Shown: piece after piece, positions 1 to 64,000 of the stretch | How the letters are laid out: every line of letters begins with the position of its first letter | Numbering within the stretch: position 1 is the first letter of the stretch | From: Pseudomonadales bacterium | GTDB lineage: Bacteria; Pseudomonadota; Gammaproteobacteria; Pseudomonadales; Pseudohongiellaceae | DNA length: 64,000 bases | Direction of reading: 5' to 3' | Assembly: GCA_022819645.1 (NCBI GenBank) | Contig: JAJEGU010000017.1 | Coordinates: 1-64,000, forward strand | The notes under the pieces: model-generated | Databases searched by the model: none | Seen by the model: the letters and a program-made list of their open reading frames with translations, nothing else | Told to the model about the DNA's origin: nothing | Position numbers and translations under genes: made by a program

Positions 1-141
1 CGAAAGCGAAAATTCGCTATCGCCGCGCCCCTGGCCGGTCGATTGAGGCGAATATTGGTGGATATGCAACGAAATCGAGCGGCCAGGGGCGCGGATGAGA
101 GCGGATTTGCAGCCGTGAATTCCTACGGCGCAGGCTCCTAG
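1..141 (+). repeat. Copy A of a 167-bp palindromic CTAG-ended dispersed element (cut by window edge)
   Basis: cgaaagcgaaaattcgctatcgccgcgcccctggccggtcgattgaggcg...ggcgcaggctcctag matches copies at 22064, 31201 and 46537. Confidence 0.9.
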
Positions 142-323
142 CTTGATCATCGCCTTTCCGTTTTCCACGCCGCAGAAATTCGGTCGCGACCCGCGAAATC
201 TGGTGAGCGGTTGAATGGGTCTTGCCGCGATGCTTCAGAGAGTCTGACATGAGTCTCCTTGCGAGAAATCAAGGGAAATTCACGGGGAGGGAGCCGGAGG
301 CGAAAAACTGCAACGCCACGCAG

Positions 324-359
324 GCCGGGCGACCCGCTGCCCGTTCTCAAGGTTCAACC
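324..359. repeat. 36-bp direct repeat, unit 1 (gccgggcgacccgctgcccgttctcaaggttcaacc)
   Basis: Near-identical to 396-431. Confidence 0.85.
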
Positions 360-395
360 ATCCAGGCCGACGACAAGGGCGAAGCGTGCAACAGG

Positions 396-431
396 GCCGG
401 GCGACCCGCCGCCCGTTCTCAAGGTTCAACC
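396..431. repeat. 36-bp direct repeat, unit 2; overlaps the 3' end of the SDR gene
   Basis: gccgggcgacccgccgcccgttctcaaggttcaacc, 72 bp from unit 1. Confidence 0.85.
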
Positions 432-1138
432 TCCTTTCCATCCCACGCGAAGCATTTGCCGCTTTGTTCCAGAGTGAGATTTTCCAGCACATCCAGCATT
501 TTTCGGGTTGAGTATTCAGGTGTGAACAGTTCTCCATCGGGCACGTTTCGCTGAAAAGGCCTCGAAAGTTCGCTATCGACCGTTCCCGGATGAAGGCCAA
601 CGATCACGGCCTGCTTGTTCCGCCTGCCGATTTCAATCGCGGCATTTTTTATCAACATGTTCAGCGCCGCTTTGGAGCAGCGATAGGCGTACCAGCCGCC
701 GAGTCGATTGTCGGATATACTGCCCAACCGCGCTGACAATGCCGCGAATATGGATCGCCTTGCGCTGTTCAATTTGGGAAGGAAGTGCTTGGCGAGCAAC
801 GCGGGAGTGATTGTGTTGGCCTCGAAAACGCGCCTGAATTTTTCGGCGGACAAATCCCCCAGTGATTTCTCGGGCATAAAATCTCCCTCGTGCAGGATAC
901 CTGTGGATACGATGATCAAGTCGAGAGAATCTTCTTTCGATGCGATTGATGCGGATTCCGCGATGGAAGCTTCGTCCGCATAATTTATCTTGTGGTAACT
1001 CACATCGGATACGGGATTTTCCGGCATCCGACGCGAGAACGCATGGAGGCTTGCGCCCGGATACAGCGTGGATAAACGGTTGGCAAAAGCATTCCCGATC
1101 GCTCCCGAACAACCGATTATCGCAATATTGTTAACCAT
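419..1138 (-). CDS. SDR family oxidoreductase (C-factor/CsgA-like)
   Basis: [22 protein letters not shown] nucleotide-binding motif, [10 protein letters not shown] catalytic motif; ATG at 1138. Confidence 0.85.
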
Positions 1139-1328
1139 GGCATTCATGATGCGCTCGGCTTGCGCCATTTTTCGCGGTGTCGATCTTACACCCGGTTTCC
1201 CGCATCGATTTTCACTCCAATATTGGTACGCCGAAACTTGATTGCGCGGTTCTGTCCCCAGCAACCGCGGGTGGCGATACTCCCGGAAGTTTGTCGGGCG
1301 AGCGTTTCGCCTTTGCTGCGGGAGTTTT

Positions 1329-2582
1329 TCATGGGCCCAGCGCGTTGACCGGGACGATGCCCACGTCGCCGGGTTTGCAGTGACCGTAGCCGCTGGGAAC
1401 GATTACCGCGAGGGCGGCAGGTTCGCCGTGTTCGGTTCCAGACAGGCGGTTGGCGAGCCGGAGCAGGTTTTTCTTTCCTTCGTCGATCCAGCGTCCTCCC
1501 AGTTTGATTTCGAATGCGGCCCAGTGCCCGTCCGCGGTTTCCACGATGGCGTCGACCTCGAGCCCGTCTTTTTCCCGGTAATGGAAGACCCTGGCGTCGG
1601 CAGCCTGGGCGTACACCCGCAGGTCCCGGATTACCAGCGATTCGAACAGGAAACCGAAGAAGGCGAGGTCTTCCAGGAGGCGATTCGGCGTGATTCCCAA
1701 TGCGGCCGCGGCAAGGGAAGGGTCCGCGAAATGACGCACCGCCGCCGCGCGCAGCCGGGTGCGCGAGCGCAAATTCGGCGACCATGCCGGCTGGTCTTCC
1801 ACGACCATCAGCCGGGTGAGCGCCTCCAGATATTCCGCGGCCGTTTCCGGATTCAACTTCCTGCCGTTCGCGCCGTCCACATCGGCCGCCAGTTTGCTTG
1901 TGGCCACGGGAGTTGCCACATTTCTTGCCAGTGACCGCAGCATTCGCTCCACTCTGGCCGGATCGTGTGACTTTCCGCTCGCCTGCGAGACATCGACATG
2001 ACAGATTTCCCTGATATAGCCGCGATTAGCGCGAATCGCCGCGGCCAGGGGTTTGTCAAAGTTCGCGGGCCAGCCGCCGGCGCAGACGATTTCGGCGAGT
2101 GAGGCTATCGTCATTTCTTTTGGGGTGGCGCTTTGCTTCTCGCCGCGCAGCAGTTTGGCAAGAGAAATCCGGCTCGAGGAGTGCCCCGTCTCGCTCAGGG
2201 AACAGGGCCGCATCCTCAGCCGGGAAAAACGGCCCGCTCCGGAGTGCCGGGTATGGTCGTCTGCGGGTTTCGCGGAGCCGGTGAGGATGAACTGGCCCGG
2301 AGCGCGTCTCCGGTCAACTTCGTGCCGCACATGATTCCAGATCCTCGGAGCGACCTGCCATTCGTCTATCAGGCGCGGCGTTTCACCGGCGAGCACTGTT
2401 GCGGCATCCAGGTCGGCCATCTGCCTTGCGTTTTCGTCACGGTCGAGACATACCTCGCTTGCCGCGGCGCGTAATGCCGTTTCGGTCTTTCCGCAGGCTT
2501 TCGGGCCTTCAATGAGAACCGCTCCGGTTGCTTCAAGCAACAGGGAAAGTTCCGCTTCGACGATTCGGGGAAGATATTCCAT
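1329..2582 (-). CDS. AAA ATPase with DUF4143-type C-terminus
   Basis: Walker A-like [17 protein letters not shown] Walker B, ILTGSA, C-terminal [16 protein letters not shown] ... EIK nuclease-like motif. Confidence 0.85.
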
Positions 2583-2603
2583 GGTCGCGATCCGACCTCG
2601 AAT

Positions 2604-2718
2604 CCGGTGATTTGTCGAGATATTAACACGTGATTTGTCGAGAAATCAACCCGATATTTGTCGATTTTATATCCGGTGATATGGAGAATTTCTATCCGAT
2701 GATTTGTCGTTCCTGAAA
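2604..2718. repeat. Five contiguous 23-bp imperfect direct repeats upstream of the DUF4143 ATPase
   Basis: CCGGTGATTTGTCGAGATATTAA / CACGTGATTTGTCGAGAAATCAA / CCCGATATTTGTCGATTTTATAT / CCGGTGATATGGAGAATTTCTAT / CCGATGATTTGTCGTTCCTGAAA. Confidence 0.9.
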
Positions 2719-2809
2719 CGGCAAGATTCCGCAAATCTTGCGCCGCGCCTGAACTTCCGCATATAGTCAGAAACCCCGCATGATGTTCCCGGCTTAGAGG
2801 AGCAGCCTT

Positions 2810-3451
2810 ATGAATTCCGATTCGTTCGACCCGGAGGCGGAAAAGCAGGCGGTCGCGCCTGATGCGCCCGAGTCGCCGTCGCGCCGCGAGTTTCTCGAAA
2901 CCACCGGCGCCACCGTGGCGGCTTCCACCGTCGTCTCATTCGCTACGCCGGCCATGGCGCAATCCACCGATGCGGCCGCGCCGAGCACCGCGATTTCGGT
3001 CAGCGTCAACGGCGTCCGGCATGAAATCGATGTGGAAGACCGCTGGACCCTGGCGGAACTGCTGCGCGACGGTATCGGCCTGACCGGCACCAAGATCGGC
3101 TGCGACCGCAGTGAATGCGGCGCCTGTACGGTGCTGATGAACGGCGCGCCGGTGTATTCCTGCAGTCAGCTCGCGGTCTGGGCCGACGGCGCCGAGATTC
3201 GCACGGTGGAAGGACTGGCTCGGAACGGCGAATTGACGCCACTGCAGCAAGCCTTCGTCGACAATAACGCGCCGCAATGCGGTTTCTGCACTTCCGGCCA
3301 GTTGATGTCCGCCACCGCATTGCTTGCGGCCAATCCGAGCCCGTCCGCGGACGAGGCCCGGGCAGCCCTGGTCGGCAACCTGTGCCGTTGCTCCAATTAC
3401 AACGCCATCGTCGAAGCGGTGGTCGCGGCAGGCGAGGGAGGTGCGGCATGA
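2810..3451 (+). CDS. (2Fe-2S)-binding subunit of a xanthine dehydrogenase-family molybdenum hydroxylase, Tat signal
   Basis: RREFLETTGATVAAS twin-arginine; GCDRSECGACTV and CGFCTSGQLMSA, CRCSNYN cluster motifs. Confidence 0.93.
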   Translation: MNSDSFDPEAEKQAVAPDAPESPSRREFLETTGATVAASTVVSFATPAMAQSTDAAAPSTAISVSVNGVRHEIDVEDRWTLAELLRDGIGLTGTKIGCDRSECGACTVLMNGAPVYSCSQLAVWADGAEIRTVEGLARNGELTPLQQAFVDNNAPQCGFCTSGQLMSATALLAANPSPSADEARAALVGNLCRCSNYNAIVEAVVAAGEGGAA

Positions 3452-5619
3452 CACAGCCAACCCGAATCGGCCTTGAGCCACTGGAAACCATCGGCAACGA
3501 TACCCCTCGCATCGACGCGGTCGAACGCGTTACCGGCGCGGCGCAATTCACCCGGGACGTCAAATTGCCCGGTATGGTTTATGCGCGGGTGCTGCGCAGC
3601 CCGCATCCTCATGCTCGCATCGTCTCCATCGATGTTTCCGCCGCCATGTCCTTGCCCGGCGTGCTCGACGTGATCACCCACGAGACCAGCCCCATAGTCT
3701 GGGGTTCGGGTTGCGTCTCCGGCGGGCGGCAGTACAACGACCCGATCAAGGACGCGACCATTCACCGGCGCTATATCTTCAACAATCCGGTGCGTTGCGT
3801 GGGCGATTCGGTCGCGGCGGTGGCCGCCACCGACCGCAATATCGCCGAGGCGGCGCTGGACTTGATCGAAGTCGAATACGAGGAACTGCCGTTCGTGCTC
3901 GAACCCGAGGAAGCGCTGGCGGATGACGCGCCACGCATCTGGCCTGAAGGCAACATGTGCCCGGACACACGCAACCGGTTCGAGCCGATGACTTCGCGCA
4001 TCGGCGACGTGGAAGCGGGATTCGCCGAAGCGGATCGGATTTTCGAACAACGCTATGAGACCGGTTTCGTACACAACGCCCAGATGGAGCCGCGTTGCGC
4101 GCTGGCGACCTGGGAAGGCGACAAGCTGACCTTGTACACGCCGTCCCAGGGGATTTCCAATTGCCGCCACGATACCGCCCGCGATCTCGGCCTGCAGGAT
4201 CACCAGGTGCGCATCATCGCCCAATACATGGGCGGCGGCTTCGGCAACAAGAACCAGAACCAGGACGCCGACCTGATCGCGGCCGAACTGTCGCGCCGCG
4301 TGGATCGTCCGGTGATGCTCGAATACACTCGCCGCGATGACTGGCTCGGCGTGCACGGCCGCTGGCCCACGGTGCAGGAATACCGCGTGGGCGTGAAGGA
4401 TGACGGCACGGTAACCGCCATGCAGATGCGCGGCTATAGCGGCATGGGGCCTTATCGCAAGAATTCCGGCGGCATCTCGGGCATGGACTACTACGCCTGT
4501 CCCAACCGATTGCGGGAGATCTATCCGGTCTATACCAATCGCACGACCTCAGGCAATTTCCGCGCTCCGTCCGACCCGCATGGCGTCTATGGCGTCGAGT
4601 CGATCATGGACGACATCGCCTACGAAATGGGCATCGACCCGGTGGATTTCGCGCTCAGGAACATGCGCCGGCCCACCGAGGAAATGCAGTTCACCAACTA
4701 TTCGCTGGAAGAGGTCATCACCACCGGCGCCGAGCAATTCGACTGGCAGGCCCGGCGGCGGGTCCAGCCCGGCTCGGACGAAGGCCCGCTCAAGCGGGGC
4801 GCCGGCTTCTCCTTCATGATGTTCCGCGCCGGCCTCGGCACGAGCAGCGCCGTGGTGCGGGTCGATTCGCAAGGACAATACACCTTGTATGTCGGCGTGA
4901 CCGACATCGGCCCCGGCGCCAAGACCACCATGGGCATGATCGCCGCGGAGGCCCTCGGCGTGCCGCTGTCCCGTGTCGAAGTGGTCTGGGGCGATACCGA
5001 CCGGACGCCGTATTCGGTGGGCGAATCCGGCAGCCGCACGACGATCATGACCGGCTACGCCGTGGTCCAGGCCGCCGAGAATCTGAAGCAGCAGATCGCC
5101 GATCACGGCATGCCGGACGGGGCGGACGTACTGATCGGCACGGCGACTCCCGTGCCGAACACCGACGGGCTGATCCGCCAATGCTTCGCCGCCCACTTCG
5201 TCGAAGTGGAAGTCGATACCGGCATGGGCACGACGCGAGTGCTGAAATACACCGCGGTGCACGAATCCGGCCGCATCATCAATCCGACCACGGCCAGGGA
5301 CCAGATTCGCGGCGCGGCGATCCAGGGCATCGGCCAGGCGCTGCACGAGGATCTGCTCTACGATCCGCGCAACGGCCAGCCGCTCAGTCCGGGCTACTAC
5401 CGCGGGCGGCATCTGACGCACCTGGATATCCCCGACATCGACGTGACCTTCATCGAGACCGACGACGGTTATGGGCCTTTCGGCGCCAAGACCGCCGGCG
5501 AGTCCGGCATCATCCTCGCGCCGGCGGCGGTCGCCAACGCGGTGGCAAACGCCACTGGCCGGCGCATGCGATCCTTGCCTATCACGCGGGACAAGATTCT
5601 GCAGGAGGTGTCGGCATGA
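3448..5619 (+). CDS. Molybdopterin-binding large subunit, xanthine dehydrogenase family
   Basis: RVTGAAQFTRDVKLPGMVYARVLRSPHPHA; GGGFGNKN; GESGSRTT; ATGA overlap with previous gene. Confidence 0.93.
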   Translation: MTQPTRIGLEPLETIGNDTPRIDAVERVTGAAQFTRDVKLPGMVYARVLRSPHPHARIVSIDVSAAMSLPGVLDVITHETSPIVWGSGCVSGGRQYNDPIKDATIHRRYIFNNPVRCVGDSVAAVAATDRNIAEAALDLIEVEYEELPFVLEPEEALADDAPRIWPEGNMCPDTRNRFEPMTSRIGDVEAGFAEADRIFEQRYETGFVHNAQMEPRCALATWEGDKLTLYTPSQGISNCRHDTARDLGLQDHQVRIIAQYMGGGFGNKNQNQDADLIAAELSRRVDRPVMLEYTRRDDWLGVHGRWPTVQEYRVGVKDDGTVTAMQMRGYSGMGPYRKNSGGISGMDYYACPNRLREIYPVYTNRTTSGNFRAPSDPHGVYGVESIMDDIAYEMGIDPVDFALRNMRRPTEEMQFTNYSLEEVITTGAEQFDWQARRRVQPGSDEGPLKRGAGFSFMMFRAGLGTSSAVVRVDSQGQYTLYVGVTDIGPGAKTTMGMIAAEALGVPLSRVEVVWGDTDRTPYSVGESGSRTTIMTGYAVVQAAENLKQQIADHGMPDGADVLIGTATPVPNTDGLIRQCFAAHFVEVEVDTGMGTTRVLKYTAVHESGRIINPTTARDQIRGAAIQGIGQALHEDLLYDPRNGQPLSPGYYRGRHLTHLDIPDIDVTFIETDDGYGPFGAKTAGESGIILAPAAVANAVANATGRRMRSLPITRDKILQEVSA

Positions 5620-6602
5620 GAGCGCTGAGCAATCACGACGCAAGCAGTATCTCGGATGCGGTTCAGGCAGCGGCCCGGGCACGGGCCGAAGGTCTAATCC
5701 CTGCTTTCTCCGGCGGCGGCACGGATCTGCTGCAGCAAGTCAAGGACGGTACGGATCCGGCAAATGTCATCATCAATCTGCGCACCGTGGACGAGGCGCG
5801 CGAGATAGAGGAAGACGCCGGCGGAATTTCCATCGGCGGGCTGGCCACGTTGGCCCAGGTGATGGGCAATGCTGCCGTGCGCGCCCGTTTGCGGGCGCTG
5901 GCCCAGGCCGCCGAAAGCGTGGGTACGCCGCAGATCCGCAACGTGGCCACCGTCGCCGGCAACATGACCCAGCGCCCCTGGTGCTGGTATTACCGCAACG
6001 GCTTCCATTGTTTCAAATCCGGCGGCGACGAGTGCTTTTCGGTAAACGGCGAAAACGGCCAGCACGCCATTTTCGGCGGCGGTCCCAGCTTCATCGTGCA
6101 TCCGTCCGACATTGCGCCGGTGCTGGTTGCTTTCGAAGCGGTGTTCCAGCTCGCCGGCCCGGACGGTGAACGCGAAGTCCCGGCGGCGGAGTTCTTCGTG
6201 CTGCCCAGGGTCGATCCGGTCAACGAGAATGTCCTCGGCGAGTCGGAAATGCTGGCGCGAATCCTCGTGCCTTCACCGGCTGACAATACCGTGAGCAGCT
6301 ATCAAAAGGTTATGGACCGGGCGGCCTGGACCCATGCCGAAATCGGCGTGGCCACGGTAATCCAGCGCGACGGCAATGCCGTGACGGACGCCCGCGTGGT
6401 GCTTTCGGGCGTGGCGCCGATTCCCTGGCGGCTGCGCGCTGTCGAGGAATTCCTCACCGGCAGACAGATCACCGCCGAAGTGGCGCAGGAGGCCGGAGAG
6501 ATGTCGGTCGAGGATGCCCAGCCATTGGCGAAGAACCGCCACAAGTTGCCCATGACCAGCGCCGCCGTGGAACGCTCGATCATAGCGCTGGCCGCGGGCT
6601 GA
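5616..6602 (+). CDS. FAD-binding subunit, xanthine dehydrogenase family
   Basis: AFSGGGTDLLQQVKDG, IRNVATVAGNMTQRPWCWYYR; ATGA overlap with large subunit. Confidence 0.92.
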   Translation: MRALSNHDASSISDAVQAAARARAEGLIPAFSGGGTDLLQQVKDGTDPANVIINLRTVDEAREIEEDAGGISIGGLATLAQVMGNAAVRARLRALAQAAESVGTPQIRNVATVAGNMTQRPWCWYYRNGFHCFKSGGDECFSVNGENGQHAIFGGGPSFIVHPSDIAPVLVAFEAVFQLAGPDGEREVPAAEFFVLPRVDPVNENVLGESEMLARILVPSPADNTVSSYQKVMDRAAWTHAEIGVATVIQRDGNAVTDARVVLSGVAPIPWRLRAVEEFLTGRQITAEVAQEAGEMSVEDAQPLAKNRHKLPMTSAAVERSIIALAAG

Positions 6603-6630
6603 ACGCGGCGGGGCAGAAGCGAGAACCGCA

Positions 6631-7002
6631 ATGAAACGCAGGGATTTCCTATTCCTCACCCACGCTGGAGACGATTGCGTGCGTCTGTCCTGCGAGCAAC
6701 TGTACATGCATTACCGCGATCTGACACGGGTGGAATCTCATGGCGCCGATGCGTCGAGTGAACACGCCGAGTGGTGGGCGGGCGAGCCCGAATCCGAGCT
6801 TGCGCTGGAGTCGCCGGAGTCGTTTTTTCGCCGCCTCGGCGAAGCGTTGCATGGCAAGCGCAGGCTCGAACTGGCCGACAAGGAATGGCTCGGCGACGCC
6901 GGATTGCGGCGGCAAATCGAACAGTTATTGAACGCGTTTCGCGCGGCCGGCGGCGAAGTAGTATTTGAGCCACGATTGGAAACCACAGAGGAAGCCCTGT
7001 AG
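6631..7002 (+). CDS. Hypothetical protein downstream of the molybdenum hydroxylase operon
   Basis: ORF of 123 aa (MKRRDFLFLTHAGDDCVRLSCEQLYMHY...), same strand, 28-bp gap. Confidence 0.55.
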   Translation: MKRRDFLFLTHAGDDCVRLSCEQLYMHYRDLTRVESHGADASSEHAEWWAGEPESELALESPESFFRRLGEALHGKRRLELADKEWLGDAGLRRQIEQLLNAFRAAGGEVVFEPRLETTEEAL

Positions 7003-7022
7003 GGGCGAGGCATGCCTCGCCC
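7003..7022. repeat. Perfect 20-bp palindrome GGGCGAGGCATGCCTCGCCC
   Basis: Read directly; between the 123-aa ORF and the BON lipoprotein. Confidence 0.9.
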
Positions 7023-7059
7023 GGCCGGCGCCACAGACGGTAATTGCGGAGACCTTGAC

Positions 7060-7401
7060 ATGAGAAGATCCAGAAGACTGCCGGCGCTTTTCGCATGCGG
7101 CCTGCTCCTGTTCGCGGGCTGCGGGCCGCAACAATCCGGCGTCGGCCCCGCACCTGACACGGATCGGGAATTGGCGGGCCGCGTGCAGGCGGCGCTGGAG
7201 TCCGCAAGCGATTTGCCGCGGGAATTGTCGGTCGAGGTAAGCGATGGCGTGGTCCTGATCTCCGGCGCGCTCGCCTGCGAGGATTGCGGCGGCAACCGCA
7301 CGCCCGGCAACATCGGAACGATCCAGCAATCTCTCGGAACCGTCGTGCGCGCCGTCCCCGGCGTCACGGAAGTGCGGTTCCAGCTCGATTACTCTCAGTA
7401 G
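7060..7401 (+). CDS. BON-domain-like lipoprotein
   Basis: Lipobox LLLFAGC; ELSVEVSDGVVLISGAL ... VPGVTEVRFQLD. Confidence 0.7.
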   Translation: MRRSRRLPALFACGLLLFAGCGPQQSGVGPAPDTDRELAGRVQAALESASDLPRELSVEVSDGVVLISGALACEDCGGNRTPGNIGTIQQSLGTVVRAVPGVTEVRFQLDYSQ

Positions 7402-7519
7402 ATAAGGTTCGAAAAAACGAGCAATAACACGGAAAATGCGTGATATGTTCTTGTATTCGAACATTATGAATGTTGGAGAGATTGGTCGCATGAATGCTTT
7501 CTTGCTTGCATGTCATAAA

Positions 7520-7573
7520 GTGTTATTATTCGTATCTAATTCGTAAAAGAGTCAAATAAGTACGAAATAACAC
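7520..7573. promoter_or_regulatory. Imperfect inverted repeat just upstream of hipB (GTGTTATTATTCGTA ... TACGAAATAACAC), probable operator
   Basis: Arms read directly; ends about 6 bp before the ATG at 7579. Confidence 0.6.
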
Positions 7574-7578
7574 ACACT

Positions 7579-8007
7579 ATGGACTCCCGAAAAAACGCAT
7601 CCACTGCAATCGCCGAGCAGTTCGGGGAGCGATTGAAACGGACCCGGCTCAATCGGGACATGACACAGTCCGAGGTGGCGGAACGAGCGGGCGTTTCCAG
7701 GCTGGCGGTGCTCAACGCCGAAAAAGGCGACGTGCGGCTGAAAGTACTGGTGGCGATCCTGTCCGCGCTTGATCTGGCTGGACAGTTGGACCTGTTCCTG
7801 CCGAGCCAGGACGTTTCTCCCATGCAACTCGCGCGGCTCAAGGGAAGAATGCGGCAAAGAGCCTCGGGCCAGCGCAAGACCGGAACCGCGGAGCCGGCGC
7901 AGGCTCCTAGGTCCCCGGCATCGCGGGAGAGCGAAACAGGGAAGAAGACCTGGGCTGAATGGGAGAGCCGCCGGAATGCTGCATCAGATCACCGAAGTCA
8001 GATATGA
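7579..8007 (+). CDS. hipB: XRE/HipB-like antitoxin transcriptional regulator
   Basis: HTH: RLKRTRLNRDMTQSEVAERAGVSRLAVLNAEKGD. Confidence 0.75.
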   Translation: MDSRKNASTAIAEQFGERLKRTRLNRDMTQSEVAERAGVSRLAVLNAEKGDVRLKVLVAILSALDLAGQLDLFLPSQDVSPMQLARLKGRMRQRASGQRKTGTAEPAQAPRSPASRESETGKKTWAEWESRRNAASDHRSQI

Positions 8008-8149
8008 CGGACGCCAGGTCGGTGCGGTCGGCCTTGATGCCGGCACCGGCATAGGCGCATTCGAGTACGCGCAACCCTTCATCGAAAGTAGCATCGAACT
8101 TGCGCCGCTTCGCTACGCGCGGAATGACAGCCGGAATGGGCTTCGCTGA
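7976..8149 (+). pseudogene. Truncated HipA N-terminus (58 codons)
   Basis: MLHQITEVRYDGRQVGAVGLDAGTGIGAFEYAQPFIESSIELAPL resembles the HipA N-terminal domain, then runs into a dispersed repeat. Confidence 0.7.
8108..8128 (-). repeat. Arm of dispersed repeat R2 (GTCATTCCGCGCGTAGCGAAG)
   Basis: Matches 20704 and 55120 copies in reverse orientation. Confidence 0.8.
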
Positions 8150-8223
8150 GTTTGACTTTTCCAGCCGCGGCATTCCGCCGCTGTATTCAAGCTCTGGATA
8201 ATCCACTGAACCGGGGAATAGCC

Positions 8224-9549
8224 GTGAGCCAGGACATTGTTGCAAGCATGAAGGAAGGCGCCATGCAGCCCGTGCAGGTGCTGGCGGTGACGATCTGCGT
8301 GGTCATCAACATGTTCGACGGTTTCGACGTGCTCGTCATGGCCTTAACCGCACCCTCGGTTGCCGCGGAATGGTCGCTGGAGCCTGGAACCGTGGGCATG
8401 CTGCTCAGTTCCGGACTGGTGGGCATGTCCCTGGGCTCGCTGTTCATCGCGCCGCTGGCCGACCGCATCGGCCGTCGCAACAACATTCTGATCTGTCTGG
8501 CGATCATCAGCGCCGGCATGTTTCTCTCCGCGTTAACCCAGTCGGCCCTGCAACTCGCTTGGGCCCGGGTGGTGACCGGGCTCGGCATCGGCGGCATGCT
8601 GGCCAGCATCAATACCATCACCGCCGAGTTTTCCTCGCGCAAGCGGCAGGGTTTCGCCATCGCCATGGTGCAGTCGGGCTATCCCGTGGGCGCCACTGTG
8701 GGTGGAGCCATCGCGGCCTTCCTCATCGTCGCTTATGACTGGCGCGCGGTGTTCCTGTTCGGCGGCGCCTGCACCGCGGTGATGATTCCCGTGGTATTGC
8801 GCTACCTGCCGGAATCGCTCGACTATCTCATCGAACGCAAGCCCCCCGGGGCGCTGGAGCGGGTCAATCGCCTGCTCGCCCGGATGGGCAGGGAAACGCT
8901 GGCCGAACTACTCCCGTCGCGCCGCCGGGGCGAGTCCGGCAGCGTCCTCGAGTTGGTATCGGCGCCTTTGCGTACTTCCACCCTGCTGCTGTGGTGCGCA
9001 TTCTTCATGATCATGCTCAGCTTCTACTTCGTCCTGAGCTGGACGCCAAGCCTGCTCACCGATGCCGGTTTGAGCCCGGAACAGGGCATTTCCGGCGGCG
9101 TACTCGTGAATATCGGCGGCATCATCGGCGGGGCAACCCTCGGCTATCTCACCGCGCGCTTCTCCGCCCACCGGCTTACCGCCCTGTACATGGTGCTATG
9201 CGCCGTGTCCATGAGCATTTTCGGGCTGCTCGACGGCAATCTCGGCCCGATGCTCGTGGCCGGCTTCGTGGTGGGCTATTTCATCTTCGGCTCGATCATC
9301 GGCGTGTACAGCATCGCGCCGAACCTCTACAACACCACCGTGCGCAACACCGGCATGGGCTGGGCAATCGGCATCGGCCGGTTTGGCGCCATCATCGGCC
9401 CTGCGGCGGCGGGCTTCCTGCTCGACCGGGGCTGGACCGGCGCCGAGTGCTTCTTTGTATTCTCCATGCCCCTTCTTGTCGCCATGGCGGCGGTATCGCT
9501 GTTGCGGCAAAGGAAAGCGCAGTCCCCTGGAAGCCCTGTTCCGGAGTAA
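8224..9549 (+). CDS. MFS transporter (aromatic acid:H+ symporter-like)
   Basis: FDGFDVLVMALTAPSVAAEW, ADRIGRRN; about 12 hydrophobic segments; GTG start likely. Confidence 0.85.
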   Translation: MSQDIVASMKEGAMQPVQVLAVTICVVINMFDGFDVLVMALTAPSVAAEWSLEPGTVGMLLSSGLVGMSLGSLFIAPLADRIGRRNNILICLAIISAGMFLSALTQSALQLAWARVVTGLGIGGMLASINTITAEFSSRKRQGFAIAMVQSGYPVGATVGGAIAAFLIVAYDWRAVFLFGGACTAVMIPVVLRYLPESLDYLIERKPPGALERVNRLLARMGRETLAELLPSRRRGESGSVLELVSAPLRTSTLLLWCAFFMIMLSFYFVLSWTPSLLTDAGLSPEQGISGGVLVNIGGIIGGATLGYLTARFSAHRLTALYMVLCAVSMSIFGLLDGNLGPMLVAGFVVGYFIFGSIIGVYSIAPNLYNTTVRNTGMGWAIGIGRFGAIIGPAAAGFLLDRGWTGAECFFVFSMPLLVAMAAVSLLRQRKAQSPGSPVPE

Positions 9550-9645
9550 TGGACCCGGCGCGGTAGTGCGCATGGCTTGTTCCACCGAAAGGATAACGGC
9601 ACAATCGGGAGCGCGGATTCAAGTGACGAATGGGGGGTACAGACC

Positions 9646-10353
9646 ATGAACAGAAGACAGATGATTACCGGCTCGCTGGGCGCGCTGCTGGCGGGGAAGT
9701 TCGGCAGACTGCGTGCCGCGGAAGAGGGGGGAATTTTCGTTCCGCCACAATCGTGCCGGCAGACCTTGCGTCTTACCCAGGGGCCCTATCGGACCCAGAG
9801 TCCGCAACGTTCCGATGTCAGGGGCGGCAGGGAAGGCGTCCCGTTGCGGCTCAAACTCAAAGTCCTCAATCATTACTACTGCACACCCGCCGAAGGAGTC
9901 ATGGTGGAAATCTGGAGTTGCGATTCCCAAGGGATCTACTCCAATGTCCGGAACATCGTTTTCGATTTTGAAACCACCCGGCGAAGCGGATTTGCGGAAG
10001 ATACCCGGGGATCCGATTTTCTCAGGGGGCATCAATTCACGGACAGCAATGGGGAAGTCGAGTTCCTGACCCTCATTCCCGGCTGGTACGAGGGCCGTCT
10101 GCCCCATATTCATGTGCGGACCACGGCATTCCTGGAATGGACCGCTCACGATACGCAGCTCTTTATCCCGCAGGATATCGAGCGCCGCGTGTTCGCATCC
10201 GGCCCCTACGCCAGCCACGGCCAGAATCCCTGGACCATCGACCGGGATCTGGTAGTCAAGGGAGACCAGGACATGGTGGATCAGTTGACCATCTCCATGG
10301 AACCGGAAGGCGAAGGCTACATCGGTGAATTCACCATCGCCGCATCAGGCTGA
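9646..10353 (+). CDS. Intradiol ring-cleavage dioxygenase-like protein with signal peptide
   Basis: LTQGPYRTQSPQRSDVRGGREGVPLRLKLKV ... EIWSCDSQGIYS ... PGWYEGRLPHIHV. Confidence 0.82.
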   Translation: MNRRQMITGSLGALLAGKFGRLRAAEEGGIFVPPQSCRQTLRLTQGPYRTQSPQRSDVRGGREGVPLRLKLKVLNHYYCTPAEGVMVEIWSCDSQGIYSNVRNIVFDFETTRRSGFAEDTRGSDFLRGHQFTDSNGEVEFLTLIPGWYEGRLPHIHVRTTAFLEWTAHDTQLFIPQDIERRVFASGPYASHGQNPWTIDRDLVVKGDQDMVDQLTISMEPEGEGYIGEFTIAASG

Positions 10354-10427
10354 TTACGGTGCCGGATTTTCCTGGGCGCCATCCGGCGAACTGATGAGCC
10401 GGGAATCGGCGCTCCGCCGGCAATCTG

Positions 10428-10462
10428 AAAAAAACCGCCTTGCCGGGGAACCGGCAAGGCGG
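10428..10462 (-). terminator. Intrinsic terminator of tmRNA
   Basis: Minus strand CCGCCTTGCCGG-TTCC-CCGGCAAGGCGG followed by TTTTTTT. Confidence 0.92.
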
Positions 10463-10468
10463 TCGGGT

Positions 10469-10826
10469 TGGTGGAGGCGGGGAGAGTTGAACTCCCGTCC
10501 GTCAGTTCGCGGCCCCGGGGTCTACATGCTTAGCGTCGTCTATTGCGTTAACCCCGATCTACCCGACGGGCAGGGCGAGCGGGGCGAGCCTGGAAAGCTT
10601 TAGCAGCGCAACGCCAGGCGCGTATTGCTGCGATCCCGTTCTGGATGACGATTGCGGACGGCGGTTTACGGGAATCCCCCCGGCAATCGCTGACCGCGAT
10701 CAGGCGGCCAGTGCGTACTGAGTGTCTTCGGCAACTATGCAGTTGCAGCGATTGATTTACGAGAGTCACTACCCTCTCGGCATGCACCCTGGGAGTTGAT
10801 ACCGGCGTCGAATCCGAATCGCCCCC
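10469..10826 (-). ncRNA. ssrA: tmRNA
   Basis: Minus strand 5' GGGGGCGATTCGGATTCGACGCCGG ... CATGCCGAGAGG ... ATAGTTGCCGAAGAC ... GTCCGTCAG-type 3' half ... CGGGAGTTCAACTCTCCCCGCCTCCACCA; 7-bp acceptor stem including a G-U third pair; tag AEDTQYALAA*. Confidence 0.95.
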
Positions 10827-10942
10827 GGAGAAGACCGCAAATCATAACACATTCGGATGGAAACTCGCCGATTTTTTTGCGTGTCTGCCGGGAAACTCCC
10901 GCCGCCGGTGCCGAGAGTCTCCGAGGAAAACCGTCAAATCGC

Positions 10943-11587
10943 TCATCTTTGGCGAGATTTTTGAGCAATTTCCAAGGCTTGCCTGGCGAGATTTTCAATG
11001 GCGCTGAAGTCGCCCCGCCAAATTGGTTCCGCCGGCGTCATCCAGCTTCCTCCGCAGGCGAAGACTGCGGGCGGGGCAAGGAAATCCGCCAGGTTGGAGG
11101 CGGAAACGCCGCCCGTGGGTATGAAGCGCATGGTGCGGAACACGCTGGACAGCGCCTTGATTGCAGGAATGCCGCCAGCGATCGAAGCGGGGAAGAACTT
11201 TACCGTTTCCAATCCCAGATTGTGGGCGCGCTGCAATTCGCCGGCGGTGGCGACTCCGGGATAGACCGGAGTTTCCGCTTTCCGGGCCACATCCACAACC
11301 GCTTCATCAAGGCCAGGGGAGACTACGAATCGCGCTCCCGCGGCCAAAGCCGCCTCGGCCTGTGCCGCCGACAGCACCGTGCCCGCGCCCGCCATGGCAT
11401 CGGGAACTTTCTCCACGACCGCGGCCAGACAATCCAGGGCGGCGTCGGTGCGCAGCAGCACTTCAATCACGGAAACGCCGCCCGCCACCAGGGCTTGCGA
11501 AATGCGAACCGCTGTCCGCGCATCATCCGCCTGCACGAGTGCGATCAGGGGCGTGACTCGGAGCTGGCTTTCGATTTCAGTGTTCAA
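10943..11587 (-). CDS. eda: Bifunctional KDPG/KHG aldolase
   Basis: TPLIALVQADDARTAVRISQALVAGGVSVIEVLLRT ... VKFFPAS ... FIPTGGVSASNL. Confidence 0.92.
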   Translation of the reverse strand: MNTEIESQLRVTPLIALVQADDARTAVRISQALVAGGVSVIEVLLRTDAALDCLAAVVEKVPDAMAGAGTVLSAAQAEAALAAGARFVVSPGLDEAVVDVARKAETPVYPGVATAGELQRAHNLGLETVKFFPASIAGGIPAIKALSSVFRTMRFIPTGGVSASNLADFLAPPAVFACGGSWMTPAEPIWRGDFSAIENLARQALEIAQKSRQR

Positions 11588-11651
11588 AATCTCTGCGGGC
11601 CTGTGGTTCCCGGTTCAGTTGCGAGCCCGCCTGCGGTGAAACTCGTCTGCT

Positions 11652-14600
11652 TCAGAACCTCGCCCTGACACCGGCGAATATCCGCGGGCCGTATTCCAGG
11701 GTTTGCAGGTATTGTCCTTCGAGGCCGCGGAAATCAATGCGTGGCTCGCTGAGCAGGTTGATGCCTTCCAGGGTGAGTTCAATCTCGTCGGTAATATCGT
11801 AGCGCAGGCGAAGGTCCAGGGTATTGTAATCGTCCACGTAGCGGATGCGCGCGCCGGTGTCGCGGCCGTAGCCCTGAAAGTACCCGGAACGCGCCTTGTA
11901 GATCGCCTGTGCATTGAAGCGGTTGTTCTGCCAGTAGATCTGGGTTGCGCTGGTATGACGCGAAAGTCCCCAAAGCCCGGCCGGAGGCAAGAGACCCAGC
12001 AGTGGGCGGGCGTTGCCACTGGCGTCGAAAGAAGTGCCGTCGCCGCCGTGACCGTCTTCGAAGGCAAAGTCGGAATCGGCGAAGTTATAGCTGATCTTCG
12101 CGCCAAAGCCGCCCCAGAACCCCGGCAGATAGTCGAAGGCATGGGTGGCGGTGACTTCGATTCCCGTGAGGTCGCTCGTGTCATCGGAAACCTGGGTGGT
12201 TCGCACGGTGCCGCCAACGGTATTGCCGTCTATCAGGAAATCTTCCTGTTGATAGACATTTTCGAATCCTCCCTGAAAACGCTTCCAGTACACGCCAGCC
12301 GCGAGCAGGGTGTCTTCATTGGCGTACCATTCCACGCCCAGATCCAGGTTCCAGGAAGGCAGGGGCTCCAGTTTCGGATTGCCCGGCGCCCCGATGCCCT
12401 GCACGGCTTCCGCAAGGGTAGCGTATCCGGAATCCGGGTCGTCGGAATCATTGGTGTTGATTGCGCGGCTGTTTCCATAGGAGTGCGGGTCCGGTCGGGA
12501 AATGCCGCGGAATGCGCCGGCCCTGAGCACCCAGTCTTCATCGAGGTCCATGATGAAGGTAAGACTCGGCAGCACTTCGGTATAGCTGTTGGTTTGCACG
12601 ACCCTTTCGTATTCCGCTCCCGACGCCGCCTCGACAAAAAACAGGCCGTCCTGCTGGATGACGGTGAGCGGGCTTCGGTAACCGGTCGAGGAAACTTCGG
12701 TATCGACAACCCGTACCCCGAAATTGCCCCGGACCGGCCTGCCTGACATTTCCGATTGATAGTTGGCCTGGACGTATAGCGCCGTCGTCTCTTCGGTCAA
12801 ATCGATACTGTTGGTCTGGACGCCGTTCTGGAAGCCGATCGCGGAACTGCCGCCGTAGTTCGCGGTCAGTTCATCGAGCAGGCAGCCATGATCGAAAGTC
12901 GCCCATCCGGTGCCGCCGCCGATGCCGTTGGCTACCGTCACCAGGGGATTGCCGCCCCTGGACTCCGACAGGAAGCCGGGTTCCGGAAAACTCGACTGGC
13001 CGCAGTTGTTGGCGGCATTGAAGACCGCAGCCCGGGCCTCGGCGGTATTGGAAGACCCTCCGGGGACGCCGTCGAAATCCTCGTCCTCGAACAGGCTGAA
13101 TCCGTCGTCATTGCGATTGCCGCCGAAGGTGCGGTACGCAAGCGTTGCCGAGCGCAGGCCGGCCTGCAGGTTGTGGACGAAACCCAGGGAGTCGGTGTCC
13201 CAGGACAGGTCCAGCCGGTAAGCGTCTATCGTGTGCTCGCGAATCTGCTGTCTGGCGCGGATCCGGGCCCGGTCCCGGGCGGTGAAGTAGCGGGGGTCGG
13301 TAATGTCGAAATCCAGCAGTGAATCAGGATCGCAGGAACTGCTGCCGTCGGTGCAGAGAATCGTCGGCAGGGCCAATCCGTCGGTGCCCGGCGCATTGAC
13401 GTCGAAACTCACCAGAAACTCCTCCCGGCTGCCAGTGTTGTCGGGATCCGTGATCAGTACCTCGTTGGCGGCCATGCGCACCTCAACGTCGGTTTCGGTG
13501 CGCATGGTGTCGGCAAATGAGGCGTCGAACGCGACCTCCAGGGCGTCGGTGGCCTGCCAGGCGAGATTGAGGCCGGCGCCTTCGTATTCCTCGAAGCGGC
13601 TGAAGTCGGTGGTATTGGAGCGAATATCGGTGTCCGCGGTGAAACTTCGCAAAATCCCGGTTCGCGGGTTGGAAACGACGTTTCTCAGGTTGTTCTGGGT
13701 GCTTCCGAATTGCAGGTCCTGGCGCAGTTCCTTCTGGTCCCGCTCGGACTGCTGGAAATCGAGCATGACATCCACGGTTTCATTGGGTTGCCACTGGAAC
13801 GCGCCGAATATGGCCTGACGGTCATCGTCCGTGGTATTGCGCCGGAATGTGCGGTCGCGGGGGATATAGGCGAAGGGAATATCCCCCACGCTGTTGTAGG
13901 CGGGGTTGGAATCGATCAAATCCTGCAACTGGTCATTGCTCAGGTCCGGATTGCTCCCGTTCTCGTCACATCGACCTGAGGTGTCGAATGGTTGCGCCAT
14001 GGAATCGAATGACTCCAGCACACAGGCTTCAAAGCGCCCGCCGCCGGTGGTGTGCGTGGCTTCCGCTTCGGGATTGGAGTCGTCGCGTTTTTGCCCGCCA
14101 ATGGAGATGCCGATGGTGCCGAGGCCCTCGACTTCCCAGGAATTGATGTAGCTGGCGGTGCCCCGGTAGCCGTTACCCTGGCCGTCGATATTCCGGTCAT
14201 CGGGATGCTGCGAGCCCTTGAGACTGAATTGCGCGCGCTGTTCGCCATAGTCAATGGGCCGCCTGGTGCTCAACTGCACCTGGCCGCTCACGGCGCCTTC
14301 GATGTAGCTGGCGGACTGGGTCTTGTGAATCGCGACCGAATTGAACAACTCGGAAGGGAAGATGCTGAAATTCACCGCCCGGTTGCCGCTGCCGTTGGTG
14401 GACTCCCGACCATTGACCACCGTGCTGCCTAGATATGGCCCAAGTCCCCGCACGGCAACTTCGGTGGCACCACCGTTTTCGCGATGGGTCGCGGCGCCGG
14501 TAATGGTCTCGAGCGCCTCGCCGATGGACAGGGCCGGCAGTGCGCCGATCTCGTCGGCGTTCAGCCCGTCCACGATCTCCACCGAATTCCGCTTGAGCTG

Positions 14601-14840
14601 GATGGAATTCTGGATATCGCGCCGCACGCCGGTAACGACGATTTCCTCAAGCAGCGCTTCAGCGCCCGGGTCTTGCTGGGCGAGGGCCGCGGTGGCGGGA
14701 AACAGCATGGGCGCGCACAGCGCGAGCAGCAATGGCGGGCGCCGTCTGGTTGGAGCGGTTGGAGCAGGCATCTTGAACCCTCTTGCAGGTCTGGTCATAT
14801 GTTTTCCATCAATATTGGACTGCCCAATTATAGAGGCCAA
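11652..14840 (-). CDS. TonB-dependent receptor (start uncertain)
   Basis: IVVTGVRRDIQNSIQLKRNSVEIVDGLNADEIGALP; plug and barrel; C-terminal aromatic residue; about 1060 aa. Confidence 0.93.
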   Translation of the reverse strand: MASIIGQSNIDGKHMTRPARGFKMPAPTAPTRRRPPLLLALCAPMLFPATAALAQQDPGAEALLEEIVVTGVRRDIQNSIQLKRNSVEIVDGLNADEIGALPALSIGEALETITGAATHRENGGATEVAVRGLGPYLGSTVVNGRESTNGSGNRAVNFSIFPSELFNSVAIHKTQSASYIEGAVSGQVQLSTRRPIDYGEQRAQFSLKGSQHPDDRNIDGQGNGYRGTASYINSWEVEGLGTIGISIGGQKRDDSNPEAEATHTTGGGRFEACVLESFDSMAQPFDTSGRCDENGSNPDLSNDQLQDLIDSNPAYNSVGDIPFAYIPRDRTFRRNTTDDDRQAIFGAFQWQPNETVDVMLDFQQSERDQKELRQDLQFGSTQNNLRNVVSNPRTGILRSFTADTDIRSNTTDFSRFEEYEGAGLNLAWQATDALEVAFDASFADTMRTETDVEVRMAANEVLITDPDNTGSREEFLVSFDVNAPGTDGLALPTILCTDGSSSCDPDSLLDFDITDPRYFTARDRARIRARQQIREHTIDAYRLDLSWDTDSLGFVHNLQAGLRSATLAYRTFGGNRNDDGFSLFEDEDFDGVPGGSSNTAEARAAVFNAANNCGQSSFPEPGFLSESRGGNPLVTVANGIGGGTGWATFDHGCLLDELTANYGGSSAIGFQNGVQTNSIDLTEETTALYVQANYQSEMSGRPVRGNFGVRVVDTEVSSTGYRSPLTVIQQDGLFFVEAASGAEYERVVQTNSYTEVLPSLTFIMDLDEDWVLRAGAFRGISRPDPHSYGNSRAINTNDSDDPDSGYATLAEAVQGIGAPGNPKLEPLPSWNLDLGVEWYANEDTLLAAGVYWKRFQGGFENVYQQEDFLIDGNTVGGTVRTTQVSDDTSDLTGIEVTATHAFDYLPGFWGGFGAKISYNFADSDFAFEDGHGGDGTSFDASGNARPLLGLLPPAGLWGLSRHTSATQIYWQNNRFNAQAIYKARSGYFQGYGRDTGARIRYVDDYNTLDLRLRYDITDEIELTLEGINLLSEPRIDFRGLEGQYLQTLEYGPRIFAGVRARF

Positions 14841-14853
14841 AGTTCGGCGAAAG

Positions 14854-17800
14854 TTACAGGCGATAGCTGGCGCCGATGGTGATTCGCCGGTCGGTCAGGC
14901 CCTGAAAACACACGAGGGCACCGCTGTTGACGCAGGATTGCCTGACATCCGACTCGGTTAGGTTGACCGCCTCGACACCAATGCTCAGATTGTCGTTCAC
15001 TTCGTAACTGACGCTGGCATTGAGCTGCCCCCGGTCTTCCTGCACCACGGGGAAGCCCCACGGGAAGCTGGAAGTACTACCGAAATCGGTGGAGCGATAG
15101 GCTTCCCGCCAGGTGTATCGCATCCTCGCCGAGACGCCGTACTTTTCGTAGTACGTCGTGAGGTTGTAGGAGGTACCCGACAGGTCGATCAGTTGTCCGC
15201 GGAGGGTGACATCGGTAGCGCCGCCCGACATCAGGGCGAACGCGGCCCGGGCGCGGCTTGTGGGGTTGAGGAAGGTATCCCCGCCGGAGAACTCCTGCTC
15301 GGTGAAGTTGGCGATAAAGCCGAATCCGGACGCCCAACCCAGTTCGTCCTCAAACTGTGCGAGATCATACTGCGCGGCGATTTCAAATCCTTCCTGGGTG
15401 GTTTCCCCCGCGCCATTGACTGTCGTTGCCGCCGGAACGCAGACTCCCACGCCACCGGCATCGCCGAATACATTGACATCCGCAATGGGGTTGAAAATAC
15501 CGCCTTGTTCACAGGGAGCGGTGGTGTCGCGGAAGCCGGTGACCGGATCTTCGAACGGGTCGTCCTGGGTGCGGACGAACAGCCCGGTGCGCTCCTTGTG
15601 GAACCAGCCGATGCTCAACACGCTCGAAGGCGCGAAGTACCATTCGGCGGAGAGATCGAAGGAGACCACCTCTTCCGGCTCAAGGCCGGGATTGCCGATC
15701 GAAACCGGAGGGTTGGGGCTGGTGCTGAAGGTGGTTGAGGTGGACAGGCTGTTGAAACTCGGACGGCGAATATCCTTGCTCCAGCTTGCCCGAAGCGCCA
15801 CATCCGCGGCGACGTTCGCCACGAGGTTGAGCCGCGGCAACAGGAAGTCATAGCTGCCGGTGGACGTGGTCGGCGTTGCCTGGCCATTGGTGACCGAGTT
15901 ACCCGTTGAACTCACTTCGGTTTCCAGATAGCGCACGCCCAGGTTTCCGCGGAACACGCCGCTGGCGAAATTCGCCTGGGCGTACAGGGCGTCGGTTTCT
16001 TCCTCGATATCGAAGAATGCGGCGACACTCGAGGTCGGCTCATTGATGGAGCGGGAGCCGCCGTGGGTGGTAATGGCACCATTCAGCGTGGCCAGCACAC
16101 CGGCGGGGTTCGAGGCCACGAGTTCCGGGTTGATCAGGAGAAAATTGCCGATGTACAGCGCCCTGCCGTCGGCCTCATTGAAGTTGTCCGGGCCGGGAAC
16201 GAGCAATTCGGCGAACAGATTTCCCCTGGGAGAGTCCGACATACTCCGCAAACCGCGATTGGTGCGGATGTCGTTGTTGAAATTGGAAGCCGTACTGCCG
16301 CGGTAGCCGAAATCCAGCGTGGTGAAGCCGGACCAGTCCAGATCGTAGCTGAAGTCCAGCACCACGGCGTCTTCGCCGCTTTCGGCGACATCCTGGCTGA
16401 TGTTGGTGTCTCGCAGCACCACGTTTGCGGGATCCAGCAATTGTGCGACAGTGGGCGCGCCGGGTTCGCCGAATGCGATGCCCCAGGAAAGCGTACCGCC
16501 GGACAGGTCATAGCGGAACGGGGTGCTGTTGTCGTTGGCGCCGCCCGGGTCCAGCGGCACGTTCGGATTGATGAAGTTGAGCGTGGTGTTGAAGCTGGGG
16601 GTGGTGGAATCGGAACTTGAGGTGGAGATTTCCGCACGCCCCGACCATCTGCCCCTTTCCCAGTCGGCGCCCCATCTGAATATCTGGCTTTCGGTCAGGC
16701 GCGAGTTGGTGTCCGACGAGAAGCGAAGATTCGGGTCGTCATCGTCAACCGCCAGATCAACGCCGATAACGCCCCGCAGCGCCGCCTCGATCGTGCCGAG
16801 ATTCTGTGTGCCGTTCCTGCCGTCGACGGAACCGAAGTTGATGGTTTCAAAGGCATCGGGAATTGAAGCGTTTCTCAGACTGCTGACGCCCGATCCCTGA
16901 ACCCTGGAACTTTCCTGCCTGCGTTCCTGGTCATTGAGGACCGCATCAAAATACAAGGTCAGTTCTTCATTGGGGGCCCATTCGAAGGAGCCGGCGAAGT
17001 TTTGGGTTTCGTACTCGAAATTGTCGTAATCCTGATTGAGGAATTGAATCGGCAGGAAATTGAAGGACTGGGCGGCCGCCACGCCGCTGCTGGCGGCAAC
17101 ATTGTTGTCGCGGTCGGTACGGGGGCGGAACGCGGTGACATCCTGCTCGGTGTAGCTGGCGCTGATCACGATGCCGACATCTCCGGCGTCGGTGGTCCAG
17201 TTGTCGCCCCAGGTGCCCGATACCCTGGGCATGAAGTCGCCATCGGTGGTGAGACTGCTGTTTTCGCCCTGGAGCCGGATTGCAGCGATGCGGTCGCCTA
17301 TCTCCAGCGGGCGGATGGTTCGCAGGTTGATGGTGCCGCCCACGGAGCCTTCGATGGTTTTCGCTTCCGGCGCCTTGGTCACTTCCACCGCGGAGATGAT
17401 GGCCGCGGAAACATCTTCGAAGTCGATGCCGGTGCGGCCCGCGCCGGAACCCACGGTGGACACGCCATTGATCTCGGTGCGATTCGCATTGGTGCCGCGA
17501 ATCTGAACGCCGGTGCCGACGCCCGCCGTCCGGGTAATCTGGATACCGGTCACGTTCTCCAGCACTTCCGCAAGATTCTGATCGGGCAGCTTGCCGATAT
17601 CCTCGGCCTGAATGACTTCAATCAGGTTTGCCGCGGCCCGCTTTTCCTCCAGCGCGCTGGCTAGGGACGAGCGGATGCCGGTAACAACGATCTGTTCCAG
17701 ATTCGCCCCGGCTTCCTGTCCCAGCCCCGGCATACTGATTGCCAGGGCGGAAACGCCGGCCGCCAAGGCGATACTGAGCGGATTGCGCTTGAAGGAGTCA

Positions 17801-17892
17801 GGAACATTGCGGTCTGGCGTCAAGCCGGTCGGGGCATGGGCCCCGGTGTCTGTGCCCATGGTGGAAGTGAGCCTGGTACGGGTGAAATTCAT
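14854..17892 (-). CDS. TonB-dependent receptor
   Basis: IVVTGIRSSLASALEEKRAAANLIEVIQAEDIGKLPDQNLAEVLENVTGIQITR; C-terminal SYRL. Confidence 0.94.
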   Translation of the reverse strand: MNFTRTRLTSTMGTDTGAHAPTGLTPDRNVPDSFKRNPLSIALAAGVSALAISMPGLGQEAGANLEQIVVTGIRSSLASALEEKRAAANLIEVIQAEDIGKLPDQNLAEVLENVTGIQITRTAGVGTGVQIRGTNANRTEINGVSTVGSGAGRTGIDFEDVSAAIISAVEVTKAPEAKTIEGSVGGTINLRTIRPLEIGDRIAAIRLQGENSSLTTDGDFMPRVSGTWGDNWTTDAGDVGIVISASYTEQDVTAFRPRTDRDNNVAASSGVAAAQSFNFLPIQFLNQDYDNFEYETQNFAGSFEWAPNEELTLYFDAVLNDQERRQESSRVQGSGVSSLRNASIPDAFETINFGSVDGRNGTQNLGTIEAALRGVIGVDLAVDDDDPNLRFSSDTNSRLTESQIFRWGADWERGRWSGRAEISTSSSDSTTPSFNTTLNFINPNVPLDPGGANDNSTPFRYDLSGGTLSWGIAFGEPGAPTVAQLLDPANVVLRDTNISQDVAESGEDAVVLDFSYDLDWSGFTTLDFGYRGSTASNFNNDIRTNRGLRSMSDSPRGNLFAELLVPGPDNFNEADGRALYIGNFLLINPELVASNPAGVLATLNGAITTHGGSRSINEPTSSVAAFFDIEEETDALYAQANFASGVFRGNLGVRYLETEVSSTGNSVTNGQATPTTSTGSYDFLLPRLNLVANVAADVALRASWSKDIRRPSFNSLSTSTTFSTSPNPPVSIGNPGLEPEEVVSFDLSAEWYFAPSSVLSIGWFHKERTGLFVRTQDDPFEDPVTGFRDTTAPCEQGGIFNPIADVNVFGDAGGVGVCVPAATTVNGAGETTQEGFEIAAQYDLAQFEDELGWASGFGFIANFTEQEFSGGDTFLNPTSRARAAFALMSGGATDVTLRGQLIDLSGTSYNLTTYYEKYGVSARMRYTWREAYRSTDFGSTSSFPWGFPVVQEDRGQLNASVSYEVNDNLSIGVEAVNLTESDVRQSCVNSGALVCFQGLTDRRITIGASYRL

Positions 17893-17996
17893 CTGGAATT
17901 CCTCTTGAGAATTGGAATTGACAATGGCTTCGGCCAGTGCGACAAACCGCAGTGTAGCACATAGGCGTACCAAAAAAACCTACCAAGTGGATAAAA

Positions 17997-18009
17997 TTGG
18001 TAATACCAA
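17997..18009. promoter_or_regulatory. Palindrome TTGGTAATACCAA upstream of the TonB receptor (candidate UxuR/ExuR-type GntR operator)
   Basis: Perfect 6-1-6 palindrome about 105 bp upstream of the ATG; two more TTGGTA half-sites on the minus strand between it and the gene. Confidence 0.55.
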
Positions 18010-18017
18010 AAATTATA

Positions 18018-18491
18018 TCAGGCGCGATTCGCCTGGCGCAGGATGCGTTGCTTGTCGATGTTCCATTCCCGTTCCTTGATGCTGTCGCGCCTGTCGTGGT
18101 CCTTTTTGCCCCTGGCGAGTGCGATGCGGCATTTGACGAGATGCTCGCGCCAGTAGAGTTTGGTGCAGACGCAGGTGTAGCCCTTCTGCCGGGTGGCGCC
18201 GAAGAGTTTTGACAATTCCTTTCTGTTGAGCAGCAGCTTGCGGGTGCGGTCCGGGTCCGCCACCACATGGCTGCTCGCGCTTTGCAGCGGCGTGATATGG
18301 CAGCCGAGGAGAAAGGCTTCGCCATCCTTCATCAGCACATAGCTGTCGGTCAACTGGACCTTTTTCGCCCGCAGGCTCTTCACTTCCCAGCCCTGCAGGC
18401 ACAGGCCCGCCTCGAAGCCTTCTTCGATGTAATAGTCGTGGCTCGCTTTCCTGTTGACCACGATTGTGGTATCAGGTGTTTTCTTTTTCAT
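18018..18491 (-). CDS. smpB: SsrA-binding protein
   Basis: [42 protein letters not shown] ... KGKKDHDRR-like C-tail. Confidence 0.95.
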
Positions 18492-18534
18492 GGCCGCCTT
18501 CCGGGAAAGCGCAAATATAACAGGGGAGAGACGA

Positions 18535-19938
18535 ATGGCACACGAAAGGGGGAAATTCTCTTCCCGTCTGGGTTTCATCCTCGCCGCGGCGGGTTCGGCG
18601 GTGGGGCTCGGCAATCTCGTGGCCTTTCCCGTCATGGCCTCCAAGAACGGCGGCGCCGCATTCCTGCTCGTCTATCTGTTTTTCATCGCGGTGATCTGCT
18701 ATCCGGTGATGATGGCCGAAGTCGCCATGGGCCGGAATACCCAGCGTAATCCCGTGGGCGCCTTCCACAAGCTCTCCGGGGGTAGCAGGCTCTGGCACGG
18801 GGTGGGCATGCTGGCCATTCTGACGCCATTCATGATCGCCGTGTTCTATTCGGTGATTACCGTCTGGCTGCTCGTGTACCTGAAAGAACTCGCCACCGGT
18901 GGCCTGACCCTGCTCGCCGATGACGCAAGCTTTGGCGAGATTGCGGCGCGGCCCGCCACGTTCGGCTATCTGGTGTTTCTGCTCGTGCTGGTTTTCCTGA
19001 TCCTGCTTGGCGGCGTCAAGGGTGGAATCGAGCGGCTGGCGCGGGTGCTGATGCCGACCCTGGCGGTGATGCTGCTCGCCCTGACCGTGTTCGTACTGAC
19101 GCTGGATGGCGCCAGTGTGGGCATCTCCTATTATCTGGTGCCGGATTTCAGCCGCATGAATCTGGCGGTGGTCAATGGCGCCCTGGCCCAGGCGTTTTTC
19201 TCGCTTTCCCTGGGTATGGGAATCCTGATCACCTACGGCTCCTATTTCAGCCGGGAAGACAGTATCGCCGGCTCGACCCGCATGGTGGCCATCGCCGATA
19301 CCGGCATCGCCTTTTTCGCCGGACTGCTGATCCTGCCGGCGATTTTCGCCTTTGATCCCAACACCAACACCGATGAGCTTTCCACGAGCAGCGTGGGGCT
19401 GATCTTCAGTTTCCTGCCCAAGATATTCCTGTCCATGGAAGCCGCGGTAGGCTATTTCGGCGCCAGTCTCGCCGCCATCGTGTTCTTCACCCTGGTGTTT
19501 TTCGCCGCGCTGACCTCGCTGGTGTCGATTATCGAGATTCCCATCAGTTGCTGGATCGACGAGTTCAAGGTCAGCCGCCGCAAGGCGATTCTGGCCCAGG
19601 CCGCGTTGATGACGATCTTCACGATACCCGCCACCATGTCCCTGGGCATTTCCGATTTCTTCACCAATTTCACGAGTTATGGTGGAGTGTCCAAATCCTT
19701 TTTCGATCTGGTGTCGGACGTTTTTTACGAAACGATACTGCCGCTGGTGGGTTTTACCGTGTGCATCTTCTGCGCCTGGCGCTGGAAGCTGAGCGGGCTC
19801 GCCGCGGAACTTGAGGTCGGCGACTCGGAATTTCGCGGTTCGCGGCTGCACCGCTATATCGATTTCTCCCTGGGGGCGATCATTCCCGCGGTGCTGCTCG
19901 TGGTATTCTTGAGCACGGTTTACCAGATTTACCTGTAG
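18535..19938 (+). CDS. Neurotransmitter:sodium symporter (NSS) family transporter
   Basis: [41 protein letters not shown]. Confidence 0.93.
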
Positions 19939-19939
19939 C

Positions 19940-20374
19940 ATGGTTTCGGTGGAACGCAGCGCCCTGCTGCCGTATTCCCCGCGGCAGATGTTTGATCTGG
20001 TCAACGATATCGAGCGGTATCCCGTGTTTCTGCCCAATTGCCTGTCCGCCAGGGTGCTGGAAAAGAGCGACGGTGAGCTTGTTGGCGAGCTGTGCCTCGG
20101 CAAGGCGGGCATTCGCCAGCGCTTTGTTACCCGGAATCGGCTGCGGCCTCCGGAAGCCATCGAAATGGAACTGGTAGAGGGCGATTTTTCGCATTTCAAC
20201 GCCCAATGGCGATTCGAGGCAATGGGCGGGGATGCCTGCAAGGTGACCCTGGAAATGGACTTTGCCTTCCGCTCGAAACTGGTCCATCTCGCCGCGGCCA
20301 GCCTGTTCCGCGACACCGCCGGTGAAATGGTGGACGCCATGGCGGCCCGGGCCCGGGCGGTGTATGGTCCATGA
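19940..20374 (+). CDS. ratA: RatA/coenzyme Q-binding SRPBCC protein
   Basis: ERSALLPYSPRQMFDLVNDIERYPVFLPNC; adjacent to rnfH. Confidence 0.9.
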   Translation: MVSVERSALLPYSPRQMFDLVNDIERYPVFLPNCLSARVLEKSDGELVGELCLGKAGIRQRFVTRNRLRPPEAIEMELVEGDFSHFNAQWRFEAMGGDACKVTLEMDFAFRSKLVHLAAASLFRDTAGEMVDAMAARARAVYGP

Positions 20375-20682
20375 GCATTGCAACGGCAGATCTTGAGATT
20401 GAAGTCGCATACGGGACACCCACTGCCCAGCGTATCGTCGCCGTGAAAGTTCCCCGGGGAACCACGGCCCGGGAGGCCGTTGCGCAATCCGGCATTGCCG
20501 CCGGGTTTCCCGAGATTGACCTGGAGAACGCCGAGCTCGGAATTTTCTCCCGCAAGCTCGACGGCAAGCGGACCCCCGCCCCGGAAGACTACGAACTCAA
20601 GCCCAGGGACCGGATCGAGATTTATCGTCCCTTGCGGATTACGGCAATGGAAGCCCGCAAACTACGCGCAAATCGGGGCTGA
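20371..20682 (+). CDS. rnfH: RnfH family protein (RatB)
   Basis: IEVAYGTPTAQRIVAVKVPRGTTAREAVAQSGI ... LKPRDRIEIYRPL; ATGA overlap with ratA. Confidence 0.9.
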   Translation: MSIATADLEIEVAYGTPTAQRIVAVKVPRGTTAREAVAQSGIAAGFPEIDLENAELGIFSRKLDGKRTPAPEDYELKPRDRIEIYRPLRITAMEARKLRANRG

Positions 20683-20703
20683 GCTACAATGGACCAGGCC
20701 CAT

Positions 20704-20790
20704 GTCATTCTGCGCGTAGCGAAGCGAAGTCGCGGAATCTCTTTCAGTGACCAACAAACAAGATTCTGCGACTATGCGCGGAATGACTGA
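20704..20790. repeat. Dispersed palindromic repeat R2, full hairpin copy
   Basis: GTCATTCTGCGCGTAGCGAAGCGAAGTCGCGGAATCT ... AGATTCTGCGACTATGCGCGGAATGAC. Confidence 0.85.
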
Positions 20791-20805
20791 AAAGGGGAGA
20801 GCGCC

Positions 20806-21081
20806 GTGAATTCCCATCGCGACCAACCGGGATTGCTCCAACGAATCGAGCGCGGCCTGTACGAGTACTACGTCACGCCGCACCGCCGGGCCCTGGCCCG
20901 GGCCGGGCGCGAGGAGGAAGACCTGTTCATGCTGCTTGTCTTCGCCGAATCCATGGGTATTCCCAATCCCGCCGCCTACTACACCATGGAATTGTTGCCC
21001 GTGGTCTATGAACGTTTCCATGAATGGCATCAGCGCATGGGCATGGAGCGCTCGCCACTGGATCATGTAGGTTGCTGTTAA
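20806..21081 (+). CDS. Small protein ending in Cys-Cys-stop (resembles the cory-CC-star family), coupled to ArsA-like ATPase
   Basis: 91 aa ...MERSPLDHVGCC*; stop overlaps start of the ATPase. Confidence 0.7.
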   Translation: MNSHRDQPGLLQRIERGLYEYYVTPHRRALARAGREEEDLFMLLVFAESMGIPNPAAYYTMELLPVVYERFHEWHQRMGMERSPLDHVGCC

Positions 21082-22067
21082 ATCACGCTCGTTCCAGGCA
21101 GGTTCTCTTTTTCGGCGGCAAGGGTGGCGTCGGCAAGACGACCGTGTCGGCGGCGGTCGCCTATGCGCTGGCGAACGAAGGCCGGCGGGTGCTGCTCGTT
21201 TCCACCGATCCGGCCCACAATCTCGGGCATCTTTTTCATCGCGAAATCGGCCCGCGGCCGGTGCGGCTTGCGCCGGGGCTCGACGGGCTCGAGCTCGACC
21301 CGGACGCCACCGTGAATGAGCATGTGGACGAAGTCTCCGGTGCCTTGCAAAGCCTGATGCCGGTGCATCTGCATGGCGAGGTGGACAAGCATGTTTCGCT
21401 GTCCCGGGATGCGCCGGGCATGCAGGAAGCGGCGATTCTGGAAAAGATCGCCGAAGTCGTCGAGCGGGGCGGAAAGGATTACCAGCATGTGATTTTCGAC
21501 ACCGCGCCTTCGGGCCACACTGCCCGGCTGATGGTCCTGCCCGAGGTAATGACGGCCTGGACCGAAGGGCTCATCAAGCGCCGGGAACGCGCCGACCGCT
21601 TCGCCGAGTTCGTGCGGGAACTCGGTTCGGACAAGGCGCTCGGTGAAAACATCGTCGGCGATAAAGACCCGGAAGCCGAAAAGGAAAGCAGAATCCGCGG
21701 CATCCTCAACCGGCGGCGGCTCAAGTTCGCCCGGTTGCGAGATGTGCTGGCGGATGCCGGTACAACCTCTTTTGTCATCGTGCTCGTGGCCGAGCGCCTG
21801 CCGGTCCTGGAAACCATCGAATTGCACGAACAACTCGTCAAGGCGGGGCTGGCGATCAACTGCCTGGTGGTGAACAAGCGCCTGCCGGAGGGCGCCGGGG
21901 AGTTTCTGGAAGAGCGCCGCGGCCAGGAGAGAGTTCACCTGGCGGCGCTGGAAAAGGCGCTGCCGAAAGTTCCCCGGCAGCATCTGGGGCTGGCGGCGAA
22001 AGACGTGACGGGTTTGGACGCTCTGAAGGAGTTTTCCGAGCGCCTGCTTGCCGGCGCAGGCTCCTAG
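21072..22067 (+). CDS. ArsA-like ATPase (TTG start likely)
   Basis: RQVLFFGGKGGVGKTTVSAAVAYALA (deviant Walker A), VSTDPAHNLG, DTAPSGHT. Confidence 0.85.
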   Translation: MLLNHARSRQVLFFGGKGGVGKTTVSAAVAYALANEGRRVLLVSTDPAHNLGHLFHREIGPRPVRLAPGLDGLELDPDATVNEHVDEVSGALQSLMPVHLHGEVDKHVSLSRDAPGMQEAAILEKIAEVVERGGKDYQHVIFDTAPSGHTARLMVLPEVMTAWTEGLIKRRERADRFAEFVRELGSDKALGENIVGDKDPEAEKESRIRGILNRRRLKFARLRDVLADAGTTSFVIVLVAERLPVLETIELHEQLVKAGLAINCLVVNKRLPEGAGEFLEERRGQERVHLAALEKALPKVPRQHLGLAAKDVTGLDALKEFSERLLAGAGS

Positions 22068-22230
22068 GAGGCTGCGCCACAGGAATTCGCGAAAGCGAAA
22101 ATTCGCTATCGCCGCGCCCCTGGCCGGTCGATTGAGGCGAATATTGGTGAATATGCAACGAAATCGAGCGGTCAGGGGCGTCGATGAGAGCGGATTTGCA
22201 GCCGTGAATTCCTACGGTGCAGCCTCCTAG
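22064..22230 (+). repeat. Copy B of the 167-bp palindromic element
   Basis: CTAGGAGGCTGCGCCACAGGAATTC ... GAATTCCTACGGTGCAGCCTCCTAG; terminal and internal inverted repeats. Confidence 0.93.
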
Positions 22231-23255
22231 CGCTGCACCCTTCCCGAGCCCGAACCTTCCATCAGATGCAGCACTTCGGCGGCGTCCACGCGATTGAAAT
22301 CGCCCGCAATGGAATGTTTCAGGCAACTGGCGGCAACGGCGAAGTCGAGAGATTGCCTGCGGTCGTCGAAAGCGTTCAGTCCGTAAATCAGCCCCGCGGC
22401 AAAACTGTCGCCGCCGCCGACCCGGTCAATGATGTCGCCGATTTCATAGCGGCGCGAGACATGGAATCCGTCCCTGTCGCGCAGGCAGGCGGACCAGCGG
22501 TTCCGATCCGCGCTGAGCGATTCTCGCATGGTGATTGCGATTACCGACATGCGGGGGAACTTTTCCAGCATCCTGGCGGAGAGCAATTCGTATTTGGAGA
22601 GGTCGAGTTCGCCACTGTCCACATCGACATCCACCGAGACTCCGAGGGATTTCTGGCAGTCTTCCTCGTTGGCAATGCCGATGTCCACGAATTGCACGAG
22701 TTCGTTCATGACCTCGGGCGCGGATTTGCCATACTTCCACAGTTTGCCGCGGAAATTGAAATCGCAGGAAACGGCAAGGCCCGCATCCGACGCCGCGGCC
22801 ACCGCTTCCAGGCTGAGTTCGGCGGCCGAAGCGCTCAACGCCGGGGTGATGCCGGTAATGTGCAGCCATTTCGCTCCGGCAAAAATCCGGCGCCAGTCAA
22901 AGTCGCCGGAATTCGCAAGGCAGATTGCGGATCCGGAACGGTCATAAACCACTTTCGAGGCCCGCTGATTGGCGCCGGTTTCAAGAAAGTACACGCCGAC
23001 CCGCTCGCCCGCCCGGCGGATATGGGAAGTATCGACGCCGAACTTGCGCAATTCGCGAATCGCGGCGTCGCCGATGGCATGGTCCGGCAGGGCGCTGACG
23101 AATGCCGCGTCGCAACCGTAGTTCGCCAGGGATACGGCCACATTCGCCTCGCCGCCGCCGAAAGTGGCTTCGAAATGAGGCGATTGCAGTAGGCGCTCAT
23201 GGGAGGGCGATTTCAGCCGCAGCATGATTTCGCCGAAGCAGATGTACTCAGCCAA
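22227..23255 (-). CDS. kdgK: 2-keto-3-deoxygluconate kinase (PfkB family)
   Basis: [40 protein letters not shown] ... [17 protein letters not shown]. Confidence 0.87.
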
Positions 23256-23267
23256 ACGCAGGAATCC

Positions 23268-24020
23268 TCAGGAAAAATAGAGCCCGCCATTGATGTCGAG
23301 GCTGGCGCCGGTAATGAAGCTTGACTCGGGCGAGGCAAGGTACGCCACCAGATCGGCGACTTCCCGGGCCAGCCCTTCCCGCCGCAAAGGAGTGGCGCCG
23401 GCGACATTGGCGCGGACTTCATCCCGGGTGAACCGGTCGTGAAACGCGGTGCTGATCATGCCGGGGCAAACACAGTTCACCCGGATACCAGCGGGGCCCA
23501 GTTCCTTGGCGAGTCCGCGGGTGAAAGTCATCAAGGCGCCCTTGGATGTTCCATAGGCGATGGCGCCCGGCCCGCCGCCGTCCCGCCCGGCCTGGGAGGA
23601 AAAATTGATGATGGAAGCGCCCTGACCCATGCGGGGCACAACGGCTTTAGCGGTGAGAAAGGCGCTGGTGACATTGAGTTTCATGACACCTTCGAAAAAC
23701 TTCTCGCTCATTTCCAGAAGCGGCTTGCGCGCCACCAGCCCCCCGGTCACATTGACCAGAATGTCGATGGAATCGCCAAACTCGCTTTGGGTTTGTTTGA
23801 GCAGATTGTCCACGTCCCGCTGTCTTGTCGTGTCTGCGCGAACGCTGATGGCGGCGCCGCCAGCCGTCTTGATTGCCTTTAGCGTGTCGGCCCCGTCGGC
23901 TTCGCTGTTGCACCAGGTAAACGCGACCCTGGCGCCTTTTCGCGCCAGGGTCTCCGCAACCGCCCTGCCGATATCGCGCGAGCCGCCGGCGACAATCGCC
24001 ACCTTGTTTTCAATACTCAT
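23268..24020 (-). CDS. SDR family oxidoreductase, likely DEH (4-deoxy-L-erythro-5-hexoseulose uronate) reductase by context
   Basis: VAIVAGGSRDIGRAVAETLARKGA ... YGTSKGALMTFTRGLAKELG. Confidence 0.85.
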   Translation of the reverse strand: MSIENKVAIVAGGSRDIGRAVAETLARKGARVAFTWCNSEADGADTLKAIKTAGGAAISVRADTTRQRDVDNLLKQTQSEFGDSIDILVNVTGGLVARKPLLEMSEKFFEGVMKLNVTSAFLTAKAVVPRMGQGASIINFSSQAGRDGGGPGAIAYGTSKGALMTFTRGLAKELGPAGIRVNCVCPGMISTAFHDRFTRDEVRANVAGATPLRREGLAREVADLVAYLASPESSFITGASLDINGGLYFS

Positions 24021-24055
24021 TGCAAGTTCCCGATCAAGTCAAAATCAGTCCGAAT

Positions 24056-25366
24056 TCAATTCGGGGTTTCCGCGGCAGCCGTGTCCCTATCCCAGTCGGT
24101 CGTCACCGGTTCGATCCGGCCGCCGAAAATCCATACCGACGCCACCGCCAGCGGAACGAGCAGCGCTCCCAGCAGGAAAAACGGCACGTAGGATTCCTGG
24201 GTCGCTATGGGAACAATCCAGGTCGTGATCAGCACGCCGGCGACCGCGGCGGTGCCGCCGACGCCGGCAAGCGAGCCAACCGACTTGCCGGCGAAAAAAT
24301 CGCTGGGCAGCGTCTGGATATTGCCGATGGCCAACTGGAATCCGAACAGGATCACCGCGATCAGCAATACCGCGGTGAGCGGTGTGGAGGCGAACGCCGT
24401 GGCAATCAGCATGGGCATCATGATGGCGCCGCCCAGGGTGATGGTCAGCTTGCGGGCGCCATTGACCGACCAGCCGGTCCTGAGCAGTTTGCCGGCAAGC
24501 CAGCCACCGAATATCGCGCCCAGCGCCGCGCCGACATAAGGCACCCAGGCGAACAGTCCAATCTGGGCGATGTCGAATCCGAACTGGTCCGCCAGATAGA
24601 TCGGCAACCAGCTCACAAAGAGCCACCATACCGGGTCCAGGAAAAAGCGCGAGGAAATGACCGCCCAGCTTTGCCGGTACTTGAGCATTTCAGCCCATCC
24701 CGGCGCCGCCTGTTCCAGCTCCCCGGCTTCGCCCTCCGTTTCCGGTTTCTGCCCGGAGAGTATGTATTCCTTTTCTTCTTCGGACAGCCAGGGATGACGT
24801 TCCGGTGGCGCCTTGTACACGAGCAGCCAGGGAAGCAGCCAGATGAAACCGAGTGCGCCCACCGCAATAAAGGTTCCCTGCCAGCCGAATTGCAGATAGA
24901 GCAGGGCGATTACCGGCGCGGAAACCACCGCGCCAAGAGAGGCGCCGGAATTGAATATACCCTGGGCCAGGGCGCGCTCCTTGATGGGAAACCATTCGGC
25001 ATTGCTCTTGGTTGCCCCCGGCCAGTTGCCCGCTTCGCTGACGCCGAGCGCCGCCCGCACCAGCCCCAGGGAAAGCACGCCACGGGTTGCGGCGTGCAGC
25101 ATGATGGAAATCGACCAGGCCACGATCGCCAGCACGAATCCCAGCCGGGTTCCGATCATGTCGAAGATCTTGCCGAACAGGGAATGGCCGACGGCGTAAC
25201 CCACCATGAAGAAGGAAACCACCAGGGCGTAGTCGTTGGTGTCCATGCCCAGGTCTTCGGAAATTGCGGGCCACATGATGGCCAGGGCATTCCGGTCGAT
25301 ATAGTTGATCACCGTCGCGATGGCGACCAGGCTGACAACGATCCATCTCAGGTATCCGCGGAACAT
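24056..25366 (-). CDS. MFS transporter, hexuronate/ExuT-like
   Basis: VATVINYIDRNALAIMWPAISEDLGM ... GVSEAGNWPGATKSNAEWFPIKERA. Confidence 0.88.
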   Translation of the reverse strand: MFRGYLRWIVVSLVAIATVINYIDRNALAIMWPAISEDLGMDTNDYALVVSFFMVGYAVGHSLFGKIFDMIGTRLGFVLAIVAWSISIMLHAATRGVLSLGLVRAALGVSEAGNWPGATKSNAEWFPIKERALAQGIFNSGASLGAVVSAPVIALLYLQFGWQGTFIAVGALGFIWLLPWLLVYKAPPERHPWLSEEEKEYILSGQKPETEGEAGELEQAAPGWAEMLKYRQSWAVISSRFFLDPVWWLFVSWLPIYLADQFGFDIAQIGLFAWVPYVGAALGAIFGGWLAGKLLRTGWSVNGARKLTITLGGAIMMPMLIATAFASTPLTAVLLIAVILFGFQLAIGNIQTLPSDFFAGKSVGSLAGVGGTAAVAGVLITTWIVPIATQESYVPFFLLGALLVPLAVASVWIFGGRIEPVTTDWDRDTAAAETPN

Positions 25367-25417
25367 TCTTCTCTCACTCCAGACATTGGCGCAGCCTGTT
25401 TATTTCGGGTAAGCCCT

Positions 25418-27604
25418 CTACTCCTGGAACAAGGCGTAGTTGCCGTTCCAACGATAGGGGCGACCCGCAAGCTCGGCTGTGTGTGTCATCGCCTCGCCGG
25501 CATCATGGGACAGGGCGAGAATCGCCTGTGGGCCGTCGGCGGTTCGCAGACTCAGGAAATCGGCGCCGGTTTCCCGGACAAACCGCAGTTCGTCCAGGGC
25601 GCCGCGGCTGTTCAGGGTGTATTCTTCCGCCCCGTTGTATTCGCCGTGTGGTTCGAGCGCGGACACAAACCAGCCTGAACTTTCCCCGCTGGACCGCAGT
25701 ACCAGCGCTTGTTCACGGCGCAGATTGAATTGCGGGTCATTGGCGCCGAGTTCGGTAAAGAATACTTGCATATCGTTCCGGGCAATCACGGAATAGGTAT
25801 AGAAACGGTTTCCGGTGAGCCAGGTGACGGCAAACTTCTCGCCCGCGGGGACTTCCGCGCTCGCGCGCAACCAAAGATGCTGGTAGCCGTTGGCCGCTCC
25901 CAGCGGATGCAGGCTGGACGCGGGCTCCAGTGGATGACTGGTATCGACGATCTGGCCGTTGAAATGCACGGGCAGGTCGAACTGATGCGGGTTCTCTCCA
26001 CTGGCTTCCAGCACATCGATCATCAGCGGATATTCGGTGGGAAAGTCGCTCAGCAAGGCCGCGGTGCGCCGGAATGACACTCCGTCATAGGCGCCTTCCA
26101 TGCTGGCGGAGGCGATTTCGATTCCGCCCGTATCGTCAAAGAACAGCATGTCGGGATGATGCTGTTCCGCGACGCGCAGTTGGCCGTCGAAATGGCTGGT
26201 TTCATCCACCACCAGAGCGTTGTGGGCGATGGTTTGCTTGGCCCAGGTTTCGTTTTCCGGCAGGTAGCGCCCGCCGTTTTTCTGTTCCACGTTCAGGAAG
26301 CGCGCGGCGCCATAATCGGTGAGGATTTCCCGGCCGTTGTCGTAGAACAGCAGCCCGAGCTTGTCGAAATGGCCGTGGCCCATGCCCTGGGACGTGGCCT
26401 TGAGAAGCAGGGCCTGCTGATTGCCGGCGCTGTGCGCGCGAAGTACGGCCAATGCGCCCCGCCTTCCTTCCGGCCCGTCGCGGAACAATCGGGATTCGTG
26501 GATGAATGGCGGGGTTTCGCCCCGGTCCCGGGCCCGGGCGAGCCGAAAGCCGTCGCCGTTGAGAACCTGGGCGCTGTGCTGCCCCGCGATGGACGCGAGG
26601 GCGGAATCGCCGGTCAGGGCGTAGGCCATGGCGATGCCGTGGCGCAGCTCCACGGTGTCGAGCCCCTTGTCCTTGATGGCGTCGTTCAGGGGGAAAAACA
26701 ACCCGGCATAGGACAAGTCGATGCAGGCATGGATGGCCTTGAGCAGGATGCCGTCACGATAGGCGAAGATATCCAGTTCCGGGTCGTTCGTTTCGATGCT
26801 GCGGGCGAAAAGGAGGAAGGGCATCATGGCGTAGCGCTGGTAATACGGCCCTTCGCTGTAGTAGCCATCTGGGGAAAACAGCAGGTCAATCTGCCGCATG
26901 AAACCGGCGTCGCCATCGCCATCGAGTCCGTGAAGCGCCTTGCGGACGTAGTCGTCGTCATCGAGCACATAGCCGGTCATGCCCACCGCGGCGACGGCCC
27001 AGGTGCCGTGGTTGTGGATCCGGTCAAAGGTGTCTGCCGAGCCTTCGGAGAGGAAATCAGCCATGGGCCGCAGCAGCCTGTTCACAATCTCGTTGCGCTC
27101 GGCGGGCGGCAGGCTGTCGTGTATCGCATCGAAACCCTGGATGGCATAGGTGAGCCAGACGGATTCATTGAGGTTTTGCCAGAAAAGCCGGCCGGGATTC
27201 GAGCCCCTGCCGTGGGGATGGTTGCCGAGGTCGGGGTACATGTCCGCATAGGCAAGCAGCAGCCGCCTGGCATGGCGCGCATAGGTTTCGTCGCCGGTGA
27301 GTTGGTAAACCATCCCGGCGTCATGGATGGCAATGCCGTTTTTCTTGTGGGTTTCGTGGGAGTATCCGCCGCCTGGATCCACCGGCGCCGGCACATCCGG
27401 CGCCGTCCCGAAATAGTCATCGAGTTCGCTTCTGGTTTCTTCGAGTGCGCGGCTGAAGCCAGGTGACTCCTGCCGGTACTGCCTGATGAATTCGACATCT
27501 TCCGGCGTCAGCAAGAGTCCCGGATGTTCGGCGGGAAATCCCGGGGAACACAGGACAAGCGCGACAAGGCCGCAAAGCGAAACCTGGGCGGGGCCGAATC
27601 TCAT
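25418..27604 (-). CDS. Oligo-alginate lyase-like heparinase II/III family protein (PL17-type)
   Basis: THKKNGIAIHDAGMVYQLTGDETYA; IHNHGTWAVAAVGMTG; EGPYYQRYAMMPF; GMGHGHFDKLGLLFYDNG; signal peptide. Confidence 0.85.
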   Translation of the reverse strand: MRFGPAQVSLCGLVALVLCSPGFPAEHPGLLLTPEDVEFIRQYRQESPGFSRALEETRSELDDYFGTAPDVPAPVDPGGGYSHETHKKNGIAIHDAGMVYQLTGDETYARHARRLLLAYADMYPDLGNHPHGRGSNPGRLFWQNLNESVWLTYAIQGFDAIHDSLPPAERNEIVNRLLRPMADFLSEGSADTFDRIHNHGTWAVAAVGMTGYVLDDDDYVRKALHGLDGDGDAGFMRQIDLLFSPDGYYSEGPYYQRYAMMPFLLFARSIETNDPELDIFAYRDGILLKAIHACIDLSYAGLFFPLNDAIKDKGLDTVELRHGIAMAYALTGDSALASIAGQHSAQVLNGDGFRLARARDRGETPPFIHESRLFRDGPEGRRGALAVLRAHSAGNQQALLLKATSQGMGHGHFDKLGLLFYDNGREILTDYGAARFLNVEQKNGGRYLPENETWAKQTIAHNALVVDETSHFDGQLRVAEQHHPDMLFFDDTGGIEIASASMEGAYDGVSFRRTAALLSDFPTEYPLMIDVLEASGENPHQFDLPVHFNGQIVDTSHPLEPASSLHPLGAANGYQHLWLRASAEVPAGEKFAVTWLTGNRFYTYSVIARNDMQVFFTELGANDPQFNLRREQALVLRSSGESSGWFVSALEPHGEYNGAEEYTLNSRGALDELRFVRETGADFLSLRTADGPQAILALSHDAGEAMTHTAELAGRPYRWNGNYALFQE

Positions 27605-29835
27605 GGCCCCGTTTCGCCTGCGTCGCCGATGATCGGCAAGGGGGTGTTTTCGAACTGATTGCGGTCCAGCGTATTGACCGGATCGCCGACGATGGTGGTG
27701 ATCCGGATGGGTTTGCTGCCCGACAGGGTGTTGTCGATGATTTCGACGTCCTGGGCGCCGTGTAATCGCACCGAGGCGTTCGTAGCGTTGCGGCTGCCAT
27801 TGCCTACGGAAAGCAGGGTGGATGCGCTCAATTCGAAATGCGGGCCGAAGGTGCTTTCGTCGGTTCCGCCCCGGTAGACATTGGCGAGAGCGCCTTCAAT
27901 GTTTTCGAAAGTGCTGTTGCGGATCGTGACGGTTTCGGCGTTGTAGATGCCAAGATCTTCCGTTTCCAGCTCCAGCGCAAGCACATCTCCGGTAATGTTG
28001 CGGAATCTGGAGTTCGCAATCTGGATGAGATTGGCGAAAGTGTGTTTCGCGGGAGAGAAAAAATCGAAGGAGTGGTTGCTGTTCAGGTCGCTTACGGTCA
28101 CGTTCTCAAGCTCAAGGACATAAGGTCTCACCATGGAGTAACGGCTTGTGCGGATTGCCGAATTGCCCGCCACATCGGGCGCCGATTTTCCCGAAAGCGT
28201 CAATCCCTCAAGCCTGAGGCTGCCGCCGTCAACGATTTCGAACAGCGCCGTGCGCTCGAATTCGATTGTCGCCTCGCCGGTTGGCGCAAGGATGGCGAGC
28301 GGTCGGTCCACGACCACGATTTTCGATTCCAGATACTCTCCGGGCGAAAGGGAAATCGTGTCTCCCGCCCCGGCTTCGGCGACCGCGTCGAAAATCGAAT
28401 CAAGTCCGGGGTCAATCTCCCGGGTTTGACCGAATCCGAAGCGAACTTCCGGGCCGGGTTTGGGATACCAGGAAACGCCGGTTGCCTCCCTGTCGAGCAC
28501 GGCAAGGTCGCGTGGGACGCCGATGCCATTGAATTCTTCGTTTGCCGGATGGAGCAGCCCGTTTGCCGATCGCCGGAGCGCAATGCTGGAGTAGACGAAT
28601 TCATCGCCCGGTGCCGGCGGATTCGCTTCCGGCGCAACGGATTCGTGAATGACATTGGCCTGGAAATCAATGCCGCTCAAGTCATCGTAGGCGGAGAAAA
28701 TACTGTGATCGTCGCTGTTATGCACCAGATTCGACCGGAACAAGCTATTAATGGGCGGGGCCGAGCGCTCCTCATCGCTACCCGCGGCAAGTTCGATGTG
28801 GTCGCTGTCAATGATGGAATTGTTTTCGATGATCGCGCCATCGACCTGGTCATAGCGATTGATGGGGGAATTGGGGACGCCGTTCATCACCACGAGGGCG
28901 CCGCCGAATCGATGCCCGGTCAATCCCCGCAGATAGTTGTTGCGCACCACCTGGTCCCGGTTGATCACGCGGATGCCGCCGGTGTGGCTGACCCGGTTGC
29001 CGAGGAAAACATTGTTCTCCACAGTGTTTCCGTGGCCATGGCGCAGGGTCAGCGTGCCCTGGGATTCATGGAATACATTGCCGCGAAACACATTTCCGCC
29101 GGACTTGCTGGATATGATTTCCACCTCGCCATTGCAGCGGTCGAAGTAATTGTTCTCTACAACCGTGAAGGAATTTGTCCGGGACCAGGTACTCGTGCCG
29201 ATGCGCAGGGTTTCGCCACCGTTGGAGCCGAGCACGGGGCGCGGCCCGAAGTAGTTGTGGTCGATGCGGTGGTGGTTTTGCCGGCTGTCTTCGCTGTCGA
29301 GGCGCACCGCCATGGTAACCCCGGCATTGCTCTTTCCTTCGAGATGATTGTGGTCGAAGCGGTTGTGTCTGCCGTACATCATCACCCAGAAGTCGGTTTC
29401 GAAGCGCTCCGGGTTGTTGAAATGGTCGATTACCGTCTCGGTTACCCGGGAGTGGTGGGCGAGGTCGCCACGGGTTCCGCGGAACGCGATGACGGTGTTT
29501 GTGGGTGTATGGCCGTCCCGGAATACAAGGCCGGACACCACGAGGTGTTCTCCGGCCAGGCGCAAATTCGAGCGGCCGGAAATGATGACCTCTCCCCTGG
29601 TTTCCGCGGTCAGGGTAATGGGTTCGCCGGCGCGGCCATGCCCGGTAAAAAGAATCTCGAAATCGCGCCAGACTCCATTGGCAAGGATGATGGTATCGCC
29701 GGGACCGGCCGACTCCACCGCGGCGCGGTACTCCCGCTGGTTGCCGACGAGGATTTCGGCGCCCCGGGCCTGATTTGCAGCGAGCAGGGTCGCGACCAGC
29801 GCCGTGGCGAGGAATGTGCCGAATGGGGTTCTCAT
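27601..29835 (-). CDS. PL6-like alginate lyase/chondroitinase B family protein
   Basis: Signal peptide; FRGTRGDLAHHSRVTETVIDHFNNPERFETDFWVMMYGRHNRFDHNHLEGKSNAGVTMAV; ATGA overlap with PL17 gene. Confidence 0.85.
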   Translation of the reverse strand: MRTPFGTFLATALVATLLAANQARGAEILVGNQREYRAAVESAGPGDTIILANGVWRDFEILFTGHGRAGEPITLTAETRGEVIISGRSNLRLAGEHLVVSGLVFRDGHTPTNTVIAFRGTRGDLAHHSRVTETVIDHFNNPERFETDFWVMMYGRHNRFDHNHLEGKSNAGVTMAVRLDSEDSRQNHHRIDHNYFGPRPVLGSNGGETLRIGTSTWSRTNSFTVVENNYFDRCNGEVEIISSKSGGNVFRGNVFHESQGTLTLRHGHGNTVENNVFLGNRVSHTGGIRVINRDQVVRNNYLRGLTGHRFGGALVVMNGVPNSPINRYDQVDGAIIENNSIIDSDHIELAAGSDEERSAPPINSLFRSNLVHNSDDHSIFSAYDDLSGIDFQANVIHESVAPEANPPAPGDEFVYSSIALRRSANGLLHPANEEFNGIGVPRDLAVLDREATGVSWYPKPGPEVRFGFGQTREIDPGLDSIFDAVAEAGAGDTISLSPGEYLESKIVVVDRPLAILAPTGEATIEFERTALFEIVDGGSLRLEGLTLSGKSAPDVAGNSAIRTSRYSMVRPYVLELENVTVSDLNSNHSFDFFSPAKHTFANLIQIANSRFRNITGDVLALELETEDLGIYNAETVTIRNSTFENIEGALANVYRGGTDESTFGPHFELSASTLLSVGNGSRNATNASVRLHGAQDVEIIDNTLSGSKPIRITTIVGDPVNTLDRNQFENTPLPIIGDAGETGP

Positions 29836-29839
29836 CGGA

Positions 29840-30586
29840 TCAGATATTGACGGCCTTCAAGAAGCGATGGCGGCTTTCCGAGGCCTGCTTGCGGATTCGC
29901 TCAAGCGCCTGCTCTTCCGTGATGTCGAGCATGGATTCGAGAAGACGGGCAAAATGCCTGCGCATCGCCATACGGGCCGCGGCCGGGTCGCGATTGCGCA
30001 ACGCGATATAGATTTCCATATGTTCATCGCCACGCTGGGACGTATCTTCCAGGCAAACCGAGTCGTAGACTTCCTTGACCTTGGGCAGTTCCGTGCGCAG
30101 CTTCCAAAGCAGTTCGACGATATGGCGCGCCGCCGAATTTCTCGAAGCCGCGGCGATGGTGAGATGGAAATCCCGATCCGCGAGTTCGGCGGCCGCCTCG
30201 TCGTCGGGATTGTTGGTGGCCATTTTCTCGATGTAGCCGGAAAGCTCGTCGAGTTCTTCGTCGGTGATATTGAGCGCGGCAAGCGCGGCCACCTCGGACT
30301 CGAACAGCGACCTCGCCTCGGTTACTTCAAAGGCATTGATTCTGGATAGATTTTCATTTCCCGGGTCGGACGCTTCCAGCACGTATACCCCGGACCCGGT
30401 CTTGATGTCGATTTTGCCCCGGGCCTGGAGGGCGACCAGGGCCTGCCGAACCGTCACGCGGCTTACATTGAACTGTTCCGCCAGACTTCTTTCCGCCGGC
30501 AGTCGGCTTCCCGCCGGATAGATGCCTTTTTCGATCAGATCCAGAATTGACCGGGCTACCGTGTTGTACAGCCTTTTGTCACTCAT
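29840..30586 (-). CDS. GntR family regulator (FadR/UxuR subfamily)
   Basis: IYPAGSRLPAERSLAEQFNVSRVTVRQALVALQARGKIDIKTGSGVYV + FCD-like C-terminal domain. Confidence 0.9.
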   Translation of the reverse strand: MSDKRLYNTVARSILDLIEKGIYPAGSRLPAERSLAEQFNVSRVTVRQALVALQARGKIDIKTGSGVYVLEASDPGNENLSRINAFEVTEARSLFESEVAALAALNITDEELDELSGYIEKMATNNPDDEAAAELADRDFHLTIAAASRNSAARHIVELLWKLRTELPKVKEVYDSVCLEDTSQRGDEHMEIYIALRNRDPAAARMAMRRHFARLLESMLDITEEQALERIRKQASESRHRFLKAVNI

Positions 30587-30717
30587 GGTTGTGATTCTCG
30601 CAATGGGCTATTGGTTCCGGCGAACACCCGCCGCCTGCAACAGCAGGCTGGCGCGGTAACGCCGGAGATTGGCGGATATTGTATGCGAGGATTGTCGGAC
30701 ACCTGAAACCGATCATC

Positions 30718-30743
30718 TTGGGCAGTTCAAATGGATTGCCCAA
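30718..30743. promoter_or_regulatory. Inverted repeat TTGGGCA-N12-TGCCCAA in the region upstream of gntR
   Basis: Read directly; followed by AGTGTATACCAG at 30744-30755. Confidence 0.4.
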
Positions 30744-30816
30744 AGTGTATACCAGTGCAATAGAATTGTGCAAACAAATTTCTGCCGCGCCAAATGGAAA
30801 TCGCTGGAACGGGAAC

Positions 30817-31185
30817 TCAGTTCGCGCTTTCGTCTTCAGGCGGATTCGGGGTGAAGTCGCCGGTTACCCGTTCGAGTTCGTCGTCGATGAACCAGACGGT
30901 GATGCGCTCCTGGGTGCGGGCGCCGCCGCCGGGCTGGAAGTTGTAGACGTAGTCCCAGCGATCCTGGTGGAAAGGGTCGCGCACCAGTGGCGTGCCCATG
31001 ACGAAGATGACCTGGTTGCGGGTCATGCCGGGCCGCAACTGATCCACCATGTTTTGCAGGATGACATTGCCCTGGGAGATGGAGATCTTGTACACCCCCG
31101 GAAAATCCAGAGAGCCGAGGTTGTTGGCGCAGCCGGGCAGGGTCGCGAGCAGCAGAATCAACAGGCTGGTCTTCAATCTTTTCAT
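30817..31185 (-). CDS. bamE: Outer membrane assembly factor BamE (SmpA/OmlA)
   Basis: Lipobox [59 protein letters not shown]. Confidence 0.93.
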
Positions 31186-31200
31186 GGCGGTTACCGTGCC

Positions 31201-31367
31201 CTAGGAGCCTGCGCCGTAGGAATTCACGGCTGCAAATCCGCTCTCATCCACGCCCCTGGCCGTTCGATTTCGTTGCATATTCACCAATATTCGCCTCAAT
31301 CGATCAGCCAGGGGCGCGGCGATAGCGAATTTTCGCTTTCGCGAATTCCTACGGCGCAGCCTCCTAG
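31201..31367 (-). repeat. Copy C of the 167-bp palindromic element
   Basis: CTAGGAGCCTGCGCCGTAGGAATTC ... GAATTCCTACGGCGCAGCCTCCTAG. Confidence 0.93.
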
Positions 31368-31432
31368 CGGAGGCGTTACAGCGGCCCACGCGGCGGCTAT
31401 CATGTCTGGACAAACTCAGCAGGTGCGTCATC

Positions 31433-31680
31433 GTGGCAACTATAAACCGGTCCTTGGCAATTTTCACCCGTTCCGGCGCGGTCGCGGCGATTTCGGTTTT
31501 GTTGCTGGCGGCCTGTGCTTCCGGTTCGGAAAGCCCACGGCAGGCAGCGTAACTCCCGCCGCCGGCGACGCCCTCAGCGAAACCATGCGCGAAGCGGTGC
31601 TCGTCTCCGGGCAACTGCCGGCCCAGTTGAGTGCGGCGACTCTCTCGAATGGAACCATCAGCCTGACCTGCTTACCCGTT
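31433..31680 (+). pseudogene. Possible degraded lipoprotein gene
   Basis: GTG start VATINRSLAIFTRSGAVAAISVLLLAACASGSESPRQAA* (stop 31550-31552), then TPAAGDALSETMREAVLVSGQLPAQLSAATLSNG in a different frame. Confidence 0.35.
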
Positions 31681-32785
31681 CTTTGTCAAGTAAAATTCGT
31701 TTTCTTTCAATGCCCCATCGATATCCGCCAATACCACCGTTATCTTGCAGTACTCTATGGCAGGGAATCAAAATACCAATCTTGTTCGCACCGCATGCGG
31801 ATGCGACAGCGCGAAATGCATTAGGTTTATCTATTTCTTTTGCCAGCTTTCCATAACTCAAAACGTCGCCTTCTTTTACGCTAAGTAAAAATCGCCACAC
31901 TTTTAGCTGAAAAGAAGTCCCCCGCAGATCTAATGGAAGATCAGGGCAGGGCGAATTGAGCCCGATATGATCATCGAATGCCTTTATCCAAAGATCTAAC
32001 TCTGGCCCCTTGCTACCGGGTGATTCTAGAAATTTCGCCTTTGGAAACTCGGCCTTCAATTGTTCTTTAAGTTGTTCCAGGTTGTCTCCAAATTGTGCGA
32101 AACATACACCGCGCTCCGTTGCCGCCATTAAAAGCGGGCCCAGTAATGAGTCACGATATGCAAAATAGATTTGTTCGCCCTCGGCTCCGGCTCGATACAC
32201 CGCGGGAGTCATGCCCATGTTTCGGGCTGCTTCACCGTACACACGGCTGGGAGAACCATATCCCGCGGAATAGATTGCTTCCGTCACCGTTTTCCCTTTT
32301 TTTAAAGCAGATTTGTACTTATCAAGGCGGCAGGCGTTCTGGTATTCCTTGGGAGAGACACCTAACGCGGATTTAAATACTTTTTGAAATCTGGAAGAGG
32401 AGAGATTTGCCATTTTGGCGAGGTCTATCAGAGTTATGTGATCGTCCGCATTAGACTCGATGTATCTTGCAATTTCGACTATTTTTTCCAGATCTTTCCC
32501 ATGATTTTCTGGTCTGCACCTTTTGCAAGGTCGGAAACCAGCCTGCCTTGCTGACTCCAGATCCAGAAATAGGCGAATATTCTCGGGACGAGCAGGTCGT
32601 GATGCACAAGATGGTTTGCAAACGACGCCAGTAGTTAAAACTCCGTAGAAAAAGGCTCCATCGTAAGCTTCGTCGCGATTTTCAATCGCAGCATGCATCT
32701 CTTTGTTCGATGGAATCCTGATACGGTGCTGCCTCTCCGATTTTGCCATTTTGGCTTCTCTCCAATTCCGATGGTGACATGGCAA
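31658..32785 (-). CDS. ada: Ada-type methyltransferase/AraC regulator, O6-methylguanine-DNA methyltransferase
   Basis: FFYGVLTTGVVCKPSCASRPARPENI, FRPCKRCRPE, ILIPCHRVLQDNGGIGGYRWG; start may be internal. Confidence 0.93.
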   Translation of the reverse strand: MPCHHRNWREAKMAKSERQHRIRIPSNKEMHAAIENRDEAYDGAFFYGVLTTGVVCKPSCASRPARPENIRLFLDLESARQAGFRPCKRCRPENHGKDLEKIVEIARYIESNADDHITLIDLAKMANLSSSRFQKVFKSALGVSPKEYQNACRLDKYKSALKKGKTVTEAIYSAGYGSPSRVYGEAARNMGMTPAVYRAGAEGEQIYFAYRDSLLGPLLMAATERGVCFAQFGDNLEQLKEQLKAEFPKAKFLESPGSKGPELDLWIKAFDDHIGLNSPCPDLPLDLRGTSFQLKVWRFLLSVKEGDVLSYGKLAKEIDKPNAFRAVASACGANKIGILIPCHRVLQDNGGIGGYRWGIERKRILLDKERVSRSG

Positions 32786-32836
32786 TTACGTCACTCATCG
32801 ACTAGCATTTCTATCCGAATTTTGTCAACCAATTGA
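32761..32836 (-). repeat. Duplicated 5' region, copy 1 (upstream of and overlapping the ada 5' end)
   Basis: tccaattccgatggtgacatggcaattacgtcactcatcgactagcatttctatccgaattttgtc similar to 35224-35299. Confidence 0.85.
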
Positions 32837-32911
32837 ATTCTTGATCTCGACGGTTTAGCCTTCCGAGCCATGTTTGGGGTTTTCACTTGCGGCGCAGGCT
32901 CCCGGTGCGCT

Positions 32912-35248
32912 TCAGCGCTGGAACAAGTAGGAAAATTTGACGAAGAACTGATCGCCGTCTCGGCGCAGTTCAGTGGCGTTGACCAGTTCCCACTCGCCTT
33001 CGTATTCGACGATCTCGAAGTTGCTGCTGTTGGAGTTGTAGCCTGCGTAGAAGGCCGACCAGGGATTGATCACATAGCGCAACAGCAAGTCGAAATTGAG
33101 GTTGCGCTCGTCCTCCAACCGGGTCAGCGGACCGCCCCGGGTTTCCTCGTACTGGGCGATGAAGCGCAGTGACCATTCGCGCGTGAACTGATAATTCCAG
33201 TTGCTGCGGATAATCTCGTTGTTGAAGATCCGCGCCCCACCCGAGTTTCGCACGTCGGTGTAGAGATAGGTGTTGCTGACCCGCAGCCGGTCGGTCGGGC
33301 GCCAGAGCGCGTCGGCGGTGACCCGGCCGTGGTCGGCGACATGGGGCAACACGCCAATGGCCGGCACGAGATTCAAGGTCTTGCCCCAGCGGTAGCCGAG
33401 GCCGAATTCGAGGGTGTTCAGCGAGTTGTTCTCGAACTCCACCCGCCAGTCGTCGTAGTCGTGGTTCTGGGTCGCCGTCAACCCGGAATATTCGCCGGGC
33501 CGGAGGATTTCATTGTAGCCGGTCCACCCCAGTCTCAGCTTCGTGGTATCGGTTGCGAATTCGAAACTCGGGCCGCTCTGGTGGTAGATTTTGGTTCCCG
33601 CCCAGTCCTCCAGGTAGACGCCGAACCAAGCGGTGGCGATGCTGTTGAGCGGCACGTCTTCGGGAAACCAGTTGTGGGCGATGCGCTGGCGCATGCCAGA
33701 AGTGTTCGGGCGGAAGAAACGGCTCATGAAGCCGAGGTCGGTGCGGAATCCGGGACTCGTTTCGACGAGATGGGTCTGGGTGTTCCAGTTGCGGCCGGCA
33801 TGGTTGATCTGGAAATTGCGCTGGACGCCGGTATCAGTGTCGCCATCGCCCGAATATGGTTCGGTTTCGCTGCCGATGACCTGCAACTGGCCGATCCAGT
33901 TCTCACTGAGCTTGATGCGGCCGTCGATGCTCGCGACGCGGTTGTAGCCGTCGCCGAATTTCCGGTCGCTGACGAGGAATCCATAGCGATCCTGTTCGCC
34001 GAAATCGCGGAAGCCGCGCAGGATGGCGATATTGGCTTTTTCGCCCGCCAGCGGGTCGGTGTCCGCTCGGCCCTGACCCGGCGCGATGTCGTTGACGACG
34101 ATGCCGCCGAAACCATAATCCCCGGATCGGCCGGTGAAGCGCAGTCCGCCTTCGGGGTCGATGATGCGGCGGGTGAAGACCAAATTCGAATCGGTGGCGA
34201 AAAAGTCGGCGTTTTCGACGAAGAAGGGCCGCCGCTCGGGGAACTGCACCTCGAAGCGTTCGTTCACCGTAACTTGCGGCTCGTCGGATTCGACTTGACT
34301 GAAATCCGGGTTGAGGGTGACATCGAGCGCCATGCTGTCGTTGAAGACGAACTTGGCGTCGACGCCGAGCTCCTGTTCGCTGGTGGCTTCAAAGCCGGGG
34401 CCTCCCGTCATGTCCCGATTGAGGACGTTGGCTTCCCGGACGAACAGGAAAGGGACGATCTGGTAGTTGTTCCCCGGCGAAACTTCGCGGATGCCATTGA
34501 GCAGGGCGGCCTGGTTGAGGCGGCCCTCGATGTCAATGGTGTACCGCGGCCAGTAGGACCACTCGCTCAGCCTGGAGACGTTGCGCGCCAACTGCACGCG
34601 CCAGGTTTGTTCGAGGGTGTCGGGAAAGCGCAGGCTGCGCAGTGGAATCGCCATTCTGACCATGTAGCCTTCATCGGTGAGTCGGCCTTCGCTGTCCCAG
34701 ACGGCTTCGAACGTGGTGTCGAAATCCGAGGCATTTTCGGTCCAGCGCGCGTCCCACTGGACGCCGAGCGGGGTCGAGCGGAAAGTGAACGCGGCGCGCT
34801 GGTCGTTGAAGGTGTCCAATGTGACCGCCACCGAATCGTCGCCGTCTATGTTTTCCCGCGAGGACAGGTTGGCGCGGATGCCTTCGGGTTCGCTGTCGAA
34901 GGCGAGGAATACAACATGCAATTCGGTGCGGTTGTAGCCGAGATAGACTTCGGTGCGCTGGCTGGCGGACTGGCCGTCGTCGGGTTCGCGCTGGATGAAG
35001 TTCTCCACCAGGGCCATGGACCGCGCCAGCGGAGTAACCGGTTCCATGTCGGCGAAATCTTCCAGAGCCGGAACGCCGCCGATTTCGGGAATGACCAGAT
35101 TTTCCTGGCCAAAAGCGAACGGATTCAAACAAAACAGGAGGCCCGCGCAAACCAGGCGCAGCCAGCACGAACTGGGGAATTTCCAATCGGCGCTTTTGGG
35201 AAGTACTGACATCTTTGCATTTTTCCAATTCCGATAGTGACATGACAA
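32912..35248 (-). CDS. DUF5916-like outer-membrane/carbohydrate-binding protein
   Basis: Signal peptide; YLGYNRTELHVVFLAFDSEPEGIRANLSSRENIDGDDSVAVTLDTFNDQRAAFTFRSTPLGVQWD; FPERRPFFVENADFF. Confidence 0.85.
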   Translation of the reverse strand: MSCHYRNWKNAKMSVLPKSADWKFPSSCWLRLVCAGLLFCLNPFAFGQENLVIPEIGGVPALEDFADMEPVTPLARSMALVENFIQREPDDGQSASQRTEVYLGYNRTELHVVFLAFDSEPEGIRANLSSRENIDGDDSVAVTLDTFNDQRAAFTFRSTPLGVQWDARWTENASDFDTTFEAVWDSEGRLTDEGYMVRMAIPLRSLRFPDTLEQTWRVQLARNVSRLSEWSYWPRYTIDIEGRLNQAALLNGIREVSPGNNYQIVPFLFVREANVLNRDMTGGPGFEATSEQELGVDAKFVFNDSMALDVTLNPDFSQVESDEPQVTVNERFEVQFPERRPFFVENADFFATDSNLVFTRRIIDPEGGLRFTGRSGDYGFGGIVVNDIAPGQGRADTDPLAGEKANIAILRGFRDFGEQDRYGFLVSDRKFGDGYNRVASIDGRIKLSENWIGQLQVIGSETEPYSGDGDTDTGVQRNFQINHAGRNWNTQTHLVETSPGFRTDLGFMSRFFRPNTSGMRQRIAHNWFPEDVPLNSIATAWFGVYLEDWAGTKIYHQSGPSFEFATDTTKLRLGWTGYNEILRPGEYSGLTATQNHDYDDWRVEFENNSLNTLEFGLGYRWGKTLNLVPAIGVLPHVADHGRVTADALWRPTDRLRVSNTYLYTDVRNSGGARIFNNEIIRSNWNYQFTREWSLRFIAQYEETRGGPLTRLEDERNLNFDLLLRYVINPWSAFYAGYNSNSSNFEIVEYEGEWELVNATELRRDGDQFFVKFSYLFQR

Positions 35249-35299
35249 TTACGTCATTCATCAACAAGTATTTCTATCCGAATTTGGTCATCAAATTGA
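35224..35299 (-). repeat. Duplicated 5' region, copy 2 (upstream of the DUF5916 gene)
   Basis: tccaattccgatagtgacatgacaattacgtcattcatcaacaagtatttctatccgaatttggtc. Confidence 0.85.
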
Positions 35300-35493
35300 T
35301 ATCCATCGATACATGGTTTTCAGGCAAGGCGCCCGTTGCGCAAATTTCCATTGAGTCGTTGCGCGATATGCCAGCCAAGTCTGAATCTGGCCAGAGTAAG
35401 GTTTTTTATTGAATACAAAATTGGAGGTTGGCAATCGCCCGAGATGCTCCCGAAACGCCTCGGCCGCCACATCGTGGTGAGTTATAGTCAAGC

Positions 35494-36135
35494 GTGGACT
35501 CTGGCTCCGACGCGGTTCAGGACGAACCCGAACTTGACGACCGCTACCGCCAGCGCGCAGCCAGATCGCCTGATTTCATCCATCTGAACGACCAGATCGC
35601 CATCGCCCGGGAACAGCAGGAACGCGACACCTGGCCCTTGAACGAGGAGGCCCTCGACGCCCAGATGGAGTCCGAACGCCGCCGCAACATAGAATCCGAG
35701 AACATGCGCCGCTTCCTCAAGGGCCTCCCCTTGCTCGACATCCTCAAAGGCGATGAAGACGAGGAAATCGAAACGGCGGAAACCGCAGAACCTTTTCCAA
35801 CACCTCAGGGCGAAATCCGGTCTTTTCCGCCTCCCGCTGTAACATCTCATTGGAGAGCTTCAAATTTCCCGCTCCCAGGAGCGCTCCATTACTTCGTCGG
35901 GCACCACCAGATTCCATTCAGGAACGAGTTGTCCCCCACGCTCACCCCGCGTCAGGTAGTGCGGATTGCGCGGTCGCCGGGCGCGCAGGCGCTCGATATA
36001 CGAATCCTCTATCAACAAGGATTCCTGGTGTTGATCCAAAAAGAAACCCACCTTTGCCGCCGTAGTCGCATTTTCCAGAAGCAATGCGTACTCAACGACT
36101 ACTTCCGCATCGAAAAACTCCACCATTTCCAATGA
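35494..36135 (+). CDS. Hypothetical acidic protein; 3' part of the ORF overlaps the antisense AbiEi-like gene and is probably not native
   Basis: MDSGSDAVQDEPELDDRYRQRAARSPDFIHLNDQIAIAREQQERDTWPLNEEALDAQMESERRRNIESENMRRFL... Confidence 0.3.
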   Translation: MDSGSDAVQDEPELDDRYRQRAARSPDFIHLNDQIAIAREQQERDTWPLNEEALDAQMESERRRNIESENMRRFLKGLPLLDILKGDEDEEIETAETAEPFPTPQGEIRSFPPPAVTSHWRASNFPLPGALHYFVGHHQIPFRNELSPTLTPRQVVRIARSPGAQALDIRILYQQGFLVLIQKETHLCRRSRIFQKQCVLNDYFRIEKLHHFQ

Positions 36136-36732
36136 GCGCCATATCTCCTCCCAGCCGCCACCAAGGTCGGGCCGGGCCAGGACATCCACAAGGGTGCGCT
36201 CCAAACTGGTGACCGCCACGGCCATGCCGGCGCGGTCCATCTCCTTGACCGAAAAAAACCGCTTCCGATCAGAATCCAGCTTTCCGGGGAACTGCACTGG
36301 TTTGAAGCGGTAGTCACGAAAAGTCACAGGGCGAGCGGCGTGGCCAGTCAGGTACTGAATCTCTTCGAAAATCGAATATGCCTTACCATGGAATTCCAAT
36401 GCGGTGTGGTATGCCAGTATCGCATCATCCGTCATTTTCGCCGCGAGCAAATAGGCATCCACCGGAAAATTTTCGGGATTGGCGCCGGGGGGCACCACAT
36501 AATAAAGACCGCGGCGCGCCCGGCGAAGACGCCCTTGCTTTTCGTGATATGCAAGCAGGGCCTTGCGCGTCCAGGGATTATGCGAATCCCGGCGCACCAG
36601 CCAATTCTTCAGTTCCTCCGTAGTAAACACGGGGTGCGAAGCAAAATAGTCGGTGAGGCGCACTGAGTCACTCCAATACTGATTATTTGCAATAAGGCTA
36701 ATAAAATTAGCCTTTAATGCAAGAATAGTCAA
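35860..36732 (-). CDS. AbiEi-like antitoxin/transcriptional regulator (start may be an internal GTG near 36663)
   Basis: DYFASHPVFTTEELKNWLV ... LLAYHEKQGRLRRARRGLYYVVPPG ... DDAILAYHTALEFHG ... VTSLERTLVDVLARPDLGGGWEE. Confidence 0.75.
   Translation of the reverse strand: MTILALKANFISLIANNQYWSDSVRLTDYFASHPVFTTEELKNWLVRRDSHNPWTRKALLAYHEKQGRLRRARRGLYYVVPPGANPENFPVDAYLLAAKMTDDAILAYHTALEFHGKAYSIFEEIQYLTGHAARPVTFRDYRFKPVQFPGKLDSDRKRFFSVKEMDRAGMAVAVTSLERTLVDVLARPDLGGGWEEIWRSLEMVEFFDAEVVVEYALLLENATTAAKVGFFLDQHQESLLIEDSYIERLRARRPRNPHYLTRGERGGQLVPEWNLVVPDEVMERSWEREI
36694..36714. promoter_or_regulatory. Perfect palindrome AAGGCTAAT-AAA-ATTAGCCTT at the AbiEi-like 5' end
   Basis: 9-bp arms read directly. 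Confidence 0.75.
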
Positions 36733-36892
36733 TTAAGTGAGAAGTACAGCCGGGTTCGTGGGGTGCGGAAAGCCGTTCCGTAAGCAAACACTGAAGGGGA
36801 AATTGGCGGAGCCAGTGGATTCGCACCGTTACCCGATCAGCCCCGGAGAATGATCATCAGCATCGAAACTATTCGCTGTGCCATGATCCAAT

Positions 36893-36922
36893 AGTTGACA
36901 TGAGTTGACATGAGTTGACATG
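36893..36922. repeat. Three tandem 10-bp repeats AGTTGACATG upstream of fur
   Basis: agttgacatgagttgacatgagttgacatg. Confidence 0.95.
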
Positions 36923-37038
36923 GGGGCGCTCAGCGCGAAGAACGAGAATTGCCGCGTTTGGCTGGAAAGCGAGCTTTCCCATTCGCCAGCCAATGGGCAT
37001 AATAACGCAAAACCCTCCCCCGCATCCCCGAGGAGACC

Positions 37039-37461
37039 ATGGGCAGCGAAAACCAGGAACTGCGCAAGGCCGGACTCAAGGTAACCTTGCCCCGGGTCAA
37101 GATCCTGCAGATTCTCGAAAATTCCGAACGCAAGCACATGAGCGCCGATGACGTCTATCTGGCGCTGGTGGAATCCGACCAGGAAGTGGGCCTTGCCACG
37201 GTGTATCGCGTACTGACCCAGTTCGAAGGGGCGGGGATGGTGACCCGGCACAATTTCGAGGGCGGCCGCTCGGTGTTCGAACTGACCTCCGAAGATCATC
37301 ACGACCACATCGTCTGTACTTCCTGCGGCAAGATCAGGGAATTTTTCGACGAGATCATTGAAGACCGCCAGGTGAAGATCGCCGAAAATCTCGGCTTTCG
37401 CATTACCGACCACAGCATGAATCTGTATGGAATCTGCGAGGACTGTCAGGCCGATTCCTGA
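37039..37461 (+). CDS. fur: Ferric uptake regulator Fur
   Basis: LRKAGLKVTLPRVKILQILENSERKHMSADDVYLAL ... EDHHDHIVCTSCGKIREF. Confidence 0.96.
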   Translation: MGSENQELRKAGLKVTLPRVKILQILENSERKHMSADDVYLALVESDQEVGLATVYRVLTQFEGAGMVTRHNFEGGRSVFELTSEDHHDHIVCTSCGKIREFFDEIIEDRQVKIAENLGFRITDHSMNLYGICEDCQADS

Positions 37462-39137
37462 GCCGCCGATTCAGCTTCGTCCAGTATTTGCCTGGCATGG
37501 GCCAGCGATGCCTCGCTGAAATCCGCTCCCGCCAGCATCCTCGCCACTTCCTTCACTCTTGCCTCGGGGCCGAGTTTGCGGATTTCGCTTTGCGTGCCGG
37601 ATGCATCGCTGTGTTTGCTCACCGAATAGTGCTGATGGGCGCGGCTGGCCACCTGCGGCTGATGGGTGATGCAGAGAATCTGCGCCGCCTCGCCGAGATT
37701 CCGCAGCAAGGCCCCCACCTGGGCCGCCACGCCGCCGCCAATGCCCACATCGACTTCATCGAACACCAGGGTTGGGGTGCTGGAAGTGCGGGCGGTCACC
37801 ACCCGGATGGCGAGGCTGATGCGCGACAACTCGCCGCCGGATGCAATCTTCGCCAGCGGCCCAGCCGGCTGGCCCGGATTGGCGGCTACCAGAAACTCGA
37901 CCCGTTCCAGGCCACTGGCGCGTATCGCGCCCGGGTCCAGTTCTTCAAAGCGAATATCGAATCGGGCCTTGCCCATGCCGAGGCGGGAGATATGTTCCTC
38001 AATGGCCTGGGTCAATTCCGTTGCCCCCGCCCGGCGTTGCTCACCGACCCGGGCAGCCACCCGGGCGTATTGTTCGCGCAGCTTCCCGCCCTGCTGTTCA
38101 AGGCGCTGCAACTCCGATTCCCGACCGCGCATCTGTTCAAGATTTTCCGCAAGCGATTGCGTCAATTCGGCTAGCTCGGCGGGTCGCACCTTGTGCTTGC
38201 GCGCCATATCGTGCAATTTGCCGAGCCGCTCGTCCACCTGGGCTAGCCGTTCCGGGTCCATGGGGAAATCTTCCGCGGCGCTGCGCAGGTCGGCGGCTGC
38301 CTCTTCCAAATGGATTCCCGCCGCCGTCAGCAGCTTGATGGCATTGGCCACCGGGCCGCTGCTGCCGGGCACCTGCTCCAGCGATTGCCGCGCCCGGTGC
38401 AGACTTGCCAGGGCGTTGAACTGTTCATTGTCGGCAATATCCGCCACGGCCCCCGACAGCGCCCCAAGCGCCTCGCCGGCGCCGCTCAACCGGCGGTGTT
38501 CCTGCTCCAAGGCTTCGGCTTCGCCTTCCCCGGCCGCGAGTTCCTGCAGTTCCGCAGCCTGGTAGGCCAGCAGTTCGGCATGGCTGTCGCCGTCATCGCC
38601 CCGGAGTCGGGCCATGGTGGCTTCATTGGTTTGCCAGTCGCCATGAATGGAGCGCAACTCGGCAAGCAATTCCTCCTCGACGCAGTAATCATCAAGCAAT
38701 TCGAGTTGAGTCCGGCGCCGCATCAGGGACTGGTGTTCCTGCTGGCTGACGATATCCACCAGCAGCGAGCCAAGTTGCTGCAAGCTTGCAACGGTTATTG
38801 GCGAGTCATTGATGAAAGCCCGGGAGCGGCCATCGCCGGCAATGGTGCGGCGCAGCAGGCAGGCGCCAGTCAGGTCTTCCTGCAAGTCGTTGACCTCCAG
38901 CCATTCCCGGGCAGTGGCATTTCCAGAGAGATCGAACTCCGCAGCAATGGACATTTTCCCGGCGCCGCTGCGCACGGCAGTCTTGTCGCCCCGGCCACCG
39001 AGGGCAAGCCCGAGCGCATCAACGATAATCGACTTCCCCGCGCCGGTCTCCCCGGTCAGCGCCGAAAGCCCGGCGGGAAAGTCCACTTCGAGGCCCCGCA
39101 CCGTGGCGTAATTCTGAATGGAAAGGCGCTTCAACAT
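37446..39137 (-). CDS. recN: DNA repair protein RecN
   Basis: MLKRLSIQNYATVRGLEVDFPAGLSALTGETGAGKSIIVDALGLALGGR ... FDEVDVGIGGGVAAQVG. Confidence 0.96.
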   Translation of the reverse strand: MLKRLSIQNYATVRGLEVDFPAGLSALTGETGAGKSIIVDALGLALGGRGDKTAVRSGAGKMSIAAEFDLSGNATAREWLEVNDLQEDLTGACLLRRTIAGDGRSRAFINDSPITVASLQQLGSLLVDIVSQQEHQSLMRRRTQLELLDDYCVEEELLAELRSIHGDWQTNEATMARLRGDDGDSHAELLAYQAAELQELAAGEGEAEALEQEHRRLSGAGEALGALSGAVADIADNEQFNALASLHRARQSLEQVPGSSGPVANAIKLLTAAGIHLEEAAADLRSAAEDFPMDPERLAQVDERLGKLHDMARKHKVRPAELAELTQSLAENLEQMRGRESELQRLEQQGGKLREQYARVAARVGEQRRAGATELTQAIEEHISRLGMGKARFDIRFEELDPGAIRASGLERVEFLVAANPGQPAGPLAKIASGGELSRISLAIRVVTARTSSTPTLVFDEVDVGIGGGVAAQVGALLRNLGEAAQILCITHQPQVASRAHQHYSVSKHSDASGTQSEIRKLGPEARVKEVARMLAGADFSEASLAHARQILDEAESAAQESA

Positions 39138-39310
39138 GGCGTTGAAAGTATAAAGGAAACAGGGGACACCCACTCTACGCGAGTGGCGGTTTTCCAGAAA
39201 TCGGGACTCACAATACCGATCAATTGGCGGGACAACAGCATTCTTCGTGGATACCTGATACTCTTCCGTGCTCGAACACCCAAAATGAGACGATTCCCCA
39301 GGAGGATTCC

Positions 39311-40156
39311 ATGAGATTTGCAGTAATAGTGAGTGCAACGGCGCTGATGTTGGCGGCCTGGTCCAACGATGCGGCATTTGCGGCAGAAAACCTGTCGGCC
39401 GACGCCAGTCTGGAAGCGGTCATCAACCACGAACGCCGGGACGGGAACCGGGGCCGCGACGAATGGCGTAATCCGCTGGACACGCTGTCCTTTTTCGGAA
39501 TCGAGCCGGACATGACGATCGTTGAGGTCTTTCCCGGCAATGGCGGCTGGTATTCCCAGATCCTGACCCCGCTCACGGCCGAGCAGGGTCGTCTGATCGG
39601 CGCGACCTATCCGGAAAGCCTGTTCCGTCAATTGTTCTCCACCTGGGATGAAGCCGCTGCCGAGCGCACCGGCGCCGATATCGCCCAGATGGGCCGGTAT
39701 CTGAGTGTTGAAGGAGTCGAAAGCGCGCAACCAATAGTCGGCTACGCGATCGACGATATTCCCGACCGGGAGAACGGTCAGGCCGATGCGGTTCTCTACT
39801 TCAGGGCGATGCACCACCTGTTCCGGTTCGATGAACCGATTATCGATACGGCTCTGTCTGAAACTTACGATGTGCTCGCTCCGGGCGGTGTGGTCGGCGT
39901 GGTTCAGCACCGCGCTCCGGAAGACGCCGATCCCGAATTTGCCAGCGGCAATAACGGATACCTGAAACAGAGCGATGTCGTCGCCGCGTTCGAACGGGCA
40001 GGATTCGTTTTCGAAGAAGCCAGCGAGATAAACGCCAATCCCAACGATTCCGCCGACAGCTTCGTATGGCGTTTGCCGCCAACGACAACCGACAACCCGG
40101 ATACGCAGGCGATCGGCGAGTCGGATCGCATGACCTTGCGGTTCCGCAAGCCGTAA
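39311..40156 (+). CDS. Exported class I SAM-dependent methyltransferase-like protein
   Basis: Signal peptide; TIVEVFPGNGGWYSQILTPL ... DAVLYFRAMHHLFRFDEP. Confidence 0.8.
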   Translation: MRFAVIVSATALMLAAWSNDAAFAAENLSADASLEAVINHERRDGNRGRDEWRNPLDTLSFFGIEPDMTIVEVFPGNGGWYSQILTPLTAEQGRLIGATYPESLFRQLFSTWDEAAAERTGADIAQMGRYLSVEGVESAQPIVGYAIDDIPDRENGQADAVLYFRAMHHLFRFDEPIIDTALSETYDVLAPGGVVGVVQHRAPEDADPEFASGNNGYLKQSDVVAAFERAGFVFEEASEINANPNDSADSFVWRLPPTTTDNPDTQAIGESDRMTLRFRKP

Positions 40157-40321
40157 CAACCGCTTCAGCCTGTCCCGAAGAAGTCCCGGTTTTCCGCCGG
40201 GACTTTTTCCTTCACCGGCACGATCTCAAGCTCGTCGCCCGACTTCAGCCCGAAAAATCCACTCTTCATCCTCGCAGAATCCCCAATGATGTTTCGCGAG
40301 CACCCCTTTCCAGGCATTTCG

Positions 40322-40350
40322 CTTGAAACATCGGGGCCTGTCCCCATATA
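40322..40350 (+). promoter_or_regulatory. Canonical RpoH (sigma32) promoter of grpE
   Basis: CTTGAAA-N13-CCCCATATA. Confidence 0.88.
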
Positions 40351-40383
40351 GGGTTTCGCGGATCGTGGTTGGGACGGCGTGGC

Positions 40384-41007
40384 ATGGGCGAGACAGAAGA
40401 TTCCAGGACCGGGGAAGAGTCGTCGGCGGCGGAACCGGAGGTCAGGACAGAGCAGGCGGATACAGCCGAACAGGCCGCGGAAACCGGTTCCGAAATGTCG
40501 CTGCAAGAAGCGCTGGAGCGCCTGGCGACGGCGGAAACCGAAAGCCGCGAGGCCCGGGACAAGCTGCTGCGGGTACAGGCGGAAATGCAGAATCTGCGGC
40601 GCCGCACCGAGCAGGACATCGAGAAAGCCCACCGATTCGGCCAGGAGAAGTTCAGCAGCGAACTGCTCATGGTCATGGACAATCTCGAACGCGCCGCCGA
40701 AGCGGCGGGCAAGCACGACGATAGCGAAGCGGGCAATCAGGTGGTCAAGGCGATTCACGAAGGCGTGAACCTGACCCTGAAAAGCCTTGTCGACTGCTTC
40801 GCCAGATTCCAGATCGAAGCCGTGGACCCGGAAGGCGAGCCCTTCGACCCCGCCCTGCATCAGGCGATGTCGATTCAGGAAAACGACAAGGTGGAGCCCA
40901 ATACCGTGATTTCGGTCATGCAGAAGGGTTATACCCTGCATGGCCGGGTGCTGCGGCCAGCCATGGTGGTGGTAGCCACCGAAGCGGCCGCAAAGTCAGG
41001 TGACTGA
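40384..41007 (+). CDS. grpE: Nucleotide exchange factor GrpE
   Basis: [43 protein letters not shown] ... [16 protein letters not shown]. Confidence 0.95.
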
Positions 41008-41043
41008 ACCGGCCAGAATCGCGCGGAAACAGGAACCCGCGCC

Positions 41044-41072
41044 CTTGAAACTGGAAATCTCGCGGCAATATA
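41044..41072 (+). promoter_or_regulatory. RpoH-like promoter of dnaK
   Basis: CTTGAAA-N13-GGCAATATA. Confidence 0.7.
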
Positions 41073-41129
41073 CCTATTTGTGGCGGCCCGCAAGCTGAGC
41101 GGACCGCGGACTCAGTGGAGACATCGAAC

Positions 41130-43055
<1,926 letters not shown>

Positions 43056-43071
43056 GCTTGACTATTATGTA

Positions 43072-44187
43072 ATGGCAAGCAAACGCGACTATTATGATGT
43101 CCTCGGCGTAAGCAGGGACGTTGACACGGCCGAGCTGAAAAAGGCCTATCGGCGCACCGCCATGAAGCACCACCCGGATCGCAATCCGGGCGACAAGGAA
43201 TCCGAGGCCAAATTCAAGGAAGCCAGCGAGGCTTTTGAAGTCCTTTCCGACCAGCAGAAACGCTCGCGCTACGACCAGTTCGGCCATGCCGGCGTGGAAG
43301 GCCAGGCCAGCGCCGCCGGGGCGGCGGATTTCGCCGACATCTTCGGCGATATCTTTGGCGACATTTTCGGCGGGCGTCGCGGCGGCGGTCGCCACCAGGG
43401 CGCCGATTTGCAATACCATCTCGAGCTCGGCCTCGAAGAAGCCGTCCAGGGCGTATCGCGCAATATCCGCGTACCCACCCGGGTGCGCTGTACCGCCTGT
43501 GACGGCAGCGGCGCGCGCCGGGGCACCGAGCCTGTAACCTGCACCGCCTGCGGCGGCGTGGGTCAGGTCCGCATGCAGCAGGCCTTCTTTTCAGTGCAAC
43601 AGACCTGCCCCCGCTGCCGCGGCGAAGGCAAGCAGATCAAGGACCCCTGTTCCACCTGCCGTGGCGCCGGCGCCGTGGAAGAATCCCGCACCCTGTCGGT
43701 AAAAGTGCCTGCCGGCGTTGATAGCGGAGACCGCATCCGGCTTTCCGGCGAAGGCCAGGCCGGGCCCCGGGGCGGACCTTCCGGCGATCTGTACGTGAGA
43801 ATCGAAGTCAGCCGGCATCCGGTTTTCGAACGCGACGGCGCCGACCTGCACTGCGATATTCCCATCAGCTTTGTCGACGCCGCCCTCGGCAACCATCTCG
43901 AAGTGCCCACGCTCAGCGGCCGGGTAAAACTCAAGATTCCCGCGGAAACCCAGACCGGCAAACTGTTCCGCCTGCGCGGCAAGGGCATCACCCCGGTTCG
44001 CGGCGGCCCGCCCGGCGACTTGCTGTATCGCCTCGTGGTCGAAACGCCGGTCAAGCTCACTTCGCGCCAGCGCGACTTGCTCGAAGAGTTCCGCGAGATT
44101 CAGGAAGAGCAGGGCAGCAGCCAGTCGCCCAAGCGGCAAAGCTGGTTCGACGGCGTCAAGCGCTTCGTCGAAAGTCTGCGGGGCTGA
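43072..44187 (+). CDS. dnaJ: Chaperone DnaJ
   Basis: J domain with HPD; CxxCxGxG repeats ([32 protein letters not shown]). Confidence 0.97.
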
Positions 44188-45346
44188 AGGTCGCCGCCAA
44201 CAGCCAGGAACGCTTCAGCCGGGCCGCGTTGATCCAGACTCCGGTCACCGACATGGCGGTCATCATCAGGCCAAGAATGAACCACAGCAGCTTGCTCCAT
44301 ACGCCGCCAAAATAGCCGAAATGCAGGGGATCCGAGGCTTCCGAAATGCGCGTGTGGGAGTCGAGTTCCTCACCCCGGTAGCTGCCGAGCACATCCCCGC
44401 TTGCCGGATCGATATGGACGCCATTGGCCCGGGGCCGCACCAGCATGGCGGACAATTCTCCGTGAATCGTCAGCGGCGCGCCGGCATTGCCAGGGAACAG
44501 AATTCGGCCGGGCTCCAGGCCCGGCAGTTCACGCCTGGCGTTCTGCAGCGCAAGATCGATAGCGGCGCCGTCAAGTTGTTGTGGCAGGGCGGCATCCCTG
44601 TCGGCCATTTCCCCTGCCGCGGCGGGTAAAGGCGGCGCCCGGCCGCCAAGTTCTTCCACAAGGTACCAGAGGCTGGTGATGGCAATCAGGGCGATGAACC
44701 AGCTTCCCCACAACCCCAGCAGGCGATGCAGGTCGCCATTCCAGATTCGCGGCTTGCGCCCGAAGCGCGGCCACTTGAACAGGCCCCGCCAGAACTTCTT
44801 GTAGACCACGAAACCCGCGATCAGGGAGATCAGCAAGGGAAAGGCCAGAGCCGTCACCAGGGGTATGCCGATATGCAGGGGCAGCATGAGGTGCCGGTGG
44901 AGTTCACGGAAAAGCCGCTGCATATTGAAGAATGAAGTCATGCCCAGGGTTGCGCCGTCCGCCGGATTGAACCAGACCCGCACGAGTTCCCCGCCGGGGC
45001 TTCGGGCCAGCATTTGCAGAGCGAACCAGTTGTCCTGGAAGCGGGCAAGGTTGAGCGGCCGATACTCCGGATACTCCCGGCGCATGTTGTCGAAGGCCGC
45101 GCCCCAGGCCACCCCGTTCCCGGCGACGCGCTCCGTGGCGCGCATTTCCGGGTTCAGCAGCCAGTCGATCTCATAGCTGAAAACGGCGATGGTTCCTGTC
45201 GCCAGAATGAAGCTCATCAGCAGTGAAAGCTTGAGCCCGAGCCAGGAATGGACCGTGAACCAGAGCCGGTCCCTGGCCTGCTTTTCCGTCAGGCGTTCGT
45301 CAGCGGCCCTTTCCGCGGAGGCTCCCGGCTGGGTCGAGGCATTCAT
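44156..45346 (-). CDS. PepSY-associated transmembrane helix protein
   Basis: [43 protein letters not shown] ... [27 protein letters not shown]. Confidence 0.87.
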
Positions 45347-46530
45347 TGCGCGGCTTCAATCAGGCCGAATGCCGACAGCTTGCGGACCGCCTCGACCCGC
45401 TGGGCCATGTCAAGGGCAGCAAAGGCCGCCGGGGTAAACACTTCCCCGGACAGAAAAACTTCCAGTCCCGGCGCCGCCTCGATGGCGAAATGCAGGTTGC
45501 CGCCGGGGCCGACGATGACCGCTTCGGTTTCGCCCTGTCGCAGAATCGCTTGCAGATGTGGGCGCCGCACAAAGCGGTCGTTTTCGTTCACCGGCACTGA
45601 GGCGGCGTTCAATGCTCCCCGCAGGTCGCCGCGGCGCTGGCGCAGGAAGCTCTCGCGGAAAAACGCGAGCACTTCGTCGAAATCCGCCTGCTCGGCGAAA
45701 TCGCGACACAGCTTGCGAAACTGCTCCGCGAGCAATTCCGGATCGAAATCACGGCGGGCGAAGCCGGGCGGCAGCGAGCGGCGGAATTCTGGATTGCGCA
45801 GCGCCACTTCGGAGACGGCTTCAAGCATCAGATCTGCCCATTTCTTCACCATCAGCCCGGTGGTGACATGCAGCGAAGGAGCATCGCCGCAGCCGGAAGC
45901 ATCGTGCATCAGGCCACGGGGGATGTAGAGGCAATCGCCGGGCTCGAGCAGGAACTCCCGGTCCATCTCACCCGGGCTGTGGGCGCCGGCCTTGAAAGCT
46001 TCGCCGCGGTAGGGATTCTCCACGGGCTTCTCATACAGGCGCCACTGCTTCTGGCCCGCGAGCTGGATGATGAATACGTCGTGATCGTCGTAGTGGGTAT
46101 TGAAACCCTGGTTTCCCGGCGGTGTGAGGTAGGCATTGGTCTGCACATGGCAACTGAATACCATTTCCAGCGCGCGGCAGAAGCGGGCGAGGCTGGCGTC
46201 GCCCTGCTGCAACTGGTTGAGGATAATCGTGGCCCCGCGCTGGTAATGCCGGACCACCGCGCCCCGGTCGATGGCGCCATTGCGAAAAGTGTAGTCCGAG
46301 CGCTTGATGGCTGGTTGGCTGCGGGCCATCGACAGCGAGGAAGACGGCAATTCGGAGCTTGCGATGATCTCGTCGATGCGGTCGAGGCTGAGCAGTTCGG
46401 CAAAACGAGCGGGATCGGCGCGCCTGCAATGCAAGGCGCGCTGTTCGTAATGGCTCTCCAGAAATTCCTGTTCCGGAACCGGACCGATCAGCCAGGACAG
46501 CGGGTCCGCCATCCCGATTTTTTCCGTCAT
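45343..46530 (-). CDS. JmjC/cupin domain protein (RoxA/YcfD-like ribosomal oxygenase family)
   Basis: NAYLTPPGNQGFNTHYDDHDVFIIQLAGQKQWRLYEKP ... LYIPRGLMHDA ... SLHVTTGL. Confidence 0.85.
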   Translation of the reverse strand: MTEKIGMADPLSWLIGPVPEQEFLESHYEQRALHCRRADPARFAELLSLDRIDEIIASSELPSSSLSMARSQPAIKRSDYTFRNGAIDRGAVVRHYQRGATIILNQLQQGDASLARFCRALEMVFSCHVQTNAYLTPPGNQGFNTHYDDHDVFIIQLAGQKQWRLYEKPVENPYRGEAFKAGAHSPGEMDREFLLEPGDCLYIPRGLMHDASGCGDAPSLHVTTGLMVKKWADLMLEAVSEVALRNPEFRRSLPPGFARRDFDPELLAEQFRKLCRDFAEQADFDEVLAFFRESFLRQRRGDLRGALNAASVPVNENDRFVRRPHLQAILRQGETEAVIVGPGGNLHFAIEAAPGLEVFLSGEVFTPAAFAALDMAQRVEAVRKLSAFGLIEAAQ

Positions 46531-46536
46531 GCCGGG

Positions 46537-46703
46537 CTATGAGCCTGCGCCGTAGGAATTCACGGCTGCAAATCCGCTCTCATCCACGCCCCTGGCTGCT
46601 CGATTTCGTTGCATATTCATCAATATTCGCCTCAATCGACCGGCCAGGGGCGCGGCGATAGCGAATTTTCGCTTTCGCGAATTCCTACGGCACAGGCTCC
46701 TGG
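46537..46703 (-). repeat. Copy D of the 167-bp palindromic element (termini mutated to CTAT/CTGG)
   Basis: Same internal sequence and length as copies B and C. Confidence 0.9.
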
Positions 46704-46722
46704 GAACCTGCGCCGCAGGCTC

Positions 46723-47139
46723 CTAGTCTTCCAGGCCCCTGCCGTTGCGACCGCTGTTGTCGACGCCTTCGCCGCCGGATTGGTCGCTGGCGTCCGTACT
46801 CTCACCGCCGGACTGGTCGCTGGTGTTGGGTTCCTCCTGATCAGGCGGGTCACCGGCTTCGTTATCTTCCCCGCCGGACTGATCGCTGGCATCGGGTTCT
46901 TCGCCGCCGTACTGATCATTTGCGTCAGTATCGCCGCCACCGGACTGGTCACTGGCGTCTGTGCTTTCCCCACCCGCCTGATCGCTGCTGTCGGCGCCTT
47001 CCTGCCGCCCCAGTGCGTGGGAAGACGAGACCACTCCAAGAAAGGAAGTCGCCGACGCCACCGCCGCGGCGCCCGTCACTGCCTCCAGGAAAGACCTCCG
47101 CGTGAATTCATCCTGCTTGCCGATTTTTTCGCTGGCCAT
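46723..47139 (-). CDS. Small Tat-signal protein with about eight acidic 11-residue repeats
   Basis: FTRRSFLEAVTGAAAVASA; TDASDQSGGES-type repeats; stop TAG lies in a repeat-element terminus. Confidence 0.65.
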   Translation of the reverse strand: MASEKIGKQDEFTRRSFLEAVTGAAAVASATSFLGVVSSSHALGRQEGADSSDQAGGESTDASDQSGGGDTDANDQYGGEEPDASDQSGGEDNEAGDPPDQEEPNTSDQSGGESTDASDQSGGEGVDNSGRNGRGLED

Positions 47140-47368
47140 ATCGTTACCCCATTTGTTCCAAAAATGAATCGGCGAATGATAATGGGGTTGAGTCTCGCAT
47201 GCAACTGCGAAGTATTCTCATTTGCAATAATATAGCGCCTCTCCGGGCGACCGTGCCCTGAGTCCGTGGCGAACAGACTTTCACGGAGATAAAATCGCGC
47301 CAGGAGCTTGCGGTGCAGGCTACTGATATTGGTGGTGTTGAGCAATGGCTGTGAGGAGACCGTCCATG

Positions 47369-48496
47369 AATCCGTCAGGAAAGCGAGGTTTCGCAATCGC
47401 GTTGTCGCTGCTGTTCGCCACGAGCGGAAACGCCACTGCCCAGAGCGACGATTTTGTTTTTTACTCCGAACTGGCCAGGGACTGGTATGAGGCCGGTTCT
47501 TACTTCGAATGGCAATCCACCACGGCAAACAACAACGGCGCCGTGGTCGACGTGCATTACCAGACCTTCGGCGACCCTTCGGATCCGCAATTGCTGCTCG
47601 TGCATGGCTATCCCCGGTCCAGCTTCGACTATGAAGAAATGATCGTCCACCTGCAGAACGACTATTACATCGCCACGCTCGACTTCCCCGGCTTCGGTTT
47701 CTCCGAAAAGCCCCTGAACGACTATTCCTACCTGCTCGAAGACGACGCGCGGCTGCTTGATTACTTCCTGCGCGAGATCGTCGAGTTCGACGATTTCGCG
47801 ATGTTCACCCACGACCGCGGCGTCAGCGTCGGTCTCGTCTTCCTCGGCCACTATCTCGACGAAGACAGGCCTTATACGATCAACTATCACTTCCTCTCGA
47901 ACAGCGGCATGTTTCTGCCGCTGGCGAATCTTACTCCGGGCCAGACCGTGCTGCTCGATCCCGTGCGCGGCCCGGCCGCCACGGCGGAAGCGAAAGCCAG
48001 GCCGCGCCTGACCGAAGGCGATCCGGTGAGCGTCGCCTACGCCGACATACAGGCGTTCAACGACGGCATCGGCGCCAGGTTGCATGTCGGCAAGTACCTG
48101 CTCGAACGCGTCGCGAACGAGTATCGCTGGCTCGACAATCTGCCGCGAAGCCCTATTCCGGTCGCTTATGTGTGGGGCGCGCTGGATCCGGTCAATCCCC
48201 TTCGCACAGCCAACTACGTCTGGGCCGAGTATCTCAACGAGCGCGATGTGGAAAGTTCCTTCTGGGTTCTGCCCACCGCAAGCCACTACCCGCAACGCGA
48301 CCGCCCGGCCGAGTTGGCCAAGATCATCAAGCTCGCGCTTTCCGGCGGAGTACCGAGCCAGGAAGAGGGCGACGAATTCATGTGGACCTGGAACCGCCAG
48401 CGAACCGAACACGACGCGATTTTCGTCGGCCATTCCATCATCGAGGAAATGGAATTCGAAGGCGCCGTGGAATACACACCGCAGGGATATCGGTAA
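47369..48496 (+). CDS. Secreted alpha/beta hydrolase (epoxide hydrolase-like)
   Basis: QLLLVHGYPRSSFDYEEMI ... DFPGFGFSEKP ... FTHDRGVSVG; signal peptide. Confidence 0.85.
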   Translation, partial: NPSGKRGFAIALSLLFATSGNATAQSDDFVFYSELARDWYEAGSYFEWQSTTANNNGAVVDVHYQTFGDPSDPQLLLVHGYPRSSFDYEEMIVHLQNDYYIATLDFPGFGFSEKPLNDYSYLLEDDARLLDYFLREIVEFDDFAMFTHDRGVSVGLVFLGHYLDEDRPYTINYHFLSNSGMFLPLANLTPGQTVLLDPVRGPAATAEAKARPRLTEGDPVSVAYADIQAFNDGIGARLHVGKYLLERVANEYRWLDNLPRSPIPVAYVWGALDPVNPLRTANYVWAEYLNERDVESSFWVLPTASHYPQRDRPAELAKIIKLALSGGVPSQEEGDEFMWTWNRQRTEHDAIFVGHSIIEEMEFEGAVEYTPQGYR

Positions 48497-48545
48497 GAGT
48501 AGTACTCTTGAATATACTTGGATGTTGCCCTTATCGGCATCCCGC

Positions 48546-49796
48546 TCAGGACCAAAGCTGGCTTACCGGCATGGCGTAGAGTCGGTCGCCGGTTCTTTGG
48601 ATGCGCTCGCCGTCGTGCAGCACGATGCCGCAGGCGAACGTGTCGCCGGTAGCGTCCTGTAGGCGTTTGAGTCCTCGAAAATCTTCGGGCTTTGCTGTCA
48701 TCCCGGTTTTCACTTCTATTCCGAGAATCTTGCCGCCCCGTTCGATGACGCAGTCGACTTCGACTCCGTCCTTGTCGCGATAGTGTCTGATGGATTCGCC
48801 AACTTGCGCTCTGCCCGCCAGTTTCGTCAATTCGGCGAATACGAATCCTTCGAGCAATGCGCCGAATTTGTTTCGATCCCGCTTCAGGATTTCCACATTC
48901 ACTCCGCTCAGGGCGGAGAGCAACCCGGAATCGAGAAAGTGAAGTTTGGGAGCCTTGATGAGGCGCCTGCGGTCGTTTCGATGCCACGCGCCCAGTTTTC
49001 GAATGACGAACATTTGTTCGAGAAGCGTCAACCAGCGGTTTACGGTTTTGGCGTCAACTCCCAACGGTGAGGCCATTGCCGCAAGGTTCAACAATTGTCC
49101 GGTGCGCGCCGCGGCATGTTCCAGCAACACCGACAGTCCGTCTTGCCTCGACACTCGCGCCAGTTCGGCCACGTCGCGTTCGGCAAGCGAGCGGGCGTAG
49201 TTTTTCAGCCAAATCTCGCGTCTCGCCCCTTGCCTGCGCCGCAACGCTTCGGCATAACTTCCCGCAACCACGCGCTCCATCAGATTCCCGGTGCGCCCGG
49301 TTTCCCGCAATGCCGGGAAATCGCAATCCATGGCGCGGCTCAGAAACTGCGGCGAATCGCGCTGTTCGATTTCGGCTTGGGAAAAAGGCAAAAGCTCTAT
49401 CGTTTCCACCCTCCCCGCCAGCGAGTCTGGAGATAATGCGCCGCGAAACAGGTCCACGGAGCCGGTGATCAGGAATCGGCCCGGTCGCGAATCTTCATCG
49501 ACCGCCAGTTTGAGCGCAAGGACCAGATCGGGCGCACGTTGCACTTCATCGATAACCGCCCGGTCCAGGCTTTGGATGAAACCCGCGGGATCACTTATCG
49601 CGAATTGACGATACTGAATATCGTCGAGAGTAACGAAGGTCATGCCTTCTTCAGTGGCTATCTTGCGAGCCAGAGTTGTTTTTCCCGATTGGCGGGGGCC
49701 GACCAGGGCGACAATCCTGGCATCGCCCAACGCCATGCGAATCGGAGCCTCCGCATGGCGTCGCAGTATCTCGTCCTGTTTTGTCGGTGCCGGCAT
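48546..49796 (-). CDS. AAA ATPase with DUF4143-type C-terminus, second copy
   Basis: IVALVGPRQSGKTTLARKIA; VIDEVQRAPDLVLALKLAVDEDSRPGRFLITGSVDL; HYRDKDGVEVDCVIERGGKILGIEVK; ATG at 49796. Confidence 0.93.
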   Translation of the reverse strand: MPAPTKQDEILRRHAEAPIRMALGDARIVALVGPRQSGKTTLARKIATEEGMTFVTLDDIQYRQFAISDPAGFIQSLDRAVIDEVQRAPDLVLALKLAVDEDSRPGRFLITGSVDLFRGALSPDSLAGRVETIELLPFSQAEIEQRDSPQFLSRAMDCDFPALRETGRTGNLMERVVAGSYAEALRRRQGARREIWLKNYARSLAERDVAELARVSRQDGLSVLLEHAAARTGQLLNLAAMASPLGVDAKTVNRWLTLLEQMFVIRKLGAWHRNDRRRLIKAPKLHFLDSGLLSALSGVNVEILKRDRNKFGALLEGFVFAELTKLAGRAQVGESIRHYRDKDGVEVDCVIERGGKILGIEVKTGMTAKPEDFRGLKRLQDATGDTFACGIVLHDGERIQRTGDRLYAMPVSQLWS

Positions 49797-49802
49797 TGTG
49801 TT

Positions 49803-49890
49803 CGTCCAAACGGGAATCCGCTTCCGTCCAATCAGGAATTTACCACCGTCCAATCAGGAATGAAAGCCCGTCCAATCTGGAGTTGCAGGG
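49803..49890. repeat. Four contiguous 22-bp direct repeats immediately upstream of the DUF4143 ATPase
   Basis: CGTCCAAACGGGAATCCGCTTC / CGTCCAATCAGGAATTTACCAC / CGTCCAATCAGGAATGAAAGCC / CGTCCAATCTGGAGTTGCAGGG. Confidence 0.93.
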
Positions 49891-50016
49891 AAATTGGATG
49901 ATAACTATCGGCGGGTTACGGAAGACCATCGAACTCGAAGGCGCCATGGGCTATACTCCAATGGAGCCAACAGCCCGGGGCCTGATGAAGCCGAAAATCA
50001 GCAGGGCCAGGATAGT

Positions 50017-50523
50017 ATGCGCAATCTTGAGAAGTTCGTAATTCGGGACCAGCCGAAACCCGGTGAATTGGATGGGCTGCGCAACAGCATCGAATTCATG
50101 CGCGAGGAACTGGGCATGCCTCCCGGCGACCTGCCCGGTTCGCTTGACGAGGCAAGAAAAGTTCACGAAGAGCTGAAAGCCAGGGTTGCGCCTCCGACTC
50201 CGGCGCAGCTCAGAAGATTCGATTCGCTCCTGGTTGAAGTCGGCGGCACATTTTCAGGCGAACTGAATTCCCGGGCCCAGGTGGACCTGCTTATCCGGGA
50301 ACTGGAAAAAGCCAAGAGGGAAATGGGCGGAGGATACCACGGTATCCATGCGGGACTTTCAACGGACAAAAACCCTTTCAAACTGGACATTGCCGGCATC
50401 CTTGTCGCCCTGGCGATACTCGCTATCTTCTGGATTGCCTACTCGATCTCCGAAGGGTTCTTCTTGATAGCCCTGTTCATATCGGCGTTTATCAGCCTAA
50501 ATCTCTGGTTTTTCGGGCGATAA
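50017..50523 (+). CDS. Hypothetical protein with C-terminal transmembrane segments
   Basis: MRNLEKFVIRDQPKPGELDGLRNSIEFMREELG ... ILVALAILAIFWIAYSISEGFFLIALFISAFISLNLWF. Confidence 0.55.
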   Translation: MRNLEKFVIRDQPKPGELDGLRNSIEFMREELGMPPGDLPGSLDEARKVHEELKARVAPPTPAQLRRFDSLLVEVGGTFSGELNSRAQVDLLIRELEKAKREMGGGYHGIHAGLSTDKNPFKLDIAGILVALAILAIFWIAYSISEGFFLIALFISAFISLNLWFFGR

Positions 50524-50609
50524 CCAAGATGGTTGCCCGAACTGGGAATCTATCGATTCGTCAAGATAATTCTCCGCAAACAAGCTTCCCTGTATTGGCA
50601 AAACCATAC

Positions 50610-51023
50610 TCAACCACCATTCGCTGATGACGAAGGCAGAGCAGCCGGAATATCTGTATGGCTGAAGTCGTTTCCTTTATACAGCAAAGCTTCGCCCGTG
50701 ACCCGGGACAGGGCATATGCAAAGCAGTCGCCAAAGTTCAATGCAGCCCGATGCCTGCCTTTACCGAATTGGCGCCATGCCTGTCCGGCGACTCTGGATT
50801 GCTCTCCAGTCACCGGAGCAGTTTCTATTCCGGCAGTTTCGAGGAAGGCATCGAGTTCGTTGCCAGCCTCAATGCCTCCACGACTTTCCACCACGATAGC
50901 CGCCTCCAACAGGTTTGCCGCCGAAATCTGGCAATTCATTGAGGTCGCGATTGCGGTTTCGTATTCCTGGGCATCAGGTTCCCGATCGAGGACGGCAATC
51001 AGTGCGGAACTGTCTACGATCAC
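50610..51023 (-). CDS. vapC: PIN-domain toxin VapC (GTG start)
   Basis: VIVDSSALIAVLDREPDA ... ALNFGDCFAYALSRVTGEALLYKGNDFSHTDI. Confidence 0.92.
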   Translation of the reverse strand: MIVDSSALIAVLDREPDAQEYETAIATSMNCQISAANLLEAAIVVESRGGIEAGNELDAFLETAGIETAPVTGEQSRVAGQAWRQFGKGRHRAALNFGDCFAYALSRVTGEALLYKGNDFSHTDIPAALPSSSANGG

Positions 51024-51277
51024 TTCGGGAGACCCCTTTCGTCGTATAGCAAATCGCCATGATCCACCGCACCGGGGCCTGGCGCCATGAGGCGAGAGCA
51101 TCTATCTGCAATGGCGCGCATTTGATGCAGACGTACATCAATTCCAAGCCGTCTTTGTTCACGGGCAAGGCGTTCTCGGAGTGCGACAGTGATGGCACCA
51201 GTCTTTGTTTCGCCCGTCAGTATCGCCAATTTGCTGGCAAGCTGGCAGGTTTCATCGTTTTTGATGTTCAGGCTCAT
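51020..51277 (-). CDS. vapB: VapB-type antitoxin (Rv0623-like)
   Basis: MSLNIKNDETCQLASKLAILTGETKTGAITVALRERL; 4-nt overlap with vapC. Confidence 0.9.
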   Translation of the reverse strand: MSLNIKNDETCQLASKLAILTGETKTGAITVALRERLAREQRRLGIDVRLHQMRAIADRCSRLMAPGPGAVDHGDLLYDERGLPK

Positions 51278-51366
51278 GGCTGCAACGGTAGAAAAATTGG
51301 GAGCCTTCTACCATACTGCTTTCCAGTGCTTTCCGCAACATGGCATACAAGAAGTTGCTCCATTGT

Positions 51367-52374
51367 CTATTTGCCTGTCCTCGAGGAAACCTGGTCCTGC
51401 AACAGTCTGCGATAATCTTCGGCCTCAAGCCTTGGGCCGAAGCGGCTGACTACGGCAGCGGCGATTCTGGTGGCGAGTTGGCCAGCCTGGGGTAAGCTCT
51501 GGCCCTTGCTGAGGGCGTACAGGAATCCGCCGGCGTATGCGTCGCCGGCGCCGGTAGTGTCGACCGCCTTGACTTTGTGGGCGTCGAGTTCGATGAAATG
51601 GTTGCCGTCGAACAAAACCGATCCTTTGGCGCCTCTGGTGACGACGAATTGCTTCGCGAACGAGCGCAATGCGACGCAGGCCTCGCCGAGATCCGCGGCG
51701 CCGGTCCAGAGGCGGGCCTCCTCTTCGTTGCAGAACATCAGGTCGACTCCATCGCCGAGCATTTCTTTCATCTGATCCGGGAAGATTTCGAGCAGCGAGG
51801 GATCGGAAAACGTAAGCGCGGTCCTGAGTCTGTTTTCCGCGGCAAACTTGCGCAATTCGATCGCCGCGGCGCGGCCGCTGTCGGAGCTGACCAGATAACC
51901 TTCGATGTATACGTACTGCGCGCGACGCACGGCGTCGAAGTCGAGATCGGCCGGCGACAGGAATTCAGAGGCTCCGAGAAAGGTGTACATCGTGCGTTCG
52001 GCGTCGGGGCTGATCATGATGAGGCAGCGGCCGGTTTCGACCTCATGGAAATCGCCGCAAGTGCGGATGCCGTGCTGGCCGAGTTCGCGCAGGTAGAAGT
52101 TCCCTGCCTCGTCATCGGCGACCTTGCACGAGAAGAATGACCGGCCGCCGAAATTGCTGATCGCGTAGAGCGAATTGGCGACCGAGCCGCCGTCCATCAT
52201 CTTGCGCATGTCGCCCCTGGCGCGCAGCGCCGCGATGATTTCCTCCTGCCGCTCGTGGGTGACGAGAGTCATGACGCCGCGGCGTACGCCGTGGGCGGGG
52301 AAGAAGTCGTCTTCGACCTGGTATTCGATGTCGACCAGCGCGTTGCCGATGCCGTAAACGTCGATTGGCTGCAC
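51367..52374 (-). CDS. PfkB-family sugar/adenosine kinase
   Basis: VYGIGNALVDIEYQVEDDFF ... GGSVANSLYAISNFGG ... VDTTGAGDAYAGGFLYAL. Confidence 0.9.
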   Translation of the reverse strand: MQPIDVYGIGNALVDIEYQVEDDFFPAHGVRRGVMTLVTHERQEEIIAALRARGDMRKMMDGGSVANSLYAISNFGGRSFFSCKVADDEAGNFYLRELGQHGIRTCGDFHEVETGRCLIMISPDAERTMYTFLGASEFLSPADLDFDAVRRAQYVYIEGYLVSSDSGRAAAIELRKFAAENRLRTALTFSDPSLLEIFPDQMKEMLGDGVDLMFCNEEEARLWTGAADLGEACVALRSFAKQFVVTRGAKGSVLFDGNHFIELDAHKVKAVDTTGAGDAYAGGFLYALSKGQSLPQAGQLATRIAAAVVSRFGPRLEAEDYRRLLQDQVSSRTGK

Positions 52375-52380
52375 GGAGCT

Positions 52381-53673
52381 TCAGTCGCCAATCGCGGCGA
52401 AGGCTTTTTCGGCGGCCCGCAGCGTCAGTTCGATTTCAGCATCGCCATGGGCCGCCGAAAAAAAGCCGGCCTCGAAGGCGGAGGGCGCCAGGTAGACGCC
52501 GTTTTCGAGCATGGCGTGGAAGAACTTGCGGAAATGTCCGATATTCCCGGCCATGACTTGCTCGAAGCTGCGGATGTTATCCTCTCCACTGAAGAAAAGC
52601 CCGAACATGGCGCCTGCCTGATTGGTGCTGAACGGCACGGAGGCGGCTTCTCCCAGGCGGCGCAATTCTGCCATCAGGCCGCCGGTGCGCGCCGCCAGGG
52701 TATCGAAGAATCCTTCGCTCCGAATGACTTCAAGTGTCGCCAGACCAGCGGCGACAGCCAGCGGATTGCCGGCGAGGGTGCCCGCCTGGTACACCGCGCC
52801 TTGCGGGGCGATATGCGACATGATGTCCCGCTGGCCGCCGAAGGCGCCCACGGGCAGGCCGCCGCCGATCACTTTGCCCAGGGTGGTGAGGTCGGGTTCG
52901 ATTCCGTACATCGACTGGGCCCCGCCCAGCGCGACCCGGAAGCCCGACATCACCTCGTCGAAAATCAGCAGGCTTCCGTATTGATCGCAAAGCGTCCGCA
53001 GTTTGCCGAGAGTCTCCGCCTGGGACGGAACGCAGTTCATGTTCCCGGCAACGGGTTCGATGATGACACAGGCGGTTTGTTCGCCATGGGCGGCGAAGTG
53101 GGCTTCCAGCGCCGGAGTATCGTTGTACGGCAACACATGGGTTAATTCGGAATAGCCTCCGGGTACGCCGGGTGAATCCGGAGCGCCCAGGGTAAGCGCG
53201 CCGGAGCCGGCCTTGACCAGCAGGCCGTCCACATGGCCGTGATAGCAGCCTTCGAATTTCACCACAATATTCCGACCGGTGAAGCCCCGGGCCAGACGGA
53301 TCGCGCTCATGGTCGCTTCGGTGCCGGAGGTGACGAGACGAAGCTGTTCGATGGATGGCAGCAGTCGGCAAACGGTTTCGGCAAGTTCCACTTCGGCTTC
53401 CGTTGAAGCGCCGTAGCCCAGGCCTTTCTGCAGTTGCCGCTCCAATGCCTCGATCACAGCCGGGTGGCGATGCCCGAGAATCAGCGGCCCCCAGGCACCC
53501 ACATAGTCGATATAGCGGTTGCCGTCCACGTCGGTAAGCCAGGCGCCATCGCCGGATGCGAAGAAAAGCGGCTTGCCGCCCACCCCGCGGAACGCCCGCA
53601 CCGGCGAATTCACTCCACCCGGAATGGATTCGCACGCCCGGGCATACAGTGCTGCTGATTTTGTCCGACTCAT
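52381..53673 (-). CDS. hemL: Glutamate-1-semialdehyde 2,1-aminomutase
   Basis: [57 protein letters not shown] ... [19 protein letters not shown]. Confidence 0.97.
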
Positions 53674-53894
53674 TTTCCGCATCCCTTGTCGCCGGGGGCA
53701 GATGTTAGACAATCCTGCTCTCCGGCGAAACCGGCGCTTGCCGCGGGGATTGCTTCCGTTGCAAGTTTGCCGGATCTGCATGGCACATTCTGTAGTACGA
53801 GTTGGAAGCGATCGCAATTTCCCCGGGGGGTTCCACAATCCGGTTTGAATTGTTGTAAGCTGCTTTTTCGGACTTCAGCCACCCGGAGTGCCCG

Positions 53895-55097
53895 ATGAAG
53901 AGAATCCTGTTACTCGCTCCCGTGCTGCTCGCAATGCTGCAGCCTGCCTTTGGCCAGCGTCCCGCGCCGGCGCCGCTGCCCGAGGGCGCGGGCAAGGAAC
54001 TTGTGCAGAGTCATTGCTCCTCCTGTCATTCCCTTGCGACTGTTTCCCGCGCAGCGGGTTACAGCACCACGGACGGATGGCGCCGGGTCATGGCGACGAT
54101 GATCGACCTGCCCGACGCCCAGGCGCAGACCATGGCCGAGTATCTCGCCGAGCATTTCCCGGAAGACGTGTCGCGCCGGCCCAATCTGATCGCCGGCGAT
54201 ACCGAGATCGAAATCATCGAATGGACCGTTCCCACGCTCGGTCAGCGCTCCCGCGACCCGGCGGAAGCGCCTGACGGTTCGATCTGGTGGACGGGCATGT
54301 GGGCCTCGCTTGCGGGGAGACTCGACCCTGAAACCGGCGAGATGGAAGAGTTCCGCCTGCCGCCGACCGCGCGGCCGCATACCATCGTGCCCGACGCCGA
54401 CGGCAACATCTGGTACACCGGCAACAGTAACGCCACCATCGGCATGCTCGATCCGAAAACCGGTCTCGTCACGGAATATCAGACCGAAGCGCGCGATCCG
54501 CACTCGGCGGTCTGGCACCCCAACGGCAACCTGTATTTCACTGCCCAGGGCGCGGCAGTGCTCGGCCGCCTCGATCCCGAAACCGGCGAGATCACCGAAA
54601 TACCCACCGAACCGCGGCCATACGGCATTCAGGTGGACTCCCGGGGCACAGTCTGGGTGGCGTATAACGGCACGAACAAGATCGGCGCCCTCGACCCGGA
54701 CAGCATGGAAGTGCGTTTCTACGAAGTACCCGACGATCACACGCGCATCCGCCGCCTGGGACTCGACAGCAACGACATCGTCTGGTTCGTCAATTCCACC
54801 ATGGGCAAGATCGGCCGACTCGATCCAGCCACCGGCGAAATCACTCAATGGGATTCTCCCAGCGGGCCGGATTCCCACCCCTATGCCCTTGCCGTGATCG
54901 ACGACGTCGTCTGGTACAACGAATCCGGCAAGCGCCCGGACGCTCTCGTGCGCTTCAATCCACGCACCGAGACCTTCCAGAGCTGGGCGATTCCCTCGGG
55001 TGTGGGCATCGTGCGCCACGTCTGGGTAACCGAAGACAGGAACCTGCTGATCCACCAGAGCAGTTCCAACCAGGTCGGGCTGGTGAAGATCAACTGA
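53895..55097 (+). CDS. Exported cytochrome c domain fused to virginiamycin B lyase-like beta-propeller
   Basis: Signal peptide; CSSCH heme motif; repeated ...GRLDPETGEITEIPTEPRPYGIQVDSRGTVWVAYNGTNKIGALDP. Confidence 0.82.
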   Translation: MKRILLLAPVLLAMLQPAFGQRPAPAPLPEGAGKELVQSHCSSCHSLATVSRAAGYSTTDGWRRVMATMIDLPDAQAQTMAEYLAEHFPEDVSRRPNLIAGDTEIEIIEWTVPTLGQRSRDPAEAPDGSIWWTGMWASLAGRLDPETGEMEEFRLPPTARPHTIVPDADGNIWYTGNSNATIGMLDPKTGLVTEYQTEARDPHSAVWHPNGNLYFTAQGAAVLGRLDPETGEITEIPTEPRPYGIQVDSRGTVWVAYNGTNKIGALDPDSMEVRFYEVPDDHTRIRRLGLDSNDIVWFVNSTMGKIGRLDPATGEITQWDSPSGPDSHPYALAVIDDVVWYNESGKRPDALVRFNPRTETFQSWAIPSGVGIVRHVWVTEDRNLLIHQSSSNQVGLVKIN

Positions 55098-55119
55098 CTA
55101 ACGGAGCCACCCGCAGCCT

Positions 55120-55157
55120 GTCATTCTGCGCGTAGCGAAGCGAAGTCGCGGAATCTC
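55120..55157 (+). repeat. Half copy of dispersed repeat R2
   Basis: gtcattctgcgcgtagcgaagcgaagtcgcggaatctc. Confidence 0.85.
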
Positions 55158-55226
55158 CATCTGGCGGCAGTAATATCCGTGTCTGCGACGAAGAATGGAA
55201 TTTGCCTCATGGGAAAGGAAACAGCC

Positions 55227-55652
55227 ATGAATCAGCAGGAAATGACCGGCCAATGCCACTGTGGTGCGGTCAGATACACCGGCCTGGGAGGGCTGCCGGA
55301 GCTGCATTGCTGCCATTGCCCTGATTGCATGCGCTGGGCCGGCGGCCCCTTGATGGCCCTGCACTTCAGCGGTGGCATCCAGCTCGCCGACTCCGATGCG
55401 GTAAACTGGTATCAGAGTTCGGATTGGGCCGAACGCGGCTCATGCAAGACTTGCGGCTCGGCCCTGTTCTGGCGGCTCCGGGCCGACCACGGCATGATCG
55501 TGGTAACCGCCGGCAGTCTCGACCGGCAAGAGGAACTCAGCCCCATAGCCGAGCATATCTACATCGACGCCAAACCCCCCTGGTACGATTTCTCCGGCGA
55601 CGCCCCCTGCCTGACCAGCACCGAGTTCCTGGCGCGGATTCAGGGGCGGTAG
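55227..55652 (+). CDS. GFA-domain protein (glutathione-dependent formaldehyde-activating enzyme-like)
   Basis: GQCHCGAVRYTGLG ... CHCPDCMRW ... CKTCGSALFW. Confidence 0.9.
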   Translation: MNQQEMTGQCHCGAVRYTGLGGLPELHCCHCPDCMRWAGGPLMALHFSGGIQLADSDAVNWYQSSDWAERGSCKTCGSALFWRLRADHGMIVVTAGSLDRQEELSPIAEHIYIDAKPPWYDFSGDAPCLTSTEFLARIQGR

Positions 55653-55718
55653 CTCCCTTTATTTGTTCGATGGTCGAAAACTATTCTACGGATTATCCCA
55701 GATTCCCCAAAACTTATT

Positions 55719-56756
55719 CTAACCTGCAGAAAACGCAGCAAGGTTAGATGATGGTTGAGCATTTACACCGCTTAATCTACTATTTATTGCGACGGCCAGA
55801 TCTACTCCGTGACTTCTAGTATTGTCTGTTACAACTTCTTTTGCACCGGTCGCTCTTATGTATTCGATTGTTCCTTGAAAATCGGCATGATTTGTGAGGG
55901 CCACACCGTACGCTCGCTCAGAATATTCGATAACTGGATTGTCAGGTTTTGTCATAAAAGCGCTACAGGAAATGCTAGTGCCTTCAATAAGCTCATTTTT
56001 AAATCCATCTCCCTTCGCGTATAGTCGAATATACGACTGACTGCCGAGTGCACTGCTGCAACTGCGCCCCTCTTCGGAATCAATTCTTATAATCGACCCT
56101 GCGGCGAAGCCATTCGCTTGATACACTGAAATCTCACCGATCAATCTCTTGCTTGCCAAGATCGGGACTCCAACGTTAGTAGATAACACATGCAGTACCC
56201 GTTCTATTGTTCCCCTGTGAGCGTGGATATGCACGGAACCTTGACGAAGTCGTTGACTAACTATTTCCAGCAGACGACTCTCGGCCTCTCCCTGTGTGTA
56301 TTTTCGAACGCTTGCTGGGTTGCCATAGGTGCTATCTACAACAAGTTCGTCGACCTGAATTACCTCACTAATGGGCCAAGCGAAGTCTCCAGAATACCCA
56401 CAACGAAATCCATCCGAATGCTCCACTACGACTTGGGCAGAACCTAGCATGTGACCCGACCTTACGAAAGTGAGCTTTGTTCCGTCTTCCAAATCCTTTA
56501 CTGTGTTCCAATTAAGTGAGATAACGTTATCTCGATATTCAATATCTGCATTAAGTTCTGAAATCAGAAGAGCTTTAGTCTCTTGGCTCATGAAGATATC
56601 TTGCATGCCCTTACTTTTATTAAAATCTCCCATGTGATCGTCATGAATATGGGTTTGTACACGATAATCAAAACCTTCCGCGTACCCATCGCAGACTGTG
56701 TTAGATCCAAGGCGCACCGCGCCATTATGAAATACGTCAACTCTTGGAAGAGCCAT
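55719..56756 (-). CDS. Metallo-beta-lactamase fold, beta-CASP-type nuclease
   Basis: THIHDDHMGDF, SGHMLGSAQV, YSGDF, VDSTYG, VHIHAHRGT, LTNHADFQGTIEYI. Confidence 0.85.
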   Translation of the reverse strand: MALPRVDVFHNGAVRLGSNTVCDGYAEGFDYRVQTHIHDDHMGDFNKSKGMQDIFMSQETKALLISELNADIEYRDNVISLNWNTVKDLEDGTKLTFVRSGHMLGSAQVVVEHSDGFRCGYSGDFAWPISEVIQVDELVVDSTYGNPASVRKYTQGEAESRLLEIVSQRLRQGSVHIHAHRGTIERVLHVLSTNVGVPILASKRLIGEISVYQANGFAAGSIIRIDSEEGRSCSSALGSQSYIRLYAKGDGFKNELIEGTSISCSAFMTKPDNPVIEYSERAYGVALTNHADFQGTIEYIRATGAKEVVTDNTRSHGVDLAVAINSRLSGVNAQPSSNLAAFSAG

Positions 56757-57459
56757 TCTCCAATGCCTTTGATACGAGCGCTCTGATCCTTGCCTCTATG
56801 TTCTCTTTACCAATTTCTTGCATTGAGGCATTAAAGTCCTCGTTACCCACTAGCGTGAACAGCTTGGGGCCGAGACGACCGGTCGCGCTTCTAATTCCCA
56901 AACTTCCTATAGCGGAAGCCAATATTGAATCTCTGGCAGTTTGAGTCTTTTTTTCCAGGATTGATTCAATTTCCAATGGCATTGAGCCAACAAATACAAA
57001 TCGCCTTGTAATTTGTTGACGCATGCCAAGTACTTCTTTAATGCATTGACTGATAGTCTTGTCGGATCGATTTCTGAGTTGCGCTACCTGTCGCACTTCC
57101 TTACTGGTTAATCCATCTGACAAAATGGAGTCAGCAACAACTCGCTGCTCTTCAGCATTGCTTAGTTTTGTTAACTCGAATGCGGCTGTGAACCCAATGA
57201 AACTTTTTTCTGCCCCCCATCCGACCAGATGCTGCAAATCCTTCGGAAGTCTGAGGATGGTCAAGAACCTCCCTATGTGTCCTGTACCATCAAGTTGGAC
57301 CGCTTCAGCACAGTCTTGAAGAGACGTACCCTCCGAGCGAGCCCTTCTCAGAAGTTCTCCTACCTCAATCGGAGACAGAGGTCGACCCTTCTTGTGTGTC
57401 CCATATCCCAGGGACATACGAAGACGGCCAAGCTCCAATGCGTTTAACCCAGCGAGCAT
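56737..57459 (-). CDS. ParB-HTH-like protein of unknown function
   Basis: DGTGHIGRFLTILRLPKDLQHLVGWGAEKSFIGFTAAFELTKLSNAEEQRVVADSILSDGLTSKEVRQV resembles ParB central HTH. Confidence 0.6.
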   Translation of the reverse strand: MLAGLNALELGRLRMSLGYGTHKKGRPLSPIEVGELLRRARSEGTSLQDCAEAVQLDGTGHIGRFLTILRLPKDLQHLVGWGAEKSFIGFTAAFELTKLSNAEEQRVVADSILSDGLTSKEVRQVAQLRNRSDKTISQCIKEVLGMRQQITRRFVFVGSMPLEIESILEKKTQTARDSILASAIGSLGIRSATGRLGPKLFTLVGNEDFNASMQEIGKENIEARIRALVSKALENGSSKS

Positions 57460-57462
57460 GTT

Positions 57463-58290
57463 CTAGCTTCCTTCCAAGGCTCCACGATCAATTAGAGCCT
57501 CTTCGATAAGAAGGGCCACTGTGTCGTCTTGGTTTTCTCCTTCTTCCTTAGCTACGTGCTGAATCGCTGCATGAACGTCATTAGATACGGTTGCGATGAC
57601 CTGTACTACTTTAGATCCTGTTTTTGCTCGTTCAATTAAATCGTCCATATTGCGTTCAGGGTGGTCTTTGATTTCCTTATGTACCTTTTTCCGCTGAGCC
57701 CCGGTCATCGGAGCCATCTCCTTGGCTAATTGGACGGCGACCTCCGGGTCAGCCACTCCTTCGTCATCGCTCGCGGCATCTTGTGCCTTTACCGCTACAT
57801 TAACATCAACGACGCCATCATCAACCAGACCTTTCAGTTCTTTGAGCAGCCTTGGGTACTTAATGTACTCCGAGATCTTTTTTCTAGGAAGACCTGTGGT
57901 TTCTGCTACCTCTTTGACAGTCCCATAGATGTTGTATAGAAACAGAACCCCATCCTTCAGCTCTTTCCCAGTAAGCTGCCGCCGAATCAAGTTTTCCGTA
58001 ATGGAGATTGCTTTCGCTTGCCCCTCATCAACCCGCTCATTCAGGACAGCTGCTGAAATTTTTTCCCTTCTCAAGTGCTTATGAGCTAAAAAGCGTCTTT
58101 GCCCAGTTAGAATCTCCCACTTACCCTCCTCCCGAGCTTGGCATACAACGATGGGTTGCAAAAGACCCTGAGTTTCAATGCTTCTCGCTAATTCATCTAT
58201 CTCTTGCCCAGTGTTTTGTGTCCGCACTTGCCCCTTGCTAATCGTTAAATCATCCAAGGGAATTTCTCGATATTCCACAATTCTTGCCAT
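57463..58290 (-). CDS. ParB N-terminal domain protein
   Basis: IPLDDLTISKGQVRTQNTGQEIDELARSIETQGLLQPIVVCQA ... ILTGQRRFLAHKHL ... ITENLIRRQLTGKEL. Confidence 0.9.
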   Translation of the reverse strand: MARIVEYREIPLDDLTISKGQVRTQNTGQEIDELARSIETQGLLQPIVVCQAREEGKWEILTGQRRFLAHKHLRREKISAAVLNERVDEGQAKAISITENLIRRQLTGKELKDGVLFLYNIYGTVKEVAETTGLPRKKISEYIKYPRLLKELKGLVDDGVVDVNVAVKAQDAASDDEGVADPEVAVQLAKEMAPMTGAQRKKVHKEIKDHPERNMDDLIERAKTGSKVVQVIATVSNDVHAAIQHVAKEEGENQDDTVALLIEEALIDRGALEGS

Positions 58291-58312
58291 TTCCTTAATT
58301 TTCCTCCTGCCT

Positions 58313-59686
58313 TTATCTAGTTGAATTCTTGTTGCTTTCGGAGAGTTCGAGGATATACATCAATTCCTGTACAGAGAAACCGCGAGAGGCAGTTTCGACG
58401 GATTCAACGATATCGCTGAACATTTCCTCTTTGCTGTCCAAGATGCTGGCAATACGCTCTTCTATCGTATCCACCACCAAAAATCGGACAACGTGCAGCG
58501 GCTCTTCCCGATCAAACCTATGTGCACGGTAGATCGCCTGCATCTCCACAGCCGGGTTCCACCACCTGTCAAACATTACAACGTGTGACGCCTCTCCCAG
58601 ATTCAATCCCACGCCGCCGGCCCTCAACGAGATGAATAGGATTCGGGGCGACCTGCCAGTTTTGAACCTCTCTATGGCCTTCTGCCGCTCTTCGATCGAC
58701 ATTGAGCCCGTGATGAAGTCACCAGGAATGCTAATCCGCGCAGACAGCCATTTCAAGGTCTCGACAAACTGCGAGAAAACCAGTACGCGAGCATTTGATC
58801 CCATACCTTCACAAACCTCCTTCAAAGCGTTCAGCTTGGAAGATGTATTGCTATCAGAGTCAAAATTGCACGCAATCTTAAGGCGAGTTATTAGCCCAAG
58901 CAGTACAGCCGCGGAACTCTCGGCGTCCGTCCTGACAGCATCCTCCCGCTCCACCCACAGTTGATCGTAGGCAATTCTCTGTGGAGATAGTAGTTCCAGC
59001 TTCATGTCCTGAATGATGACTGGAGGAAGTTCCCCCCTGACGTCCCGTTTCCTCCTACGCAGCATCATTGAACTTAGCGTCGACGAAAGTTTCGTACTTG
59101 AGAGGTCCGTTGGTAAGGATGGATTTAGAAATCCAAGAATTGAGGCCACATCATCCGGGTCGTTCTCAAGCGGAGTGGCGGATAGGGCCCAGGAGTGCTT
59201 TCGCGGGAGTAAACGGCAGGCCAATGATGTTCGGGAGTACTTGTTCTTTATGCGCTGGGCTTCGTCAAGAATTACTATATCGAACGTGTCGGCTGGAATC
59301 CGATCAAGACCATCTTGTCTGATCTGTTCATAGGAGCCAACCAACACTGGAACAGGAAGCATATACAGAGCTTCACGGTCACGAATATCTCCTTGCAGAC
59401 GTCGAACCGCAAGGGATGGTGCCCAAATATCCAGTTCCGCCATCCAGTTGGTAATCAACGATGCAGGGGCAACGATGAGTGAACGCCTGATATCATTCTT
59501 CGCGTTCAGCAAGAGGGCCAGGGCGACTGAGGCCTGGACCGTCTTGCCCAATCCCATTTCGTCAGCAAGTAGCGCTGCGTTTGAGCGAAAGAGGAAGGAC
59601 ACACCCTCCCATTGGTAATCATGCAATCTACTCGGGACACCGAGCATGTCCTCAGCCTGGTGTCGAAGTTCCAATGTTTCGTTCAT
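58313..59686 (-). CDS. SNF2-family DNA helicase/translocase
   Basis: YQWEGVSFLFRSNAALLADEMGLGKTVQ; DEAQRIKN; SLRAGGVGLNL; DRWWNPAVEMQAIYRAHR. Confidence 0.95.
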   Translation of the reverse strand: MNETLELRHQAEDMLGVPSRLHDYQWEGVSFLFRSNAALLADEMGLGKTVQASVALALLLNAKNDIRRSLIVAPASLITNWMAELDIWAPSLAVRRLQGDIRDREALYMLPVPVLVGSYEQIRQDGLDRIPADTFDIVILDEAQRIKNKYSRTSLACRLLPRKHSWALSATPLENDPDDVASILGFLNPSLPTDLSSTKLSSTLSSMMLRRRKRDVRGELPPVIIQDMKLELLSPQRIAYDQLWVEREDAVRTDAESSAAVLLGLITRLKIACNFDSDSNTSSKLNALKEVCEGMGSNARVLVFSQFVETLKWLSARISIPGDFITGSMSIEERQKAIERFKTGRSPRILFISLRAGGVGLNLGEASHVVMFDRWWNPAVEMQAIYRAHRFDREEPLHVVRFLVVDTIEERIASILDSKEEMFSDIVESVETASRGFSVQELMYILELSESNKNSTR

Positions 59687-59707
59687 CCGACCGGGCTCTA
59701 TAGGTAG

Positions 59708-61474
59708 CTACGCTTTACTTGGTGAAAATTGCCAAACTGATGCCGCCTCCTTTGCAAGTGCCCTAGATCTCTTTTCGATGACCTTTGGCGTCCATTCGTC
59801 GTGGCTCTCAGCGACCATTCTCGGCATGCGCAATGTACTGTTTTTGTACAACTGCGCCTTGGCCAAAAAACTTTTGTTAAATTCGTCGCTCGACCGATTT
59901 TCCCTTTTTGTCAGAATCACCATGTTGCCGGTGCGATAGATGCATTCCTTCGCACTTTCTTCCGAAAATGCCTTCCAATCAGACCAATGTTGATCGGATT
60001 GCGGTAGTACATGCTCGACGGTACAGTGATCTCGCCTCAAAATCTCAGAGCCAACTTGAAGTTTGGAGTTGATTCCGAATAGGAATCGTAGTGCTTTAGC
60101 GTTAGTACGTATTTCCATTTCAGTCATACGACGAATAAATCTCGTATTATCAATAACATCAAATTCGTCCGTTCCGGCAAGTTCCTCATAGATATCGAGC
60201 GATTGCAAATCAGTTCCCCTGAAGACGTCCATGGCAATATTGGAGAACGCTGCTTCAAACTTGGAAGGCTCGAACTTCGAGGCCACGAAAGTCGTCCTCA
60301 TCACGAATGAAGCCAGATTTTTCAGACTGCGAGCAACCACCAAGCCAACCTTACGTTTCGTCTCCTTATCCTTTTCTTCAAGAAATCGATGCAGCAGAGA
60401 AAACACCAAGGGCTGGGTCACCTTATAGTCCTTGAGTTCGCCGAGCAACACAGTCACGTCCCTATAGCCAGTGATCTTGGGAAGGTTTGTATTTAGTGCC
60501 GCATCCGGTCTCGAAGACGTGAGGGTCCGAAACAGTTGCATACTATCTTGCTTTCCCAAGCCAGCAATGAGTCGAAACACGTAACTTGGTGGATCATTTT
60601 GTCCAGCAGCCCTTTCTACCTTTTGCCTGACTTCCCTATAAAATCTGTTTTTTTGTAGATATCCATACTTGCATTGCAAATAGCATCGGAAATAGTCCTG
60701 CACATTGCTTGGCCCAAGAACTACAGCCGGAGACTCTAGTCTTTCGTGGATAGTTTCCCGTCGGTTAGGGTCTTCCTGATCAGAAAAATACGAATACAAT
60801 CGGTTACGGATCAAATCGACATCGTCGAGAGGTTTGCCACGGGCATTAAGCGATTCAAATACTGAATTCGCATCTACATCACCGGGCACTTCGAGTACCG
60901 ACACTTCAACCTTTTGCATGACAAAATCTGAAAAGCTTTCAATTGCTCCTCGATCCATTGCTCCCACAAAAATATCGATTACGTCCCACGCGGAGGTGAG
61001 CGCTCCATTAGTTCCAATGTCGTGACCTCGAATTAACTGCTGATAAGTGGATTTGTTTCGTCTTGGCGGTTCAATTCTTGGCTTGTACTTGGCGGCATCA
61101 GCTAACTTGAGAATGTGGTAGTCAGGCTCGTCAAACAAGGCACGTAATCCGCGAGTCTCTCGTGCATTATCTGGAGGCAGCATCTTTTCGAAACGGCGGC
61201 AAAGAGCTGCGATCAGTAACGAAAGAGTAATGAGCCGTTGCTGGCCGTCATTGATTCTCAGGGAAGTCATCAAGTTTGAGCTGACCAACATTATCGAACC
61301 AACGAAATAGCATGCTTTATCGGCTTCGACCGCGTCGTGCAGATCTGTCAGCAGTTCGCCAACCTGCTCTTCGGCCCAATCGTAGTAGCGCTGATGCCAA
61401 GGTACGGTAAAGCATCCCGAACATAGGACTTCTGATACGAGGCGAACCTCGGAAGCGATCTTTGTCTTGCTCAA
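59708..61474 (-). CDS. DUF262 + DUF1524 (HNH-like) protein, GmrSD/SspE-like
   Basis: VPWHQRYYDWAEEQVGELLTDLHDAV; RINDGQQRLITLSLLIAAL; VFESLNARGKPLDDVDLIRN; CTVEHVLPQSD; RTGNMVILTKREN. Confidence 0.88.
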   Translation of the reverse strand: MSKTKIASEVRLVSEVLCSGCFTVPWHQRYYDWAEEQVGELLTDLHDAVEADKACYFVGSIMLVSSNLMTSLRINDGQQRLITLSLLIAALCRRFEKMLPPDNARETRGLRALFDEPDYHILKLADAAKYKPRIEPPRRNKSTYQQLIRGHDIGTNGALTSAWDVIDIFVGAMDRGAIESFSDFVMQKVEVSVLEVPGDVDANSVFESLNARGKPLDDVDLIRNRLYSYFSDQEDPNRRETIHERLESPAVVLGPSNVQDYFRCYLQCKYGYLQKNRFYREVRQKVERAAGQNDPPSYVFRLIAGLGKQDSMQLFRTLTSSRPDAALNTNLPKITGYRDVTVLLGELKDYKVTQPLVFSLLHRFLEEKDKETKRKVGLVVARSLKNLASFVMRTTFVASKFEPSKFEAAFSNIAMDVFRGTDLQSLDIYEELAGTDEFDVIDNTRFIRRMTEMEIRTNAKALRFLFGINSKLQVGSEILRRDHCTVEHVLPQSDQHWSDWKAFSEESAKECIYRTGNMVILTKRENRSSDEFNKSFLAKAQLYKNSTLRMPRMVAESHDEWTPKVIEKRSRALAKEAASVWQFSPSKA

Positions 61475-61497
61475 GGGATCGTCCTTGTCAATAGTAG

Positions 61498-62679
61498 TTA
61501 AACAACGGCTTCAAGGCTGCGATGCAATGCCTGACGGGCATCTTCTTTGATCTGGTCTCTCCACCACACGTCTTCGATACAATCGATTTCTGCCGGCAAA
61601 ATCAGTGGTTCACCAATCTCAGATTCCAGCTCCCGCAGCTTGTTGAGAATCAGTTTGCGAACCTCGAGTTTGAATGGCCCCAGGATCGGACTCCCATCCT
61701 CGCGATGTTCAACGTTCCCATTCCGCCGCACAGGCAATCGATTGCTCTTGTCTTCCCGAAGTTCCAGCAGCCATTCCCTGAAATCGAACAGCGCTTCCAG
61801 CTTTTCCGTCTCACCGTGGCCGGAGTCTATCAGCCCTTTAAGACTTCGGTCCTTTTGGACAACGGTGCATGTCCAGCAGCCAAATCGTGGAGATGTGCTG
61901 CCGCAGGAAGGCGCCTGTTCCTTCGTGACGACCAAAGGACACTCCCCACCTCCTGCATTGCGATACAAGGTAATCAAGCGCCGATGGGTGCCGCCCCATG
62001 GCGGACTCCGCTGCATGAGTGTCATCCAGACATCGTTATCCTCCAAGTCAGCCAGCGGGGCGAACATCTGACAGCCCTCCACCAGTCCTTGCGGATTCAA
62101 TTTCTGGGCAGAAACTCCTCGATTATTCATCGCACGTCGGCGATTGTCGGACTCCGCTCGCCTCGTGCCGATCAGCAAAATCGCACCGCCGAATTCCTGC
62201 GTAAGTCGAAGGATCAGCTTGTTTGTGGGCGAAATCTTCATCCTGTCGGTACACCAGCGAAAATTCCTGGTGGGCGGTATGTAGCCTCTCCCTATGACGC
62301 TGACCCAGAATGTCTGGTCAATGCATGGCGTCGTAACTTCCGTTGAAATGGGTAGGCCCGACTGGACCCCCGCCAGATCGATTTGCTGCAACGAGTTTCG
62401 GAGATGACTGATAACGAGGGGCGATTCCACCAGCGTATCGTTCCCAACGACCAGAATCTGGCGGCTTCGCTGCTTCAGCGGCAGGTCCGCGATGACCTCC
62501 CAGACCAGTTGGAGCAGCAATGTGGAATCCTTGCCGCCCGAGTACGCGACGATCCACGGGTAGCTGTGCGCCTCCAGATATTCGGAGCGAATGACATCCT
62601 TTATGTCCTCAAGGCGTGAGGGCAGGCCTGAGATCGAAATTGCGAGGGCAGGCTCTGTCATATTTTGTTGCGGCTCCAA
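61498..62679 (-). CDS. dndC: DndC-like DNA phosphorothioation sulfurtransferase (PAPS reductase family)
   Basis: WIVAYSGGKDSTLLLQLVWEVI; VVGNDTLVESPLVISHLRNSL; FWVSVIGRGYIPPTRNFRWCTDRMKISPTN; CGSTSPRFGCWTCTVVQKDRSL. Confidence 0.92.
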   Translation of the reverse strand: MEPQQNMTEPALAISISGLPSRLEDIKDVIRSEYLEAHSYPWIVAYSGGKDSTLLLQLVWEVIADLPLKQRSRQILVVGNDTLVESPLVISHLRNSLQQIDLAGVQSGLPISTEVTTPCIDQTFWVSVIGRGYIPPTRNFRWCTDRMKISPTNKLILRLTQEFGGAILLIGTRRAESDNRRRAMNNRGVSAQKLNPQGLVEGCQMFAPLADLEDNDVWMTLMQRSPPWGGTHRRLITLYRNAGGGECPLVVTKEQAPSCGSTSPRFGCWTCTVVQKDRSLKGLIDSGHGETEKLEALFDFREWLLELREDKSNRLPVRRNGNVEHREDGSPILGPFKLEVRKLILNKLRELESEIGEPLILPAEIDCIEDVWWRDQIKEDARQALHRSLEAVV

Positions 62680-62764
62680 TCCGCGAGATTATCGGAGAAT
62701 CTGGGTGTGCTAACAAATGGTATACGCATGTTCACCGATTAGCCAAGAAAAGGCGGAAAATACT

Positions 62765-62792
62765 CGACCCGTCTCCGAGGAGTGACGGGTCG
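62765..62792 (-). terminator. Hairpin CGACCCGTC-N10-GACGGGTCG downstream of the symporter gene
   Basis: Perfect 9-bp stem; no strong U tract, so only a possible terminator. Confidence 0.4.
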
Positions 62793-62864
62793 CGCCGGGC
62801 TCATCCGAATTGCTGTTGCATACAGATGTTGATCGGCCCATACCCCGATTACAACAGGAATCAG

Positions 62865-64000
62865 TCAAATCTCCATCATCCGGTCGATGTCCCGGGCCAG
62901 TTTTGGTGGCGGGGTGGCGTAGGAGACCGCGAAGAACAGCACCAGCGAGGTGACGAATGCGGCGAGGCCGCCGGAGATTCCCCAGGGGAGGGTGACGCCG
63001 GCGAGCTGGACGGTGAAATTGATTGCCAGGGCACTCACCACGGCGGCCACGGTGCCAGCGGTGGTGGCGCGCTTCCAGTTCAGGCCGATGGCGAGTACCG
63101 GAAAAAGCGAGGCGGCGAAAGTGCTCCAGCCGAACGCGCCGAGCAGGGCGACAAGGGTGGCATCGCGATAGTACGAGAACAGCGCGAAGCCGGCGGCGAC
63201 CACCGCGAGAACCACCGTAACCACCCTGGCCCAGAACAGTTCATTGCGCACCGGCCGGCCGCGCAGGGCCCGGGGAATGTCGTGGATGACGGCTGCGGTG
63301 CCGATATTGAGGAATGCGTCCGAGGTGGACATGATAGCCGCGAACAGCGCGGCGAAAACAATGCCGGCAAGCAGCGGGCTTGCGAACATGGCCAGGAATG
63401 TGGCGGCGGCATCGTCCGGCAGCGCCAATGGTTCGGCGGAGCCGCCCACAACCACCGCGCGCATGACCAGTCCGATGGAAATCCACAGAAAGGCGGACAC
63501 CATGTAACCCAGCAGCGAAAGCGGCAGGATGCTGCGATTGTCCGCCAGATTCCGGTTCATCATCATCTTGGTGACGATATGGGGCTGTCCCGCAAGGCCG
63601 ATGCCGAACACAAAGAACCAGCCCAGCGAGGTGATGATTCCCGCCGCGCCAAAAGGCATCATCGATTCGCTGTCGTCGGCGAGCACGATTTCGCCGGCTT
63701 CCCGCAGGCCGCCGTCAAAGGCCTGCATGGCGGCAATCAGGATGAGAATTCCGGCCACCATCATCACCAGCCCCTGCAGCACATCGGTATAGACCGATGC
63801 GATCACGCCGCCGGTAACGCAATAGAACACCAGCACCGCGGATGACAGCAGCACGCAGGAGAACAGGCTGGTGTCGGCGAATCTTTCGGTGCCGGCAAGA
63901 ATCGACTGCATCACCACCGACATGGCCAGAATCTGGGTGGCAAGATAGCCCAGCACCCCAAGCACAATGGTCAGCGCCACCAGGCCCCGGGCCAGTTCGC
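62865..64000 (-). CDS. Sodium:solute symporter family transporter (5' end beyond window)
   Basis: FCVTGGVIASVYTDVLQGLVMMVAGI ... GLAGQPHIVTKMMM ... AAIMSTSDAFLNIGTAAVIHDI. Confidence 0.88.
   Translation of the reverse strand, partial: ELARGLVALTIVLGVLGYLATQILAMSVVMQSILAGTERFADTSLFSCVLLSSAVLVFYCVTGGVIASVYTDVLQGLVMMVAGILILIAAMQAFDGGLREAGEIVLADDSESMMPFGAAGIITSLGWFFVFGIGLAGQPHIVTKMMMNRNLADNRSILPLSLLGYMVSAFLWISIGLVMRAVVVGGSAEPLALPDDAAATFLAMFASPLLAGIVFAALFAAIMSTSDAFLNIGTAAVIHDIPRALRGRPVRNELFWARVVTVVLAVVAAGFALFSYYRDATLVALLGAFGWSTFAASLFPVLAIGLNWKRATTAGTVAAVVSALAINFTVQLAGVTLPWGISGGLAAFVTSLVLFFAVSYATPPPKLARDIDRMMEI

Follow-up and report, generated by a model that had tools for sequence, protein, structure and literature searches.

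The window analysed here, a 64,000-nucleotide stretch from contig JAJEGU010000017.1 of a Pseudomonadales bacterium, carries a conserved six-gene operon on the minus strand in which dndC is followed by genes for a GmrSD nuclease, an SNF2 ATPase, two ParB-type proteins (ParB1 and ParB2) and an MBL nuclease, with DndD and DndE found nowhere in the genome. The last four genes form a cassette that is exchanged for a different one in related loci and that also accompanies canonical DndCDE operons. We regard it as rather probable that the operon is a phosphorothioation (PT)-type self/non-self defence, in which DndC would write PT without DndDE, GmrSD would act as a nickase and the four-gene cassette would add a second restriction or scanning activity. 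That PT is produced, that the operon acts against phages and what each cassette protein does we infer from sequence and predicted structure.

The first gene of the operon encodes, judging by its sequence, an intact and conserved DndC. The open reading frame spans 393 codons if read from a TTG, while the ATG at codon 7 (62661) is the likelier start. The identification as a DndC-like sulfurtransferase made in a preliminary description was borne out by the DndC family model (TIGR03183; 334.7 bits, cut-off 290.4) and by PADLOC (DndC E = 4e-110), with SspD and BrxP merely marginal. The BrxP match reached 34 bits compared to 367 for DndC, placing the protein outside that family, and none of the BREX type 4 partners PglZ, BrxC and BrxL was found in the operon. 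The motifs described earlier as intact are so: the PP-loop (S47-GGKDS-T53) and five cysteines (C143, C247, C259, C268 and C271) are invariant across 21 aligned DndCs, canonical ones among them. A search of the PDB with a DndC profile returned no solved relative.

A scan of genome contigs for DndC relatives yielded 80 loci. DndCs at least 56% identical to that of the window comprise 25 members (window, L011-L032, L057 and L097, the last from G046) in about eight phyla, with Pseudomonadota, Rhodothermota, Gemmatimonadota, Acidobacteriota, Nitrospirota, Nitrospinota, Chloroflexota and Dadabacteria as the named hosts; papers link at least one of them, AqS2, to a sponge host as a symbiont. In none of these loci does DndD or DndE lie beside dndC, while DndD adjoins dndC in 51 of the 57 loci whose DndC is less than 52% identical (the other six, without a detected DndD, being two very short contigs, L061, L084, L086 and L078, whose contig equals that of L122 in length). 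The 25 DndCs form a single clade (SH-aLRT 99; a subset in a second tree, bootstrap/SH-aLRT 100/99), which sits beside DndD-linked short DndCs and far from the canonical DndBCDE-type DndCs. A phylogeny had been proposed earlier as a check, and it returned this one clade, sister to DndD-linked DndCs, and not an ordinary canonical placement.

Several more distant loci were also observed. In L122 (G225:C103, 3785-6640), a sister DndC is followed by a DndB-family protein (DGQHR) and a 141-aa protein, with no DndD/E and no GmrSD, making it a candidate for a still smaller DndDE-free unit. In the DndD-less loci L084 (3315-4253) and L086 (1368-2360), which carry other DndCs, the next gene starts like an SBD-HNH PT-binding nuclease (PHKPLLLLAILDQIE). 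Distant DndC relatives of about 800 aa, also PAPS-reductase proteins, were seen on the IncC and IncHI2 plasmids of L113 and L114 and occur on many conjugative plasmids.

Table 1. Genes of the DndC operon in the window, with the matches on which each assignment rests.
Gene	Product	Coordinates	Strand	Evidence
1	DndC-type PP-loop sulfurtransferase	61498..62679	-	TIGR03183, PP-loop, 5 Cys
2	GmrSD (DUF262 + DUF1524/HNH), DndI/SspE-like	59708..61474	-	PF03235 5.6e-26, PF07510 3.4e-22
3	Short SNF2/SWI2 ATPase, 457 aa	58313..59686	-	PF00176 1e-42, PF00271 1e-22
4	ParB1, ParB N domain + HTH	57463..58290	-	PF02195 5e-16
5	ParB2, ParB-type HTH + C-terminal alpha/beta domain	56737..57459	-	HTH_ParB 8e-4, AF2
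6	MBL/beta-CASP nuclease	55719..56756	-	TIGR04122-like 64.5 bits, below cut-off

The six genes (Table 1) are separated by 23, 21, 22, 3 and -20 bp, and their GC content of 45-55% contrasts with about 63% in the neighbouring genes. Two copies, L011 and L030, whose DndC is 96% identical to that of the window, indicated purifying selection on the operon (dN/dS 0.05-0.2, only where dS was unsaturated). Their nucleotide similarity to the window ends at 55740, just within the end of the MBL gene, and on the opposite side of the operon extends into a symporter. The ParB genes belong to the same conserved operon as dndC, and the ParB coupling suggested earlier is retained. Elsewhere in the window, at 50610-51277, inspection by eye suggested a small toxin-antitoxin pair of VapBC type, its two minus-strand ORFs (163 and 85 aa) overlapping.

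Within the cassette, SNF2 is a bare two-lobe ATPase with invariant DEMGLGKT and DEAQ motifs. The ParB1 profile matched Noc/Spo0J in the PDB (E = 3e-17), and its nucleotide-site motifs, GxRR (GQRR) and ENxxRR (EN-L-RR), are invariant. ParB2 lacks the nucleotide domain and is predicted to carry a small alpha/beta domain after a DNA-binding HTH (AF2, pLDDT 90), the model matching the Noc DNA-binding domain (Foldseek, 6y93; TMt 0.85, E = 9e-3). A KH-like identity of its C-terminal domain was dropped, the Foldseek matches being weak. The MBL profile matched FttA and SNM1A in the PDB, and the metal site is complete (HxHxDH, H102, D124 and H290, all invariant).

Across the related loci, the DndC-GmrSD pair is followed by one of two cassettes: SNF2-ParB1-ParB2-MBL (type A, as in the window) or GIY-YIG-DndB (type B). 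Type A was found in the window, L011-L014, L016, L017, L019, L022-L024, L026, L028, L030, L032, L057 and L149, and in L021 as far as its contig reaches; type B was found in L015, L025, L027, L029 and L097, and the contigs of L018 and L031 were too short for assignment to either. DndC and GmrSD trees, built separately, were concordant on the main groups, and both rejected type A as one clade (AU test; p = 2.2e-5 and 1.5e-6, respectively). In each tree, the type B locus L027 was nested with high support among type A loci. Because the two trees agree and both reject a type A clade, we conclude that DndC and GmrSD have stayed together while the cassette downstream of them was exchanged. Only DndA, DndC and GmrSD are common to both types, so either this DndC needs no loader or a ParB-superfamily protein acts as one, which would be ParB1 in type A and DndB in type B and L122.

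Some individual loci depart from these arrangements. In L020 (9482-11248), an in-frame fusion joins the N-terminal half of GmrSD to DndB from its middle onwards; a deletion seems to have taken out the HNH and GIY-YIG parts. The GmrSD and SNF2 frames are broken in L012, where an insert of about 4 kb (16147-20062) also separates ParB2 from MBL. Divergent DndB/DGQHR-like genes were seen on the opposite strand near the type A operons of L012 (1127-2374) and L023 (9703-10965).

The type A cassette was also encountered with canonical dnd genes. When 396 genomes from one other phylum were searched with a ParB2 profile, a full-length remote ParB2 was recovered in G802, where a canonical DndC-DndD-DndE operon (625, 555 and 65 bits, respectively, DndE slightly below its cut-off) is convergent with ParB1-ParB2-MBL-SNF2-GmrSD (L145). 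In a third phylum (188 genomes), a search with an MBL profile led to G1707, in which DndC-DndD-DndE-SNF2-ParB1-ParB2-MBL-DndA form one gene run (L148) with DndC, DndD and DndE each over the cut-off. The DndCs of both loci group with canonical DndCs in the tree. With at least these two canonical contexts, the cassette goes together with PT writers from two distinct lineages. Its connection to phosphorothioation is the stronger for this, and a role as a mere replacement of DndDE is less likely. Our first idea had been such a replacement, and it was demoted on this evidence; the cassette is probably a restriction module and not a simple DndDE substitute.

Elsewhere, none of 398 other genomes in the window's phylum had a ParB2 match, and of the 399 genomes searched around G386 only G386 itself did. 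Neither ParB2 nor MBL had real relatives in plasmids, and none were found in viral contigs; the cassette is thus no trait known from plasmids or phages.

An alternative in which the cassette is part of the writer deserves weighing, even though we consider it unlikely. Here ParB1 and ParB2 would pick the site, SNF2 would open the DNA and MBL would nick it for sulfur insertion by DndC, filling the role of DndDE, while GmrSD alone would restrict. The clade lacks DndDE yet has a ParB/Srx-superfamily partner wherever the contig is long enough, namely ParB1 in type A and DndB in type B and the sister locus L122, and each cassette has one nuclease and one ParB-superfamily protein. Replacement of DndDE also has a precedent in SspBC (PMC10853773). 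However, a substitute would be superfluous in the complete DndCDE operons of L148 and L145, the same DndC clade pairs with an unrelated cassette in type B, and DndB accompanies DndDE in canonical loci too. Since the cassette occurs in those DndCDE contexts and type B does without it, the ParB genes are not mere stand-ins for DndDE.

The GmrSD protein also points to a PT system. Its nearest solved relatives, by profile comparison and structure prediction, are DndI and SspE, both phosphorothioate-sensing nickases. The family profile placed DndI first in the PDB (9jfl, E = 1.5e-30) with SspE also among the best relatives, and the predicted structure (pLDDT 85.7) matched DndI first (Foldseek, TM 0.66) and SspE next, with no other significant match. 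The DUF262 and DUF1524 folds of these nickases are both present. The DGQQR NTPase motif (76-80) and the HNH residues E487-H488, P491, N517 and N533 are invariant in 16 sequences, and Gln28 is kept. The position of the PT-sensing tyrosine (DndI Y25, SspE Y30) is His27 in the window protein, and among the 16 aligned GmrSDs it is His in 13 (the window included), Tyr in two and Arg in one. Reading of PT through that exact residue is therefore unsupported.

This substitution is among the points that would fit a DndC that no longer writes PT on DNA and instead has another substrate or serves as a sensor, the operon then being a modification-targeting or abortive island of GmrSD and nucleases. GmrSD proteins can be type IV enzymes that target phage DNA carrying modifications, and the loss of DndDE would fit as well. 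Against this stand the motif residues shared with canonical DndC, all of which are invariant, the co-operonic DndA of most members, and the ties of both GmrSD and the cassette to PT systems. We consider this reading quite improbable.

We then assessed whether the missing partners are encoded elsewhere. The preliminary description had noted the lack of DndD and DndE and named a genome-wide search as a check, and the result agrees with it: a whole-genome search of the window's own genome (G000, 97.7% complete) found neither DndD nor DndE. IscS is encoded in G000 (TIGR02006, 659.9 bits against 643.2). The DndE model TIGR03184 had no match there, and the search was rerun with PF08870 and five positive-control genomes, in which DndD was found in all five (three over the cut-off) and DndE in four. 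An ordinary DndC with dndDE elsewhere in the genome, the case that had been set against the earlier reading, did not occur. Among the 25 clade genomes, DndD exceeded the cut-off in two, and the same two had DndE, in both cases within separate complete DndBCDE loci (L098 and L099); weak, sub-cut-off DndD-like ATPases in some of the others were never accompanied by DndE. Most clade genomes are metagenome-assembled (MAGs), so the absence of DndD/E carries less weight outside G000.

Of the components required for canonical Dnd modification, DndD and DndE are thus lacking in G000 and never adjacent in clade loci, while a cysteine desulfurase is available. The DndA gene adjoins or overlaps dndC upstream in most clade members, but no desulfurase gene lies beside dndC in the window or in the two loci closest to it. 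IscS is able to replace DndA (PMC10853773, PMC11662687). It is very improbable that the operon is a remnant, left over after an ordinary dnd system shed DndDE and now degenerating or borrowing DndDE in trans. A few members are damaged, as in the broken frames of L012 and the in-frame deletion fusion of L020, but gene order is the same across several phyla, selection is purifying, the active sites are intact, the DndC and GmrSD trees are congruent, and 23 of the 25 genomes have no over-cut-off DndD or DndE elsewhere.

Another locus of the same genome may be PT-related. In L110 (G000 contig C84:95000-114900, 9757-11653), an SspD-like PAPS reductase lies beside a PT-DNA-binding SBD-HNH restriction endonuclease (NF045808, 270.7 bits against 180), and no SspB was seen there. 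The pair is possibly a second PT-related unit, or possibly in conflict with PT on host DNA. That the operon's DndC pairs with SspB/SspC encoded elsewhere is scarcely credible, given that this SspD-like gene, the one point in its favour, is SspD itself adjoining the SBD-HNH nuclease, and that G000 gave no DUF4007 (SspB) match in a search that had no positive-control match.

Under the reading that we favour, of a PT-type defence with a DndDE-free writer, sulfur would pass from a cysteine desulfurase (their own DndA in most members, chromosomal IscS here) to DndC, which would place PT on host DNA with no need for DndD or DndE. The DndI/SspE-type GmrSD would respond to PT and act as an NTP-driven nickase on unmarked DNA, its release at PT being under NTP control. 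ParB1 and ParB2 may load on or slide along DNA and place SNF2 and MBL there as a second effector, SNF2 remodelling or translocating and MBL degrading. The cassette would cooperate with whichever PT writer is present, be it the clade DndC or canonical DndCDE. Several points speak against this PT-defence reading: the PT-sensing Tyr is mostly His, published surveys see DndD/CxC and DndE as essential (PMC10853773), and the host encodes a PT-binding SBD-HNH restriction enzyme, which could conflict with its own PT DNA unless the sequence contexts differ. The joint claim, that a widespread DndC lineage writes PT without a DndDE- or SspBC-type loader and that a new ParB-clamp-guided helicase-nuclease module is common to it and canonical DndCDE, is tentative, and we place it a little short of an even chance.

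Compared to known systems, the operon shares with IscS/DndA-DndBCDE and DndI of Salmonella Cerro 87 a DndC writer and a DndI-type DUF262-DUF1524 nickase, with DGQQR and HNH kept and IscS as a possible sulfur source; it differs in having no DndD/DndE and, in type A, no DndB, in the added SNF2-ParB1-ParB2-MBL genes, and in the mostly His PT-sensing position. SspABCD-SspE likewise combines a PAPS-reductase-family writer with a DUF262-DUF1524 nickase and no DndDE, but the window enzyme is DndC and not SspD, SspB (DUF4007) was unfound in G000 (by the search without a positive control), and SspE is a longer protein powered by GTP. The restriction modules DndFGH, PbeABCD and SspFGH are also multi-gene modules on PT writers that are exchangeable between writers, whereas SNF2-ParB1-ParB2-MBL as a unit matches none of their models. 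In IbrA/IbrB, a PAPS-reductase protein is encoded with a ParB-superfamily protein, and this pairing is the likeness that had led to its being offered as a precedent. It proved a poor fit: the family model assigns the window protein to DndC, it is sister to DndD-linked DndCs in a tree that contained no IbrA reference, the Pfam scan found PF01507 as its sole domain above the cut-off and no IbrA-type architecture beyond it, and three further members of the operon, the DndI/SspE-type nuclease, the SNF2 ATPase and the MBL nuclease, had gone unmentioned. Of the earlier reading, the intact DndC, the lack of DndD/E and the ParB coupling stand, and the IbrA/IbrB precedent does not.

A 2024 survey described DndD/CxC and DndE as an obligate core and attributed their absence in about 250 taxa to poor assemblies (PMC10853773). 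The preliminary description likewise took canonical phosphorothioation to need DndD/E (or SspBC). Against the survey stands a monophyletic clade with conserved operons that lacks both in about eight phyla; for this clade, our data argue against the poor-assembly account. The main text of the survey holds no MBL, GmrSD or beta-CASP terms, and the cassette is not there. A full-text literature search (open-licence papers, no preprints) found neither the type A nor the type B DndC gene set described. In sponge thaumarchaea, genes resembling dndA and dndC have been reported together with a 'dndB-like' gene containing DUF262 and DUF1524 (PMC6790972, PMC7848895); going by the published description, these share the DndA-DndC-GmrSD core, and there they were unrecognised as a system and no cassette was described.

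The clade is thus a candidate DndDE-free PT writer that can be tested, with two interchangeable cassettes on a constant DndC-GmrSD pair. The apparently undescribed SNF2-ParB1-ParB2-MBL genes add a four-gene PT-associated module to DndFGH, PbeABCD, SspE and SspFGH. In sponge metagenomes, DNA phosphorothioation was reported as enriched 'even though not functionally complete' (PMC5099237). Because the clade includes at least one sponge symbiont (AqS2), and dndA/dndC-like and DUF262-DUF1524 genes occur in sponge archaea (PMC6790972), this lineage may explain that signal.
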